Source of the DNA: Desertimonas flava
Lineage (GTDB): Bacteria; Actinomycetota; Acidimicrobiia; Acidimicrobiales; Ilumatobacteraceae
DNA length: 64,000 bases
Assembly: GCF_003426815.1 (NCBI RefSeq)
Contig: NZ_QKYK01000009.1
Location: 1 to 64,000, forward strand
Direction of reading: 5' to 3'
The notes beneath the pieces were generated by a model, which had not been told where the DNA came from, did not search any database, and saw only the letters and a list, made by a program, of their open reading frames with translations. The position numbers were made by a program, and so were the translations under genes. This document shows positions 1-64,000 of the stretch, piece by piece; position 1 is the stretch's first letter; each line of letters begins with the position of its first letter.

Positions 1-125
1 CACCTTCATCGACAGCACCTCTCCGGCCATGAGGCATCCTCGCCCCAGACCACCTCAGGTGTTACCGATGCTGCGCGACATCCATGTGTCACCGATGTCC
101 CGAGATCGGACAGTGACGCTCAGCG
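1..125 (-). mobile_element. Edge of a probable IS481-type insertion sequence (transposase start plus upstream end)
   Basis: A minus-strand reading frame starts with ATG at 30 and runs off the window, reading MAGEVLSMKV. This resembles, from memory, the N-terminus of IS481-family transposases that continue into a helix-turn-helix. Upstream of it are two imperfect direct copies of a GTGT(T/C)ACCGATG motif at about 58-69 and 85-96. Such copies are common in the terminal region of these elements. No right boundary, target duplication or matching inverted end is visible, because most of the element is outside the window. This is a tentative call; the fragment could also be the end of an unrelated gene. 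Confidence 0.35.
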
Positions 126-146
126 TCTCACAACGCGCCCAGAACG

Positions 147-1313
147 TCAGGATGAGCCGGCGACGACAACCGTGTCGATCAGGGGCTCGCCGGGCCGGTA
201 GACGAGATGGATCGGCGCTGGGGCGTCGAGCACCACGACGTCGGCGCGACTCCCGGGCGCGAGCCGGCCGACGTCGGTTCTCCGCAGCGCCGCCGCCCCA
301 CCGGCGGTGGCCGCCCAGATCGCCTCGTCGATCGTCATGCGGAGGTCGCGGACGGCGAGAGCGATCACGAACGACATCGACGTCGTGAAGCTGCTGCCCG
401 GGTTGCAGTTGCTCGCCAGGGCGACGGTGACGCCGGCGTCGATCGCCCGGCGGGCGTCGGGATAAGGCTGCCGGGTGGAGAAGTCGGTCGCCGGCAGGAA
501 CGTGGCGACCGTCGTCCCGGACGCCAGGGCGGCGATGTCGTCGTCGGTCAGGTAGGTGCAGTGATCGGCCGAGGCACAGCCCATCTCCACCGCCAGCTGC
601 ACACCAGGCCCGGGTCCGAGCTGGTTGGCGTGGAGGCGCCCGCCGAGACCGGCTGCCGCCCCGGCCTCGAGCACGGCCCGGCACTGCTCGGCGTCGAACG
701 CACCCACCTCGCAGAACGCGTCGATCCAGCGGGCGTACGGTGCGCAACGGCGCAGCATCTCCCCGCACACCAGGTGCACGTAGTCGTCGGTCCGCCCGGC
801 GTACGACACCGGCACGACGTGGGCACCGAGGTACGTCCGCTCCTCGGTGACGTCGCCGGCGATCTGAAGGAGCCGTTCCTCGCCTGCCGCGTCCAGGGCG
901 TAGCCCGACTTGATCTCCACCGTGGTCGTGCCGCCCCGTCGGGCGCGCTGCCACAGCTCGCGTGTTCGGCATGTCAGGTCGTCCGTGGTGGCCGCTGTGG
1001 TGGCCGCCACCGTGGTGGCGATCCCGCCCGCGGCGTACGGAGCTCCGGCCATCCTCGCGGCGAACTCGGCCGAGCGGTCGCCCCCGAACACGAGGTGGGT
1101 GTGGCTGTCGACGAACCCCGGGATCACGGCCCGGCCACCGACATCCCGACGCTCGTCCGCCTCCGGTGCCGGGCCGGTGCCGACGTCGATGACGAGGCCG
1201 GACACGTCGTCGACGACGATCCACGCGTCCTCGAGGATGCCCGACCGGCCCCGATCGTGGGCCGGGTCGTTCGTCGTGAGCGACGAGATCCCGGTGATGA
1301 CGGTGGACGTCAC
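147..1313 (-). CDS. hutI: Imidazolonepropionase
   Basis: The 388-residue product would hydrolyse imidazolone-5-propionate to N-formimino-L-glutamate, the third step of histidine degradation, in the cytoplasm. It is an amidohydrolase-fold enzyme: the metal-binding HTH motif lies near residues 71-73 after the usual beta-strand PGFVDS, followed by the family stretch [14 protein letters not shown], then [16 protein letters not shown] and the late ASNCNPGSS segment. Length fits the family (about 390-410). The GTG start at 1313 was chosen because it overlaps the hutF stop by four bases (GTGA) and begins just before the first conserved strand; a longer upstream extension would run into hutF coding sequence. 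It is the last gene of the hut operon and abuts the putative insertion sequence. Confidence 0.93.
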
Positions 1314-2677
1314 GCCACGTCCCAGACGGCTGTGATCGACGATGCCAGCGCGCCCGCCACGTCGATCGCCACATGCCGGCCATCGGCGACCACCACCCGA
1401 CCGTCGACCACGACGTGGCGCACGTCGGCCGGGGCCGCCGAGAAGATCACGGCCGCGGCGACGTCGTCGGCCCCGGCGAGTCGCACGTTGTCGGTGTCCA
1501 CGGTGACGAAGTCGGCGACCGCTCCCACGACCAGCTCGCCGCCCGCCCACCCGAGGCTTCGGTAGCCGTGTCGCGTGGCCGCGTCGAGTAGCTGGTCGGG
1601 ACGGTGTGAGCCCCGGTGCAACGCGGCCAGCCGTTCGTCGAGCTCGATCGCCCTGGCCTCTTCGAACGGGTCGATCACGGCGTGGCTGTCCGATCCGATG
1701 CAGAGCCGCGCCCCGGCGTCACGCAGCGCGGTGCTCGGCCCGATCCCGTCGGCGAGGTCACGCTCGGTGGTCGGGCAGAAGCAGCACCCCGCCGTCGCCC
1801 GGCCGAGCCGGTCGATGTCATCGGCAGTCAGGTGCGTGGCGTGCACCGCGGTGAAGCGGTCGTGCACGGCGCCGCAGCGGTCGAGCAGTTCGACGGGGGT
1901 GCATCCGTGGGCGGCGACGCAGGCCTCGTTCTCCGCCGGCTGCTCGGACACATGGGCGTGCAGCACGGCGCCGTGCTCGCCGGCCCACGCGGCGACGGCG
2001 GCGATCGATCCCGGATCGACGGCCCGCACCGAATGCACCGCCGCGCCGACCGTCACCGTCGGCCCGGCCAGCGGGGCCAACCCACCCACCCGCTCGGCCC
2101 AGGCGTTCACCGAGCCGTCGGAGAAGCGCTGCTGCACCGGCGCGAGCGGTCGGCCGATGCCGCCGTGCAGGTAGCAGGCGTCGAGCAGCGTGAGGCGCAG
2201 CCCGGCACGGGTTGCCGCGGCCACGAGCCGCGATCCCATCTCGTTGGGGTCCGTGTACCGCGTCCCGCCCGGTCCGTGGTGGAGGTAGTGGAACTCGCCG
2301 ACGGCGGTGTAGCCGGCCAGTGCCATCTCGGCGAACACCGCTGTCGCCAGCGCCTCGTACCCGTCGGGATCGAGCACGGCGGCGGCCTCGTACATCCGGT
2401 CACGCCACGTCCAGAACGTTCCGCCGTCGCCGTGCGTCCGGCCGCGCAGGGCGCGATGGAAGACGTGGCTGTGGGCGTTGGCGATGCCGGGCAGGGTCAG
2501 CCCGGCGAGCCGGGTCGCGCCGGGCGGTACCGAACCGACGCCGGTCTCGACGGCGGTGAGCGCGCCGCCCTCGACCGACAACCGCACCCCGGCCATGACG
2601 CCTCGATCGGCCCCGAGCCACGCCTGCTCGCACCAGTAGGTCCCGAGATAGTGCCTGGCACTATCTCGGGAGATCAC
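1310..2677 (-). CDS. hutF: Formimidoylglutamate deiminase
   Basis: This enzyme converts N-formimino-L-glutamate to N-formyl-L-glutamate and ammonia, the branch of histidine degradation that then needs a deformylase. The product has 455 residues, the usual family size. It is an amidohydrolase with an NAHSH metal motif near residues 67-71, HAHVSEQP in the middle, HATHLT, and [15 protein letters not shown] near the C-terminus. The family N-terminus (YWCEQAWL here) lies upstream of the only nearby ATG, so the GTG at 2677 is the best start; it overlaps the stop of the deformylase gene as GTGA. As a result the first dozen codons run through the perfect palindrome at 2641-2671, an odd N-terminus described separately. 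hutI follows with another GTGA overlap. Confidence 0.9.
2641..2671. repeat. Perfect 15-bp inverted repeat with GTGCCTGGCAC core inside the hutF start region
   Basis: The left arm TCCCGAGATAGTGCC and the right arm GGCACTATCTCGGGA are exact reverse complements separated by a single T. The element begins 3 bases downstream of the deformylase stop and is translated as codons 3 to 12 of hutF if the GTG start is right. It could form a strong hairpin in the operon mRNA. A second element at 57737-57771 shares its central 11 bases but has different, self-complementary arms. Confidence 0.85.
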
Positions 2678-3249
2678 GACCCGACCCGTTCGACGAACTC
2701 GGTGATGCGGGCGACGAAGGCGTCGCGCCCGAACCGTTCGAACGACTCCCACGTCGTGAACGTGGCCGGGTCGGTGACGCGGTCGAGGAAGAGCGTGCCG
2801 TCGAGGTGGTCGCACTCGTGCTGGAACGTGCCGGCGGTGAGCCCGCGCTTGATCTCGTCGTGGGCGACGCCGTGGCGATCGTGGTACCGCACCCGAACGT
2901 TCACGTGCCGGTCGACCTCGCCCCGCAGGTTCGGCACCGACAAGCATCCCTCGTTGATCGCCACCGTCTCGTCGTCGAGCGGCTCGAGGACGGGATTGAT
3001 CACGACGGTGAGCGGGATCGGCGGCTTGTACGGATAGCGGGGGTTGCGATCCACCTCGATGGTGGCCACACGCAACGGGACGGCGATCTGGTTGGCCGCC
3101 AGGCCGGCGCCGTTGGCGTGCCGCATCGTGTCGATCAGGTCGTCGATCAGCCGCTGCACCTCGGAGCCGTTGATGTCGGCGGGATCGATCTCGTCGGCCC
3201 GCTGCCGCAACACGGGGTGCCCGACGGTGACGATCTCGCGGACCGTCAC
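2674..3249 (-). CDS. def: Peptide deformylase homologue embedded in the hut operon
   Basis: The 191-residue product has all three deformylase motifs: GAGLAANQ (residues 47-54), EGCLS (100-104) with the metal Cys, and HECDH (144-148) with two metal His and the catalytic Glu. Family members remove the formyl group from nascent protein N-termini. The start is GTG at 3249, overlapping the upstream oxygenase stop by four bases; the downstream hutF start overlaps its stop the same way. Motif 1 has Asn where Pro is usual (AANQ rather than AAPQ). The operon position and the absence of hutG suggest, as inference only, that it may deformylate N-formylglutamate. It may equally be an ordinary housekeeping deformylase carried in the operon. 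Confidence 0.9.
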   Translation of the reverse strand: MTVREIVTVGHPVLRQRADEIDPADINGSEVQRLIDDLIDTMRHANGAGLAANQIAVPLRVATIEVDRNPRYPYKPPIPLTVVINPVLEPLDDETVAINEGCLSVPNLRGEVDRHVNVRVRYHDRHGVAHDEIKRGLTAGTFQHECDHLDGTLFLDRVTDPATFTTWESFERFGRDAFVARITEFVERVGS

Positions 3250-4091
3250 GACGACCACAGCACCGGGAACAGCCGGTGGTCCATCGGGGCGCCCGGCGGC
3301 AACTCGTCGTCGAGGCCCGGGAACGGCGGCGAAGTCGTCCAGGGGCGTGGTGCGTGCACCATGTCGTCGCCGAGGAACCGCACCGACAGCACCCGGCGAC
3401 GCGTCGCCGATCCGCCCGACGAGTGCAGCGTCAGCATGTGGAAGAACACCGCGTCGCCCGGTTCCAGTTCCCACGCCAGGATCGGCCCGAGCGGCGAAGG
3501 CGAGGGAGGAGCTTGCTCCGACTGAGCCGTTGTCGCGGCCTGCGTGGCCGGGGAACGCAGCGACTCGTCGATCGCCGGCAGCTCGGCGAGCTCACCCTCG
3601 GCGAACCACTTCGCCTCGCCGTCGAGGAACGACCGGGGCATGTACCAGGGACCGACGTGGGACCCGGCGACGAACCGCAAGGTCGCGGCGAGCGGCACGG
3701 GATCGACCGGGAACCACATCGACGCGCTCTGCCGTCCGTCGACGTTGTAGTACGGCTGGTCCTGGTGCCACGGCGTCGGCTGGCGGGTCCCCGGCTCCTT
3801 CACCAGCACGTGGTCGTGGTAGAGCCGGACGGTCGACGCCCCCATCAGCTCGGCGGCGATCGCGGCCGCCGGCGACTCGCGGATGAACCGCTCCATCGGG
3901 GCGATGCGCTGCCACGAACAGAAGTCCTCGACGAACGCCCCGTCGTCGGCCGCGCTGGCCCGCTTGGCATGCGGCGAGAGATCGGCCAGGTTGGCCTCGA
4001 TCGCCTCGGCGGCGAGCGCCACGAAGCCGGGATCGAACGCGCCCCGCACGCACACCGCCCCGTCGCGCTGGAAGTCACCCTCGATCCTCAT
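3246..4091 (-). CDS. Phytanoyl-CoA dioxygenase (PhyH) family Fe(II)/2-oxoglutarate oxygenase
   Basis: The 281-residue protein has the PhyH double-stranded beta-helix signature: WHQD with H109 and D111 as iron ligands, LRFVAGSH in the middle, a distal His in FFHMLTLH (218 or 223), and an Arg-rich strand near 231-238 for 2-oxoglutarate. Its substrate is unknown; relatives hydroxylate small molecules as well as acyl-CoAs. It lies between hutU and the deformylase gene with 4-base overlaps on both sides, so it is almost certainly co-transcribed with histidine degradation, and a histidine-related or N-methylated imidazole substrate is a reasonable guess. A low-complexity Ala/Gln/Ser/Pro stretch at residues 183-200 corresponds to a repeat-like DNA insertion near 3485-3545. 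Confidence 0.85.
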
Positions 4092-5758
4092 GACCCCGCA
4101 TCCTGCCGACGCTGCATCGGGATCACCACGCCCCGTTCCCTGGCCACCTCGACGGCCCGCTCGTAGCCGGCATCGACGTGGCGGATGACGCCCATCCCGG
4201 GATCGGACGTGAGCACGCGCTCGAGCTTCTGGGCGGCGAGGTCGGTGCCATCGGCCACCGCCACCATGCCGGCGTGGATCGAGCGCCCGATGCCGACGCC
4301 CCCGCCGTGATGGATGCTCACCCACGTCGCCCCACTTGCCGTGTTGACGAGGGCGTTGAGGAGCGGCCAGTCGGCGATGGCGTCGGACCCGTCGGCCATC
4401 GATTCGGTCTCGCGGTACGGCGAGGCGACCGACCCCGAGTCGAGATGGTCGCGGCCGATCACGATGGGTGCGGACACGGCGCCGGTGCGCACCAGCTCGT
4501 TGAACCGCAGGCCGAGACGGACCCGCTCGCCGTAGCCCAACCAGCAGATCCGCGCCGGCAGTCCCTGGAACGCGACGTGTTCGCCGGCCAGCCGGATCCA
4601 GCGGTGCAAGTGCTCGTCGTCGGGGAACTCGTCGAGCACGGCCTCGTCGGTGACGGCGATGTCGGCCGGATCGCCCGACAGGGCGACCCAGCGGAACGGG
4701 CCCTTGCCTTCGCAGAAGAGCGGTCGGATGTAGGCGGGCAGGAAGCCCGGATAGTCGAAGGCCCGGTCGTAGCCGCCGAGCTGCGCCTCGGTCCGCAGGC
4801 TGTTGCCGTAATCGAACACCTCGGCGCCGCGGTCGGCGAAGCCGACCATCGCCGCGCAGTGGGCGACCATCGAGGCCCGGGCGCGTCGGACCAACTCCTC
4901 GGGATCGCTCGTCGCCATCGCTGCCGCGGCGTCCGGCGTGAGGTCGATCGGGGTGTAGCTCAGCGGGTCGTGGGCGCTCGTCTGGTCGGTCACGATGTCG
5001 GCGGCGAACCCGACGTCGAGCAACCGGGGCAGGACGTCGGCGGCGTTGCCGACGACGCCGACCGACAGGGCCCGCCGGTCGTCTCGCGCGGCGAGGCAGC
5101 GGGCCACGGCGTCGTCGAGCGAGCCGGCGATCTCGTCGAGGTAACGGGTCTCCAGGCGGCGGCGGATGTGCTCGGGGGCGACGTCCACGCAGAGGACGAC
5201 CCCGCCGTTCATCGTGATCGCCAGTGGCTGAGCCCCACCCATGCCGCCGAGACCGGCGGTCAGCGTTATCGTGCCGGCCAGCGTGCCGCCGAAGCGTCGC
5301 CGGGCGATCTCGGCGAAGCATTCGTACGTGCCCTGGAGGATCCCCTGGGTGCCGATGTAGATCCACGAGCCGGCCGTCATCTGCCCGTACATCGTGAGCC
5401 CCAGCGCCTCGAGGCGGCGGAACTCGGTCCAATCGGCCCAGTCGGGGACGAGGTTGGAGTTGGCGATGAGCACGCGTGGCGCCCACTCGTGCGTCCGGAA
5501 CACCCCGACCGGCTTGCCGGACTGCACGAGCAGCGTCTCGTCGTCGGCGAGCGTCGAGAGGGTGTCACAGATGGCGTCGAACGCCGCCCACGACCGCGCC
5601 GCACGGCCGGTTCCGCCGTACACGACGAGGTCGTCGGGCCGCTCGGCGACCTCGGGGTCGAGATTGTTCTGGAGCATCCGGAACGGCGCTTCGGTCTGCC
5701 AGCTGCGGCACGAGAGCGACGTCCCGCGAGGGGCGCGGACCGGTCGGGCGGACGACAT
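4088..5758 (-). CDS. hutU: Urocanate hydratase
   Basis: Urocanase adds water to urocanate with tightly bound NAD+ to give imidazolone-5-propionate, step two of histidine degradation. The 556-residue length matches the family. Visible marks are [11 protein letters not shown] near the N-terminus, the glycine-rich NAD segment [11 protein letters not shown] (about 169-179), the segment [13 protein letters not shown] with the conserved Cys around residue 400, and the late [13 protein letters not shown] motif. The ATG at 5758 is 19 bases downstream of the hutH stop and places [10 protein letters not shown] at the expected depth. The 3' end overlaps the PhyH-family gene as ATGA. Confidence 0.97.
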
Positions 5759-5777
5759 CTCCGAGATCTTCGCAGAG

Positions 5778-7289
5778 TCAGGCGAGGGGGCCGATCGCGG
5801 CCTCGACGGCGGTGAGCACGGCGCCGGACGTGACGGCATCGGTGGCGGCTGCGAGCTCCGGGGCCTGCCAACGATCGGGCCCCGCCCCGCCGACGCCGGC
5901 CTCGCGGAGCGCGTCGACGGCCGCGCCCGTCGCCGCCGACGGCGCCAGCGGGGTCCGCATCTCGACGCCCCGTGCCGCGGCGACCAACTCGCACGCCACG
6001 ATGCGCGCCAGGTTGGCCACGGACCGGCGCAACTTGCGGGCCGCGGCCCAGCCCATCGACACATGGTCCTCCTGCATCGCCGACGTGGGGATCGTGTCGA
6101 CACTCGCCGGAACGGCGAGCCGGCGGTTCTCGGCGACCATCGCCGCCTGCGTGTACTGGACGATCATCAGCCCCGAGTTCACGCCGGCGTCGTCCACGAG
6201 GAATGGCGGCAGACCCTGCGAGCGCGTGCGGTCGAGCAAGCGGTCGGTGCGCCGCTCGGCGATCGCCCCGACGTCGGCCGAGGCGATGGCGAGGATGTCG
6301 CACGCCAACGCCACTGGGGCACCGTGGAAGTGGCCGCACGACTCGACGCGGCCATCGGGCAGGACGGTCGGGTTGTCGATCGCCGACCGCAGCTCGATGT
6401 CGGCCGTCCGGCGAGCGTTGTCGACCGCGTCGCGGGCCGCGCCGTTCACCTGCGGCGCGCAGCGCAGCGAGTAGGCGTCCTGGACGCGGCTGTCGCCGAC
6501 TCGGTGGCTGGCCACGATCGCGCTGCCGGCGAGGAGGCGGCGGAGGTTGGCGGCCGACGCCGTCTGGCCCGGGTGCGGACGCAACGCCATCAGGTCCTCG
6601 GCGAACGCCCGGTCGGTGCCCAGCAGCGCCTCGACCGACATCGCCGCGGCGATGTCGGCGGTGCGCAGGATCCGGTCGAGGTCGGCGATGGCGAGCACCA
6701 ACATCCCGAGCATCCCGTCGGTCCCGTTGATGAGCGCGAGGCCCTCCTTGGCCCGCAGCGTGATCGGTTCGATCCCGGCGGCGGCGAGCGCCGTCACGGT
6801 CGCCGTGTCGCCTTCACCGATCAGCGCCATCGCCACGTGGGCCAGCGGAGCGAGGTCGCCGCTGGCGCCGAGCGACCCGTGCTCGTACACCGGCGGGACG
6901 ACGCCGGCGTTGAGCATAGCGAGCATCGTCTCGACGACGACGGGGCGGACGCCCGAGTACCCCATGGCGAGGGTCCGGGCCCGCAGCAGCATCATCGCCC
7001 GCACCACCTCGTCCTCGACGGGCGGGCCCATGCCGGCCGCGTGCGACCGGATGAGGGCTCGCTGCAGCTCCTCGCGGCGGTCCGCCGGGATGACGGTGTT
7101 GGCCAACGACCCGAACCCGGTCGACACGCCGTACACCGGTGTCGGTGACGCGGACGCGGCGTCGATGAGCTCGGCGCTGCGTCGGATCGCGCCCCGTGCG
7201 GCATCGCTCAGCGAGACCGGGGCGGCGTGCCGGGCGACGGCGACGACGTCGTCGCGGGTGACGCCGGAAGGACCGATCGAGATCGTCAT
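5778..7289 (-). CDS. hutH: Histidine ammonia-lyase
   Basis: This enzyme deaminates L-histidine to urocanate, the committed step of the pathway. The 503-residue protein carries the MIO-forming Ala-Ser-Gly triad at 142-144 in [14 protein letters not shown], the YGVSTGFG loop near residue 53 with the catalytic Tyr, and the C-terminal QEDHVSMG segment. The ATG at 7289 (MTISIGPSG) gives the family length. It is the first gene of the minus-strand hut run, so the operon promoter should lie in the short divergent gap 7290-7388. No regulator gene of the usual HutC type is visible next to it. Confidence 0.97.
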
Positions 7290-7388
7290 CGACCGACGTT
7301 CTAGCCGGGTTGCGTGAACCGATGAGTCCGCCTCGGGAACATCGTCAGAGGGAGTGCACGTCAGAGACAACGAACAAGGAGGATGACG
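7290..7388. promoter_or_regulatory. Divergent promoter region between hutH and a small plus-strand gene
   Basis: This 99-base gap is the only upstream space for the hut operon, and it also holds the promoter side of the gene at 7389. An AAGGAGG Shine-Dalgarno sequence at 7376-7382 serves the plus-strand gene. I could not assign convincing -10 and -35 boxes or an operator. Confidence 0.5.
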
Positions 7389-7586
7389 ATGCGCAAGCCA
7401 CTGACACTCTGGGTGAACACGATGACCGGAGAGCGGCTCGATCGGGCCGCGCTCGACACGTTCCGTGAGCGGGCTCACCGGCTGTTCGAGGCCAACACGC
7501 AGATCTTCGAGGACGAGGCCGACGCGCTGACCGCGCTCGGTGTCGTGTCGATCCTGCAGCTCGATGCCGAACTCGTCGCCGCCTGA
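7389..7586 (+). CDS. Small hypothetical protein, 65 residues
   Basis: I do not recognise this family. The start is the second ATG of a pair (7383 and 7389), because the perfect AAGGAGG at 7376-7382 is six bases before the ATG at 7389 but directly abuts the first. The product reads MRKPLTLWVNTMTG and so on, is acidic in its second half, has no signal peptide or membrane segment, and looks like a compact soluble alpha/beta or helical protein. It diverges from hutH. The strong ribosome-binding site is the main reason for calling it real. Confidence 0.6.
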   Translation: MRKPLTLWVNTMTGERLDRAALDTFRERAHRLFEANTQIFEDEADALTALGVVSILQLDAELVAA

Positions 7587-7646
7587 CCACATGCGGGGGC
7601 GCGGTCCACCGCACACCCGCCACATCCCCGGGGTGGCGACGAGCGT

Positions 7647-9077
7647 CTACGAGTCGGTGCCGGGCCGGCGATCGCGCTCGGCGTCGGGCCGGCCCTTGTA
7701 GCCGGGCGGGTAGGTCGCGGCAAGCTCCTCGGCGGTCGGGGTGTACGGCCGACGGGCCTTGGCCGGCAGCAGCCTGGTGATCGCCCGCATGATCTTGTCG
7801 GTGTCGGCCTTCAGCGATCTGTGGGCGAGCTTCACGGGCGTCCCCACACGCACCGTCACCGTCGGGGGGTTGGCGACGTTGAGCACGTTGGGGAGCCGAC
7901 TCGACCGTGGCCACACCTTCTCCGTCCCCCAGAGGCCGACCGGGATCACCGGGGCCTCGGACAGCTGGGCGAGCCGGGCGGCCCCCCAGCGCCCCTTCAG
8001 CACCGGATCGAAGAAGGCCGGACCCCTCGGGATCGTTCCCTGCGGCATGATGGCGACGAGCTCGCCCCCCGCCAGGGCGTCGGCCGCCGCCGCCAGTGGT
8101 TCGCTCGACCCCGTCGCCCGGTCGACGCGGATGCCGCCCATCGCCGTGGCGATCGGGCCGATCACCGGAGCGTCGAACACCTCCTTCTTGCCGAGGAACC
8201 GCACGGCCCGCCCGCTGCGGGCCATCGTCACCGACATCGCGGCGACGTCGAAGTAGCTGCGGTGGTTGCCGACGATGATCGCCGGCCCGTCGGCCGGGAT
8301 GTTCTCGACGCCGGAGATGTCGAACCGGGCGTACGGCATGAACGCCGGGCGGGCGAACTGCGCGGCCAGGCGCTGCAACTCGATGTTGAGCACGGGGATC
8401 TTGACGACGCCCGGGGGCGCGTCGAGGTTGACGATCGGCCACCGTCGCAGCGTGGCCATGACGATCATCGCCGGATCGGGGTTGACGGCGACGGGGTGCC
8501 CGACCGCACCGAGCAACGGGGAGTCGAACACGCTGTCGGAGTAGGCGTAGCTCTCGTCGAGGTCGACGCCGTTCTCGGCGGCCCACGTGCGCACCGCGGC
8601 GAGTTTGCCGGTCGCCCACACGAACGGCCCGATGATCGTGCCGTCGAACGACCCGTCGGCGCCGACGCCGTAGCGGGTGGCCAGCACCCCGTCGAAGCCG
8701 AGGGCGTCGGCGAGGGGCTCGACGAGATCGAACGGCGTCGTCGTGGCCATGACGAGCTTGCGTCCGGCCGCGCGGTGCTCGTCGAACAGCGGCCACGCGA
8801 ACGGCTGGACCAGGGCGACGAGACCGGGCGCGGCGGCCAGCCCGGCGGCGCGCATCTTGTCGCGGGAGCGCCCCGCGGCCACGGCGGCTGCTTGTCGGGC
8901 CAGGGCCATGGACGGCAATGTCTCGCCGATCCGGTTGAAGAGCCCGTACAACAGGTTCTCGCCCGGTAGCGACCGCGAGACGAATCCGGACTCCCGCATG
9001 GCTGCGGAGTAGACGGTGCCCGACGCCCCCGCCAGCAGCGTGCGATCCAGGTCGAAGAAGGCGGCGGCACCGGACAT
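7647..9077 (-). CDS. HAD-family phosphatase fused to 1-acylglycerol-3-phosphate acyltransferase (PlsC-like)
   Basis: The 476-residue protein has two enzyme domains. Residues 1-215 are a HAD subfamily IB hydrolase with the DLDRT nucleophile motif (D9 to T13) and a late YSDSVFDSPLL acidic motif. Residues 250-440 are an acyltransferase with the catalytic H272-x4-D277 motif (NHRSYFD) and PQGTIPRG for substrate phosphate binding. From family knowledge, PlsC domains acylate lysophosphatidate in membrane phospholipid synthesis, and the attached HAD domain may dephosphorylate a lipid intermediate. The fusion is also found in mycobacteria. The start ATG at 9077 sits directly before the HAD strand. It is transcribed away from recQ across the tandem repeat at 9123-9240. 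Confidence 0.9.
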   Translation of the reverse strand: MSGAAAFFDLDRTLLAGASGTVYSAAMRESGFVSRSLPGENLLYGLFNRIGETLPSMALARQAAAVAAGRSRDKMRAAGLAAAPGLVALVQPFAWPLFDEHRAAGRKLVMATTTPFDLVEPLADALGFDGVLATRYGVGADGSFDGTIIGPFVWATGKLAAVRTWAAENGVDLDESYAYSDSVFDSPLLGAVGHPVAVNPDPAMIVMATLRRWPIVNLDAPPGVVKIPVLNIELQRLAAQFARPAFMPYARFDISGVENIPADGPAIIVGNHRSYFDVAAMSVTMARSGRAVRFLGKKEVFDAPVIGPIATAMGGIRVDRATGSSEPLAAAADALAGGELVAIMPQGTIPRGPAFFDPVLKGRWGAARLAQLSEAPVIPVGLWGTEKVWPRSSRLPNVLNVANPPTVTVRVGTPVKLAHRSLKADTDKIMRAITRLLPAKARRPYTPTAEELAATYPPGYKGRPDAERDRRPGTDS

Positions 9078-9122
9078 GCGCGGATCATACGATGCTTCGC
9101 GGCGGCGTTCTCCGGAGTCGTA

Positions 9123-9240
9123 GGTGACCATCCGGTGGGCGACCATCGGGTCGGCGGTGGGCGACCATCGGGTCGGCGGTGGGCGACCATCGGGTCGGCG
9201 GTGGGCGACCATCGGGTCGGCGGTGGGCGACCGTAGGGTG
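9123..9240. repeat. 22-bp tandem repeat array in a divergent intergenic region
   Basis: Four exact head-to-tail copies of a 22-bp unit (GGTGGGCGACCATCGGGTCGGC) occupy 9134-9221, flanked by partial copies at 9123-9133 and 9222-9240. The last partial copy stops six bases before the recQ start codon at 9246. The array therefore fills most of the gap between two divergent genes. The unit is close to two helical turns, so a protein binding each unit would see the same face of DNA. Confidence 0.9.
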
Positions 9241-9245
9241 GGCGG

Positions 9246-11303
9246 ATGAGCGCCCTCGCCCTCGCCGACGAGCACCTCGACCGTGTGATCGCCCAACTCG
9301 CTGGCGACGGAGCCGTCCCCCGCGACGACCAGCGGGCCGCGGTGCAGGCGCTGGTCGCCGAGCGCCGCCGGGTCCTCGTGGTGCAGGCCACCGGTTGGGG
9401 CAAGTCGGCCGTCTACTGGGCGGCCACGTCGGCGTTGCGGGCCGACGGGGCCGGTTGCACGCTCGTGGTGTCGCCGCTCTTGGCCCTGATGCGCGACCAG
9501 ATCGCCGCCGCCGCCCGGGCCGGGCTTCGGGCCGCGACGGTCAACTCCACCAATGTCGACGAGTGGGGGGAGGTCCTCGACGCCGTTCGTGGCAACGCCG
9601 TCGACGTGCTGTTGATCTCGCCGGAACGACTCGGCAACCCGCGGTTCGCCGCCCAGCTCCCGGCCCTGCTGTCCTCGTGCGGGTTGCTCGTGATCGACGA
9701 GGCCCACTGCGTGTCGGACTGGGGATTCGACTTCCGCCCCGACTACCAGCGCCTCACCCGGACGCTGATGGCGCTGGCGCCCGACACACCGGTCCTCGCC
9801 ACCACGGCGACGGCGAATCAGCGGGTCACCGCCGACGTCGCCGCCCAACTCGGCGACGGCACGGTCACGCTGCGCGGCTCGCTCGCCCGCTCGTCGCTGC
9901 GCCTCGCCGTCGTCCCCCGCCTCGATGCGGTCCAGCGCTATGCCTGGGTGGCCGACGCCCTCGGGGAACTGCCGGGCTCGGGCATCATCTACGTGCTCAC
10001 GGTGGCCGAGACGGATCGGGTCGCCGGCATGCTCGCCGACGCCGGCTTCGACGTCGCTGCCTACTCGTCGGTGGTGGGCACCGACGAGCGCGAGGAGCTG
10101 GAGGAGCGCCTGAAGCGCAACCAACTCAAGGCCCTCGTCGCCACCTCAGCACTCGGCATGGGCTACGACAAGCCCGACCTCGCCTTCTGCATCCACCTCG
10201 GATCGCCGGCGTCGCCGGTGGCCTACTACCAGCAGGTCGGCCGCGCCGGCCGCGCCCTCGACGACGCGATCGCCGTCCTCCTGCCATCGGCCGGCGACGA
10301 GCGCATCTGGGAGTACTTCGCCACCGCCGGAATGCCCGAGCCCGATGCCGTGACGGCGATCCTCGCCGCGTTGGACGGCGGGGCAGCCACGCTGCCGGCG
10401 ATCGAGGCCGAGACCAAACTCCGACGCGGCCGGCTCGAGGCCCTGCTCAAGATCCTCGCCGTCGACGGGGTCGTCGAGCGGGAGACCGGCGGTTGGGTCC
10501 GTACCGGGGCAGAGTGGGTCTACGACGAGGCGAAGTGGTCGGCCCTGCGCCGGGTGCGGGCGGCCGAGGCCGACCTGATGCGGCGCTACGCATCGGGCCA
10601 GGGCTGCCTCATGCAGTTCCTACAGCAAGCGCTCGACGACCCCGACCCGCAGCCGTGTGGCCGCTGCTCGGTGTGCACCGGCGAGCTGCCCCACCCCGGC
10701 GCGACGCCGACGGGCACGGCCGCGACGAACGCCATGCAGTATCTACGCGGCGTCGACGTGGTGATCGAACCGCGCAAGCTGTGGCCGGCGGGCGTTCCCG
10801 GCCGCAAGGGCAAGATCGCCGGCAGTGGGGTCGGGCGGGCGCTCGCGTTCGCCGACGACGCCGCCTGGGGTGCGTCGCTCCCCCACCCGAACGCCCCCGA
10901 TGCCCCGGTCAGCGACGAACTCGCCGCAGGGGTGGTCACCGTGCTGTCGCGCTGGTCGAAGCACTGGAAGCGTCCGGTGTGTGTCGTTCCGATGCCGTCG
11001 CGGCGTCACCCCCAACTCGTCCGGTCGTTGGCCGACCACATCGCCACCGTGGGCAAGCTGCCCCTGATCGACGCTCTCGAGGCGACCGGGCCACCGCCGC
11101 CGACCGACGTCGCGTCGGCGGCCAGGGCCGCCGCGCTCGTCGGATCGCTCCGCCTGGCCGACGGCGTCCGCCTGCCGGCGGGCCCGGCGCTGCTCGTGGA
11201 TGACACGTACCGCTCCGGCTGGACGGCGACGGTTGCGTCGGCGTTGCTGCACGACGCCGGCGCCTCGGCCGCCTACCCCCTCGTCCTCCACCAGCTGCCC
11301 TGA
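9246..11303 (+). CDS. recQ: RecQ-type ATP-dependent DNA helicase with C-terminal phosphoribosyltransferase-like domain
   Basis: The 685-residue protein would unwind DNA 3' to 5' during recombination and repair. Helicase motifs are visible: Walker A ATGWGKS (48-54), SPLLALMRDQ (76-85), DEAHC (151-155), TATAN, and motif VI QQVGRAGR. A Cys cluster (CGRCSVC near 470) marks the RecQ zinc subdomain. There is no HRDC domain; instead the last 200 or so residues end in a phosphoribosyltransferase-like region with LLVDDTYRSGWT, the PRPP-binding loop pattern seen in ComF-like proteins. Such helicases occur in other actinobacteria; the role of the PRT-like region is unknown to me. The start ATG lies immediately after the 22-bp repeats. 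Confidence 0.92.
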   Translation: MSALALADEHLDRVIAQLAGDGAVPRDDQRAAVQALVAERRRVLVVQATGWGKSAVYWAATSALRADGAGCTLVVSPLLALMRDQIAAAARAGLRAATVNSTNVDEWGEVLDAVRGNAVDVLLISPERLGNPRFAAQLPALLSSCGLLVIDEAHCVSDWGFDFRPDYQRLTRTLMALAPDTPVLATTATANQRVTADVAAQLGDGTVTLRGSLARSSLRLAVVPRLDAVQRYAWVADALGELPGSGIIYVLTVAETDRVAGMLADAGFDVAAYSSVVGTDEREELEERLKRNQLKALVATSALGMGYDKPDLAFCIHLGSPASPVAYYQQVGRAGRALDDAIAVLLPSAGDERIWEYFATAGMPEPDAVTAILAALDGGAATLPAIEAETKLRRGRLEALLKILAVDGVVERETGGWVRTGAEWVYDEAKWSALRRVRAAEADLMRRYASGQGCLMQFLQQALDDPDPQPCGRCSVCTGELPHPGATPTGTAATNAMQYLRGVDVVIEPRKLWPAGVPGRKGKIAGSGVGRALAFADDAAWGASLPHPNAPDAPVSDELAAGVVTVLSRWSKHWKRPVCVVPMPSRRHPQLVRSLADHIATVGKLPLIDALEATGPPPPTDVASAARAAALVGSLRLADGVRLPAGPALLVDDTYRSGWTATVASALLHDAGASAAYPLVLHQLP

Positions 11304-11351
11304 GGACGGATCCTCAGCGCTCGTGAACGCGTGCACGAGCTGTCAGGGGGA

Positions 11352-11369
11352 CCGGATCGAGCGATCCGG
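11352..11369. terminator. Short palindrome downstream of recQ
   Basis: The arms CCGGATCG and CGATCCGG are perfect complements around a 2-base centre. It sits 48 bases after the recQ stop and just beyond the 3' end of the 6C RNA on the other strand, so it may help terminate recQ transcription before it runs into that RNA. No uridine tract follows on the plus strand. Confidence 0.45.
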
Positions 11370-11492
11370 AAAACGGGAAAGCCGCTGCTTGGGGGAAGCA
11401 GCGGCTCTCAACCTGAACCCTTGTCGATGGGGGGTCGACATGGTGGGTTCTATCGAGCGGTACATGGGGGGGTGTATCGCTTCGAATTTGTA
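11370..11492 (-). ncRNA. 6C small RNA
   Basis: Read on the minus strand, three consecutive hairpins expose runs of cytosine in their loops. The first (11457-11480) has an 8-bp stem with one mismatch and a loop of seven C. The second (11423-11439) has a perfect 5-bp stem and a loop of six C. The third (11381-11405) has a perfect 10-bp stem, GCCGCTGCTT paired with AAGCAGCGGC, and a CCCCC loop, followed by a T-rich tail (TTTCCCGTTTT), so it is the terminator. Two C-loop hairpins followed by a terminator is the defining architecture of the actinobacterial 6C RNA, known as B11 in mycobacteria, where it acts in trans through the C-rich loops. Ends are estimated from the promoter and the terminator. 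Confidence 0.85.
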
Positions 11493-11498
11493 CTTGTG

Positions 11499-11528
11499 AG
11501 TCTACGCACAAGCTTCTCGATCTGGCAA
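11499..11528 (-). promoter_or_regulatory. Promoter of the 6C RNA
   Basis: On the minus strand TTGCCA (11523-11528) and TAGACT (11499-11504) are spaced by 18 bases, close to the vegetative -35 and -10 consensus. Transcription would begin near 11492, a dozen bases before the first C-loop hairpin. Confidence 0.6.
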
Positions 11529-11634
11529 GCAGAAGTTTCCGATGCCCGCTATCGTTTTTTCAGATGGCGACGGCGAACCCCGCGGCGGCGGTGGCAGGAC
11601 ATCCAGCGACGCATGCCAGGACGAACGAGGTGCG

Positions 11635-12567
11635 ATGGACGTCCGCCAGCTGACGGCACTCGTGGCCATCGCCGATCACGGCACCTTCTCGGCCGCCGCC
11701 AAGGCGCTGTTCACGGTCCAGTCGAACGTCTCCAGTCACGTCGCCCGCCTCGAGAAGGAACTGTCGGCCACCCTCGTCGACCGGGTCAACGGCGGGCTCA
11801 CCGATGCCGGCGTCCGCGTCGTCGAGCGTGCCCGCCGGGTGCTGCGCGAGCTCGACGACATCACCTCCGACCTCGCCCAGTACGACGGCAGTGTGGTCGG
11901 TGACGTACGCCTCGGCATGCTCGGCACCACCGCCCGCTGGCTCCTCCCCCGCCTCCTGGCCGAGGCCGCCGTCACGTACCCCGATGTCCATCCGATCGTC
12001 GCCGAGGGCAGCACGTCGGTCCTCATACCCGCGCTCCTGTCGGGCCAGTACAGCGCGGCGATCCTCCACCTGCCCGTCGACGCTCCGGAGCTCACGATCG
12101 AGCCGCTCTTCGCCGAGGAGCTGATGCTGCTCACCGGTCCCGAGCACCCGCTCGGCGAGCGCGACGAGATCGGCCTCGCCGACCTCGCCGATCACCGCCT
12201 GCTGATCCCACCGCCGGGCGCCGCCCTCCGTCGGGTCCTCGACCGGGCGGCCCGGTCGGTGGGCGTGCAGCTGAAGGCGCAGGCCGAGATCGACGGGGTC
12301 CGACTCCTCGCCACCCTCGCCGTCGACGGGTACGGCGCGGCGATCGTGCCCGCCACCGCCGTGCCGCAGACCCAGGCCCGCCGGTTCCGCACCATTCGCG
12401 TGCCCGAGCTCCCACCCCGCGTCGTCGCCCTCGCCTACCACCGCCGCCCCCCGCCCAGTGCCGCCGCCGAGGCGCTGTTCGAGGTGCTGCGGGCCTGTCT
12501 CCCCGACCTCGCCCTCGAGCAGCACGGGGTGCGCCTCGGCTCGGCGGCCTTTCCCCTGATGCGTTGA
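11635..12567 (+). CDS. LysR-family transcriptional regulator
   Basis: The 310-residue protein has the LysR winged helix-turn-helix at residues 1-60 (MDVRQLTALVAIADHGTFSA onward, then AAK.LF.VQSNVSSHVARLE) and a periplasmic-binding-like effector domain from about 90 to 295. The ATG at 11635 follows a GAGG Shine-Dalgarno at about 11626-11630; upstream in-frame codons lack family similarity. The next gene, a carboxyltransferase subunit, is on the same strand 57 bases downstream, so the regulator could control it, although LysR proteins more often control a divergent gene and the divergent unit here is the 6C RNA. The effector is unknown. Confidence 0.88.
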   Translation: MDVRQLTALVAIADHGTFSAAAKALFTVQSNVSSHVARLEKELSATLVDRVNGGLTDAGVRVVERARRVLRELDDITSDLAQYDGSVVGDVRLGMLGTTARWLLPRLLAEAAVTYPDVHPIVAEGSTSVLIPALLSGQYSAAILHLPVDAPELTIEPLFAEELMLLTGPEHPLGERDEIGLADLADHRLLIPPPGAALRRVLDRAARSVGVQLKAQAEIDGVRLLATLAVDGYGAAIVPATAVPQTQARRFRTIRVPELPPRVVALAYHRRPPPSAAAEALFEVLRACLPDLALEQHGVRLGSAAFPLMR

Positions 12568-12624
12568 AACCAGCGGCGGAGCCGAACGCGGCGCGGCCGG
12601 GGACGTCCGCTACCTTTCGGACCG

Positions 12625-13998
12625 ATGCCCGTTCCCGCCCTCGCCCTGCGACGGTTCGCCGACGACCGGGTCCAGATCGAGATCCGTCACACCGATGGCC
12701 CCGACGGTGATCGGCCCGTCGTGTGGGTCGAGGTGGGCGGTTCGACGGCATCGGGGTTCAACGGGATCCCGCTGTCGCTGCGCACCTGCCAGATGGTGGA
12801 GCACGCCGCGGCCGTCGCCCGCGCCGAGGGTGCGCCGCTCGTCGTCGTCATCGCGTCGAGCGGGTCGGACATCGTCGAGGGCGTCGCCGCCCTGCAGGGA
12901 TGGGGCCGCCTCGCCAAGGCCCTCGTCGACTGCTCGGGAGTCGTCCCCACGATCCTCGCCGTCGACGGCCCGGCCGTGTCGGGACCGGCGTTGCTCCTCG
13001 GCGTCGCCGACCTCGTCGTGATGACCGAGGCGAGCTACGCGTTCGTCAACGGTCCCGTGATGGTGGCCGAGTTCACCGGTGTCCAGGTGTCCACCGACGA
13101 GCTCGGCGGCGCCGGCAACCTGGCCCGCTACACCGGCGTGCCCAGTCTCCTGGTGCCCGACCGGGCCGCGGCCACCGAGGCGATCCTGTCGCTCCTGGCC
13201 TACCTGCCGTCCACCGCCGACCAGGAGCCGCCGCGGTGGCCCACCGACGATCCCGTCGACCGATCCTGTCCCGAAGCCGGCGACCTCATCCCGCCCACGA
13301 GCACCGGCAGCTATGACGTCCGCAAGGTCGCCGCAGCCATCGTCGACGACGGCAGCCTGCTCGAGGTGCGCGAGCGCTGGGCGCCCAACGTCGTGACCGC
13401 CTTCGCCACCGTCGACGGTCGCCCGATCGGCGTGGTCGCCAATCAGCCGATGGCCCTCGCCGGCACGCTCGACATCCCGGCGTCGCAAAAGGCCGCTCGG
13501 TTCGTCGCCTTCTGCGACGCCTTCAACCTCGGCATCCTCACGCTCGTGGACACGCCCGGGTTCTATCCCGGCAAGGACCTCGAGTGGCGGGGCATGATCC
13601 GCCACGGCGCCCAGTTGGTGTTCGCCTACGCCAGGGCGACGGTGCCCCGCGTCGGCGTGATCCTCCGCAAGAGCTACGGCGGCGCCTACATCGTGATGGA
13701 CTCCAAGCGGATGGGCAACGACATCTGTCTCGCCTGGCCGTGGGCCGAGCTCGCCGTCATGGGCGCCGGCCAGGCGGCGGCCATCCTCCAGCGTCGGGCC
13801 ACGCCGGAGGAGCGGGCGGCGTTCGAAGCGGACTATGCGAGCCGGCTCCTCAACCCCTACGTCGCCGCCGAGCGCGGCTTCGTCGACGCCGTGATCGATC
13901 CCGCCGACACCCGGCGGGAACTCGCCGCCGCGTTCGAGTCCCTCTCCGACAAGCGCGAGGTCCTCCAGCCACGCAAGCACGGCAACGAACCCTTGTAG
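12625..13998 (+). CDS. Acyl-CoA carboxylase carboxyltransferase (beta) subunit
   Basis: The 457-residue protein belongs to the biotin-dependent carboxyltransferase family (acetyl/propionyl-CoA carboxylase beta, AccD/PccB type), which moves CO2 from carboxybiotin to an acyl-CoA. The N-terminal crotonase-fold half covers residues 20-220. The C-terminal half carries the family stretches VVANQPMALAGTLD, DTPGFYPG and RKSYGGAYIVMDSK, which shape the acyl-CoA and biotin sites. It is shorter than the usual 510-550 residues, mainly at the N-terminus, so the CoA substrate cannot be predicted. No biotin carboxylase gene is adjacent; the partner must be elsewhere. Confidence 0.88.
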   Translation: MPVPALALRRFADDRVQIEIRHTDGPDGDRPVVWVEVGGSTASGFNGIPLSLRTCQMVEHAAAVARAEGAPLVVVIASSGSDIVEGVAALQGWGRLAKALVDCSGVVPTILAVDGPAVSGPALLLGVADLVVMTEASYAFVNGPVMVAEFTGVQVSTDELGGAGNLARYTGVPSLLVPDRAAATEAILSLLAYLPSTADQEPPRWPTDDPVDRSCPEAGDLIPPTSTGSYDVRKVAAAIVDDGSLLEVRERWAPNVVTAFATVDGRPIGVVANQPMALAGTLDIPASQKAARFVAFCDAFNLGILTLVDTPGFYPGKDLEWRGMIRHGAQLVFAYARATVPRVGVILRKSYGGAYIVMDSKRMGNDICLAWPWAELAVMGAGQAAAILQRRATPEERAAFEADYASRLLNPYVAAERGFVDAVIDPADTRRELAAAFESLSDKREVLQPRKHGNEPL

Positions 13999-14039
13999 CC
14001 ACAGAGGCCCCAGCGACGTCGCCGCCGCACCGGGGTGCG

Positions 14040-15223
14040 ATGATGGCGGTCATGTGGTCCCGGGGCATCGTCATCGCCGGCTTGATCGGCCTGACGACCG
14101 GCGTCATCCCCGTGCCGGGGCAGGCGTCGTCCCCTCCCGCGGACGGTGTCGACTACGCCGACCCGGCGCACTGGGTCTGTCACCCCGACACCGCCGACGT
14201 CTGCGACACCGGTCTCGACGCGACGATCGTCGACGCCGACGGCACGCTCACACCAGAGCCGTTCGCGCCCGACCCCGGCGCTCCTGTCGACTGCTTCTAC
14301 GTCTACCCGACGATCTCGCGCGACCCCAGCGCCAACAGCGACCTGGTCGCCGGCGACGACGAGGAGCGGTTCGTGGCGGCCAATCAGGTCGCGCCGCTCG
14401 GCACCGGCTGCCGCGTGTTCGCTCCCTCTACCGCCAGGTCACCCTGCCCGCCCTCGCCGGCACGGTCACGGCCGGCCCCGCGGCCCGCGAACTCGCCTTC
14501 GAGGACGTCGTCGCCGCCTGGGAGTACTACCTGCAGCACCACAACGACGGCCGGGGAGTGATCCTGATCGGCCACTCGCAGGGCGCCGGCATCCTGACCC
14601 GCCTCCTCGCCCGGTACGTCGACACCGACGCAGCAACCCGCGACCTGCTCGTCGCCGCCTACCTCGCCGGCACGAGCGTCCAGGTGCCGCCCGGCACCGA
14701 CGTCGGCGGCACCTTCGACCAGCTCCCCCTGTGCCGGGCCGACGATCAGTACGGCTGTGTCGTCACGTGGTCGACGTACCGGTCGGCGGTCCCGCCGCCG
14801 CCGACCGCCTTCTTCGGCGCCGACGCCGAGGGCACCGAGGCGGCGTGCACGAACCCCGCCGCCCTCGCCGGTGGTCGCGTTCCGCTCACCTCCCGATTCC
14901 CCGCCGGCTCGAGCGACGCGACCGACGATCTCGGCGGGGCAACGGGTGGGCTCGACGCCGCCTGGCTCGACCCGGCGGCGGGCACGATCGACACGCCCTA
15001 CGTGGTCCTCCCCGGCCTGCTCGTCGCCGGATGCGCCGAGTGGAACGGCCACAACTATCTCGAGATCGTTCCCGTGGCCGACACCGGCCCGCGCGCCGAT
15101 GACGTGCCCGGCGACCTGACGCCCGAGTGGGGCATGCATCTCGTCGACGTCAACGTGGTGATGGGCGACCTGCAGCGTCTTCTCGTGACACAAGCCACCG
15201 CCTGGGCCGCCGCCCACCACTAG
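14040..15223 (+). pseudogene. Secreted DUF3089 alpha/beta-hydrolase, interrupted by a single-base frameshift
   Basis: The frame starting at ATG 14040 (other ATGs at 14043 and 14052) gives a signal peptide (WSRGIVIAGLIGLTTG, cleavage likely near GQA) and then the DUF3089 start DCFYVYPTISRD through CRVFAP. At about 14424-14427 the family sequence jumps to the next frame, resuming as LYRQVTLPA and running to a stop at 15223. The jump is explained by one missing base in the run CTCCCTC. The second part has the nucleophile elbow GHSQGAG and a late His (WGMHLVDVN). Both halves show normal coding sequence, so the lesion is either very recent or a sequencing error. The intact protein would be a secreted lipase or esterase-like hydrolase with unknown substrate. 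Confidence 0.8.
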
Positions 15224-15344
15224 TCCGTACTGGGCAATCGCGGGGGTGGTGGCGTAGTGTCCGACGACGACGGGGAGGAAGCCCCATCGATGACCGCGAG
15301 CGATGTCCCGGATGAAGCCGGGCCGCCTTCTGAAGGGATCACGA

Positions 15345-16610
15345 GTGCCCGAGACCATCACGATCACCGACGACCGCACCGGCAAGACGGTGACGGTCCC
15401 GATCAACGACGGAACGTTCTCGTCCGCTGCGTTGCGTGAGCTGGACAAGAACCTGTTCATCTACGACCCGGCGTTCCTGTCCACCGCCGCCTGCCGCTCG
15501 TCGATCACCTACCTCGACGGCGACGCCGGGATCCTGCGCTACCGCGGCTACCCGATCGAGCAGCTGGCCGAGCACTCCACGTACCTCGAGGTGGCCTACC
15601 TCCTGCTCTACGGCGAGCTGCCCGACGAGGGACAGCTCAAGCAGTGGACCTACGACGTCACCCACCACACGTTCATCCACGAGAACATGCGCAAGCGGTT
15701 CGTCGACGGATTCCACTACGACGCCCATCCGATGGGCATGTTCGTCTCCGCCCTCGCCGCCCTCGGCACGTTCTACCCCGAGTCGAAGGACATCTTCGAC
15801 CCCGACTCGCGCCACAAGCAGATCCTCCGTCTCATCGCCAAGACGCCCACGCTGGCGGCGATGTGCTATCGCTTCTCCGTCGGGCTCCCCTTCTTTCTCC
15901 CCGACAACGAGCTGTCGTACCCGGCCAACTTCCTGACGATGATGTGGAAGGTCGGCGAATACGAGGTCCATCCCACGATCGAGCGGGCGATGGATGTCCT
16001 GTTCATCCTCCACGCCGATCACGAGCAGAACTGCGGCACCACGGCGATGCGAGTGGTCGGCTCGAGCCAAGCCGACCCCTACTCGGCCGCCGCCTCCGCG
16101 GCTTCGGCCCTCTACGGCCCGCTGCATGGCGGCGCCAACGAAGCGGTCGTCCGCATGCTCACCGACATCGGATCGTTCGACAACGTCGACGCCTTCATCG
16201 AGGACGTCAAGTCCGGTAAGGGCAAGCTGATGGGCTTCGGCCACCGCGTCTACAAGAACTACGACCCGCGAGCCCGCATCGTCAAGCAGACGGCCGACGC
16301 CGTCTTCGAGGTGACCGGCAAGAACCCCCTGCTCGACATCGCCCTCAAGCTCGAGGAGGTCGCCCTCAGCGACCCGTACTTCGTGGACCGCAAGCTCTAC
16401 CCGAACGTCGACTTCTACTCCGGCCTCATCTATCAGGCCCTCGGGTTCCCGGTCGACATGTTCACGGTGCTCTTCGCCATCCCGCGCACCGTCGGCTGGC
16501 TGGCCCATTGGGACGAGATGCTCAACGACTCGGATCAGAAGATCTCCCGCCCCCGCCAGTGGTACACCGGCGCCGGCGAGCGCGACTACGTGAAGCTGGG
16601 CGACAGATAG
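15345..16610 (+). CDS. gltA: Citrate synthase
   Basis: Citrate synthase condenses oxaloacetate and acetyl-CoA, the entry step of the TCA cycle. The 421-residue protein shows the type II family marks: YLDGDAGILRYRGYPIEQLA near the N-terminus, NCGTTAMRVVGSS, the active-site LHGGANEAV, and GFGHRVYKNYDPRA with the catalytic His, followed by DFYSG. The GTG at 15345 is preferred to an in-frame ATG at 15303 because GAAGGGA lies seven bases before it and the first conserved residues follow closely. It is monocistronic, and a repeat-rich gap follows. Confidence 0.95.
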   Translation: MPETITITDDRTGKTVTVPINDGTFSSAALRELDKNLFIYDPAFLSTAACRSSITYLDGDAGILRYRGYPIEQLAEHSTYLEVAYLLLYGELPDEGQLKQWTYDVTHHTFIHENMRKRFVDGFHYDAHPMGMFVSALAALGTFYPESKDIFDPDSRHKQILRLIAKTPTLAAMCYRFSVGLPFFLPDNELSYPANFLTMMWKVGEYEVHPTIERAMDVLFILHADHEQNCGTTAMRVVGSSQADPYSAAASAASALYGPLHGGANEAVVRMLTDIGSFDNVDAFIEDVKSGKGKLMGFGHRVYKNYDPRARIVKQTADAVFEVTGKNPLLDIALKLEEVALSDPYFVDRKLYPNVDFYSGLIYQALGFPVDMFTVLFAIPRTVGWLAHWDEMLNDSDQKISRPRQWYTGAGERDYVKLGDR

Positions 16611-16961
16611 TCGTCCTCGGCTCGCTTCGTCGCTGCGCTCCTCGCTCGCCTGCGGCGAGTTTGTTCGTGCTCGCTTCGCTCGCTCCGAAGAATTGAAAGA
16701 GGCGGCGGCGCAGCAAGCTGCGCTGATCGCCGCATCGAGGGGGGAATCCCCCCTCGAGCACCCCCCCGACGGAGGCCGCGGACCCTACGGGGGCTGACCG
16801 CATCCAAGGCCCGCGCGCGACGCCGCCCGGGGTCGCGTCTTTGTCGGGGGAGGTTGCGGTTGGGTGACAGTGTTGGGACGGGGGGAACTCCGGGGCCGGG
16901 GTCGGCGTCGGAGAGCCCACGGTGGCGTGGTGGTCTGCGCACGTCCTGAGGAGGAATCACG
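16611..16961. repeat. Gene-free repeat-rich stretch downstream of gltA
   Basis: The first 90 bases are a low-complexity mix of GCTCGC/GCTTCG units (16621-16686) and may form several alternative hairpins. A palindrome GCGCAGC-AA-GCTGCGC lies at 16708-16723. A perfect 11-bp inverted repeat, TCGAGGGGGGA and TCCCCCCTCGA with one central base, lies at 16735-16757 and could terminate gltA. No coding sequence is convincing here. The last 40 bases carry the ribosome-binding site GAGGAGGA of the next gene. Confidence 0.6.
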
Positions 16962-18628
16962 ATGCGAACGTTCCGAGTCGGCACCCCGCTGTCGGTTGCC
17001 GTCGCCACAATCATCGCGGCGGGAGCGACACTGACCGGCCCGGCCGCGGCCGCTCAGCCCGCCACGGAGGCCGTCACCCAGACCAGCGGGCTGACGACGG
17101 TCACCGACGACACCGGCACGATCTCGATCGACCTGCCGGCCGATTGGGTGATCGACACCGCGCCGACGTACTACGGCGGTTTCTACGAGGTGGTCCCCAT
17201 CGGGACGTACCCGACGATCAGCGCCCACCCGCAGGGTGCCGCCGACTGGCCGAGCACCTGGCTCGTCGCTCAGGCGTTTCCGGTGTCGCCGCATCCCGAT
17301 GTCGTCGAGTCGTTCTACGGCGACTTCGGTGTCGACTGTGACCCGGCCGCATTCCGCCCGCAGGTCGCGTTCGACAACGGTGTGCTCTCCGGCGAGCAGC
17401 ACGACACCGTCGGCTGCCACGAGTTCACCCGGCACACGGTGGTCGCCGACCACGGCACGAACTACACCGTGATCGTCGACGCGGCGAGCATCACGCCGAC
17501 CGACGAGACGGTCATCTCGGCGGCGGTGCACACCATCCGCCCCGTGTCGAACAACCCGATCACCGGGCCGCTCAGCGACGGCGACGAATGGATTCCGCTG
17601 CCCGACCGCATCGGCGAGTTCCGTGACGTCCCGCAATGGGGCCTCGAGCCGGTCCGCGGCAGCGGCTGCGGCGCCAACGGCCAGATCGGAGACACGATCC
17701 CCGACGGCACGTGGGCTGCGATCGTGCCCGAGATCGGCGGCGGTGTCGTGCAGACGACCTGGTCTGCGTGTTCCTGCCCGAACTCGCCGCCGGAATCCTG
17801 GCCGACGGCACGGCGACGATCATCAACGACGACCCGAACTACCTCGTCGTCAACAACAACACGCGCCTGCGCCAGGCGCCGGCGGCGGCGACCATGGAGC
17901 TCTACGACTACACGACCGACGCCAACGGAGCGTGTGTCGCCGGCCCCTACATCGACGGCCTCGACCACTCGGTCTTCCAGGCATGGGTGGAGATCGCTGA
18001 CGGCGAGGTCGTGACGATCGCGTGGGACTGCGTCCCGCTCGGCGATTCGGCGGCGACGCCCGGCCACGGGACCTCGTCGGGCAACCTGCCGCCGGCTCAG
18101 CCCGGAGACGGCATCCAGTCGTTCTGGCCGTACGGCGAGTTCTGGAACGTGCCCCAGCTCGGCGCCGAACCCGTGCGGGGCAGCGGATGCGGCGGCTCGG
18201 GGCAGATCGGTGATCGCATCCCCGACGGACTCTGGGCCGGTCGCGTCGGCATCGACCCGGCCAACCCCGGCGAGGTCTGGGTGAACCTCCTCTGCATCTA
18301 CTACGGCCAGTCGGCGCAGGCGGTGCGCGACGCCGGAACCGCCAACATCGTCCACGACGAACCGGACTACCTGATCGTCGACAACAACGAGCAGGCCCGT
18401 GTGCTCACCAACCACATCATGGCGATCGCCGCCAGCCAGGCCGACCCGTCGGGCCGCTGCGCCCCGGCCGGCATGATGCTGTCGCCCGGCCCTGGCGAGT
18501 ACCTGCCCGGCGCGGCCGGCTGGTTGGGTGTGGATCCGAGCGGGCTCCAGGCGTGGATCCGCGTCGACGACGGCGCCGCGACGTGGTTGGTCTACGGCTG
18601 CGACAGCGGCTTCATGGCCGGCGGCTGA
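16962..18628 (+). pseudogene. Secreted multidomain protein of unknown function, split by a single-base frameshift
   Basis: An ATG at 16962 behind a strong GAGGAGGA site opens a protein with a cleavable signal peptide (about residues 1-30, ending AAAAQ). Next comes one copy of the DDTGxIxVxxPxxW domain also found in the genes at 26004 and 27405 (residues about 47-195). Then follow two copies of a Cys-containing module beginning VPQWGLEPVRGSGCG and VPQLGAEPVRGSGCG. Within the first module, near 17755-17760, the sequence shifts by one base: VVQTTW stops matching the second module, and the next frame resumes with LVCVFLPELAAG. One missing base restores a single protein of about 555 residues. I do not recognise a function. 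The frameshift may be real or a sequencing error. Confidence 0.75.
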
Positions 18629-18641
18629 GGAGCGCTCGTCA

Positions 18642-18686
18642 GCCCGTCGTCTGGCCTACGAATACGTGATCGGCCAGACGACGGGC
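18642..18686. terminator. Bidirectional hairpin between convergent genes
   Basis: GCCCGTCGTCTGGCC (18642-18656) and GGCCAGACGACGGGC (18672-18686) are perfect 15-bp complements around a 15-base loop. The loop contains the stop codon of the minus-strand gene and the right arm encodes part of its last ten residues, so terminator and coding end overlap. Confidence 0.8.
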
Positions 18687-21058
18687 GACCGGTTGATCGT
18701 GCCGATGGCGTAGAGGATCCCGTCGTCGATCACCACGTCGGTGACCTCCTGGAGGCCGATCCCGACGAACGACGGGATCTCGACGCGCTGGAGCGACTGC
18801 AGGTCGCGGCCGAACAGCACGAAGGCGTCCTCGTCCGACGGGCCGGTGACACCGACGATGGCGACCCCGTAGGCGCTGGCCCGGGTGTTGAGCACGAAGT
18901 CGTCGGCATTGAGGATGTCGAGCGGCGAGAACGAGGTGCCGTCGCGGGTGGAGTACAGCTGGGCCCCGGCGTCGGTGAGGGCCTCCACGAGCGCTCCGCC
19001 CTGGGCGGCCACGCAGCGGTTGGGGATCGCCGACGCCGGCTCGATGACCGACGGCACCACGGTGGCCGTCCGGGTGGTCACATCGACCGTTGCCGTGAAC
19101 GCCCGCTCGTTGGCCCAGTCGTAGCCGAGCACGAGCGCCGTCGTGGCCGAGAGGGCGCAGACCGACAGTCCCTCCGCGTACGTCGACACGGGGATGTCGA
19201 CGCGTTCGAACGCCGTCCCGTCGCCGATGACGACGAGGGCCGTGCCGGCGTCGGCCGACGTGGCCTGGTCGGTGATCCGCTCACCGCCGACGCCGACCAC
19301 CTGGCCGCCGACGATCACCACGTCGTTGACGTACTGCCCGCCGCGGCCGCCGACGACCACGGCGAGCGGTGACCACGTGCCGCCCCGCGGCCTCGTCGAC
19401 ACGGCGATCTCGCCGATGGTTCCGGCGTAGTCGTCCGACCCGGTCTCGGAGATCGTGGTGAGGGCGACCTCGCTGTCGGCAAGGGCCACGACGCCGTCGA
19501 CGCCGGCCCCGCCCACCGTGTCGACCGGCGTGGCATCGGGTGCGGGCTGGCCGACGCCATCGGGACCGATGACGTACGGCCAGAGCCGAGGCTGGTAGTT
19601 CACCGACTCCCCCTCGTGCGAGATGTGCGGATAGGTGGAGACGCCGACGACGTTGCCGAGGTCGTTGATGACCCGCAGCTCATCGACGACCTCGTGGCTC
19701 GTCGGCGCCATCCCCAGCTCGGACAACGGGGGCGGGTCGTCGAGGGCGGCGGTCGCGTCGAGCGACACCGTGCCCGTGAACGGGCCGCCCGATTGCGGGA
19801 CTGCGATGGCGAGCCGGCCGTCGTCGATCGCGAACCGCAGGCTCTGCGCCCCGTCCGTGCTGATGGGGGCTTGCTCGCCCTGGACGTCGAAATAGGTGAG
19901 GCGGTCGACCTCGCCGTCGTGGATCCGGTAGACGACGGTCAGGTAGGTCTGCGCGGCGGCCAGCCAGATCCCCCCGTCGGCGTCGACGGCGATGTCGGCA
20001 CAGCCGCCCGAGTAGATCGGGAACAACGGCTCCCAACCGGCGAACGGCACCTCGCTCCACGTCGCGCCGTCGGTGGAATGGACCGCGGCCGACCGCTGCC
20101 CTCCGCTGCCCGCCAGGCAGGCGGCGGCATAGAACCCGCCGGGGCCGGCGACGACGTCGCCGAGGCGGGTGCTGAGCGCCGGAGACACCAGCGATGACGT
20201 ATCGGCACGGGTGAACGTCGCTCCCCCGTCGGTCGACGTGTAGACCGATGCTTGGAGGCGCTGATCGACGCTGTCGGCGGGGATGCCGCCCGCGGTGATG
20301 ACGACGGTGGCGCCGTTGACGGCCATTCCCCCGGCCTCCAGGTTGCGGGCGTCGATCGGGAACGGCGTGAGCGTCCATGTGCCGTCGGGGGCGCGCTTGG
20401 CGATCTCGGCTTGTGTCGGCTCACCCGCCAGGTACCGCTCGACGAGTGCGTACACGGTGCCGTCGGGCGCCGCTGTGGCGAGCGTGAACCGACCGAGCTG
20501 GTCGGGCGGACCGACGACCGCGGGCGCCGAGAGCGTCTCGCCGTCGAACGTCCAGACGTTGGGTACGGGGCCTCCGGCGGTGTCGGACGATCCGAGGACG
20601 AGGGCCGTGCCGTCGGGCAGGGTGACGGCGGCACGCACCGACATCGGGTGCTCCTCGCCGCTGAAGGCGGTGATCGACCACGACTGCGGCGAGTTGGCGG
20701 GCGCCGTGTAGACGACCACCTGGGAGTTGGCGCCGGGATTGCTGCGGTAGTCGCCGGCCATCACCCAGGGATGCTTGGCGGTCGGGGCCAGCATGGCGAA
20801 GGCCTGGAACTGCGGTCCACCGCCGACCTCGATCGGGATGCCGCGAGGCACCGAGAGCTCCTCGAACTCGAACACGGCAGGTGAAGCGAGCGTCGTCGGG
20901 GCCGACGACTGCCCCGGGACCGTCGGCGGAGGCAATGTCGTCGCGGGCGTCGCCGCCCCGACGTTCTGCACGGCCGTCGCCGCCACCACCGATGCCGCCA
21001 GCAGCAGCCCGACCGTCGGCACCCACAGCCCGAGCCGTCGTCTCGTCCGTCCACTCAC
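18656..21058 (-). CDS. Large secreted beta-propeller-like protein
   Basis: The 800-residue product starts at a GTG (21058) placed seven bases after GAGGAG; further upstream in-frame GTGs lack such a site. Residues 1-32 are a signal peptide or membrane anchor with Arg-rich n-region (RTRRRLGLWV) and a long hydrophobic core. A Thr/Pro-rich linker follows (about 38-55). The rest is a series of beta-strand repeats with Asp-rich turns such as TSTDGGATF, HSTDGATWSEV, STRPRGGTWSP and STRDGTSFSP, which resemble Asp-box (BNR/sialidase-type) blades of a propeller. No catalytic residues are recognisable. It may be surface-bound. Transcribed downstream of icd but separated by a terminator. Confidence 0.75.
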   Translation of the reverse strand: MSGRTRRRLGLWVPTVGLLLAASVVAATAVQNVGAATPATTLPPPTVPGQSSAPTTLASPAVFEFEELSVPRGIPIEVGGGPQFQAFAMLAPTAKHPWVMAGDYRSNPGANSQVVVYTAPANSPQSWSITAFSGEEHPMSVRAAVTLPDGTALVLGSSDTAGGPVPNVWTFDGETLSAPAVVGPPDQLGRFTLATAAPDGTVYALVERYLAGEPTQAEIAKRAPDGTWTLTPFPIDARNLEAGGMAVNGATVVITAGGIPADSVDQRLQASVYTSTDGGATFTRADTSSLVSPALSTRLGDVVAGPGGFYAAACLAGSGGQRSAAVHSTDGATWSEVPFAGWEPLFPIYSGGCADIAVDADGGIWLAAAQTYLTVVYRIHDGEVDRLTYFDVQGEQAPISTDGAQSLRFAIDDGRLAIAVPQSGGPFTGTVSLDATAALDDPPPLSELGMAPTSHEVVDELRVINDLGNVVGVSTYPHISHEGESVNYQPRLWPYVIGPDGVGQPAPDATPVDTVGGAGVDGVVALADSEVALTTISETGSDDYAGTIGEIAVSTRPRGGTWSPLAVVVGGRGGQYVNDVVIVGGQVVGVGGERITDQATSADAGTALVVIGDGTAFERVDIPVSTYAEGLSVCALSATTALVLGYDWANERAFTATVDVTTRTATVVPSVIEPASAIPNRCVAAQGGALVEALTDAGAQLYSTRDGTSFSPLDILNADDFVLNTRASAYGVAIVGVTGPSDEDAFVLFGRDLQSLQRVEIPSFVGIGLQEVTDVVIDDGILYAIGTINRSPVVWPITYS

Positions 21059-21204
21059 CGTCTGTCTCCTCGCCGATTCCACCGAGCAAGCCTCCACCGT
21101 CCGTGTTCGCCGGCGCCGCCGCCGACGTGCGGACCTTATCGGCCGGTTCTAGGCCGACATCGCGGGCGGCTGACCCCGACCCATCCGAGTGTTCAACTGC
21201 ACCG

Positions 21205-21241
21205 GAGTGTGGGAGGCCCCGGTGGTGGGCCTCCCACACTC
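21205..21241 (-). terminator. Terminator of the isocitrate dehydrogenase gene
   Basis: A perfect 15-bp stem, GAGTGTGGGAGGCCC and GGGCCTCCCACACTC with a 7-base loop, begins six bases beyond the icd stop codon. No T tract follows on either strand, which is common in GC-rich actinobacteria. Confidence 0.8.
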
Positions 21242-21247
21242 GGGTGG

Positions 21248-24660
<3,413 letters not shown>

Positions 24661-24669
24661 CGCAACATC

Positions 24670-24695
24670 GTCGGCATTTGTCGGTAGTTGCCGAC
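24670..24695. promoter_or_regulatory. Inverted repeat upstream of the small HTH gene, possible autoregulatory operator
   Basis: GTCGGCA (24670-24676) and TGCCGAC (24689-24695) form an inverted repeat with a 12-base spacer; a third GTCGG half-site lies at 24680-24684 and another at 24696-24700. It sits 24 bases before the start codon of a predicted DNA-binding protein. Confidence 0.4.
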
Positions 24696-24718
24696 GTCGG
24701 TAGCTAGAGTCATCGTCC

Positions 24719-24934
24719 ATGTGCCCGATGGTGAACACCGACGATCTCTGCGACGCGCACGAAGTGGCGGGGCTGCTGGGCCTCTCGCACTCCGGCAGTG
24801 TGTTCGCCTATCTCCGTCGCTATGCCGACCTGCCGCGGCCGGTGATCGACCTCGGGCGACGTCGCATCGCTCTCTGGCTGCGTCCCGAGATCATCGCCTG
24901 GCGCGACCGCAACCCGCGCCGGAGCGCGTCGTGA
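24719..24934 (+). CDS. Small MerR/excisionase-type helix-turn-helix protein
   Basis: The 71-residue product is a single DNA-binding domain: DAHEVAGLLGLSHSGSVFAY (about residues 12-31) is a winged HTH of the excisionase/AlpA type, followed by a basic wing (RPVIDLGRRRIALWLRPEI). It ends in a GTGA overlap with the methionine aminopeptidase gene, so the two are translationally coupled. An inverted repeat just upstream may be its own operator. The start could be ATG 24719 or the in-frame ATG 24728. No phage or plasmid genes are near, so a local regulatory role is more likely than excision. Confidence 0.75.
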   Translation: MCPMVNTDDLCDAHEVAGLLGLSHSGSVFAYLRRYADLPRPVIDLGRRRIALWLRPEIIAWRDRNPRRSAS

Positions 24935-25932
24935 AGCGCCTCCGCGCCAACGACCCGTGCTGGTGCGCGAGTGGCGAGAAGCTCAAGCGCTGCCACGGCG
25001 ACCGCAGCGCCCTGCAACGACCTCCGGTACGGCGCGGGGTGCCCGCCGCGCTCCGGTCGGTGCCCGAGTCGATCGCCCGGCCCCCGTACCTCGCCACCGG
25101 AGGGCATCCCACCGGGCCGTCCGGCCGGCAGGTGTTCGACGCCGCCGGTCTCGAAGCCATGCGACACGCCGGCCGCGTGGCGGCCCAGGTGTTGCTCGAC
25201 GCCGGCGCCGAGGTCCGACCCGGGGTGACGACCGCCGAGCTGAACGACATCGCCCACGACAGCTACGTGCGACAGGGCGCCTACCCGAGCACCCTGGGCT
25301 ACCGCGGCTTCGCCCACGCCTCGTGCATCTCCGTGAACGAGGTGGCGTGCCACGGCATCCCCGACTCACGGCCGCTCGCCGACGGCGACATCGTCAACAT
25401 CGACATCACTGCGTTCGTCGACGGCTACCACGGCGACACGTCGGCCACGTTCGCCGTCGGCACCATCAACCCGGCCGCCGACGCGCTCGTCGCCGCGACC
25501 TGCGAGGCCACGCTGGCCGGGATCGCCGCCGCGCAGCCGGGCCGCACGATCAACGAGATCGGCCGGGCGGTCGAGGCGGTGGCCCGCCCACGCGGCTACG
25601 GCGTCGTCACCATGTACGGCGGCCACGGCATCGGCACGGTGTTCCACGCCGCCCCCCACATCCACCACACCGCCCACCCCTCGGCCACCGCCAAGCTGGT
25701 GCCCGGCATGACCTTCACCGTCGAGCCGATGCTCACCGCCGGCCGCGAAGACCTCGTGTCGTGGGACGACGGCTGGACCGAGGTGACGATCGATGGCCTG
25801 ATCAGTGCGCAGTTCGAACACACCGTGGCCGTGACCGCCGACGGGGTCGAGATCCTCACCGTCACCGACGACGGGACCAGCGCGGTCACCTGGCCCAACG
25901 CCGTCGTCACCGCCGCCGGCGCCGGCCGGTAA
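24931..25932 (+). CDS. map: Type I methionine aminopeptidase with N-terminal SEC-C zinc motif
   Basis: The 333-residue enzyme removes the initiator methionine from new proteins. Residues 5-20 hold a SEC-C zinc motif (NDPCWCASGEKLKRCHGD), typical of long bacterial MetAPs and of ribosome-associated proteins. The pita-bread catalytic domain follows with metal ligands in NIDITAFVDGYHGDTS (two Asp), GGHGIGTVFH (His), FTVEPML (Glu) and QFEHTVAVT (Glu). The GTG at 24931 overlaps the stop of the HTH gene. Because this is the long form, another short map gene may exist elsewhere in the genome. Confidence 0.93.
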   Translation: MKRLRANDPCWCASGEKLKRCHGDRSALQRPPVRRGVPAALRSVPESIARPPYLATGGHPTGPSGRQVFDAAGLEAMRHAGRVAAQVLLDAGAEVRPGVTTAELNDIAHDSYVRQGAYPSTLGYRGFAHASCISVNEVACHGIPDSRPLADGDIVNIDITAFVDGYHGDTSATFAVGTINPAADALVAATCEATLAGIAAAQPGRTINEIGRAVEAVARPRGYGVVTMYGGHGIGTVFHAAPHIHHTAHPSATAKLVPGMTFTVEPMLTAGREDLVSWDDGWTEVTIDGLISAQFEHTVAVTADGVEILTVTDDGTSAVTWPNAVVTAAGAGR

Positions 25933-26003
25933 CGCCCGCGCCGACCCGACGGGCCACCCGTCTCGGACGTATCCCCGCCGGGTGCCTTATGGTGGTCTCG
26001 CCC

Positions 26004-27227
26004 ATGAGCCGAACCACGCGCCCCGCGTTCACCCTCCTCGTCGCCGCCACGCTGGCCGTCGGGCTCCCACCGCTCGCCGGCCTCGCTGAGGCGCACCAGC
26101 CCGCCGTGGTGCCCGACGACTGGGTGACCCTCGAGGACGACACCGGACTGCTCACGGTGGCGGTGCCGCCGGAGTGGACCGATCAGGAGACGGCGCGGGC
26201 ATCCAACAGCGTGGAGACGGCCCGCATCACGGCGGCCACCGACATCGACCAGTACCGCACCGGGTTCGAGGCCCCCGGACTCTCGCTGGTCGCCCTGCCC
26301 TACAACCCCGACACCACCGGTGTCCTCGACGACGCCCTGACCGCAGGGTGCCGCGTGCGGGGCGACACCCGCTACGACGACGGGGCCTTCGTCGGCATCC
26401 TGCGCCACTGGACGTCGTGCGGCGACGGCACGAGCACCGAGGTGTACATCCTCGCCGCGGCGCCGGTGAACCGGTCGGTGACGGTGAGCCTCATCGTCCA
26501 GATCACCGATCCCGACCAGCGGGAGATCGTCGATCACGCCCTCGCCTCGTTCAACCTGACCTATCTCCCCGACCCTCCCCCGTCCACGACGACCGTCACC
26601 ACCACCCCGACCACTCCGCCCACCACATCATTGGGGCCGACGCAGCCGACCACGGACCCGATCGCCACGACGACGACCGCTCCTGCCGATCCTGCGTCCA
26701 CCACGACGACGTCGTTGCCGACGAACGGCAACGAGGCCCAGGAGTTGCGCGACGAGAGCGGCGCACTCCTGGTCGAGGTGCCGGCCTCGTGGAACGACGT
26801 CAACCTCCGCCCGGCGGTGCGCAACGACGGCGTCGAGCTCCCGAACATCGCCGCCAGCCCCGACCTCGACGCCTTCTTGCCGTCGGGTGAGGACGAGTTC
26901 CTCACGCCCGGCGTGATCTACCGAGGGCTCCCATACTCCGAGGACACCGAGGCGACACTGCGCGGCATCGGGCGGCTCGGGTGCGTGGACGGCGGCATCA
27001 CCGAGTACTCCGACGACCTGTTCACCGGTCACATGTGGACGTTCCCGAGCTGTGGCGGCACCTCGACCCGCCAGTTCATCGTCGTCGCCAACGCCAACGA
27101 TGGCTCGTTCACCGCGCTGCTCGTGATCCGCGTCACCGAGCCGGGCAACCGCGAACTGTCGGCCGTGCTCGGCTCGTTCACCTATGACTCCGGCGCCGTG
27201 AGCAGCTCGCCGATCGCCACGTCGTGA
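26004..27227 (+). CDS. Secreted protein with two copies of an unrecognised DDTG...VPxxW domain
   Basis: The 407-residue protein starts at ATG 26004 (an alternative ATG at 25989 adds five residues) with a signal peptide ending near LAEA-HQ (about residue 30). Two similar domains of roughly 150 residues follow, at about 40-188 and 248-398. Each opens with (E/D)(D/E)(T/S)G.L.V.VP..W.D, passes through a conserved I.AS.DLD.F....F..PG, a Cys pair (one near the middle, one in the SCGG/SCGD turn), and ends with a hydrophobic strand and LxSF. They are joined by a Thr/Pro linker with runs such as TTTTAPADPASTTTTS. Function unknown; probably extracellular. Paralogous domains occur in the next gene and at 16962. 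Confidence 0.85.
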   Translation: MSRTTRPAFTLLVAATLAVGLPPLAGLAEAHQPAVVPDDWVTLEDDTGLLTVAVPPEWTDQETARASNSVETARITAATDIDQYRTGFEAPGLSLVALPYNPDTTGVLDDALTAGCRVRGDTRYDDGAFVGILRHWTSCGDGTSTEVYILAAAPVNRSVTVSLIVQITDPDQREIVDHALASFNLTYLPDPPPSTTTVTTTPTTPPTTSLGPTQPTTDPIATTTTAPADPASTTTTSLPTNGNEAQELRDESGALLVEVPASWNDVNLRPAVRNDGVELPNIAASPDLDAFLPSGEDEFLTPGVIYRGLPYSEDTEATLRGIGRLGCVDGGITEYSDDLFTGHMWTFPSCGGTSTRQFIVVANANDGSFTALLVIRVTEPGNRELSAVLGSFTYDSGAVSSSPIATS

Positions 27228-27404
27228 GGCGGCGTCGGATGCCCGGCGACGACGCATGAATCTCCGCCGTCGGGGGAACCTGCAGGCGGGGTTATTCGTC
27301 TCTCTTACCCGGCAGGTTGATTAGCCTGCGCACCCGCCGTGCCGTCATGTGGGCACGAGTGTGGGCAACTCAAAGCCCGTGCCGACGTGGCACGAAAGGA
27401 AGTC
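27228..27404. promoter_or_regulatory. Intergenic region before the second paralogous secreted gene
   Basis: AACCTGC (27277-27283) and GCAGGTT (27312-27318) form an inverted repeat with a 28-base loop, which could terminate the upstream gene or act as an operator. The segment ends in AAAGGAAG before the ATG at 27405. I cannot assign firm promoter boxes. Confidence 0.35.
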
Positions 27405-28715
27405 ATGAAGACAGTGCACAAGCTCGCTCTCGCCGCCGGTCTGCCGGCCGTAGCGATCGCCACGTTCGGTCACGCCGCGTCGGCCGCCGGCGCTGCTCCG
27501 ACCACCACACCTCCGGGCGCGACCATCCCCGCCGGCTGGCAGGTGCTCGTCGACGACACCAACCAGATCACCGTCGCCGCTCCCCCCGAGTGGACCGATC
27601 TCGACACCGTTCCCGGCACCAACCCCGACGGCTCGCCTCGCCCGTGGATCGAAGCCTCGACGGACATCGAGTCCTTCCACGAGACGTTCGAGACCGCCGG
27701 CGTCGTGCTGACCGCCGTCCCCCACTCCACCGATCTCCAGGCGACGCTCGCCGAGTTCGACGTCGGTGCGTGTGCCGAGCAGACGCCCGAGCCGTTCACC
27801 AACGGCGCCTTCACCGGCCTCATCGAGCACCAGGATTGCGGTGAGGGCATCGAGTACTACCGCCTCGTCGTCGACAACCCCGCCAATCCGGCGGTGACGC
27901 TGTTCTTGCAGTTCGGCCTCACCAGCGCCGAGGCTCCGGGGACCGCCGACGCGATCATCGCGTCGATGGGCTTCGCCGGTGGCAGCAGCACGACCGCCTC
28001 CACGACGCCCGCCACGCCGACGCTCGCCCCGGTCCCCACGGTCCCCGGCGTCACCACGCCGGCCACCGCTCCGGTGACCGTCCCCGCGACGCCCACCACC
28101 GCGGCCACCGGTCAGACCCTCGCCCCGGCGACGGTGCCCGGCGTCTCCACGGCGACCCCCACGGTCCCGGCCAACACCGCCGCCACGCTCCCGGCCCTGC
28201 CGACCGCCCCCGGCACCCCGACGACGTCCGCCGGCGCCCCGCCCGAGACCGTCGCCGGCGCCGTCCCGCTCGTCGACGACACGGGCCGCATCACCGTCTC
28301 GGTTCCCCCGACGTGGACGGAGATCGCCACCAGCCCGACGAGCGAGGGCAACCCATACATCTCGGCGAGCCCCAACCAGGCGGTCTTCCAGGCAGCCGAC
28401 GCCACGTCGTTCACCACCCCCGGCGTGATCTTCAGCGCCCGCCCGTTCATCGCCGACACGCAGACCGCGGTCTCGGCCGTGACGGACGGATCGCTGTGCA
28501 CCGACGCCGGTGTCCAGCCGTACTCCGACGGTGTGTTCACCGGCCACGCCCAGGTCTACACCGACTGCGGCGGGACGGCGACCCGTATGGTCGTCATCGT
28601 CGCCAGCCCGGCCGACTCGTCGTTCACGGCCGTGCTCCTCATCCAGGTCGTCGATCCGGGCCCGGCCGAGGTGAACACGATCATCGGCTCGTTCAACACG
28701 GTGGCCGCCGGCTGA
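27405..28715 (+). CDS. Secreted protein with two copies of the DDTG...VPxxW domain, paralogue of the preceding gene
   Basis: The ATG at 27405 follows AAAGGAAG with good spacing and gives a signal peptide of about 27 residues ending ASA-AG. The 436-residue protein has domain one at about 44-190 (VDDTNQITVAAPPEWTD) and domain two at about 287-434 (VDDTGRITVSVPPTWTE). A long Ala/Thr/Pro/Val linker without charged residues joins them (about 193-285). As in the previous gene, each domain keeps a Cys pair with a D-C-G turn (HQDCGEG and YTDCGGT) and a closing IxSF. The domain order and linker identify the two neighbours as tandem duplicates. Function unknown. Confidence 0.87.
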   Translation: MKTVHKLALAAGLPAVAIATFGHAASAAGAAPTTTPPGATIPAGWQVLVDDTNQITVAAPPEWTDLDTVPGTNPDGSPRPWIEASTDIESFHETFETAGVVLTAVPHSTDLQATLAEFDVGACAEQTPEPFTNGAFTGLIEHQDCGEGIEYYRLVVDNPANPAVTLFLQFGLTSAEAPGTADAIIASMGFAGGSSTTASTTPATPTLAPVPTVPGVTTPATAPVTVPATPTTAATGQTLAPATVPGVSTATPTVPANTAATLPALPTAPGTPTTSAGAPPETVAGAVPLVDDTGRITVSVPPTWTEIATSPTSEGNPYISASPNQAVFQAADATSFTTPGVIFSARPFIADTQTAVSAVTDGSLCTDAGVQPYSDGVFTGHAQVYTDCGGTATRMVVIVASPADSSFTAVLLIQVVDPGPAEVNTIIGSFNTVAAG

Positions 28716-28812
28716 CCGCCGCCCTGACATCCGATCCGGTGCCCCCGTGGTTCGCTGCGGGGGCACCGGCGCGTCAGAATGCAGGTCGCTCGCTCGTCCC
28801 GGAGGTTCTTGC

Positions 28813-29892
28813 ATGCGCCGTCACTCACTCGTCGCCGGACTGTTGACCGTCGCCGTCCCGCTGGTCGGTGCGGCGGCTTCTGCCGCGCCGCCCGACAGTG
28901 ACGCCGCCGCCGACGAGGCGCTGCGCAGCTTCGAGGCGTTCGCCGACGACGAGGGGATCGAGATCGAATCGCCGACGTGCGCGGAGGCCGGCGACCCAGA
29001 GACGTTCGTGTGCTACGCCCTCACGACGGACGGCGTCCCGTTCGTCGCCCAGGCGTCGCTCGCCGATGACGAGGTCGAGTGGCAGGTGCTGAGCGGTCCG
29101 CAGCCTGCTCCGGACGAGACGGCGGGGCCGGAGTCCAGCGCCCCGGCCACGAGCGTCCCCGCCGCGCCGAGCGAGCCCGACGGCTCGGTCACCGACGACT
29201 CGGTCACCGACGACTCGGTCACCGACGACTCGGTCACCGAGGAGCCTGACTCGCTGTCGTTCTTCCACGGCGTGTTCTCGGCGGATCCGGAGCAGACGGC
29301 CGCGGCGATCGAACTCACTCAGCCGGGATCACCGGCCGAGGCGTACGCCCGATTCCAGAACCTCTTCGTGACGGTCGCCGCCGAGTACGGCGTCGAGATC
29401 TCGGCGGGATCGGTGTTCCTGACGACCGACGCCGTCCGCGTGTGCGTCACCGCCAGCGAGTGCTCGGAGATCTCCGACATCGAGGTCGCCGACGGGCAGG
29501 TCGTGTCGTTCGCCGTCGACGGCAACCAGATCGGCGGACGCCTGGCGACGATGGGCGAGACGGTCGTCGCGGCCACCACGGCGTTCCGGTTGGCGGTCGC
29601 CTACCAGACCGTCACCGGCGAGCAGTTGGCCGCCTACGTCGAACTGGCCTCCGAGCAGGGTGACGTGATCGACCTGCAGACGGCCGTCTACGTCGGCGCC
29701 GACGGCTCCCAGATCCCCGTCGCCGTCGGCCGCAGCCTGGGCCTCGACACGACGAAGCTGAAGGGCAACCAGATGGCGTATCTCGCCTTCCCCGGCGCCG
29801 CGCCGGGCGGCGAGATCCATGTGACGGTGACCCCCGCCGACGGCTCCCCGGCCGTCGTGGCCGTCATCCCCGTCGACGCGATCGCTCCCTGA
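28813..29892 (+). CDS. Secreted protein of unknown function with DDSVT repeats
   Basis: The ATG at 28813 lies seven bases after GGAGG. The 359-residue product has a signal peptide (about 1-25, ending SAA-PP). A small domain follows with one Cys pair (PTCAEAGDPETFVCYAL, about 55-71), reminiscent of DUF4333-like modules. Next are a Pro/Ala-rich linker and four DDSVT-type repeats (about 123-143). The C-terminal 200-residue domain contains a second Cys pair (VRVCVTASECSEI). No transmembrane helix follows the signal peptide. It is the fourth secreted-protein gene in this part of the window and is not paralogous to its two upstream neighbours. Confidence 0.8.
   Translation: MRRHSLVAGLLTVAVPLVGAAASAAPPDSDAAADEALRSFEAFADDEGIEIESPTCAEAGDPETFVCYALTTDGVPFVAQASLADDEVEWQVLSGPQPAPDETAGPESSAPATSVPAAPSEPDGSVTDDSVTDDSVTDDSVTEEPDSLSFFHGVFSADPEQTAAAIELTQPGSPAEAYARFQNLFVTVAAEYGVEISAGSVFLTTDAVRVCVTASECSEISDIEVADGQVVSFAVDGNQIGGRLATMGETVVAATTAFRLAVAYQTVTGEQLAAYVELASEQGDVIDLQTAVYVGADGSQIPVAVGRSLGLDTTKLKGNQMAYLAFPGAAPGGEIHVTVTPADGSPAVVAVIPVDAIAP
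29182..29241 (+). repeat. 15-bp coding minisatellite, four copies
   Basis: Four consecutive 15-bp units based on GACTCGGTCACCGAC encode DDSVT-type repeats within the secreted protein. The units differ only at the outer ends of the array (GGC at the start, GAG at the end). Exact repeats of this kind can change copy number by slippage without disturbing the frame. Confidence 0.85.
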
Positions 29893-30244
29893 GGCGACTC
29901 ATCGCGTCGCGCTGGGCGAGTGCCGGCGGGGCTGGAGTGTGGGCTACACCGCCCCGCCGGCGACCGCCGTCCGACTACTTGAAGAAAGCCGCCGGCGATC
30001 CCAGAACGGTACTCCCAATTCGACCGCCTGCAAAGAGCGCGGCCCGCGACGACGAAACCACCCGGCGACCGACGACTCGGTCAGTACGGGGTCGTTGACG
30101 ACGAAAGGAGGAATCGCACACCCCTGATCGCCCACGCAACCAACAACGATCGAGGAAAGCCTGCGTGGCGTTTGAACGCCCGCCGGAGGCAAAAAGAACG
30201 GCGCACGACTTGCCCTCAGCGAGCGAGCGCCAGCGAACGAGCAG
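29893..30244. other. Gene-free stretch before the tRNA
   Basis: No convincing gene is present in these 352 bases. Visible items are an AAAGGAGGA ribosome-binding-like sequence at about 30104-30112 that is not followed by a start codon, a short palindrome GGCGTT-TG-AACGCC (30167-30180), and a GAGCGAGCGCCAGCGAACGAG low-complexity run just before the tRNA. A five-base A run (30190-30195) would be a T run behind the tRNA on the minus strand and may be part of its terminator. Confidence 0.5.
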
Positions 30245-30318
30245 TGGGCACGACGGGACTCGAACCCGGGACCTCTACCGTGTCATGGTAGCGCTCTAAC
30301 CAACTGAGCTACGCGCCC
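30245..30318 (-). tRNA. tRNA-Val (anticodon GAC)
   Basis: The minus strand folds into a complete cloverleaf of 74 nucleotides: acceptor GGGCGCG with CGTGCCC (one G-T pair), D arm GCTC with GAGC around AGTTGGTTA, anticodon stem CTACC with GGTAG around loop ATGACAC, and T arm CCGGG with CCCGT around TTCGAGT. Anticodon bases 34-36 are GAC, reading valine codons GTC and GTT. The discriminator is A, and CCA is not encoded. Confidence 0.96.
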
Positions 30319-30392
30319 TCAGTCTCGACGGAACCGCCGAGGTGCGGGACCGCCACGTTATCAATCCGACGCCGCCGTCAAACACTTCAGCC

Positions 30393-31481
30393 TCATCGCA
30401 GCCGGATCGACACCTCGTTGGCCATCAGCCGACCGCGGCGGGTGAGCACCACCCGCTGACCCTGACGCTCGACGAGGCCGTCGAGCAGCTCGAGATCGTC
30501 GGCGGCCAAGGCGTCGGCGGGCACGCCATCGGTCGTGCGCAAGGAGAGCTGCAGTCCCTCGAGCCGGCGGGTCTCGGCGTCGAGCGTCTCGCCGGCCGCT
30601 TCGGTCGAATCCCCTGCCCGCACGGCCGCGAGGTAGCGCTCGGGTGTGCGGAGGTTCCACCACCGACGGCCGGCGACGTGCGAGTGAGCTGCGCAGCCGA
30701 ATCCGAGGTAGTCGTGCTGATCCCAGTAGAGGCGGTTGTGGCGGCACTCGTGACCCGGCCGGGCCCAGTTCGACACCTCGTAGTTCGCCAGCCCTGCTGC
30801 CGTCAGCCGATCGTCGGCCAGCTCGTACTCGTCGGCCTGCACGTCGTCGTCGGGGTAACGCGCCGGATCGGCGGCCAGTGGCGTGCCGGCCTCGACGGTC
30901 AACCCGTACGCCGACACATGCGGTGGGGAGAGCGCCAGGGCGGCGTCGAGCGTCGCCGCCCACTCCTCCACCGTCTCGGAGGCCGCGCCGTAGATCAGAT
31001 CGAGGTTGAACGACTGGAAGCCGACCTCGCTGATCGCGTCGACTGCCGACACCACGTTGCCCGGGTCGTGGTGGCGCCCGAGCAGGGCGAGGATCCGGGG
31101 CACCATCGACTGCACGCCGAGGCTGATGCGGTTGACGCCGCCCTTCCGCAGCACCGTGAGCAGCTCGACGTCGACGTCGTCGGGATTGCACTCCACCGTG
31201 ACCTCGGCCCCGTCGACGACGGGGATCTCCGCCAGGGCGGCGGCGAGCAGCTCCGGCGGCACGAGGGACGGGGTGCCGCCGCCGACGAAGACCGTCTCGA
31301 CCCGCCGGGTCTCCCGCGCGAACGTGGCCACGATGTCGTCCCGTACGGCGTCGAGATAGTCCGTGACGAGGTGGCCGCGGTCGGTCCAGGTGGCGAACGC
31401 GCAGTAGTCGCATCGCGACGAACAGAACGGGATGTGCACGTACACACCGAGTGGCGCCGTCGGCGTCGGCAGCACGGTCAC
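30393..31481 (-). CDS. hemW: Radical SAM protein HemW (coproporphyrinogen III oxidase-like)
   Basis: The 362-residue protein carries the radical-SAM cluster motif CSSRCDYCAF (C-x3-C-x2-C) near residue 20, preceded by GVYVHIPF. It continues with VFVGGGTPS, VECNPDD, LGVQSM, and the HemW C-terminal region. HemW is a haem chaperone rather than the true oxygen-independent oxidase; the extra HemN Cys before the motif is absent here. The GTG at 31481 overlaps the rsmE stop by four bases. It is the last gene of the hrcA-dnaJ-rsmE-hemW run, and the tRNA-Val lies 74 bases beyond on the same strand. Confidence 0.92.
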   Translation of the reverse strand: MTVLPTPTAPLGVYVHIPFCSSRCDYCAFATWTDRGHLVTDYLDAVRDDIVATFARETRRVETVFVGGGTPSLVPPELLAAALAEIPVVDGAEVTVECNPDDVDVELLTVLRKGGVNRISLGVQSMVPRILALLGRHHDPGNVVSAVDAISEVGFQSFNLDLIYGAASETVEEWAATLDAALALSPPHVSAYGLTVEAGTPLAADPARYPDDDVQADEYELADDRLTAAGLANYEVSNWARPGHECRHNRLYWDQHDYLGFGCAAHSHVAGRRWWNLRTPERYLAAVRAGDSTEAAGETLDAETRRLEGLQLSLRTTDGVPADALAADDLELLDGLVERQGQRVVLTRRGRLMANEVSIRLR

Positions 31482-32173
31482 CGACGCTCCCCCTCGCGTT
31501 GCCACACCAGCGCCAGGGCCGCAGCGACCGCTGCCGTCTCGACCCGCAGGACGTTCCCGGCGAGCGAGACCCGGCGATCGTCGGCCACGCCGGCGAGCTC
31601 CTCGGGAGCCCATCCGCCCTCCGGTCCGACGAGCACCGTCGTGTCGCCCGGTCCCACACGGCGGCCCCCCGGCTCGGCGACCACGATGTGCGGGGCAGCC
31701 AGGAGCTCGGCGGCGGGGACCGGGCCGGAGATCTCGGGGAGCCAGACCCGCCGGGACTGCATCGCCGCCTCGAGAGCGATGCGGCGCAACCGCTCCAACT
31801 GGCGCGGGGTCCGGTCCGCCCGCAGCTTGACGACGGAACGGATCGCGTCGACGAGCACGATGCGGTCGACGCCGACCTCGGTCGCCTTGGCGACGAGCCA
31901 GTCGAGCCGGTCGCCCTTCGGCGGGGCGACGGCGAGCGTGAGCACCGGATCGGGCGCCGGGACGGCGACGGCCGGCCCCGTCGCCTCGAGCACTCCCCCG
32001 GCCCCGAGCCGGCACGGCCGCCATCGACCGGCACCGTCGGTCACCGTGACCTCGGCGCCGTCACGCAGTCGCAGCACCCGAACGAGATGGTGGGCGACGG
32101 CGTCGTCGGCGGCGGGCGCGCCGACGTCGGCGACGAGCACGTGCGCAGCCGAGCGGCGCAGCACAGGATCCAC
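31478..32173 (-). CDS. rsmE: 16S rRNA (uracil-1498-N3)-methyltransferase
   Basis: The 231-residue SPOUT-class methyltransferase would methylate U1498 of 16S rRNA. Family marks are HHLVRVLRLRDG in the N-terminal PUA-like domain, PPKGDRLDWLVAKATEVGVD, AAMQSRRVWLPEI, and the C-terminal knot segment VLVGPEGGWAPEEL with SLAGNVLRVETAAVAA. The GTG at 32173 (VDPVLRRSAAH) is 11 bases after the dnaJ stop; another GTG at 32164 is possible. It overlaps hemW downstream. This neighbourhood (dnaJ-rsmE) is conserved across many bacteria. Confidence 0.94.
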   Translation of the reverse strand: MDPVLRRSAAHVLVADVGAPAADDAVAHHLVRVLRLRDGAEVTVTDGAGRWRPCRLGAGGVLEATGPAVAVPAPDPVLTLAVAPPKGDRLDWLVAKATEVGVDRIVLVDAIRSVVKLRADRTPRQLERLRRIALEAAMQSRRVWLPEISGPVPAAELLAAPHIVVAEPGGRRVGPGDTTVLVGPEGGWAPEELAGVADDRRVSLAGNVLRVETAAVAAALALVWQREGERR

Positions 32174-32184
32174 GGGAGTGCCCG

Positions 32185-33309
32185 TTACTGGAACGCCGAC
32201 TTGATGCGGGAGAACAGGCTCTTGTCGGGTTGGCCGACCTCCTCGCCGCGCAGCTCGGCGAGCTGGCGCAGCAGATCGGCCTCGGCGTCGGTGAGCTTCG
32301 TCGGCACGTCGACGACGAAGATCACGCGCAGGTCGCCGCGTCCGCGACCCTGCAGGCGCGGCACGCCGCGCTGGCGCAGGATCACCTCGTGGCCGGGCTG
32401 CGTGCCGGGCGCGACCCCGATCTCCTCGTCGCCGTCCAGCGTCGAGAGCTTGACGGTGGTGCCGAGGGCCGCCTGCGACATCGAGATCGGCACCTCGGTG
32501 ACGAGGTCGTTGCCGTCGCGGACGAACCGCTCGTGCTCGGACACCCGCAGGTGCACGTAGAGATCGCCGGGAGGGCCGCCACGTGGGCCGGCCGCCCCAC
32601 GGCCCGTGAGGCGCAGCGTCGACCCGCTGTCCACTCCTGCCGGGACGTCGACCTGGTACGTGCGCTCGGCCGTGACCCGTCCCTCGCCGCGGCACGTCGG
32701 GCACGGCGTGACGACGACCTCGCCGAGGCCACCGCAGCGCGGGCAGGCCGACGTGGTGACCATCTGGCCGAGCAGGCTCTGGCGGACCCGTTGGACCTGA
32801 CCGGCGCCGTTGCACTCCGAGCACGTGACCGGCTTGGTGCCGGCGCCGGCCCCGGTGCCTTCGCAGTCACCGCAGGCCTGGGGCACCTTCAACGTGACGG
32901 GCAGCGTGACGCCGAAGACCGCCTGCTCGAACGTGACCCGCGCGGTGACCTCCATGTCCTGGCCGCGGGGCGGCCCGCTCGGACCGCGACGGCCGCCACC
33001 GCCGAACCCGGCCGCTCCACCGAACAACGAGCTGAACAGGTCGTTGATGCCGCCCGAGAACATGTCGTTCATCGACGGGCCGCCGGCTCCGCCCACGCCG
33101 GCTTCACCGAACCGGTCGTAGCGCGCCCGCTGTTCGGGGTCGGAGAGCACGGCATAGGCCTGAGACACGGCCTTGAAGTGCTCGGCCGCCTCGGCGTCGT
33201 CGGGATTGGCGTCGGGATGGAGCTCCCTCGCCTTCTGCCGGTAGGCCTTCTTCAGCTCGTCGGCGCTCGCCTGTCTCGACACGCCGAGCAGTTGGTAATA
33301 GTCAGCCAT
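32185..33309 (-). CDS. dnaJ: Chaperone protein DnaJ
   Basis: The 374-residue co-chaperone stimulates DnaK ATPase activity. It has the full class I layout: J domain at residues 1-68 with the HPD motif (ELHPDANPD), a Gly/Phe-rich stretch (about 70-110), four zinc-binding CxxCxGxG-type repeats (CGDCEGTG, CSECNGAG, CPRCGGLG, CPTCRGEG; about 145-210), and the C-terminal substrate-binding domains. The start at 33309 overlaps the 3' end of hrcA by eight bases, so it is under the HrcA/CIRCE control of that operon. A second dnaJ next to dnaK elsewhere is usual in actinobacteria. Confidence 0.97.
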   Translation of the reverse strand: MADYYQLLGVSRQASADELKKAYRQKARELHPDANPDDAEAAEHFKAVSQAYAVLSDPEQRARYDRFGEAGVGGAGGPSMNDMFSGGINDLFSSLFGGAAGFGGGGRRGPSGPPRGQDMEVTARVTFEQAVFGVTLPVTLKVPQACGDCEGTGAGAGTKPVTCSECNGAGQVQRVRQSLLGQMVTTSACPRCGGLGEVVVTPCPTCRGEGRVTAERTYQVDVPAGVDSGSTLRLTGRGAAGPRGGPPGDLYVHLRVSEHERFVRDGNDLVTEVPISMSQAALGTTVKLSTLDGDEEIGVAPGTQPGHEVILRQRGVPRLQGRGRGDLRVIFVVDVPTKLTDAEADLLRQLAELRGEEVGQPDKSLFSRIKSAFQ

Positions 33310-34312
33310 CGCCTGCCTCTGCCTGTTGCATGCGCCTGCCCAGTCGTTCGCTGACCACCTCGACGGTGGCCAGGGCCTGCGGGTAGTTCATCCGGGTCGG
33401 TCCGAGCACTCCCACCGAGCCCCGGTGCTCCCCGTCGACGACGACGGGAGCGACCACGACCGAGCAGGCCACGAGCGGCTGGACGCCGTGCTCGACGCCG
33501 ATGGCCACCGACATGCCGCGTTCGACGATGTCGGAGACCAGTGAGACCACGACGTACTGCTGCTCGAGGGTGCGCAGGACGTCGCGCACAATGTCGACGG
33601 CGTCGAACGCCGACGCCATCGCCGAGGCGCCGCCCAGGTACACGTGGTCGTCGGTGGACCCCTCGACCAGTGCCGTGACCGCCCGGGTGCACACGCCGTC
33701 GACGACGGGATCGCCGGAGGGGTCGAGCGGCAGCACCGTGGCCAACGACGACCCGACGCACTGGGCGGCGAGGTGCCGTCCGGCCGCCGCCAGCTGGTCG
33801 TCGGAGACGTCCGACGGCAGTTCGATCGTCTGACTCTCGACCACGCCGTTGCCGAGGACGGCGACGACGGTCGCCGTGGTGGCCGACAGGCCCACGAGCT
33901 GCATCGACCGGACCACCACGGCCTCGGACCGGGGGCCGACGACGACGGCGGCGTAGTTGGTGAGTCGGGCCAGCAGGTCGGTGGTGCGGTGCAGCATCTC
34001 CTCGAGGCGGCCGTGGGCCGAGGAGAAGAACTCGCCGACCGTCGCCGACGATTGCTGGTCGAGCCGCTTGGGCGACGTGAGGTGGTCGACGAAGAAGCGG
34101 TAGCCCTTGTCCGTCGGCACCCGGCCGGCCGACGTGTGGGGCTGGACGAGGTAGCCCTCCTGCTCGAGGACCGCCATCTCGTTGCGGATCGTCGCCGGTG
34201 ACACGCGGATGCCGGGCGCGTCGGCGATGTGGGTCGAGCCCACCGGCAGCGCCGTGGTGATGTACTCCTGCACCACAGCACTGAGGATCGCCGTCTTGCG
34301 TTCGTCCAGCAT
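33302..34312 (-). CDS. hrcA: Heat-inducible transcription repressor HrcA
   Basis: HrcA represses heat-shock operons by binding CIRCE elements. The 336-residue protein has the N-terminal winged helix (MLDERKTAILSAVVQEYI, then PVGS and VSPATIRNEMAVLEQEGYL, residues 1-62), the HTSAGRVPTDKGYRFFVD segment (about 78-95), and the GAF-like dimerisation domain ending GVLGPTRMNYPQA. The ATG at 34312 is the natural start. A CIRCE-like inverted repeat lies 35 bases upstream, indicating autoregulation. dnaJ, rsmE and hemW follow. Confidence 0.96.
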   Translation of the reverse strand: MLDERKTAILSAVVQEYITTALPVGSTHIADAPGIRVSPATIRNEMAVLEQEGYLVQPHTSAGRVPTDKGYRFFVDHLTSPKRLDQQSSATVGEFFSSAHGRLEEMLHRTTDLLARLTNYAAVVVGPRSEAVVVRSMQLVGLSATTATVVAVLGNGVVESQTIELPSDVSDDQLAAAGRHLAAQCVGSSLATVLPLDPSGDPVVDGVCTRAVTALVEGSTDDHVYLGGASAMASAFDAVDIVRDVLRTLEQQYVVVSLVSDIVERGMSVAIGVEHGVQPLVACSVVVAPVVVDGEHRGSVGVLGPTRMNYPQALATVEVVSERLGRRMQQAEAGDG

Positions 34313-34346
34313 GTCCCGTCCAATCCTACCGAGGCCGGACCTGCCG

Positions 34347-34373
34347 CTGGCGCTCTCGGCCCGAGAGTGCCAA
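34347..34373 (-). promoter_or_regulatory. CIRCE operator upstream of hrcA
   Basis: On the minus strand TTGGCACTC and GAGCGCCAG are separated by exactly nine bases, matching the CIRCE layout TTAGCACTC-N9-GAGTGCTAA, with seven of nine arm positions complementary. It lies 35 bases before the hrcA start codon, the expected site for HrcA autorepression. Confidence 0.85.
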
Positions 34374-34431
34374 CGAGAGGCACGACGACCCGCCGAAATC
34401 CGGTTGGCCCGTCGAACGGCCGCCGCCCAGG

Positions 34432-34776
34432 ATGGGAGACGTGCAGATCTTCCGCGTCATCGTCCGAGGCCGGTTCGGGCCCCTCGACCCGGCTCAACGG
34501 GAGGGTCTCGTCGCCACCGCCGCCGACCACGACCTGGTGTCCAGCGGGGCGACGTTCACCGCTGGCGGGACCCTCGCCTACGACGGGCGGATCGACTTCT
34601 TCAGCTACCGGATCGAGGTGCGCATCGGCGACGACGACGCCGACGGCCCGGCCGCCGCTCGCGAGGTGGCCTTCGAGCGAGCGACGGCGGTCGCCGCCGC
34701 CGACCTCGAACGACGCGGCTTGACATGGCGCCATCTCGAGCCGACCGGCACCAACATGGCCGACGTCTGGAACTGA
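34432..34776 (+). CDS. DUF6204-like small protein
   Basis: The 114-residue product (MGDVQIFRVIVRGRFGPLDP...) resembles the actinobacterial DUF6204 family, in which FRV.VRG.F..L, a DHD motif, GTL.YD and a C-terminal alternating helix/strand recur. The match is from memory and not verified. It has no signal peptide. A GTG at 34441, with AGGA nine bases before it, is an alternative start giving 111 residues. It is followed after three bases by the TOPRIM gene, so the two are probably one transcript, divergent from the hrcA operon. Confidence 0.6.
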   Translation: MGDVQIFRVIVRGRFGPLDPAQREGLVATAADHDLVSSGATFTAGGTLAYDGRIDFFSYRIEVRIGDDDADGPAAAREVAFERATAVAAADLERRGLTWRHLEPTGTNMADVWN

Positions 34777-34779
34777 TCC

Positions 34780-35340
34780 GTGCCCGCGTCCCTCCGCACC
34801 GTGGTGCTGGTGGAGGGCGAGAGCGATCGGATGGCGGTGATGACCCTCGCCGCTCGGCTCGGGCGCGACCTGCCGGCCGACGGGGTGGAGGTGCGTCCGC
34901 TCGGTGGCATCACCAACGCGCCCCGAGAGATCGTCGCGCTCACCGCCACGCCATCGGTGCGGCTCGCCGGGCTCTACGACGCGGCCGAGGAGTACGTCGT
35001 CCGGCGCGGCCTGCGTCGAGCCGGACTCGGCAGCGCCCTGCCGCGTGACGAGATCGCCGGGCTGGGATTCTTCGTGTGCGTGGAGGATCTCGAGGGTGAG
35101 CTGATCCGCGCCTTGGGGACCGACCGCGTCGTCGAGGTCATCGGTGCGGCCGGTGAGACCCGCCCGTGGGAGACGATGCGGCATCAGCCGGCGCAGGAGG
35201 GTCGTCCGATCGACGCCCAGCTGCGCCGGTTCATGGGGACCCGCGGCGGCCGCAAGATCCGCTACGGCACGCTCCTCGCCGACGCTCTCGACCTCGGCCG
35301 AATCCCGACGCCACTCGCTGCGCTGCTCGATCACGTGTGA
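34780..35340 (+). CDS. TOPRIM-domain protein (OLD-nuclease-like)
   Basis: The 186-residue protein begins with a TOPRIM strand-loop VVLVEGESDRMAV (residues 8-20, catalytic Glu at 12) and has a later Asp pair in AGLYDAAEE and an acidic CVEDLEGEL. These are typical of TOPRIM nucleases and primases, here close to the stand-alone forms related to OLD-family endonucleases. No ATPase domain or partner is next to it. GTG at 34780 is the start. It is coupled to the DUF6204-like gene and convergent with the P450 gene. The function is probably nucleic-acid processing, but that is inference. Confidence 0.7.
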   Translation: MPASLRTVVLVEGESDRMAVMTLAARLGRDLPADGVEVRPLGGITNAPREIVALTATPSVRLAGLYDAAEEYVVRRGLRRAGLGSALPRDEIAGLGFFVCVEDLEGELIRALGTDRVVEVIGAAGETRPWETMRHQPAQEGRPIDAQLRRFMGTRGGRKIRYGTLLADALDLGRIPTPLAALLDHV

Positions 35341-35375
35341 CGTCTGCCGCGGGCGTCACCCGGCGGCACACACGT

Positions 35376-36629
35376 TCACCACGCGCAGGGCAGACGCTTG
35401 ATGCCGTTGATGAAGAAGCTCTGCAGGTAGGCGGGCTCGCCGGTGATCTGCATCTCGGGCAGGCGCGTGCGGATCTCGTCGAACATCACGCTGATCTCCC
35501 GGCGGGCCAGGTTGGCGCCCAGGCAGAAGTGCGGGCCACCTGCGCCGAAACCGACCTGCGACGGCTGCAGCGGCCGCCGGACGTCGAACCGGAACGGGTC
35601 CTCGAACACCCGCTCGTCACGGTTCGCCGAGTTGTACCAGAGCACGACCTTGTCGCCGGCCTTGATCGGCGTCCCGGACAGCTCGGTGTCCTCCGTCGCC
35701 GTGCGCCGGAAGTGGATGACCGGCGTGGCGTAGCGGACGATCTCGTCGACGGCGGTCCGGGTGTTTGCATCGAAGTCGTCCCACCAGATCTTCTTCTGAT
35801 CGGGGTGGTCGGTCAGTGCCTTCATGCCGTGGCTGATCGCGTTGCGGGTGGTCTCGTTGCCGGCCACGGCGAGGAGGATGAAGAAGCTGCCGAACTCCTG
35901 CGAGGAGAGACGCTCGCCGTCGACCTCGGCGTGCATCATCACCGACGTGATGTCGTCACGGGGCGTGGCCAGACGATCGTCGCCGAGCGCCTGGGCGTAC
36001 TGGAACATCCCCATCCCGGCGGCCATCAGGGCCTCGAGCGAGCCGCCATACTCGGGGTCGCCGGCGCCGAGGATCGTGTTGGTCCAGGCGAAGACCTGCT
36101 GCTGGTCCTCGAGGGGGATGCCCATCATCTCGCAGATGATCTGCAACGGCAGCGGGGCGGCGACCTCCTCCACGAAGTCGCACTCCCGGTCCGGGTACTT
36201 CTCGAGCAGGTTGTCGACGATCGCTGCCGCCTTGACCTTCACGTAGTCATTGACCCTGGCGATCTCCTTCGGGGCGAATCCGCGAGACACGATGTTGCGC
36301 AGCCGGAAGTGCTTGGGATCGTCCATGTTGATCATCGAGCCAAAGAACTCGTTGAGCTCCTGGGGCAGGTCGCCGATGTTGCTGCCCTGGCCGCTGCAGA
36401 ACAGCGCGGCGTTGCGGCTCGCCGCCCAGACATCCTCGTGGCGCACCAACGCCCAGTAGCCCGGCCCCGGCGGGAATGGCGAGTCCTCGAAGACCCGTTC
36501 GGCGAAGAACTGCAGGCCGTCGGTGTCACGCAGCGTCTTGAACGCCCCCTCGCGATGGTCACGCGGGGCGGTCCAGAACTCGGGGTCGGACAGGTCGAAC
36601 GAACCGAGGGGGACGGCGGGTAACTCCAT
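35376..36629 (-). CDS. Cytochrome P450, CYP125/CYP124-like
   Basis: The 417-residue soluble P450 has the I-helix oxygen-activation motif AVAGNETTRN (about 250), the ExxR motif EIVR, and the haem loop FGAGGPHFCLGANLAR with the Cys thiolate (about 357). The opening LGSFDLSDPEFW and the segment INMDDPKHFRLRNIVSRGF recall the actinobacterial CYP125/CYP142/CYP124 group that oxidises the terminal methyl of sterol side chains or methyl-branched lipids. No ferredoxin or reductase gene is adjacent. Start ATG 36629. It diverges from the LexA-HTH-led operon, with 158 bases between them. Confidence 0.9.
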   Translation of the reverse strand: MELPAVPLGSFDLSDPEFWTAPRDHREGAFKTLRDTDGLQFFAERVFEDSPFPPGPGYWALVRHEDVWAASRNAALFCSGQGSNIGDLPQELNEFFGSMINMDDPKHFRLRNIVSRGFAPKEIARVNDYVKVKAAAIVDNLLEKYPDRECDFVEEVAAPLPLQIICEMMGIPLEDQQQVFAWTNTILGAGDPEYGGSLEALMAAGMGMFQYAQALGDDRLATPRDDITSVMMHAEVDGERLSSQEFGSFFILLAVAGNETTRNAISHGMKALTDHPDQKKIWWDDFDANTRTAVDEIVRYATPVIHFRRTATEDTELSGTPIKAGDKVVLWYNSANRDERVFEDPFRFDVRRPLQPSQVGFGAGGPHFCLGANLARREISVMFDEIRTRLPEMQITGEPAYLQSFFINGIKRLPCAW

Positions 36630-36787
36630 GCAACGAATCTACGAGTGCCGCCCGTCACACTCTCAGTCGAGCGACCCGGGAGTGGCGAGCATCCCCGAGC
36701 GTTGCGCGATCGCACGACTCGTGACGACACCGTGAACAGCCACCGCATCCCATGGACAGTCGCGCGCGCCGTTGCTTCACTCGGCGC

Positions 36788-37639
36788 ATGCAAGCTGTCG
36801 ACCGCCGCGTGCTCAGCTTCATCGCCGAGCATCTGGCCGGCTACGGCTACGCCCCGACGCTCCGTGAGATCGCCACCGCGTGCGGTCTGCGGGGTGTGTC
36901 GATGGCCCGGAGCAGCATCGCCCGACTCGTCGCCGCCGGCGCGCTCGACCAGCAACGTGGCCAAGCCCGGGGGTTGACGTTGCCTGTGCCCGCCAGCGAC
37001 GACCAGACGGCGTTCATCCGCCGCCGTGACGTCGAGCGCGAGAGCCTCGCCGTGCTCGAGCTGTTCGCCCTGATGGAGCAGGGGTACTACCCGTATCTGT
37101 GCCGCGCCGCCGCGCTCGCGCCGGATCTGGCCACCGCCCAGGACTGGCTCGAGCTCGTGCACGCCAGGATCCGCCAGCTGTCGGCCCTGCAGGACGCGCT
37201 GCTCCGGGCACGAGGCGACTTCGACCGCGAGATCACGACCCGGGCGAGCCGCCACGCGGCTGCCGCGTGGTCGGCGCTGCGTCGCCACTGCGAGGCGGTC
37301 AGCTCCTGGGAAGGCTGGCTCGCCATCGAGCAGTACGAGACCGACGTGATCCTCGCTCGCCGCTTCCCGACGTGCGACGTCGCCGCCGCGGGCATCGCCG
37401 CAGTGGTCCTCGAGGGCAACCTCGACACCGCCCGCCTCGGCCGGGCGGTGGTCGAACGGGCGCTCGCCCGGGGCAGTGTCCGCGACCCCCAACTCGTCGT
37501 ACGCGTCGCCCGCGAGCGAGCGCGGATCGAGGCGGTCTACGCCGACATCGGCCCGCTTCTCGACGACATCTGGCCCGCCACCCCTCCCCCGTCCACCGCC
37601 GGCCTCACGGCGATCCCACCACGATCTGGAGCAGCATGA
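36788..37639 (+). CDS. LexA-type winged-HTH regulator with unknown helical C-terminal domain
   Basis: The 283-residue protein opens with a LexA DNA-binding domain (residues 1-65: RRVLSFIAEHLAGYGYAPTL, REIATACGL, then the recognition segment and QARGLTLP). It lacks the S24 peptidase and the Ala-Gly cleavage site of LexA. Residues 75-275 are an Ala/Leu/Arg-rich, apparently all-helical region I do not recognise, resembling ligand-binding domains of TetR-like sensors only in composition. ATG 36788 is preferred because it starts the HTH directly; ATG 36752 is possible. Its stop overlaps the binding-protein start (ATGA), so it is probably the local regulator of the transport and oxygenase operon. 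Confidence 0.75.
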   Translation: MQAVDRRVLSFIAEHLAGYGYAPTLREIATACGLRGVSMARSSIARLVAAGALDQQRGQARGLTLPVPASDDQTAFIRRRDVERESLAVLELFALMEQGYYPYLCRAAALAPDLATAQDWLELVHARIRQLSALQDALLRARGDFDREITTRASRHAAAAWSALRRHCEAVSSWEGWLAIEQYETDVILARRFPTCDVAAAGIAAVVLEGNLDTARLGRAVVERALARGSVRDPQLVVRVARERARIEAVYADIGPLLDDIWPATPPPSTAGLTAIPPRSGAA

Positions 37640-38709
37640 CGTCTCCCCTGCCCTCGCCCACCCTCTCCCGCCGCCGGCTCCTCCTCACCGGCCTGGTCGC
37701 AGGTGGCGCACTCGGCGCCGCGCGGTGGAGTCCTCTCCACGCCGCGTCGGCCGGCGGTCGCCGGCCGACCAGCGCCGAGTTCGGCGACCTCAGCATCGCG
37801 CTCAGCTGGATCAAGGACGTCACGTTCGCCGGGGCGTTCATCGCCGATGCGGATGGCCTGTTCGCCGCGGCCGGTTTCGGCACCGTCGACTTCATCGCTG
37901 GTGGCGGCAACTCGCTGCCGCCGACCGCGCAGCTGCTGAACGGCGACGTGCTGATCGCCTACAGCGGGCCGGAGGCTGCCGCCGCCGCGGTGCAGCAAGG
38001 CGGCGACGTCAAGATCGTCGGGACGCTCTTCCAGAAGAACCCGTTGAGCGTCATCTCACCCGCCGACGCGCCGATCGAGACTCCCGCCGACCTCGCCGGG
38101 CGACGCATCGGTGTGTACGCCGGCGGCGAGGCCGCCCTGGAGTACTTCCTGACGCTCAACGGCGTCGACCCCGGCTCGGTCACGCAGGTGCCCACCAACT
38201 ACGACCCGCTCGTGCTGACCACGGGTGAGGTGGATGGCTACCTCGGCTACTCGTTCGACGAACCCAACACGCTGCTGGCCCGCGGGTTCGAGACGGCCGT
38301 CATGCTCTATGCCGACTTCGGCTACAACTCGCTCTCGCAGGCGTACGCCGTCCGGGACGAAGACCTCGATGCCAACCGGGAGGCGCTGATCGCCTACTTC
38401 GCCGCCGAGATCGCCGGTTGGAAGGCCAACGTCGCCGATCCGGCGAAGGGCACCGAACTGGTCGTCTCCACCTACGGCATCGACGCCGGCCTCGACCCGG
38501 AACACCAGGCGTTGCAGAACGAGTCACAGATTCCCCTGATCGCCACGGAGGAGACGGAGACGATCGGTCTGCTGACGATCTCGCCGGACCTCGCCGCGTC
38601 GACGGTCGACTCGCTGGCTGCGGGCGGCATCGACGTGACAGCCGACGACATCTTCGACCTCACGTTGCTCGCCGACGTGTACGAGGCACATCCCGATCTG
38701 CTCGGGTGA
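37636..38709 (+). CDS. Tat-exported ABC transporter substrate-binding protein, NMT1/THI5-like
   Basis: The 357-residue protein has a twin-arginine signal peptide (SRRRLLLTGLVAGGALG, residues 11-27) and a type II periplasmic-binding fold of the NMT1/THI5/SsuA group: ALSWIKDVTFAGAFIADADG at the start of the mature domain, VQQGGDVKIVGTLFQKNP, and the hinge segment DLAGRRIGVYAGGEAALEYF. Relatives bind thiamine-pyrimidine precursors, riboflavin, sulfonates or nitrate. The genes around it suggest a nitrogen heterocycle, which is inference. Its ATG overlaps the regulator stop and its stop overlaps the permease GTG. Confidence 0.9.
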   Translation: MTSPLPSPTLSRRRLLLTGLVAGGALGAARWSPLHAASAGGRRPTSAEFGDLSIALSWIKDVTFAGAFIADADGLFAAAGFGTVDFIAGGGNSLPPTAQLLNGDVLIAYSGPEAAAAAVQQGGDVKIVGTLFQKNPLSVISPADAPIETPADLAGRRIGVYAGGEAALEYFLTLNGVDPGSVTQVPTNYDPLVLTTGEVDGYLGYSFDEPNTLLARGFETAVMLYADFGYNSLSQAYAVRDEDLDANREALIAYFAAEIAGWKANVADPAKGTELVVSTYGIDAGLDPEHQALQNESQIPLIATEETETIGLLTISPDLAASTVDSLAAGGIDVTADDIFDLTLLADVYEAHPDLLG

Positions 38710-40355
38710 CCGCGCTCCTCGACCACCGGGTGCTGCCGTCAGCTGACGCGCCGCCGTCCGGGCCCGCCTACCCGGCGAGGCCCGAGGGCGGCCGCCTCGC
38801 GGCGCGGGCGCGACGCGACCTCCCCACCGTCGCTGTCCTCACCGGCCTGCTCACCGTGTGGGAGGTTGCCGTCCGGATCGTCGATGTTGGCAACGATGCG
38901 CTGCCGGCTCCGACGGCGATCGTCGCCGGACTGTGGCGGGACCGGGAGATCTACCCCCGGGCGATCCGGGCGACGCTGAGCGAGGCCGTCGCCGGTTTCG
39001 CTGTGGCGTCGGTCGCAGCGATGTTCATCGGCGCGACGTGTGTCCTCGTGCCGGCGGCCGAGCGTCTGATCATGCGGGTGTCGCTGGCGATCTTCTGCCT
39101 GCCCCTGATCGCCATCGCCCCGGTCCTCGATCTCGTGCTCTCCGACAACGGCCCGCGGGTCGCGCTCGCCTCCCTCAGCGCGTTCTTCCCGATCGTCATC
39201 GCCACCGTGGCCGGATTGCAGTCGGTTCCCCGTCTCGAGCTGGAACTGATCCACGCCCTCGGCGGTGGTGCCGTCGCCGAGGTTCGCTTCGTCCGGCGGC
39301 GGGCTGCGGCTCGCGGTCTCCTCGCAGGGATGAGGATCGGTGTGACCGCCGCCGTGCTCGGCGCGCTGATCGGCGAGCTCATCGGGGCGGAACGCGGCCT
39401 CGGCGTGTTGATGCTGGTGTCGCAAAAGGGGTTGATGGTCGACCGCACTTGGGGCGTGGCCGTCGTCGCCGCGGCGATCGCCGGGACACTGTATGGCCTG
39501 GTCGCCGCCGTCGAACGGCTCGTCGGGCCGACCTTCCCGAGCGACCGCGCCGGCGCCGGGCGGACCGCTCCACGGTCCCGGCGGCGCCGAGCGCTAGAAG
39601 CGGTGGGAGTCGTCACCGCGTCGTTCGCCGTACTCATCGGCGGATGGTGGCTGTTCGTGCGGGCGCTCGGGGGCAGCCCGATCCTGATCAAGACGCCGGC
39701 GGACGTCGTGCGCAGCGTGACGACCGGTCCCGGGGCGACCATCCGGCGCGAGACGCTGCTCGACGCGACCTGGGTCACCGCGCAGCACGCTCTCGTGGGC
39801 ATGGCCGCCGGCTTGACGATCGCTCTGGCGCTCGCCCTGACCTTCGTCGTGACCCCCGTGGTCCGCCGACCACTGCTGGCCATCGCCGTCGTCTTCCAGA
39901 CCGTCCCGGCCGTGGCGTTCCTGCCGTTGTTCGTGCTGCTGTTCGGCCGCCAGCTCTGGTGCGTCGCCGTGTTCGGCGTGGTGTGCGTCCTGTTCCCGTC
40001 GCTCGTCACCATGCTCGCCGGGCTCGAGAACGTGTCGAAGCCCGCCACCGACCTGATGCACGCGCTCGGGGGCGGGCGGGCGGCGACGATGCGATTCGTG
40101 CGACTCCCCGCCGCACTGCCGTCGCTCTTCGCGGCGACCCGGATTGCCGTCCCCAACGCCGTCACCGGTGCCCTCGTCGCCGAGTGGCTCGCCACCGGCA
40201 CCGGACTCGGGCGCGTGATGACCACCGCCGGGGCCCGCCTCGACTACGACTCGATCTGGGCGGCCGCCGTCGCCGTCACGGCGTTGTCGGCGATCGGCTA
40301 TTCGGCCGTGCACTCGATCGAACGATTGACCCTCACCCGCTTCGCAGGAGGCTGA
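38706..40355 (+). CDS. ABC transporter permease with two fused permease domains
   Basis: The 549-residue membrane protein contains two complete SsuC/ThiX-like permease units in tandem, at about 35-285 and 305-545. Each has five to six predicted membrane helices and its own EAA cytoplasmic loop (LIHALGGGAVAEVRFVRRRA and LMHALGGGRAATMRFVRLPA), the site where the ATPase docks. Most transporters of this class use two identical single-domain subunits; the fusion makes the pore asymmetric. The GTG at 38706 overlaps the binding-protein stop. No ATPase gene is in this operon, so an ATPase from elsewhere must serve it. Confidence 0.9.
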   Translation: MTALLDHRVLPSADAPPSGPAYPARPEGGRLAARARRDLPTVAVLTGLLTVWEVAVRIVDVGNDALPAPTAIVAGLWRDREIYPRAIRATLSEAVAGFAVASVAAMFIGATCVLVPAAERLIMRVSLAIFCLPLIAIAPVLDLVLSDNGPRVALASLSAFFPIVIATVAGLQSVPRLELELIHALGGGAVAEVRFVRRRAAARGLLAGMRIGVTAAVLGALIGELIGAERGLGVLMLVSQKGLMVDRTWGVAVVAAAIAGTLYGLVAAVERLVGPTFPSDRAGAGRTAPRSRRRRALEAVGVVTASFAVLIGGWWLFVRALGGSPILIKTPADVVRSVTTGPGATIRRETLLDATWVTAQHALVGMAAGLTIALALALTFVVTPVVRRPLLAIAVVFQTVPAVAFLPLFVLLFGRQLWCVAVFGVVCVLFPSLVTMLAGLENVSKPATDLMHALGGGRAATMRFVRLPAALPSLFAATRIAVPNAVTGALVAEWLATGTGLGRVMTTAGARLDYDSIWAAAVAVTALSAIGYSAVHSIERLTLTRFAGG

Positions 40356-40359
40356 CCGC

Positions 40360-41292
40360 GTGAACACCATCCCCGTCGTCGATCTCTCCGCTGTCCGCTC
40401 GGGCAACGGCGTGTACGACACCGCCGCTGCGCTCGACAAGGCGCTGCGGACCGTCGGCTTCGTCCAAATCACCGGGCACGGCATCGACCCCGCCGTCTTC
40501 ACCGCCGCGTATGACGCGATGACCGCGCTGATGGGCGAGTCCGACGACGTCCGTGCCGCGCTCCGCGACCCCAGCGGTCACCCGTTCTACGGACTCGTCC
40601 CACGCGAGCTCGACGGCCGGGTCGTCTACCACCAGTTCGAACTCAACGCCCATCCGAGCCCCGATGCTGCCCGTGCCGCGGGCATCCCCGAGGAGTATCT
40701 CTCGCACTTCCGGACCAACCTCTTCCCCGACCATCTCGAGGGCTTCCGGGCGGCGATGCAGGGCTGCTTCGACGCCATGCGCAACTTCGCCCCCCGCCTG
40801 CTCGCCCTCCTGGCCGTCGCCGTCGGCATGCCGCCGACGTTCTTCGAGAAGTACATGGAACGCGAGAGCACGTCGTTCGGCGTGGGCGACTACCCGCACC
40901 GGGAGTGGATCCCCGCCGATACCGAGATCCTCCCATGGCACACCGATCGTGAGACGCTCGTCAACATGCTGCACCAGCGGGGCACCTACGAGGGCCTGGA
41001 GATCCGAACGCTCGCCGGCGATGTGGTCCGGCTGCCGCTCGTCGAGGACGCCCTCGCCGTGAACGTCGGTGATCTGTTCGAGCGGTGGACCGGCGGCCGG
41101 TGGCGAGGCACGCCCCACCACGTGGTCAGCGGCGAGCGGGGCGAGTGGCGTCAGTCCATCGTGACATTCTGTGCCCCCGACGTCACTCGTGTCATCCAGC
41201 CGCTCGATCCGGCCGGCGGACGCATCGATCCGCTCGCCGAGCCGTTCAACGTGTTCGAGCTCGCCCTCGACCTGCCCCGCCCGGTCGCGTGA
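40360..41292 (+). CDS. Isopenicillin-N-synthase-like Fe(II)/2-oxoglutarate oxygenase
   Basis: The 310-residue enzyme has the N-terminal DIOX_N region (IPVVDLS, then VGFVQITGHGID, residues 4-43) and the catalytic jelly roll with WHTD (iron ligands H194 and D196), a distal His in GTPHHVV (253 or 254), and the RQS motif (R264, S266) that binds 2-oxoglutarate. The family includes hydroxylases, desaturases and thymine-7-hydroxylase. The GTG start is four bases after the permease stop, and the stop overlaps the next oxygenase gene as GTGA. The substrate is presumably the imported compound or its first product. Confidence 0.9.
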   Translation: MNTIPVVDLSAVRSGNGVYDTAAALDKALRTVGFVQITGHGIDPAVFTAAYDAMTALMGESDDVRAALRDPSGHPFYGLVPRELDGRVVYHQFELNAHPSPDAARAAGIPEEYLSHFRTNLFPDHLEGFRAAMQGCFDAMRNFAPRLLALLAVAVGMPPTFFEKYMERESTSFGVGDYPHREWIPADTEILPWHTDRETLVNMLHQRGTYEGLEIRTLAGDVVRLPLVEDALAVNVGDLFERWTGGRWRGTPHHVVSGERGEWRQSIVTFCAPDVTRVIQPLDPAGGRIDPLAEPFNVFELALDLPRPVA

Positions 41293-42209
41293 CCTCGGCC
41301 GGCAGCAGGCGGCTGGGGCAACGGTCCGCCCGTCGTGGCGAGACGTTCACGAATGTCCACCGCGGTCTGGAACGGTGCTGGCATCCCGTCGCCCTTTCGG
41401 ACGTGGTGGGGTCCGAACCGGTCGAGGTCGAGCTGCTCGGCCGGCAGTGGCGTATCGCCCGGTCGGCCGCCGGAACCGTCACGGCCGATCCCGAGCCGGC
41501 CGGGCTCCGCGATGAGCTCGGGCTGGTGTGGCTGGCGCCGCAGTCGCCGCCGGAGGCCCTCGATGAACTCGTCGCCTGTCCGTCCTACGTGGACTCGCGG
41601 TTCGCCCGGGTGTGGCTCGAGCCCAGTCGGACGTCGGCCGCGGCGGCCCTGCTCGCCGACAACTTCCTCGACATGGCCCACTTCCCGTTCGTCCACGCCG
41701 GCACGTTCGGCTCGGCCGACGACGTCCTCGTGCCCCGGTACGAGGTCGAGCGACACGGCGTCGAGATCGGGTACTCGTACGTTCACGGCTACCTCAACGA
41801 TGAAGACCCGGGCGTGGCGGCGGGGTTGCGTCCGCGGCGTCAGACGCGCCGCGTGACCGCGCTGTTTCGGCTGCCGTTCCAGATGACGCTGACCCTCGAG
41901 CACATCGAGTCGGGCGGCACGACGGTGATCTTGTTCACCCTGCAACCCGAGTCGGCGACCTCGACCGTGGCCTACACCTGCGTGCTGCGCGACCACATCG
42001 GCGGTGGGCCGGTCGACGTGGCGGCGACGGCGGCGTTCGAGCAGGCCGTCTTGGACGAGGACCTCGCGCTGCAGGCGGACATCGACCTCGACGGCCTGCC
42101 GCTCGACCTGCGCGACGAGGTCCACGTCCGGGCCGACGCCGCCGGAATCGAGCTGCGCCGTTGCCTCGCCTCGCTCGTGGCCCTCACAGCGACGGCCGTG
42201 GTGCCGTGA
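41289..42209 (+). CDS. Rieske-type oxygenase catalytic subunit lacking the [2Fe-2S] ligands
   Basis: The 306-residue protein aligns in outline with vanillate-demethylase-like terminal oxygenases: RCWHPVALSDV near residue 30, VELLGRQWRIAR, then LGLVWLAP, and the mononuclear-iron helix LLADNFLDMAHFPFVH with N125, D128, H131 and H136. The section that should hold the CxH and CxxH cluster ligands, normally about 40 residues between the RIAR and LGLVWLAP strands, is missing; only a short loop connects them. The next gene encodes exactly such a Rieske module, so the two chains probably form one enzyme. The GTG at 41289 overlaps the previous stop. Related enzymes N- or O-demethylate or hydroxylate small molecules. 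Confidence 0.85.
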   Translation: MTSAGSRRLGQRSARRGETFTNVHRGLERCWHPVALSDVVGSEPVEVELLGRQWRIARSAAGTVTADPEPAGLRDELGLVWLAPQSPPEALDELVACPSYVDSRFARVWLEPSRTSAAAALLADNFLDMAHFPFVHAGTFGSADDVLVPRYEVERHGVEIGYSYVHGYLNDEDPGVAAGLRPRRQTRRVTALFRLPFQMTLTLEHIESGGTTVILFTLQPESATSTVAYTCVLRDHIGGGPVDVAATAAFEQAVLDEDLALQADIDLDGLPLDLRDEVHVRADAAGIELRRCLASLVALTATAVVP

Positions 42210-42556
42210 CGAGCGTCGCCGTCACCGGTTGGCGTCGCCTCGGGCCGGCCGGACTCGACCGCTCGCGCCCGCACCGGACGGTGGTGGACGGCGCGGCCTA
42301 CGCGATCGTCCATCTCGACGGCCGGTGGCGGGTGTTCTCCGACGACTGTCCCCACCGCATGGCGCGGCTCAGCACGGGCCGGATCGTCGAGGACCGCTTG
42401 GAGTGCCCCTATCACGGCTGGCGTTTCGACGGATCGGGACGCTGCACATTGGTCCCGTCGCTCGGCCCGAACGTCGCCATCCCGACGAGGGCAGCCACCT
42501 CGCAGGCCGGCGTCGCCGTCGAGCGCGACGGCTCGCTGTGGGCCGAGTTCGGCTGA
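42206..42556 (+). CDS. Rieske [2Fe-2S] ferredoxin, probable partner of the upstream oxygenase
   Basis: The 116-residue protein is a stand-alone Rieske domain with both ligand pairs, C48-x-H50 (DCPHRMARLSTG) and C67-x2-H70 (CPYHGWRFDG), and no membrane anchor. The surrounding pattern is that of the N-terminal domain of Rieske oxygenases rather than of small electron-transfer ferredoxins. The GTG at 42206 overlaps the stop of the cluster-less catalytic chain, which favours one-to-one production and complex formation. It is the last gene of the operon; no reductase is encoded here. Confidence 0.9.
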   Translation: MTSVAVTGWRRLGPAGLDRSRPHRTVVDGAAYAIVHLDGRWRVFSDDCPHRMARLSTGRIVEDRLECPYHGWRFDGSGRCTLVPSLGPNVAIPTRAATSQAGVAVERDGSLWAEFG

Positions 42557-42563
42557 GGCGTCG

Positions 42564-43046
42564 TCAATCGGCCAGCGAGCGCGTTCCGGCCGGCGGACTC
42601 ATCGACCGCTCCAGCCTGGCTGACGAGGCGGCAAGATGGTCGGCCTCGGCCTGGTCGGCGGCCCTGTGGTCGCCGAGCGCCCGGTACGCGTGGCGCAGCA
42701 CGTCGAAGGGCCCATCGTAGAGCGCCGGGGGGTGACGGAACAGTGTGCGGTCCGTCGCGGCCGCGAGGCCGAGGTACTCGCCGTGTACGACGGCCAGGTT
42801 GGCGAACGCGGCGGCGTCGCGGTGGCGGCCGGCGTGGAACGCGGCGTAGCCGGCGTACCAGGCGAGCTCGGCGATCCCAGGGTGCAGCGAGAGTCCGGCG
42901 GCACACCGGTCGATCGCCGTGTCGAAGTCGCCGCTCGCCACCCACAGCTGGGCCTCGCGATGGCCCCCAGAGTGTCGACTCCGCATCGCGGGGGACCGTG
43001 TCACCTCGGAGTGTGCCCCCTCGGAGTGTCCCCGGCGACTCGTCAA
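42564..43046 (-). pseudogene. Remnant of a glycosyltransferase-type TPR C-terminus
   Basis: The frame reads, from about residue 30, REAQLWVASGDFDTAIDRCAAGLSLHPGIAE and so on to DGPFDVLRHAYRALGDHRAADQAE. To me this resembles the C-terminal TPR tail of family-2 glycosyltransferases with attached tetratricopeptide repeats. The catalytic domain is missing: upstream of residue 30 the sequence is a short Ser/His/Arg-rich run derived from repeated GGAGTGT motifs and then the 3' end of lepA. I take it as a truncated gene fragment; a short genuine TPR protein cannot be excluded. The 5' boundary given is only the first in-frame start. Confidence 0.5.
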
Positions 43047-44824
43047 TCGAGCTTCAAGGCGGAGATGAAGACGTCGCCGGGGACCTCCACCCTGCCGATC
43101 GACTTCATCTTCTTCTTGCCTTCCTTCTGCTTCTCGAGCAGCTTGCGCTTACGCGTGATGTCGCCGCCGTAGCACTTGGCGAGGACGTCCTTGCGCTTGG
43201 CCTTCACCGTCTCGCGGGCGATGACCTTGCCGCCGATGGCGGCTTGGATCGGCACGTCGAACATCTGACGCGGGATGAGTTCCTTCAGCTTCTCGGTCAT
43301 CCGCCGCCCGTAGTCGAACGCCTTGTCGCGGTGGACGATGGTGGCGAAGGCGTCGGCCGGGACACCGTTGAGCAGCAGGTCGACCTTCACCAACGACGAC
43401 CGCCGGTAGCCGGCCGACTCGTAGTCGAGGCTGGCGTAGCCCTGGCTCCGGCTCTTCAGCTGGTCGAAGAAGTCGACGACCACCTCGGCGAGCGGCATCT
43501 TGTAGTGCAACTCGACCCGCTCGGGCGACAGGTACTCGATCTTGTCCAGCTCGCCGCGGCGCGCCTGGCACAGCTCCATGAGTGTGCCGGTGTACTCCTT
43601 CGGCGTGATGATCGAGACCTTGAAGTAGGGCTCCTCGACGTAGTCGATGCGCTGGTTCTCGGGCAGCCCCGCCGGGTTGTCGATCTCCTCCACGGTGCCG
43701 TCGGTGCGGTGGACGCGATAGGCCACGCTCGGGGCGGTTGCGATCAGGGCGAGGCCGAACTCCCGCTCGAGCCGTTCCTTGACGATCTCCATGTGAAGGA
43801 GTCCCAGGAACCCGCACCGGAAGCCGAACCCGAGGGCGCCCGACGACTCCGGGGTGTAGGTGATCGAGGCGTCATTGAGCTTGAGCTTCTCGAGTGAGTC
43901 ACGCAGGTCCTCGAAGTCGTCGCCGTCGATGGGGAACAGTCCCGAGAAGACCATCGGCTTGGGATCCTGATAACCGGGCAGGGGCTCGTCACTGCCGCCC
44001 GTGGCGGTGGTGACCGTCTCTCCGGAGCGGGCCTGGGCGACGTCCTTGATGCCGGCGATGAGGTACCCGACCTCACCGGGACCGAGCTCGGCCACCGGCG
44101 TCGGCGCCGGCGACCTGACACCGATCTCGATCGGGTCGTGCAGGGCACCGGCCTGCATGAACCGCAGGCGCTCCTTGCTCCCCATCCGGCCGTTGACGAC
44201 CCGGACGCTGGAGACGACACCACGGTACTGGTCGAACTGGCTGTCGAAGATCAGCGCCTGGAGCGGCGCGTCGGGGTCGCCCCCGGGCGGCGGGATCTTG
44301 GCGGCGATGGTGTCGAGCAGCTCGGGCACGCCCTCGCCCGTCTTCGCCGAGATCCGCACGATCTCTCCGGCCGGGACGCCGAGCACGTTCTCGATCTCGG
44401 CGGCGTAGCGATCGGGATCGGCGGCGGGAAGGTCGATCTTGTTCAGGGCGGCGACGATCTCGAGGTCGTGCTCCATGGCCAGGTAGCAGTTGGCGAGCGT
44501 CTGGGCCTCGATGCCCTGGGCCGCGTCGACCACCAGCACCACGCCCTCGCACGCGGCCAGCGACCGGCTCACCTCGTAGCCGAAGTCGACGTGCCCCGGC
44601 GTGTCGATCAGGTGGAACGTGTGGTCCTTCCAGGTGACCCGGACGTTCTGCGCCTTGATGGTGATGCCCCGCTCGCGCTCGAGGTCCATCGAGTCGAGGT
44701 ACTGCTCACGCATGTCCCGCGCCTGGACGGCCCCGGTGATCTCGAGGATGCGGTCCGACAGCGTCGACTTGCCGTGGTCGATGTGGGCGATGATGGAGAA
44801 GTTGCGGATTCGCGAGCGGTCCAT
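43043..44824 (-). CDS. lepA: Elongation factor 4 (ribosomal back-translocase)
   Basis: LepA is a translational GTPase that acts on stalled ribosomes. The 593-residue protein shows the G1 motif AHIDHGKST (13-21), the switch [24 protein letters not shown] and SAKTGEG, followed by the EF-G-like domains and the LepA-specific C-terminal domain ([19 protein letters not shown] and [11 protein letters not shown]). The ATG at 44824 has GGAGG in front. It diverges from rpsT over 102 bases, a conserved lepA/rpsT neighbourhood. Confidence 0.98.
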
Positions 44825-44926
44825 GGGAAACCTCCAGGCTAGAGGCCAATGCCCGCGACGTTGGGGTGCGACCACAACCACGGATAGCCTTTCCGGGCCG
44901 TCCGTAGCGATCGACAAGGAACCCAC

Positions 44927-45178
44927 GTGGCCAACATCAAGAGCCAGAAGAAGCGCATTCTCACCAACGCCAAGCGCGCCGAGCGCAACAAGGCCGTCAA
45001 GAGCGAGCTCAAGACGCGCGTGAAGACCGCCCTCGCTTCGGTGGGTACCGAGTCCAACGCCGAGGACGTGCGCCTCGCCGTCAAGCGCCTCGACAAGGCG
45101 GCGGCCAAGGGGATCATCCACCCCAACAAGGCCGCTCGCAGCAAGTCGCGGCTGCTCAAGTCGATCAACGCGGCCTGA
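44927..45178 (+). CDS. rpsT: 30S ribosomal protein S20
   Basis: The 83-residue basic helical protein begins [20 protein letters not shown], the S20 signature that binds 16S rRNA. The GTG start at 44927 follows AAGGA. It diverges from lepA and converges with holA; the gap to holA contains a compact palindrome. Confidence 0.97.
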
Positions 45179-45184
45179 TCGCCC

Positions 45185-45201
45185 GCGGCCGTTCCGGCCG
45201 C
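45185..45201. terminator. Palindrome between convergent rpsT and holA
   Basis: GCGGCC and GGCCGC pair around a 5-base loop and end exactly at the last base of the holA stop codon region. It is the only structure in the 22-base gap between the two convergent genes. Confidence 0.5.
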
Positions 45202-46163
45202 TAGCGGCGCAGCTTGCTCAACCGGGCAACCAGAACTTCCATCACGAACCGCTCGTCGAGGGCGGTTCGTCCGCGTAGATCGAGATCGGCGTCGGCCAGG
45301 AGGTCGATCGCCCGGTGCACGGCGCCCGATCCGAGCTTGCGGGACAGTTCCATCGCCTTGCGCGCCGGGAATCCCGGCTTGATCCCGAGCGCCGCGGCCG
45401 CCTCGGCCTCGGTGCGGACGTCGAGACCGTCGAGACTCGCCAGCCTGCCGTAGTGGCTCTGCAGGATCGCCATCACCTGCAACGGGTGGCGACCGCCGGC
45501 GTCCATCATGCGCCCGAGCAGTTCGAGGGCCGTGGACGTACGACCGGCGTCGATGGCGTCGGTGAGGTCCCACGGCGGCACCCCGCCGGCGTCGCCGAGA
45601 AACGGCTCGACGTCGTCGGGACCGAGGGGACGGGCGTCGCCGTACGTCGACACGAGCGTGCGCAGGATGCCGTCGAGACCGCTGACGTTCTCGCCGAGAT
45701 GGGTGGTGAGCCGGTCGATGGCGGGGTTGGTGAGCCGCAGTCCGATCGCCGACGCCTCGGCGGCCACCCACGCCTGCCGGTCGCGGGCCCGGTTGGGCGG
45801 CGTGGTGGTCGTGACCGGCACGCCGGCCTTGCTGAGCGCGTCGTTGAGCGCCTTCGCCCGCCGGGCGCTCCCCCACTCGATGACCAGCGCCGTCGAGTCG
45901 AGCGGGTCCTCCAGGTACCCGATCAGTGACGCCAACTCGTCGGTGTTGAAGCGTCCCACGCCGCGGGCGACGACGACGCGGGACTCGGTGAGGAACGGTG
46001 GGGTCTGGGCGGCGTCGACCACGGCCCCGAGGGCGTAGTCGTCGCCCTCGAACTCGTCGACCATCAGCGTGCGGTCGCCGTCGCCGACCAACGTGTGGAC
46101 CAGCGACGAGACGGCGGATCGCAGGATCGGCTCGTCGTCGCCGACCAGGAAGTGGATCGTCAC
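45201..46163 (-). CDS. holA: DNA polymerase III subunit delta
   Basis: The 320-residue protein ([20 protein letters not shown] at the start) has the HolA layout: a degenerate AAA+ domain (1-190) that opens the sliding clamp, and the C-terminal helical collar (about 205-320, with [19 protein letters not shown]). It forms the clamp loader with tau/gamma and delta-prime. GTG at 46163 is the only plausible start. It follows comEC by 24 bases on the same strand, a conserved actinobacterial order. Confidence 0.93.
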
Positions 46164-46187
46164 GTGCGCACCCGACTCATGGTGGCG

Positions 46188-47651
46188 TCATTGTGACAGA
46201 GGGTCGTCACGTTCCCTCCCCGCGCCCGGGCGTTCCGCCGTGCGCCGCGTGCACCGTGCGACGACGCCGACGACGAGGATCCACCCGGCGGCGTTGAGGG
46301 TGGGCGGCGGGTCCAGCCGCGCCGCCACCCGGGCCACGCCGTCGACCCAGCGGACGCCGAGGTCGACAGGAATCATCAACGCGGGGGCCGTGAGGCCGGC
46401 CGCGCCGGCGAGCAGCGAGGCCGGCAGCCCGTAGAGCATCACGGCGCCGGCCACGGGGACGGCAGCGAGGTTGGCGACGGTGCCCACCGCCGACAGGCGG
46501 CCGAAGACGAGCAGGCTCGGCACGGCCACGCCGATCTGGGCGCCGAGGGTGACACCGAGCGGTAGGGCGAGACGGCCGAGCGGCTTCAGCACCCGCACGA
46601 GGGTCGGCGCCAGCATCGTGACCCCCGCGGTGGCACCGACCGACAGCCAGAAGCCGATCGAGCGAACGAGCAAGGGGTCGACGAGCAGGAGCCCGATGAC
46701 CGAGATCGCCAGCAGGCGTGGCGGCTCCCGTTCCCGCCCCGTGGCGAAGGCGACGGCGCCGACGCCGGCCATCGTGCCGGCCCGCAGGATGGACGGCTCG
46801 GCCCGCGTCAGCACGACGAACCAGCCGATGAGCGCGACGGTCGCGAACAGGCGCGGCCCCGGCCGCAGCCGCCGCAGCAACGGCCCGGCGGCCGCGACGA
46901 CAAAAGCCACGTTCTGGCCGGATACGGCCGTGAGGTGCGACAGTCCGCTCACGCGGAATCGCTCGACCATGTCGGGCGGCTGGTCACGGTCGTCGCCGAT
47001 GATGAGGCCGCGGGCGAGCGCCGCCCGGGGAGCCGGCAGCACCCCGGTGCCGTCGGCGACGAGTCGGCGTACGCGGTTGGCGGCCACGGCCAGCGGTCGC
47101 CCGGGCACGCGGTCGCCGTAGTACTCCCGATCGAACCCGCCGACGACGTGCTGCCAGGCCACGCGCCCCGCCCGGTCCCCGTCGAGCGGCACCCGCTCAC
47201 CCACCGCCCACACGACATCGCCCTGGTTCCACTCGCCGACCCGCAGCCGCGCCGCCCGACCCCGCTCCCATGCTTCGAACCGCTCGCCCTCGATCTGCAG
47301 AACGACGCGTGTGGCCCCGTGGGCCGGGGCCGGGTCGAGTGCGACGGTCGCCCAGCCGGCGAACGGCCCGAGGCGATCGGGCTGCAACCCGGCATCCTCC
47401 CGATCGGCCCGGACCACACCGACGGCGCAACACGTCACGAGCACCACCGCGAAGGCGGCCCGCCGCACGCCGGCGACGGCGACCCCCACGGCGACGAACA
47501 GCTCCGGACCGGCTCCACGCCACACGGCGATCGACACCACCACCGCGGCGACGATCGCGACGGCCGGTTCACCGGGGGCGAGGAAACGTCGCCGGGCTCC
47601 GCCCCCGCGACGGCCGGTCAACCTAGACTCTCCCGACGTGCTCGTAGCCAC
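46188..47651 (-). CDS. comEC: ComEC/Rec2-family competence membrane protein
   Basis: ComEC forms the inner-membrane channel for single-stranded DNA uptake in transformable bacteria. The 487-residue protein has N-terminal membrane helices, a soluble OB-like loop (about 120-215, QIEGERFEAWERGRAARLRV), and the competence domain with the SHLTAVSGQNVAFVV motif followed by about eight more helices. The C-terminal metallo-beta-lactamase-like domain present in longer homologues is absent, as in many actinobacterial forms. GTG 47651 was chosen because an ATG at 47684 would overlap the divergent gene. holA follows. Confidence 0.87.
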   Translation of the reverse strand: MATSTSGESRLTGRRGGGARRRFLAPGEPAVAIVAAVVVSIAVWRGAGPELFVAVGVAVAGVRRAAFAVVLVTCCAVGVVRADREDAGLQPDRLGPFAGWATVALDPAPAHGATRVVLQIEGERFEAWERGRAARLRVGEWNQGDVVWAVGERVPLDGDRAGRVAWQHVVGGFDREYYGDRVPGRPLAVAANRVRRLVADGTGVLPAPRAALARGLIIGDDRDQPPDMVERFRVSGLSHLTAVSGQNVAFVVAAAGPLLRRLRPGPRLFATVALIGWFVVLTRAEPSILRAGTMAGVGAVAFATGREREPPRLLAISVIGLLLVDPLLVRSIGFWLSVGATAGVTMLAPTLVRVLKPLGRLALPLGVTLGAQIGVAVPSLLVFGRLSAVGTVANLAAVPVAGAVMLYGLPASLLAGAAGLTAPALMIPVDLGVRWVDGVARVAARLDPPPTLNAAGWILVVGVVARCTRRTAERPGAGRERDDPLSQ

Positions 47652-47682
47652 ACCCCCTGCGGCTCCCGACACAGGTTCACCC

Positions 47683-48114
47683 ATGACGGATCCCGTGTTC
47701 GAAGGCCCCCTCTGGTACCGGGCCCGCATCCGCACGTTCGGACCATTCCTCGCCCTCGTCCTGCCCGTCGCCCTCTGGCTGCTCGACATCATCGTGCGGT
47801 CGGTGCTCAGCGGACGCGTTCGCGGCTGGTCCACACTGTTGCTCCGGCTCAGCTCGGCGCCCGGTCTGTTGGCCGTGGGCTACCCCTTCGCCCTCGAATC
47901 GGAGCGCCCGATCGGCGTGGTCCTGTCGATCCCGATCTGGCTGGTCGTCGGCTTCGTGGCGTCGAGAGTCGCCACACGCAACCCGGTGGCCCTGTTCCGC
48001 GACTACTGGCGGGCCTACGGATGGCTCGCCGCCGCCGTTGTGGTGGGAGCCATCGTGGCCATCGTGCTCGGTGGCGTGCTCACCAACACGAGCCTCGTCA
48101 CGCAGGTGATCTGA
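47683..48114 (+). CDS. Small integral membrane protein of unknown function
   Basis: The 143-residue product has four hydrophobic segments (about 20-42, 50-68, 78-93 and 112-136) linked by short Arg-rich loops, and so is a polytopic membrane protein. I do not recognise the family. It sits on the plus strand between the minus-strand comEA and comEC genes, which are usually adjacent, and its ATG overlaps a possible comEC start. The hydrophobic pattern in this frame, and non-protein-like composition in the opposite one, support the strand choice. Confidence 0.7.
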   Translation: MTDPVFEGPLWYRARIRTFGPFLALVLPVALWLLDIIVRSVLSGRVRGWSTLLLRLSSAPGLLAVGYPFALESERPIGVVLSIPIWLVVGFVASRVATRNPVALFRDYWRAYGWLAAAVVVGAIVAIVLGGVLTNTSLVTQVI

Positions 48115-48131
48115 GCGGTCCCGTAAGGGAC

Positions 48132-48926
48132 TCACACCGTCACCGCATCGCGCAGGGCCTCGAGCTTGGCCGGGCCGATGCCGCGCACCGATTCCAGGTC
48201 GTCGACCGACGCGAACGGCCCGTTCGCCTCCCGGTGGGCGACGATCGCCGCCGCCGTCGCTGGTCCGACCCCCGGCAGCCCCTCGAGATCGGAGGCGCTC
48301 GCCGTGTTGACGTTGACCGGGCCGGACCGCTGGCCTGCGGCCGCGTTGGTGACGCCGCCGCCGGCACCGGCGCCGACCGGCACCGCACCCCGGACCGGCA
48401 CGGCCACCCGATCTCCATCGACCAGCGGCGCCGCCAGGTTCAGTGCGTCAGGGTCCCCGTCGGCGGACGCCCCGCCCGCCGCGGCGACGGCGTCGCCGAC
48501 CCGCGCCCCCGCCGGCAACTCGAAGACGCCCGGTGCGTTCACGGCGCCGGCGACGTGCACGACGAGGTCGGCGAGCGACGTGGACGGACCCGGCACGAGG
48601 GTGCCGGTCACATCCGTTCGGCCGCCGGGGGCGCTGCCCACCGGATCGCCCGGCGAGGTCGGGGACGAGGCCGCCGACGGCAGCCGCGCCTCGGTCGGCG
48701 GCGCCGGGGACCGCAGCAACCACCACCCGAGCGCGACGACGATCGCCACGGCCCCGGTCGACGCCAGCAGGCGCCCCGGACCGATCCAGCGGACCCACAG
48801 CCGCAACCGTTCGACCAGCTCAGCAGCCGCGGTCGGGCCTCTCGGGGATGGAGAACGGTCGGCCTCGTCGGCACCGGACTCGCCGTCGTCGGCGGATCGG
48901 TGCGGCGATGCGGGGGCAACGGCCAT
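48132..48926 (-). CDS. comEA: ComEA-family helix-hairpin-helix DNA-binding protein
   Basis: ComEA is the membrane-anchored receptor for incoming DNA. The 264-residue protein has a cytoplasmic N-terminus, one membrane helix (LLASTGAVAIVVALGWWLL, about 52-70), a Pro/Ser/Thr-rich spacer, an SLBB domain (VVHVAGAVNAPGVFELPAGA, about 125-185), and a C-terminal pair of helix-hairpin-helix motifs (VNVNTASASDLEGLPGVG and FASVDDLESVRGIGPAKLEA). The ATG at 48926 follows GAGGAGG; longer in-frame starts are not supported. It lies upstream of comEC but is separated from it by an opposite-strand gene. Confidence 0.92.
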   Translation of the reverse strand: MAVAPASPHRSADDGESGADEADRSPSPRGPTAAAELVERLRLWVRWIGPGRLLASTGAVAIVVALGWWLLRSPAPPTEARLPSAASSPTSPGDPVGSAPGGRTDVTGTLVPGPSTSLADLVVHVAGAVNAPGVFELPAGARVGDAVAAAGGASADGDPDALNLAAPLVDGDRVAVPVRGAVPVGAGAGGGVTNAAAGQRSGPVNVNTASASDLEGLPGVGPATAAAIVAHREANGPFASVDDLESVRGIGPAKLEALRDAVTV

Positions 48927-49120
48927 GGCGGCCTCCTCGGTGTCGTCGCCGTCGGGCCCGGATGTTTTCCGGGGCGCGGCGTGCTGACTCGGGAGACGTC
49001 GGCGCCACCAGTGTACGCGGCACGTGCGGCCGACGTCACGCGGAGGCGCGCTGCGGTGGTGCCGGAACCCGAGAACAGCCACTCATGGCCTCGGCGCTCT
49101 CGGCCGATACCGTTTCGTGC

Positions 49121-49825
49121 ATGTCGATCGACGTCACCGATGCCACGTTCCAGACCGAGGTCATCAACAAGTCGGCCGAGGTGCCGGTCATCATCGACCT
49201 GTGGGCGGAATGGTGCGGTCCGTGTCGCACCCTCGGCCCCATCCTCGAGAAGGTCGTCGACGCCACCGACGGCAAGGCCGTCCTCGTCAAGGTCGACGTC
49301 GACGCCAACCCCGGCATCGCCCGGGCGTTCCAGGTGCAGTCGATCCCAGCCGTGTATGCGATGCGCGACGGCCAGATCGTCGACGGGTTCCTCGGCGCCC
49401 AGCCCGAGCACGAGGTGCAGCGCTGGGTGGACGCCCTGTTGCCCACGCCTGCCCAGTCACTCGTCTCCTCACTGATCGAGGCCGGTGACGAGGCGAGCCT
49501 CCGCAAGGCGGTCGAGCTCGAACCGGGCAACGAGAGCGCCGTCGTGGCCCTGGCTTCCCTCCTCGTCGAGCAGGGCGGGTTCGACGAAGCGCTCGCGCTC
49601 CTCGAGCGCATCCCCGAGACGGAGGCGACCAGGCAGGTGGCTGCCGCCGCCCGTCTCGGCAACGCCCCCACCGACGACTTCGACCGGCAACTCACCGAAC
49701 TCCTCCCGCAGGTGAAGGCCGACGACGAGGCGCGTCAGAAGTTCGTCGACATCCTCGAGCTGATGGGCGCCGAGGATCCCCGCACCGCTCAGTACCGCAA
49801 GCGCCTCACCCAGCAGCTGTTCTGA
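49121..49825 (+). CDS. Thioredoxin-TPR fusion (CnoX/YbbN-like co-chaperone)
   Basis: The 234-residue protein has a thioredoxin domain at 1-110 with the active-site WCGPC (C32 and C35) and the cis-Pro segment QSIPAVYA, then TPR-like helices (about 120-234, LVSSLIEAGDEASLRKAVEL onward). This arrangement is that of CnoX/YbbN proteins that protect chaperone clients from oxidation. Unlike E. coli CnoX, the redox CxxC is intact, as in most homologues. ATG 49121 gives the expected N-terminus. The PAC2 gene follows after 15 bases. Confidence 0.9.
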   Translation: MSIDVTDATFQTEVINKSAEVPVIIDLWAEWCGPCRTLGPILEKVVDATDGKAVLVKVDVDANPGIARAFQVQSIPAVYAMRDGQIVDGFLGAQPEHEVQRWVDALLPTPAQSLVSSLIEAGDEASLRKAVELEPGNESAVVALASLLVEQGGFDEALALLERIPETEATRQVAAAARLGNAPTDDFDRQLTELLPQVKADDEARQKFVDILELMGAEDPRTAQYRKRLTQQLF

Positions 49826-49840
49826 TGCCTTTCCGACGTC

Positions 49841-50713
49841 ATGGCTGATCATCGATTCACGATCGAGCCGCCGGAGCTCGAGCGTCCCCGGCTCGTGGTG
49901 ATGCTCGAGGGTTGGATCGACGCGAGCGGAGCCGCGGCGGCCGCGATGGCCGCGATCGAGGCGGAGACCGACGCCCGGGAGATCGTGACGTTCGACGACG
50001 ACCTGTACATCGACTACCGGGCCCGGCGGCCCACGCTCGAGATCCGCGGCGGCGTGAGCACGCGGCTGGTCTGGACGTCGCCCCGACTCCTGCACGGCCG
50101 CGACGCCAACGGGGTCGACGTCCTCCTCTTGACGGGGCCCGAACCGGACATGGCGTGGCACCGCTTCTCCGACACGATCGGCGCCCTCGCCCAACGCTTC
50201 GGCGTGCAGTCGATGACGGCCCTCGGCGCCTACCCGTTCGCCACACCTCACACCCGGCCAACGCGGGTCACGGCCACGTCGCCGTCGCCCGACATGCTCG
50301 CCACGTTCGGCTACGCCGTGAGCTCGGTCGACGTACCCGCGGGTGTCGCGGCGGCCATCGAGACGACGCTGCACAACCAGGGCATCCCGTCGGCGGGGAT
50401 CTGGGCGCAGGTCCCCCACTACGTGGCGGCGATGTCGTATCCGGCCGCGTCGGTGGCCCTGCTCGACGCCCTCGAGGCCACCACCGGCGTCTCCGTACCG
50501 GCCCAGCTGCTGCGGCGAGAGGTCGCAGTGCAACGCGAGCGGCTCGACCACCTCGTCGCCAGCAACGAGGAGCACGCCCAGATGGTGGCTCGCCTCGAAC
50601 GGCTCCACGACGACAGTGCGGCCGAGGAGGAGGCCGGCGGACCGGCGCTCGAGCTGCGTTCGGGCGACGAGATCGCCGCCGAGGTGGAGCGCTTCCTCCG
50701 CGACCAGAAGTAG
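49841..50713 (+). CDS. PAC2-family protein
   Basis: The 290-residue protein has the PAC2 fold (proteasome-assembly-chaperone family): RPRLVVMLEGWIDASGAAAA at the N-terminus, TFDDDLYIDYRARRPTLEI, LLLTGPEPDMAWHRFSD, and GIWAQVPHYVA in the middle, with a charged coiled-coil-like C-terminus (about 220-285). PAC2 proteins are widespread in proteasome-bearing actinobacteria and archaea. The molecular role in bacteria is not established. No proteasome gene is in this window. Confidence 0.88.
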   Translation: MADHRFTIEPPELERPRLVVMLEGWIDASGAAAAAMAAIEAETDAREIVTFDDDLYIDYRARRPTLEIRGGVSTRLVWTSPRLLHGRDANGVDVLLLTGPEPDMAWHRFSDTIGALAQRFGVQSMTALGAYPFATPHTRPTRVTATSPSPDMLATFGYAVSSVDVPAGVAAAIETTLHNQGIPSAGIWAQVPHYVAAMSYPAASVALLDALEATTGVSVPAQLLRREVAVQRERLDHLVASNEEHAQMVARLERLHDDSAAEEEAGGPALELRSGDEIAAEVERFLRDQK

Positions 50714-50759
50714 CGCGCCGACTCTCGGCGGCGCGGCAGCGAGCCGTACAGTCGGCGCC

Positions 50760-51782
50760 ATGAAGGTCGACGGAGGATTGGCAGCAGGAAATCTCGGCGA
50801 TGCGGGGCGCAGCGCCGCCGAACTCGAGCAGGCGGGGTATTCGGGCGCGTGGACGGCCGAGACGTCCCACGACCCGTTCCTGCCCCACGTGCTCGCCGCC
50901 ACGACGACCAGCGAGATCGAGCTCGGCACCGGCATCGCCGTCGCCTTCGCCCGCAATCCGATGCTGCTCGCCAACCTCGGCTGGGACCTCCAGGCGGTGT
51001 CGAAGGGGCGGTTCATCCTCGGCCTCGGCAGCCAGATCAAGCCGCACATCACCAAGCGCTTCTCGATGGAGTGGAGCCGCCCCGCGGCCCGCATGCGCGA
51101 GATGATCCTCGCCGTCCGGGCGATCTGGGACACCTGGCAGAACGGCACGCCACTGCAGTTCCGCGGCGAGTTCTACACCCACACCCTGATGACGCCGTTC
51201 TTCACTCCCGAGGCGTCCGATCTCGGTGACTTCGGGGTGCCCAAGATCTTCCTCGCCGGTGTCGGCCCGGTCATGACCGAGGTGGCCGGCGAGGTGTGCG
51301 ACGGGTTCATCTGCCACGGGTTCACCACCGAGCGCTACCTGCGCGAGGTCACGCTGCAGGCGCTCGAAGCGGGCCGGGCCAAGGCCGGCAAGACGATGGA
51401 GGGCTACGAGATCAGCGGTCCGAGCTTCGTCGTCACCGGCAACAACGACGAGGAACTGGAGAAGGCCGCCATCGGCACCCGCCAGCAGATCGCCTTCTAC
51501 GGTTCGACGCCGGCGTACCGCCCGGTCCTCGAACTGCACGGATGGGGCGGCCTGCAGGACGAGCTCAACGCGCTGTCCAAGGCCGGAGAGTGGGCCAAGA
51601 TGGGTGAGCTGATCACCGACGAGATCCTCAACACGTTCGCCGTGGTCGGTCCGCCCGAGTCGATCGCGCCCGAGCTCAAGCGGCGCTTCGGCGACGTGGT
51701 GAGCCGCATCTCGTTCTACGCGCCGTACAAGAGCGATCCCGATCGCTGGCGCTCCGTCCTCGACGCCATCAAGGCCGCCTGA
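50760..51782 (+). CDS. F420-type luciferase-like oxidoreductase
   Basis: The 340-residue protein belongs to the bacterial-luciferase-like (LLM) superfamily, probably the F420-dependent TIGR03617 group: ELEQAGYSGAWTAETSHDPF near the N-terminus, IELGTGIAVAFARNPM, and RFILGLGSQIKPHITKRF. It has the TIM-barrel length. The cofactor (F420 or FMN) cannot be proven by eye; F420 is inferred from family and phylum. Substrate unknown. ATG 50760. A hairpin terminator lies 52 bases downstream. Confidence 0.87.
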   Translation: MKVDGGLAAGNLGDAGRSAAELEQAGYSGAWTAETSHDPFLPHVLAATTTSEIELGTGIAVAFARNPMLLANLGWDLQAVSKGRFILGLGSQIKPHITKRFSMEWSRPAARMREMILAVRAIWDTWQNGTPLQFRGEFYTHTLMTPFFTPEASDLGDFGVPKIFLAGVGPVMTEVAGEVCDGFICHGFTTERYLREVTLQALEAGRAKAGKTMEGYEISGPSFVVTGNNDEELEKAAIGTRQQIAFYGSTPAYRPVLELHGWGGLQDELNALSKAGEWAKMGELITDEILNTFAVVGPPESIAPELKRRFGDVVSRISFYAPYKSDPDRWRSVLDAIKAA

Positions 51783-51833
51783 CCGTCCGGCCGCGGCCCG
51801 CCCGCGGCGCCTCCGAGCGACTCGAGCCACGAG

Positions 51834-51887
51834 CGCGAAGTGTGAGCTCCGGACGCGCAGACCCGCGTTGTCAGCTCACACTTCGCG
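51834..51887. terminator. Bidirectional hairpin between convergent genes
   Basis: CGCGAAGTGTGAGCT (51834-51848) and AGCTCACACTTCGCG (51873-51887) are perfect 15-bp complements around a 24-base loop. The right arm carries the stop codon of the minus-strand hydrolase gene and encodes its last residues, as also happens at 18642-18686. Confidence 0.8.
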
Positions 51888-52949
51888 ACTGCTCGAGGCG
51901 CTCGAGGCGCCGTGGAGCCAGCTGACGACGTTGTCGCCGAGGGCGGCGTCGGCGTAGCCACCCTCCTGGAGCACCACCAGCGGGCGGCCGCGGGCTGCGA
52001 CGGCGGCGCCGCAGCGACCGAAGCCCTCGGTGGTCAGGGCCAGATCGCAGATCGGATCGCCGTCGAACGTGTCGAGGCCGAGCGACACCACCACGACGGC
52101 GGGGTCGAAGCGGTCGATCGCGTCGAGTGCCTGGTCGAGAGCGGCGAGGTAGCCGTCGTCGTCGAGGCGGGCCGGCAACGGCAGATTGACCGTGGTGCCG
52201 GTCCCGCGGCCGGCGCCGGTCTCGTCGGCGTAGCCGAGGTGGTAGGGGTAGGCGCGGGCGGGGTCGCCGTGCAGCGATACGAAGGCCACGTCGTCACGCT
52301 CGTAGAAGATCTCCTGGGTGCCGTTGCCGTGGTGATAGTCGACGTCGAGCAGGGCGATCCTCGACCCGGTGGTGCGGGCCAGATGGTCGGCCGCGATCGC
52401 TGCGTTGTTGAAGAAGCAGTAGCCGCCGTACAGGGACGTCGCGGCGTGGTGACCGGGCGGCCGGCAGAGGCCGTAGACGATCGACTCGCCGGCCGCCACG
52501 GCATCGGCCGACGACAGGGCGATGTCGACCGCCGACCGAGCGGCGTCGTACGTGCCCTCGGTGAGTGGCGTGGTGGTCTCGAAGCACCACCAGCCGAGAC
52601 GGGCCGACACCCTGGCCGGCTCCCGGACCGCGGCCATGCCGCCCATGCGGTTGCGCAGCCCGGGCATGGCGAAGACGTCGGGCACCACGTCGTGAACGGG
52701 GCGCACCTCTCGCTGGTACTCGTCCCATGCCGTCGCCAGGAAGCGCACCAGTCCGGGGTCGTGGACGGCCTCGATCGGCGCCGTCCCCCACTCGGCCGGC
52801 TCGGCGACGTCGAACCCGCCGGCGCCATCGAGGGCGGCGCGGATCACGTCGGCCCGGTGCGGATTCTCGAACGGCGGCTGGAACCCCGACGACTCGATCT
52901 CGTGCTCGGGATCGTGGCCCCGGTGCCGTTCCGACGCGAAGACCCTCAC
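51876..52949 (-). CDS. Histone-deacetylase-superfamily hydrolase (acetylpolyamine amidohydrolase-like)
   Basis: The 357-residue zinc hydrolase has the superfamily marks RPPGHHA (active-site His pair, about 170-176), GYCFFNNAAIAA, DVDYHHGNGTQEIFY (Asp and His zinc ligands) and LGLDTFDGDP (second Asp), and ends LQEGGY. Bacterial members deacetylate polyamines, acetoin-related compounds or lysines. The GTG at 52949 overlaps the stop of the acyl-AMP ligase gene by four bases, so the two are co-translated. The last residues are encoded inside the terminator hairpin. Confidence 0.9.
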   Translation of the reverse strand: MRVFASERHRGHDPEHEIESSGFQPPFENPHRADVIRAALDGAGGFDVAEPAEWGTAPIEAVHDPGLVRFLATAWDEYQREVRPVHDVVPDVFAMPGLRNRMGGMAAVREPARVSARLGWWCFETTTPLTEGTYDAARSAVDIALSSADAVAAGESIVYGLCRPPGHHAATSLYGGYCFFNNAAIAADHLARTTGSRIALLDVDYHHGNGTQEIFYERDDVAFVSLHGDPARAYPYHLGYADETGAGRGTGTTVNLPLPARLDDDGYLAALDQALDAIDRFDPAVVVVSLGLDTFDGDPICDLALTTEGFGRCGAAVAARGRPLVVLQEGGYADAALGDNVVSWLHGASSASSSREV

Positions 52950-54682
52950 GCCAGGGCGAGCTCTTCGTCGAGGTACTGCTCACGGCACTTGGCGCGCTGC
53001 AGCTTGCCCGACGACGTCTTGGGCAGCGACCCGGGCTGGACGAGCATCACGTCGCGGGGCGGCAGACCACACACCTCGAGCGTGCGGTGATGGACGTCGG
53101 ACCGCACGGTCTCGAGGTCGATCCCGTCGGCCAGGCGCACCGAGCCGTGACGTGCGTCGAGGCGCACTTCGGCGACAACGACGACGCTCTCTTTGCCCTT
53201 GTAGCCCTCGACGCCGATGGCGATGACGTTGCCGGTGCGGACGCCGGGCACGCCGCCCACCGCCCGCTCGATGTCCTCGGGATACACGTTGCGGCCGCCG
53301 ACGATGATGACGTCTTTGATGCGGCCGCACAGCACCAACTCGCCGTCGACGAGGTAGGCGAGATCACCGGTGCGCAACCACCCGTCGTGGAACAGCGCCT
53401 CGGTGGCGTCGGGTCGCTTGTAGTAGCCGGGCGTGACCGACGTGCCGCGGATGAACAGCTCGCCGACGTGACGATTGGGGCGCGCCTCGAACGTGTCGGG
53501 ATCGACCACCTTGAACTCGAGGCCCGGGACCGGCGGGCCGAGCAGGGCCAGGCGGCGGGCCGTGAGGGCGAGCTCGTCGGGATCATCGACCTCGACGGGC
53601 TTGGCCACGTGCTGGCGCTCGAGCACCGTGCGGTCGACGGTGTCGTACAGAACTCCGCGGCCCCGCGGCGGGAACGCGCCGCCGATGGCGACCTCGGCCA
53701 TGCCGAACGCCGGGAACACGCTGCCGGCACGGAACCCGTGCGGCTCGGCGGCGGCAACGAACGCATCGACGGCGGCCGGATCGACCGGTTCGGCACCCGA
53801 CAGAGCCAGCGTGAGCGACGACAGATCGAGCGGGGCGGCCCGCTTGAGCGCCCGGGTGGCGAGCACCCAGGCGAAGTTGGGACCGGCCGTGGCCGTCCCC
53901 CGATGGTCGGAGATCCACTGCATCCAGGCGCCCGGCTTGGCGAGGAAGTCCTGCGGGGCGGCTTGGACCAGTTCGACGCCGGCGGTCATCGGGATCGACA
54001 GGAAGCCCACCAATCCCATGTCGTGGTACAGAGGCAGCCACGACACCATCACCTCGTCGGCGGTGAGCTGGGCGGCCTCGGAGCAGGCGTCGATGTTCGC
54101 CGTCAGCACGCGATCGGGGATCATCACGCCCTTGGGCTCGCTGGTCGAGCCGCTCGTGTACTGGAGGATGACGAGGCGATCGGGGTCGGGCGCGGGGACT
54201 TCGAGGGCATCGCCACTCGGCACGTTCGGCGCCCCGGGAAGCATGGCGCTGAGCGGCTCGGTGGGCGGATCGCCGGGGGCGGCCTCGTAGAACCCGGCGA
54301 GCTGGTCGTCGATGAGCAGGAGCTTGGCGTCGCCGTGGCGGATGCGCGATCGGGTGGAGTTGACGAACTCCTCGAGCGATCCCATGCGCATCGGCAGCGG
54401 GAGCACCATCGAGGCGATCCCGGCCATCCAGCAGCCGCGCACGGTGGTGATCAGCGCCCGGCTCGTCGGCCCGAGGATGGCCACGTGATCACCCGGGATG
54501 AGCCCCCGGGCCTGGAGGGCGGCGCCCACCGCCCTGGCTTCGTCGTGGATCTGGCGCCACGGCACGTGGACCGGTTGGCCGTCGGGCGTGACGGACGCCC
54601 CGACGAACCGCACACCGGTCGGCCGGTCGGCCGCCGCTTCGAGCCGCTGGATCACCGATCCAGCGGCGAGGGTCGCAGTCAT
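52946..54682 (-). CDS. Fatty acyl-AMP ligase / acyl-CoA synthetase (FadD-like)
   Basis: The 578-residue adenylate-forming enzyme has the ATP motif YTSGSTSEPKGVM (about 177-189), WLPLYHDMGL, LSGAEPVDP, the YDTVD region, and the C-terminal hinge GRIKDVIIVGGRNVYPEDIE, ending PKTSSGKLQRAKCR with the catalytic Lys. The pattern LPLYHDMGLVGF and SGAEPV is that of fatty acyl-AMP ligases that load acyl carrier proteins, as in mycobacterial FadD32, rather than of classic CoA ligases; this is inference. ATG 54682 is chosen over a GTG nine bases earlier. It is coupled to the deacetylase-like gene. Confidence 0.9.
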   Translation of the reverse strand: MTATLAAGSVIQRLEAAADRPTGVRFVGASVTPDGQPVHVPWRQIHDEARAVGAALQARGLIPGDHVAILGPTSRALITTVRGCWMAGIASMVLPLPMRMGSLEEFVNSTRSRIRHGDAKLLLIDDQLAGFYEAAPGDPPTEPLSAMLPGAPNVPSGDALEVPAPDPDRLVILQYTSGSTSEPKGVMIPDRVLTANIDACSEAAQLTADEVMVSWLPLYHDMGLVGFLSIPMTAGVELVQAAPQDFLAKPGAWMQWISDHRGTATAGPNFAWVLATRALKRAAPLDLSSLTLALSGAEPVDPAAVDAFVAAAEPHGFRAGSVFPAFGMAEVAIGGAFPPRGRGVLYDTVDRTVLERQHVAKPVEVDDPDELALTARRLALLGPPVPGLEFKVVDPDTFEARPNRHVGELFIRGTSVTPGYYKRPDATEALFHDGWLRTGDLAYLVDGELVLCGRIKDVIIVGGRNVYPEDIERAVGGVPGVRTGNVIAIGVEGYKGKESVVVVAEVRLDARHGSVRLADGIDLETVRSDVHHRTLEVCGLPPRDVMLVQPGSLPKTSSGKLQRAKCREQYLDEELALA

Positions 54683-54815
54683 ACGCCACACGACGCTACT
54701 GGTCGCGGCCTCCGGAGCAGGGCCACCGGCGAGGGCCCGATGCCCCGCCGACGCCGACGGACTCGTCAACGGACCTGCTCAGAGGCCGGGACGGGTCGTA
54801 GGCTGATCGGTCGCT

Positions 54816-57722
<2,907 letters not shown>

Positions 57723-57736
57723 TCCGCGCCGGTCGG

Positions 57737-57771
57737 GCGTTACGGATGGTGCCTGGCACCAACCGTAACGC
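57737..57771. repeat. 17-bp inverted repeat with GTGCCTGGCAC core between leuS and trpE
   Basis: GCGTTACGGATGGTGCC and GGCACCAACCGTAACGC are complementary at 16 of 17 positions around a single T. The element ends one base before the trpE stop codon and probably terminates both convergent genes. Its centre is identical to that of the element at 2641-2671. Confidence 0.85.
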
Positions 57772-59283
57772 TCAGCTGCTGCGGCGGACGGCGGACATAC
57801 GCCGCGCCGCCGGCACGGCGGCCAGCAGGGCGGCCGCCTTGTTGTGGCACTCGAGGTCCTCGTCGTCGGGGTCGGAGTCGGCCACGATGCCGGCACCGGC
57901 CTGCACGCTGGCTGTGCCGTTGGCGGCGACGAACATCGTGCGGATGGCGATCGCCGTGTCGAGATTGCCGCTCCAGTCGACGTAGCCGACGACACCGGCG
58001 TACGGGCCCCGCTTGACGGGCTCGAGGTCGTCGATGATCTCCATCGCCCGGACCTTCGGCGCACCGCTCACCGTGCCGGCGGGCAGCGTGGCGCGCAGCA
58101 CGTCGATCGGTCCCAGACCATCGTTCAGCGCCCCCGACACCTGCGACGTGAGGTGCATCACGTGGCTGTAGCGCTCGAGGGTCATCAACTCGTCGACGTG
58201 CACGGTGCCGAACCTCGCCACACGGCCGACGTCGTTGCGGGCGAGGTCGACGAGCATCACGTGCTCGGCCCGCTCCTTCGGGTGCTCGGTGAGCTCGGCA
58301 GCCAGGCGGCGGTCGTGCTCGTCGTTGGTGCCCCGTTTGCGGGTCCCGGCGATCGGGCGTGAGATCACCGTGCCGTCGAGCAACTGCACCATCGGCTCGG
58401 GCGACGACCCGACGATCGTCACCTCGGGGCCGCGCAGGAAGTACATGTACGGGCTCGGATTGACCTGGCGCAGCACCCGGTAGACGTCGAACGGCTCGGC
58501 CCCGAGCTCGAGGTCGAAGCGCTGCGACAGGACGACCTGGAAGATGTCGCCGGCCACGATGTGCTCCTTGGCCACCTTCACGGCGGTCTGGTACGCACCA
58601 CCGGACATCGAGCTGGTGACCACCGGCCGTTCCTCGCTGGGATCGGGAGGCGCCACCGGGACGTACGGCAGCGGCCGGCCGAGGTCGGCGACCGCCGCCT
58701 CCACACGCGAGATCGCTGCGTCGTACAGGGCGTCGAGCCGCTCCCGGTCGGCGCCGTGGACGGGCACGCTCTCGATGAGCGTCACCCGCTGGCGCCAGTG
58801 GTCGAACGCCGCCAGCGAGCCGATCATGCTCATCACCGCGTCGGGGAGACCACGGTCGTCGGTCGGGACGTTGGGCAGCCGCTCCACCTCGCGGATCACG
58901 TCGTAACCGAGGTAGCCCATCAAGCCGCCCGACAGCGGCGGCAGATCGGGCAGGTCGGGAGCCCGGTACGTGGCGAGCAGGGTCTCGAGGGCGGCGAGCA
59001 TCCCCCGGTCGCGTGGCACCTCCACGTCCGGTGAGCCGTCGACGTCGATCACGCCGTTGCGAAGCGTGAGCGTGGCCACGGGGTTGCGGCCGACGAACGA
59101 GAAGCGGCTCCACCGTTCCCCGTGCTCCACAGACTCGAGGAGGAAGCCCTGACCGTCGCCGACGAGCTTCGCGAACGCGGCGACCGGCGTCTCGAGGTCG
59201 GCGAGCAGCTCGGCGTAGACGGGGACGACGGTGAACTCGGCGGCGAGGGCGTGGAACTCGTCCCGCGTCGGGTGGATGTTCAT
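57772..59283 (-). CDS. trpE: Anthranilate synthase component I
   Basis: TrpE converts chorismate to anthranilate with ammonia supplied by TrpG, the first step of tryptophan synthesis. The 503-residue protein has the N-terminal regulatory region with [18 protein letters not shown] (the LLES motif of Trp feedback binding, about 48-51) and the chorismate-binding domain with [42 protein letters not shown], and [18 protein letters not shown] 59283 overlaps the hisI stop (ATGA). No trp leader peptide is possible here because the gene is inside an operon. Confidence 0.97.
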
Positions 59284-59657
59284 CCGGCGGAGGGAGCTCC
59301 GGCGTCGGCGACGGACACGTCGAAGGCGCGGAAGAAGCACGTGCGGTTGCCGGTGTGGCAGGCACCACCGCCGTGCTGGGTGACCTTGAACAGCAGCGTG
59401 TCGCCGTCGCAGTCGTAGTACGCCTCGCGGACGGTCTGGTGGTCGCCGCTCGTGTCGCCCTTGCGCCACAGCTCCTGACGGCTGCGGCTCCAGTAGACCA
59501 TGCGCCCCTCGGTCAGGGTGCGACGCAGGCTCTCGGCGTTCATCCACGCCATCATCAGCACGTCGCCGTTGTCGACGTCCTGGGCGATCGCCGGCACCAG
59601 GCCGTCGTCGTTGAACGTCACGACGGCGAGCATCTCGTCGAGCGTCATGGCCGGCAT
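59280..59657 (-). CDS. hisI: Phosphoribosyl-AMP cyclohydrolase
   Basis: HisI opens the purine ring of phosphoribosyl-AMP in histidine biosynthesis. The 125-residue protein has the family core [20 protein letters not shown], then [17 protein letters not shown] and the zinc/magnesium site [11 protein letters not shown] with [10 protein letters not shown]. It is the single-domain form without HisE. Start ATG 59657 shares one base with the stop of the GroES-like gene; trpE follows with ATGA overlap. The hisI-trpE order is a common actinobacterial arrangement. Confidence 0.96.
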
Positions 59658-59983
59658 CACAGGTAGAGCCCGGTCGACGCTTCGATGCGTTCGGCGGCGA
59701 CGGCGTGCAGGTCGCGCTCTCGCAGCATGATGTAGTCGCAGCCCTGGACCTCGACCTCGTAGCGGTCCTCCGGGCCGAAGAGCACGAGGTCGCCGACCTC
59801 GGCGGCCCGGACGTTCTGTCCCTTGGCCACCACCTCGGCCCACACCAGCCGCTTCGCCATCTGGGCGGTCGCCGGGATGAGGATGCCGCCCTGGCTGCGC
59901 CGTTCGGCGTCGCCCTCGGGGATCTTCACGAGCAGCCGGTCGGCGAGCATCTTGATGGGCAACTTGTCGTCCGTCGCGCGCAC
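59657..59983 (-). CDS. GroES-like co-chaperonin (Cpn10 family)
   Basis: The 108-residue product has the Cpn10 barrel: [50 protein letters not shown], and a C-terminal [12 protein letters not shown], with a mobile loop (about 24-36) shorter than and different from that of canonical GroES. No groEL is adjacent. It may be a divergent second Cpn10 not dedicated to GroEL. The GTG start at 59983 precedes the first strand. It leads the groES-like, hisI, trpE run. Confidence 0.82.
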
Positions 59984-60036
59984 ATGCTCAGGGTATCGGG
60001 GGCCTGTGTCTCGGGCCCGATCCTTACTCCAACCGG

Positions 60037-60747
60037 TCAGCCGGCCGGAATGGTCACCGGAACGCCGTACTGGTCGAATCTCCAGGTGAGCCAGAGATCG
60101 AGCCGTGCCGTGTCGGGCGTGGCTCGGTACTGGGTGCGGGCCTGGACCCTCTCGATCACGTTGCCGTCGTCGAGAACATCGACGTCGAAGGTGATCTCCG
60201 TCGGCTCGGCGTCGCCGATGGCCAGCACGGCGGTGAACGTGTACCGGCGACCCGGGCCGTTGGCCCCGGACTCGAAGGCGAACACGGCGTCGTCGGGGTC
60301 GAGGTCGCCGACGTCGGTCACGGCGGGGCGCCGGCGGCGGAGGCGGCTCAGCGCGTTGCGCCGGGCGATCGTGTACATCCACGTCCGCACCCTGGCGCGG
60401 GGCTCGAAGCGTCCGGCGTGATGCCAGATGGCGAGCAGCGTGTCCTGCAGCACCTCCTCGGCGAGTCCACGGTCACCCGTGATGTGCCCGACGAACGCGA
60501 CCAGGGGGCCGCGGTGGCGTTCGTAGAGGCGCTCGAGCGCCTGCTGATCGCCGCCCGCGATCGCCGCGATGTCCGACCGGTCGACCTGGTCGGCCCGGTC
60601 GCCCTCACCACCGGCGCGTGTCGCTTCGGACCTCCGCACACGTCGGAGTCTGTCGCACCGGGACGACGGGCCCGTCGACCACGACCGCTCCTCGCCACCG
60701 GCGGGCGCGGGCCGCACCGGCTTGGGCGGAGCGTCGTCGTCGGTCAT
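60037..60747 (-). CDS. Chimeric protein: ECF sigma factor region 2 joined to an unrelated C-terminal tail
   Basis: Residues 1-55 of the 236-residue product are an Arg/Pro-rich leader. Residues 61-140 are a clear ECF sigma region 2: GGDQQALERLYERHRGPLVA, EEVLQDTLLAIW, and RVRTWMYTIARRNALSRLRR for core binding and -10 recognition. From about residue 160 no region 4 follows. Instead there is a beta-strand-rich tail (GRRYTFTAVLAIGDAEPTEI to DQYGVPVTIPAG) that looks like the end of a secreted or lipoprotein-type domain. I infer an in-frame deletion that fused two genes, or an assembly join. The ATG at 60747 is chosen; a GTG at 60813 adds 22 residues. It diverges from tldD. Confidence 0.7.
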   Translation of the reverse strand: MTDDDAPPKPVRPAPAGGEERSWSTGPSSRCDRLRRVRRSEATRAGGEGDRADQVDRSDIAAIAGGDQQALERLYERHRGPLVAFVGHITGDRGLAEEVLQDTLLAIWHHAGRFEPRARVRTWMYTIARRNALSRLRRRRPAVTDVGDLDPDDAVFAFESGANGPGRRYTFTAVLAIGDAEPTEITFDVDVLDDGNVIERVQARTQYRATPDTARLDLWLTWRFDQYGVPVTIPAG

Positions 60748-60827
60748 CGTCACTTGAACGATCGAGGCCGGACGCGCGGTTCCCTGACTGGCGGAACCGG
60801 CCCGACCCGTCACGGTACGGTCTCGCC

Positions 60828-62264
60828 ATGACCAACTTCGATGCCGCGGCGCGCGCCGTGGACGCGGCGATCGCCGCCGGGGCGCGGTATGCCGACGCCC
60901 GGGTGATGTTCCGCCGGTACGAGGCGCTCGACGCCCGCGACGGCGACGTCGAGCAGGCCGCCCAGCACGAGGACCACGGCGTGGGCGTGCGGGCCCTCGT
61001 CGGATCGAGCTGGGGGTTCTTCGCCGCGCCCGACCTCGACGAGGGCGCCACCGAGTCGGCCGGGCGACGCGCCGCGGAGATCGCCGCAGCCAGCGCCGCG
61101 GTGCCCGGTCCCGCCGTCGATCTGCTCGAGCTCGAGGTCGTCACCGGCAGCTGGTCGAGCGCGGCGGAGATCGACCCGTTCAGCGTCTCGCTGAGCACCA
61201 AGGCCGATCTCCTCGTGGCCGCCACCGACGCCCTGCGCGAGCACGGCGCCGACATCGCCGAGGCCAACTACCAGGGGTGGGACACCAGGAAGTGGTTCGT
61301 GTCGAGCCAAGGCCACCGCGTCGACCAGCACATCCGCGAGTGCGGCGCCGGGATGTCGGCGACCGTGATCGGCGACGGTGAGACCCAGATCCGGTCCTAT
61401 CCGTCGCGCCGCGGCGACTTCGGGACGTGGGGCTGGGAGCGCATCGTCGATCTCGACCTCGTCGGCAACGCCGCCCGCATCGCGACCGAGGCCCGCCAGC
61501 TGCTCGCCGCGCCGGCCTGCCCGGCGGGCGAGACCGACCTCATCCTCGGCGGTGAGCAGCTCGCCCTGCAGATCCACGAGTCGGTGGGTCACGCCATCGA
61601 GCTCGACCGCATCCTCGGCTGGGAGGCGGCGTTCGCCGGGACGTCGTGGCTCGACCTGTCGCAGCTCGGATCCCTCCGCTACGGCTCCGAGCTGATGAAC
61701 ATCACGATCGACCCGACGATCCCCGGCGCCCTCGGCTCGTTCGGCTACGACGACGAAGGAACCCCCGCCGCGCCGCGTGACGCCGTCCGGAACGGGACGT
61801 GGGTCGGTGTGCTCGCCGGCCGTGACTCCGCAGCGGTCGCCGGGTTGGACTACGGCGGCAGTGTCCGATCGGACGGATGGGCCCGACTGCCGATGGTGAG
61901 GATGACGAACGTCGGGCTCGAGCCGGGGCCCCACACCCTCGACGAGATCATCGCCTCGACGAGTGACGGCATCTTCATGGAGACCAATCGTTCGTGGTCC
62001 ATCGACGACAGGCGGCTGAACTTCCAGTTCGGCTGCGAGATCGCCTACGAGGTGAAGGACGGCGTGCTCGGGAGGATGCTCAAGAACCCGACGTACACCG
62101 GTATCGGCCCGCAGTTCTGGCAATCGATGGACATGCTGTCGTCGGAGATCAGGCCGTGGGGGACGCCGAACTGCGGCAAGGGGCAGCCGGGACAGGTCGG
62201 CCACACCGGCCACCCGGCCGCGCCCGCCCGGTTCCGCAACGTCCGGGTGGGGGTGCGGGCGTGA
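60828..62264 (+). CDS. tldD: TldD-family metalloprotease subunit
   Basis: The 478-residue protein is the catalytic half of the TldD-TldE heterodimer, which degrades unfolded peptides and matures some modified peptides. The metal motif HESVGH (in LQIHESVGHAIELDRI, about 247-252) matches the TldD HExxxH pattern. Flanking family segments include ALREHGADIAEANYQGWDTR, GYDDEGTPA and FMETNRSWSIDDRRLNFQFG. ATG 60828. The stop overlaps the tldE start as GTGA. No precursor peptide or radical SAM gene is next to it in the window. Confidence 0.94.
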   Translation: MTNFDAAARAVDAAIAAGARYADARVMFRRYEALDARDGDVEQAAQHEDHGVGVRALVGSSWGFFAAPDLDEGATESAGRRAAEIAAASAAVPGPAVDLLELEVVTGSWSSAAEIDPFSVSLSTKADLLVAATDALREHGADIAEANYQGWDTRKWFVSSQGHRVDQHIRECGAGMSATVIGDGETQIRSYPSRRGDFGTWGWERIVDLDLVGNAARIATEARQLLAAPACPAGETDLILGGEQLALQIHESVGHAIELDRILGWEAAFAGTSWLDLSQLGSLRYGSELMNITIDPTIPGALGSFGYDDEGTPAAPRDAVRNGTWVGVLAGRDSAAVAGLDYGGSVRSDGWARLPMVRMTNVGLEPGPHTLDEIIASTSDGIFMETNRSWSIDDRRLNFQFGCEIAYEVKDGVLGRMLKNPTYTGIGPQFWQSMDMLSSEIRPWGTPNCGKGQPGQVGHTGHPAAPARFRNVRVGVRA

Positions 62265-63616
62265 GAAGGCAGGTGGCGCCGGAACGCATCGTCGAGACCG
62301 TGCTCGCCGCGGCCCCCGGTGCCGAGGTGGAGGCGACGGTCGTCCGCGACGAGCTGGCACTGACGAGGTTCGCCAACTCGTTCATCCACCAGAACGTCGC
62401 CGACGAGTCGACCACCACCGTGCTGCGTGTGCACGTCGACGGCCGCACGGTGACCACGTCGACGTCGAGCGCGACCCCTGAGGATCTCGACGGCTTCGTC
62501 GCCTCGACGCTGGAGGCGGCGCGAACCGGACCGCGCGACCCGGGCTGGCCCGGTGTCGCCCCGGCGGTCACCCTCCCGGACGCACGAACGCTCGCGCCGC
62601 TGTCCAGTCCGGCCGACCGGGCCGCCCTGGTGCGGGCTTTCGTCGACGGCGCCGGAGGGCTCGAGGCCGCCGGCTATTGCCGCGACCGCCGCGTCACCAC
62701 CACGTTCGCCAACTCAGCGGGGCATCACGGCGTGAACACCGTGGCCGGCGCGGCGTGCGACGGCATCGCCCGTGACGGCGGCAATGACGGCGTGGCCCGG
62801 CTCGCCACCTTCGCCCTCGGCGACATCGACGGCGCCGAGCTCGGCGCCCGCGCTGCCGCCAAGGCCCGCGCCGCGGCGGCGACCAAGGTCGACCTCGAAC
62901 CGGGGCGCTACGAGGTGGTGCTGGAACCGTCGGCGACGGCCGACATCATCATGATGTTGGCCGGCCTCGCCTTCAACGGGCGGTCGGTGCAGCAACGCCA
63001 GTCGTTCGCCGAGATCGGCGGCACCCAGTTCGACCCGTCGATCACGATCGTCGACGACCCGGTGGAGAGCGGGCTGACGTTCGACGCCGAGGGGACTCCG
63101 ACGTCCCGGCTCCTGCTCGTCGACGGCGGAACGACGGCCGCGCTCACGTACGACCGCCACACGGCCGCCGCCGTGGGCGCGGCTTCGACGGGCCACTCGG
63201 GAGCTCCCGGCGCCACCGAGCCGGTGGCGTTCAACGCGGGCATCGCCCCCGGCCCAGCGGCCGACGTCACCGATGCCGCGGCTCACGTGCACCCGGCGGC
63301 AGCCGCGCTCGTGGCGGGGATCGAGCGAGGAATCCTCGTGTCGGACTTCTGGTACACCCGGGTGCTCGACCCCAAGCCGCTCGCCGTCACTGGGCTCACC
63401 CGCAACGGGCTCTGGCTCATCGAGGACGGCGAGGTGACCCAGGCTCTGTCGAACCTCCGCTTCACGCAGGCGTACGCCGCCGCGCTGGCGCCCGGCAACG
63501 TCACCGCCGTCGGGCCGATCGCCGTCGGTGAGCCCGAGCGCTGGAGTGCCTCGCACTGGTCGGCCCCGGCGCTGCGGTTGGCGTCGTGGAACTTCACGGG
63601 CGGGGCAGCGGGATAG
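62261..63616 (+). CDS. tldE: TldE/PmbA-family metalloprotease partner
   Basis: The 451-residue protein is the non-catalytic partner of TldD. It lacks an HExxxH motif but keeps the shared fold: TRFANSFIHQNVADEST near the N-terminus, TTFANSAGHHGVN, EPGRYEVVLEPSATADIIMM, FDPSITIVDDP and DFWYTRVLDPKPLAVTGLTRNGLWLIEDGEV. GTG 62261 overlaps the tldD stop, ensuring stoichiometric production. Confidence 0.94.
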   Translation: MRRQVAPERIVETVLAAAPGAEVEATVVRDELALTRFANSFIHQNVADESTTTVLRVHVDGRTVTTSTSSATPEDLDGFVASTLEAARTGPRDPGWPGVAPAVTLPDARTLAPLSSPADRAALVRAFVDGAGGLEAAGYCRDRRVTTTFANSAGHHGVNTVAGAACDGIARDGGNDGVARLATFALGDIDGAELGARAAAKARAAAATKVDLEPGRYEVVLEPSATADIIMMLAGLAFNGRSVQQRQSFAEIGGTQFDPSITIVDDPVESGLTFDAEGTPTSRLLLVDGGTTAALTYDRHTAAAVGAASTGHSGAPGATEPVAFNAGIAPGPAADVTDAAAHVHPAAAALVAGIERGILVSDFWYTRVLDPKPLAVTGLTRNGLWLIEDGEVTQALSNLRFTQAYAAALAPGNVTAVGPIAVGEPERWSASHWSAPALRLASWNFTGGAAG

Positions 63617-63628
63617 GACAATGCGGAC

Positions 63629-64000
63629 GTGACGAACGATCGCGTGCTGCGCTTCCCCGGTGTCCGAGACGGCTGGGCCCGGTTCGACGGCCCCGCCGGC
63701 ACGCAGATGGTCGACACGGCCATCGCCGCCATGGCCGACTGGGCCGCCGGCGGCGACAACGCCAACTGTGGCGGCGGGTTCGACGCCGCCGACGCGACCG
63801 ATGCCCTGCTCGACAACACGCGCCTCACGGTCGCTCGGCTGTTCGGTGCCGATCCGGCCGGCGTGACGTTCGGCGCCAACATGACCACGATGACGCTGGC
63901 GTTCACGCGTGCCGTCACCGAGATGCTCGGGCCCGGCGATCGCGTCGTCGGGACACGGCTCGATCACGACGCCAACGTCTCGCCCTGGCGCATCGCCTGC
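63629..64000 (+). CDS. Cysteine-desulfurase-like (class V aminotransferase) protein, N-terminal part
   Basis: The frame runs off the right edge after 124 codons. It reads VTNDRVLRFPGVRDGWARFD, then GPAGTQMVD, NANCGGGFDAADATDALLD, VTFGANMTTMTLAFTRAV and GTRLDHDANVSPW. This is the pattern of the cysteine-desulfurase-like SelA/NifS relatives of the TIGR01976 type; the PLP lysine lies beyond the window. The GTG start is 12 bases after the tldE stop. Confidence 0.85.
   Translation, partial: MTNDRVLRFPGVRDGWARFDGPAGTQMVDTAIAAMADWAAGGDNANCGGGFDAADATDALLDNTRLTVARLFGADPAGVTFGANMTTMTLAFTRAVTEMLGPGDRVVGTRLDHDANVSPWRIAC

Follow-up and report, generated by a model that had tools for sequence, protein, structure and literature searches.

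A six-gene operon of Desertimonas flava combines an NMT1-type importer with a split Rieske oxygenase and may serve purine uptake and oxidation

Two questions are raised by a set of six plus-strand genes in Desertimonas flava: which small molecule they import and oxidise, and how a Rieske-oxygenase chain works when its cluster domain is encoded by another gene. In the window (the whole 64-kb stretch of DNA that was analysed), the six genes form one unit with joins of -4, -4, +4, -4 and -4, i.e. four 4-base overlaps and one 4-base gap. All of them end in TGA, and GC3 is 0.87–0.90 in each. The unit starts with a regulator gene (36788–37639; LexA HTH PF01726, 1.2e-9), followed by genes for an NMT1/THI5-like solute-binding protein of the Tat-exported type (37636–38709; NMT1 PF09084, 8.7e-29), a fused double ABC permease (38706–40355; BPD_transp_1 in two stretches), an IPNS-like Fe(II)/2-oxoglutarate oxygenase (40360–41292; DIOX_N and 2OG-FeII_Oxy), the catalytic chain of a Rieske oxygenase (41289–42209; VanA_C) and a free-standing Rieske [2Fe-2S] domain of 116 aa (42206–42556; Pfam Rieske). 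This order is observed directly, and the coordinates, joins and, by Pfam profiles, gene families of the original prediction were all correct.

The catalytic chain contains a complete mononuclear iron site (two His and one carboxylate) together with the bridging Asp, and residues D128, H131, H136 and D258 do not vary when the chain is aligned with 11 relatives. The C-x-H...C-x2-H cluster motif is absent from this chain and present in the adjacent downstream gene as C48-x-H50 ... C67-x2-H70, the four residues of which are the established cluster ligands of the family. Around the [2Fe-2S] cluster, the catalytic chain is 53 residues shorter than both Pseudofrankia L211 (gaps of 38, 5 and 10) and Frankia L154 (gaps of 18, 27 and 8); alignments to these two proteins place the excision, which is in frame, at residues of about 58–73 (41460–41507, plus strand). 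Two full-length oxygenases of Frankiaceae have an N-terminal domain to which the Rieske-only protein aligns without gaps for 105 residues (41–42%), and the best PDB match of this small protein is the methylxanthine demethylase NdmA (8.4e-15). As judged from these alignments, the new feature of the locus is a catalytic chain with an iron site but without 53 cluster residues, next to a gene for a complete Rieske domain, and the free Rieske protein probably supplies the electron relay that the catalytic chain has lost. The original prediction had noted the split of the Rieske enzyme but not the removal of the cluster part from the catalytic chain.

The catalytic chain is 45–50% identical to the aligned Frankiaceae Rieske oxygenases and groups with 13 Frankiaceae oxygenases (SH-aLRT of 96 in one tree and 91.9 in another), all of which are unsplit and adjoin an NMT1 transporter. 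Aquihabitans L193 was considered as a second split case and rejected, as its halves are overlapping frames of apparently one gene, probably owing to a frameshift in the record. The iron-site pattern had no match in eight Streptomyces Rieske chains. A Rieske-like stretch in locus L111 (9782–11338) was by eye unlike the Rieske domain of the operon.

The nearest published parallel to the split pair appears to be NdmC. The excerpt of PMC4408171 describes the N7-demethylase of Pseudomonas putida CBB5 (NdmC/NdmD/NdmE) as having its Rieske domain fused to a reductase and as requiring the GST-like NdmE. The two systems are alike in that a catalytic subunit without a Rieske domain would rely on that of another chain. 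They differ in that the Rieske domain of Desertimonas is a free 116-aa protein in which Pfam sees Rieske alone, no reductase match occurs in the window at E ≤ 1e-6, and none of the six operon proteins has a GST match. The catalytic chain is 22–23% identical to two proteins of NdmC architecture versus 48–49% to five Frankiaceae full-length oxygenases. An AU test did not reject one clade with the NdmC-architecture proteins (p 0.184), though the sequence groups elsewhere. We put at somewhat below even the chance that this is a second, independently evolved Rieske-oxygenase split, which would have begun with duplication or recruitment of the cluster domain and continued with the gutting of the copy inside the chain; the free Rieske protein would now feed electrons in trans to a purine-hydroxylating subunit, with the reductase shared from elsewhere.

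None of the six operon genes is purine-specific. The binding protein scores 101.4 bits against PF09084 (cut-off 20.5), and its relatives are widespread in Actinomycetota, where at least 549 were confirmed. The best 80 of these at least 549 relatives, to which the locus counts of the next sentence refer, are 37–44% identical to the binding protein over the best segment. An ATPase match is present in 80/80 of their loci, mostly with two permease matches; a Rieske oxygenase lies beside the relative in 27 loci, 53 have no Rieske match at 1e-6, just seven contain an IPNS-like gene, and the examined stretch of 45 contains none of six purine markers (E ≤ 1e-30). These Actinomycetota loci (Frankia, Streptomyces, Nocardia and others) resemble the operon in their ABC permeases and, in part, in linked Rieske or molybdenum-enzyme genes, but differ in having an ATPase and, L193 excepted, Rieske enzymes that retain the cluster motif. 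In five genomes of the class, a binding protein, a Rieske oxygenase and an IPNS-like oxygenase occur in one locus. The proposal of import followed by oxidation is supported by the linkage of the homologues in other genomes. Purine markers were found in 8/9 class loci with the transporter versus 3/44 loci fetched likewise without it, a comparison that is partly circular because some marker queries were derived from those loci; when the query-supplying genomes were removed, the counts were 4/5 versus 3/41 (Fisher p 0.001). Genes next to the relatives include adenosine deaminase and 8-oxoguanine deaminase, both over the cut-off, and xanthine-dehydrogenase-type enzymes, and a reduced set of 11 loci added a reductase, a cytidine-deaminase-fold protein, allantoicase/OHCU decarboxylase, PucR and urease. 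In Streptomyces antibioticus, the oxygenase, reductase and NMT1 transporter lie in a row. From these homologies we consider it fairly probable that the operon serves the import of a purine-type base of the hypoxanthine/xanthine class and its oxidation by two enzymes with non-haem iron.

The substrate proposed originally was a methylated nitrogen heterocycle. A methylated purine is possible, but this is not the best-supported choice, as the relatives adjoin deaminases, xanthine-dehydrogenase-type enzymes, allantoicase and urease, a neighbourhood that suggests catabolism of unmethylated purines. If the base were an N-methylated purine (methylxanthine-like) or another N-methyl heterocycle, the Rieske pair would demethylate it and the 2-oxoglutarate enzyme would demethylate it again or hydroxylate it. 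The sequence matches to NdmA/NdmB and the split layout, which the N7-demethylase NdmC also has, speak for this reading, as does the predicted fold of the catalytic chain, which matches NdmA with a Z of 23.1 over 255 residues. That match is tied with those to SxtT and dicamba monooxygenase, so the fold does not pick a substrate, and we regard demethylation as unlikely, if the strongest of the alternatives. It is more doubtful still that the operon is decaying and non-functional, having lost its ATPase and reductase and been left with a broken Rieske enzyme. At E ≤ 1e-6, neither the ATPase of related clusters nor the Streptomyces-cluster reductase has a match in the window; three proteins lie on long branches (2.06 for the binding protein and 2.34 for the IPNS-like oxygenase, which is without a close orthologue); and none of 221 family genomes contains a near copy of the catalytic chain, the best match being at 45%. 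Against decay, the six frames are open, tightly joined and strong in GC3, the iron-site motifs of both oxygenases and the cluster ligands of the Rieske protein are intact, and the excision is in frame, with the remaining N-terminal domain predicted to be ordered in the best of five models (pLDDT of 86–92 for residues 31–80; the other four were poor, with mean pLDDT of 47–50). Uptake and oxidation of a pyrimidine or thiamine precursor is the least credible reading, since the NMT1/THI5 family assignment and the two PDB matches of the binding-protein profile (one of them the FAMP-binding protein 3ix1; the single sequence found no PDB relative at 1e-3) are set against the purine genes linked in relatives and against the excerpt of PMC7373994, in which the NMT1 genes behind the xanthine riboswitch are stated not to be the ones that serve thiamin metabolism.

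Xanthine-riboswitch ('NMT1 motif') operons of Proteobacteria contain the same kinds of genes, namely an NMT1/TauA transporter, pcbC (IPNS-like) and an hcaE-type dioxygenase (PMC7373994, in excerpt). The original description of the set as undescribed is only partly right: genes of these kinds had been reported together, although the same excerpt gives the precise roles of the riboswitch-linked enzymes as not established. The operon differs in belonging to another phylum and in having a protein regulator and no Rfam match. The excerpt of PMC11698098 contains no Rieske or 2-oxoglutarate enzymes acting on purines, and that of PMC12445004 no NdmC. By description, the operon can also be likened to HpxD/HpxE of Klebsiella, as a Rieske-type oxygenase in purine oxidation (hypoxanthine/xanthine; PMC7373994, in excerpt), but it has no reductase gene. 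In our searches of the D. flava genome, two queries found no dedicated Rieske reductase. HpxE, by comparison, is a reductase. A strong match on contig C12 was rejected as a P450-reductase fusion, and one on C38 was weak (3.9e-9, 27%).

According to the purine-base reading, the binding protein would capture the base and the fused permease would import it. The original prediction had overlooked the missing ATPase, which may be borrowed from elsewhere; contigs C67 and C35 of the same genome carry paralogous clusters that are candidate sources. Relatives of the fused permease occur on both contigs and in genome G027, and the C67 set reads IPNS–NMT1–fused permease–ATPase–IPNS. The binding protein has a Tat-like motif (SRRRLLL) starting at residue 11; a lipobox-like ACG, seen by eye in six of eight aligned relatives, is absent from it. 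The Rieske enzyme would hydroxylate the ring first, with electrons presumably passing from a reductase encoded elsewhere to the small Rieske protein, docked at the former site of the lost in-chain domain, and from there to the catalytic chain's mononuclear iron. A second oxidation, of the product or of a related base, would fall to the IPNS-like oxygenase. Its motifs (HTD from residue 194, PHHVV from 252 and RQS from 264) include the HTD, H and RxS residues that are the established metal-site ligands of the family. It falls outside the main NMT1-linked IPNS clade, and because of this and of the long branches of the binding protein and the oxygenase, the ligands may have shifted. Purine oxidation would run beside the molybdenum hydroxylases of the genome, and since nine MoCoBD_1 (molybdenum-hydroxylase-type) matches are present there, the operon cannot be called a xanthine dehydrogenase replacement. 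No Pfam match to uricase was found in the genome; an allantoicase query was silent, as was its control.

The first protein of the operon is a putative local regulator. Its LexA-type HTH spans residues 6–62, and its C-terminal part (about 75–283) is without the LexA peptidase and had no known relatives. A true LexA repressor was rejected, as the whole-protein lexA model gave 34.5 bits against a cut-off of 110.95, with only the HTH matched. There was no match besides itself in 296 class genomes at 1e-10, and a search of 396 phylum genomes at 1e-6 gave six, all of HTH length; its single-sequence fold (pLDDT 44.6) was too poor for a structure search. An imperfect 18-bp palindrome (36701–36718; arms of 11 nt, 82% complementary) between the regulator gene and a divergent P450 gene is a possible operator. 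LexA-box control was rejected, with no match to TCGAAC-N4-GTTCGA (≤3 mismatches) in this gap. With the same tolerance, the 64 kb contain 87 matches versus 38.7 expected from shuffles (0/100 shuffles had as many); they are scattered across the whole window, and nothing is concluded from the excess. Riboswitch control was also rejected: Rfam 15, which we take to include the NMT1 motif, finds at gathering scores just a tRNA (window, L103, L128 and L129).

In summary, the purine-base reading would link purine catabolism to the NMT1-type ABC importers that form a large family in actinobacteria. It would also provide a ligand that can be tested on these proteins, for which the best models describe generic binders of sulfonates or thiamine precursors. 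If the split pair is true, its relay domain could be titrated, swapped or omitted, which would allow a direct test of inter-chain electron transfer.

The operon consists of six plus-strand genes at positions 36788 to 42556 of the window, which is bases 1–64000 of C73, a contig of the 6.22 Mb, 73-contig genome. The genes are joined with spacings of −4, −4, +4, −4 and −4 bases and have a GC3 of 0.87–0.90. In order, their Pfam families are LexA HTH, NMT1, double BPD_transp_1 (the fused permease), DIOX_N/2OG-FeII_Oxy (the IPNS-like oxygenase), VanA_C (the Rieske catalytic chain) and Rieske (a small free protein). The original prediction of six coupled genes with these families was correct in coordinates, joins and assignments. 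The regulator (36788–37639) comprises a LexA-type HTH and a C-terminal part; among 296 genomes of the class Acidimicrobiia it has no relatives outside its own genome, and in 396 Actinomycetota genomes matches are confined to the HTH, with relatives of the C-terminal part absent. A cytochrome P450 gene (35376–36629) is divergent from the operon and shares its upstream region.

Relatives of the catalytic chain at 1e-20 and of the IPNS-like enzyme at 1e-15 were found in 37 and 44 of the 296 class genomes, respectively, own genome included. Around a chosen subset of these places, higher scores first, up to 20 kb was taken, or less where the contig ended; nine of the resulting stretches, from eight other genomes, contain an NMT1 relative. 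Seven of these eight genomes contain a clear Rieske oxygenase (G027 gave only a weak match, 2e-5), six contain an IPNS-like enzyme, and all three components are present in five (G020, G131, G190, G084 and G111, counted from the map). Oxygenases without the transporter elsewhere had been named as evidence against the original prediction; with five class genomes holding all three components, the outcome favored linkage. Another short contig, from G203, carries a permease and an IPNS-like enzyme.

The class loci are also linked to purine genes. Among ten neighbors scanned with NCBIfam, two reached the adenosine deaminase threshold (TIGR01430), and one from G190 reached the threshold set for 8-oxoguanine deaminase. 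The molybdenum enzymes are similar to xanthine dehydrogenases, all under NCBIfam cut-offs (best score 820.7 bits versus 830.45 for the selenium-dependent xanthine dehydrogenase type). At least one of six purine markers was matched at 1e-30 in 8/9 NMT1-bearing loci versus 3/44 class loci of at least 10 kb without NMT1, fetched the same way, a count that is partly circular because three of those genomes supplied five of the six queries. With the query-donor genomes left out, markers were present in 4/5 NMT1 loci (L063, L067, L075 and L076 positive, L098 negative) versus 3/41 controls (Fisher p 0.001). In wider stretches of G110, G084 and G111 (L135, L137 and L138), the transporter is again accompanied by genes for 8-oxoguanine deaminase and for enzymes of the xanthine-dehydrogenase type. 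In the window itself, 1313–3430 encodes a formimidoylglutamate deiminase of histidine degradation (hutF, over cut-off), with a weaker 8-oxoguanine-deaminase match.

In a wider search of GTDB contigs, a profile built from nine binding proteins confirmed at least 549 relatives. The best 80 of these, four of which (L183, L206, L219 and L190) are, judging by length, contigs already in the class or family genome sets, belong to Actinomycetota as far as named. At 1e-6, these best 80 loci matched queries for the ATPase (80/80), permease (79/80), Rieske (27/80) and IPNS-like (7/80) proteins, XDH fusion (26/80), XDH FAD subunit (18/80), adenosine deaminase (15/80) and 8-oxoguanine deaminase (13/80); all six purine markers at 1e-30 were absent from 45 of them, some being short contigs. 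In Streptomyces antibioticus (L143:6203–14168), Pfam identifies, one after another, a TauD oxygenase, a Rieske oxygenase, a Fer2/NAD-binding reductase, an NMT1 transporter and a cytidine-deaminase-fold protein; this set resembles an operon for oxidizing purines without molybdenum. In seven further Streptomyces loci, NMT1 is preceded by a Rieske gene. Among chosen neighbors, Pfam identified allantoicase, OHCU decarboxylase, an IPNS-like enzyme and an XDH-type gene in Actinomycetospora (L175), PucR and adenosine deaminase in Nonomuraea (L196), and urease genes in Frankia (L154).

The split Rieske enzyme is the one really unusual part of the operon. Aligned with its Pseudofrankia (L211) and Frankia (L154) relatives, the catalytic chain (41289–42209) is missing 53 residues. 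They fall into three gaps located within residues 58–72, inside the Rieske domain, whose outer strands are kept on either side. The small protein (42206–42556) aligns gap-free over 105 residues to the same domain, outer strands included. Simple gene fission would not account for this arrangement because these strands are present in both proteins; judging from the alignments, duplication or recruitment followed by excision could explain the pair. Counted together, the two chains have complete iron-site and cluster motifs. The nearest collected Rieske domains to the small protein include one from the same family, Ilumatobacteraceae (L262, 51%), and others in the top 25, Frankiaceae among them, that are 38–54% identical. 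One catalytic-chain model, from 12 sequences, reached a mean pLDDT of 71.5 and pTM of 0.72 (residues 31–80, 86–92; iron-site region 127–145, under 50); the remaining four reached only 47–50. The fold of the better model is about equally close to SxtT (Z 23.6), dicamba monooxygenase (Z 23.6) and NdmA (Z 23.1), with 251–258 residues aligned at an rmsd of 2.7–2.9.

The cluster motif is in-chain in 13/13 Frankiaceae sisters and nearly all other collected relatives. It is missing from the NdmC-like chains of L081, L114 and L262, from a chain truncated by a contig end (L067) and from one in L193. Each of the three NdmC-like genes overlaps a gene for a Rieske-reductase fusion (L081:12020–14667, L114:3–2803 and L262:5098–7863, all in genomes of the class), the architecture of the NdmC/NdmD N7-demethylase, whereas the window's Rieske protein is free. 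Two IPNS-like genes adjoin the pair in L081. An independent origin of the window's split is favored from sequence comparison rather than established, because its chain groups with Frankiaceae (SH-aLRT 96 and 91.9), apart from NdmC-like chains, but constraining four Rieske-less chains together was not rejected (AU p 0.184) and the window chain is a long branch. Its nearest other relative in 221 family genomes is 45% identical, and 9/396 phylum genomes, own genome counted, match at 1e-30. In these searches of genomes and literature, a stand-alone Rieske protein beside a catalytic chain with its cluster part excised was not met elsewhere.

At E ≤ 1e-6, the window contains neither an ABC ATPase related to that of homologous clusters nor a relative of the Streptomyces-type reductase, gaps that the original prediction had left unmentioned. 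The genome has four clear NMT1 relatives (and three weak ones): those of the window, C67 (43%; IPNS-NMT1-fused permease-ATPase-IPNS), C35 (37%; ATPase-fused permease-NMT1-amidohydrolase) and C17 (34%; TauD relatives, ATPase, permeases and NMT1). Because the window's fused permease aligns over its whole length with those of C67 and C35, an ATPase from either could power it. The reductase remained unaccounted for after a search of the genome. On contig C12 (L264:7951–10497), a P450 is fused to an FNR/ferredoxin-type reductase; nearby are genes for an ABC transporter and one that matches PucR weakly. The operon's substrate is an inference, as are its partner ATPase and reductase.

Full-text literature searches turned up a single close precedent (PMC7373994); none of the papers listed dealt with the loci of actinobacteria. 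That study describes pcbC-, NMT1- and tauA-like genes downstream of proteobacterial xanthine riboswitches. Genes for hcaE-type dioxygenases and for amidohydrolases resembling guanine deaminase also occur there, in some cases in series, and the study states that precise functions of the dioxygenases are not established. Therefore, the gene set is already known as a kind, while its enzymology is not. In summary, importer-oxygenase loci of this kind, linked to purine genes, are widespread and mostly uncharacterized, and the operon is a compact derived form of them.
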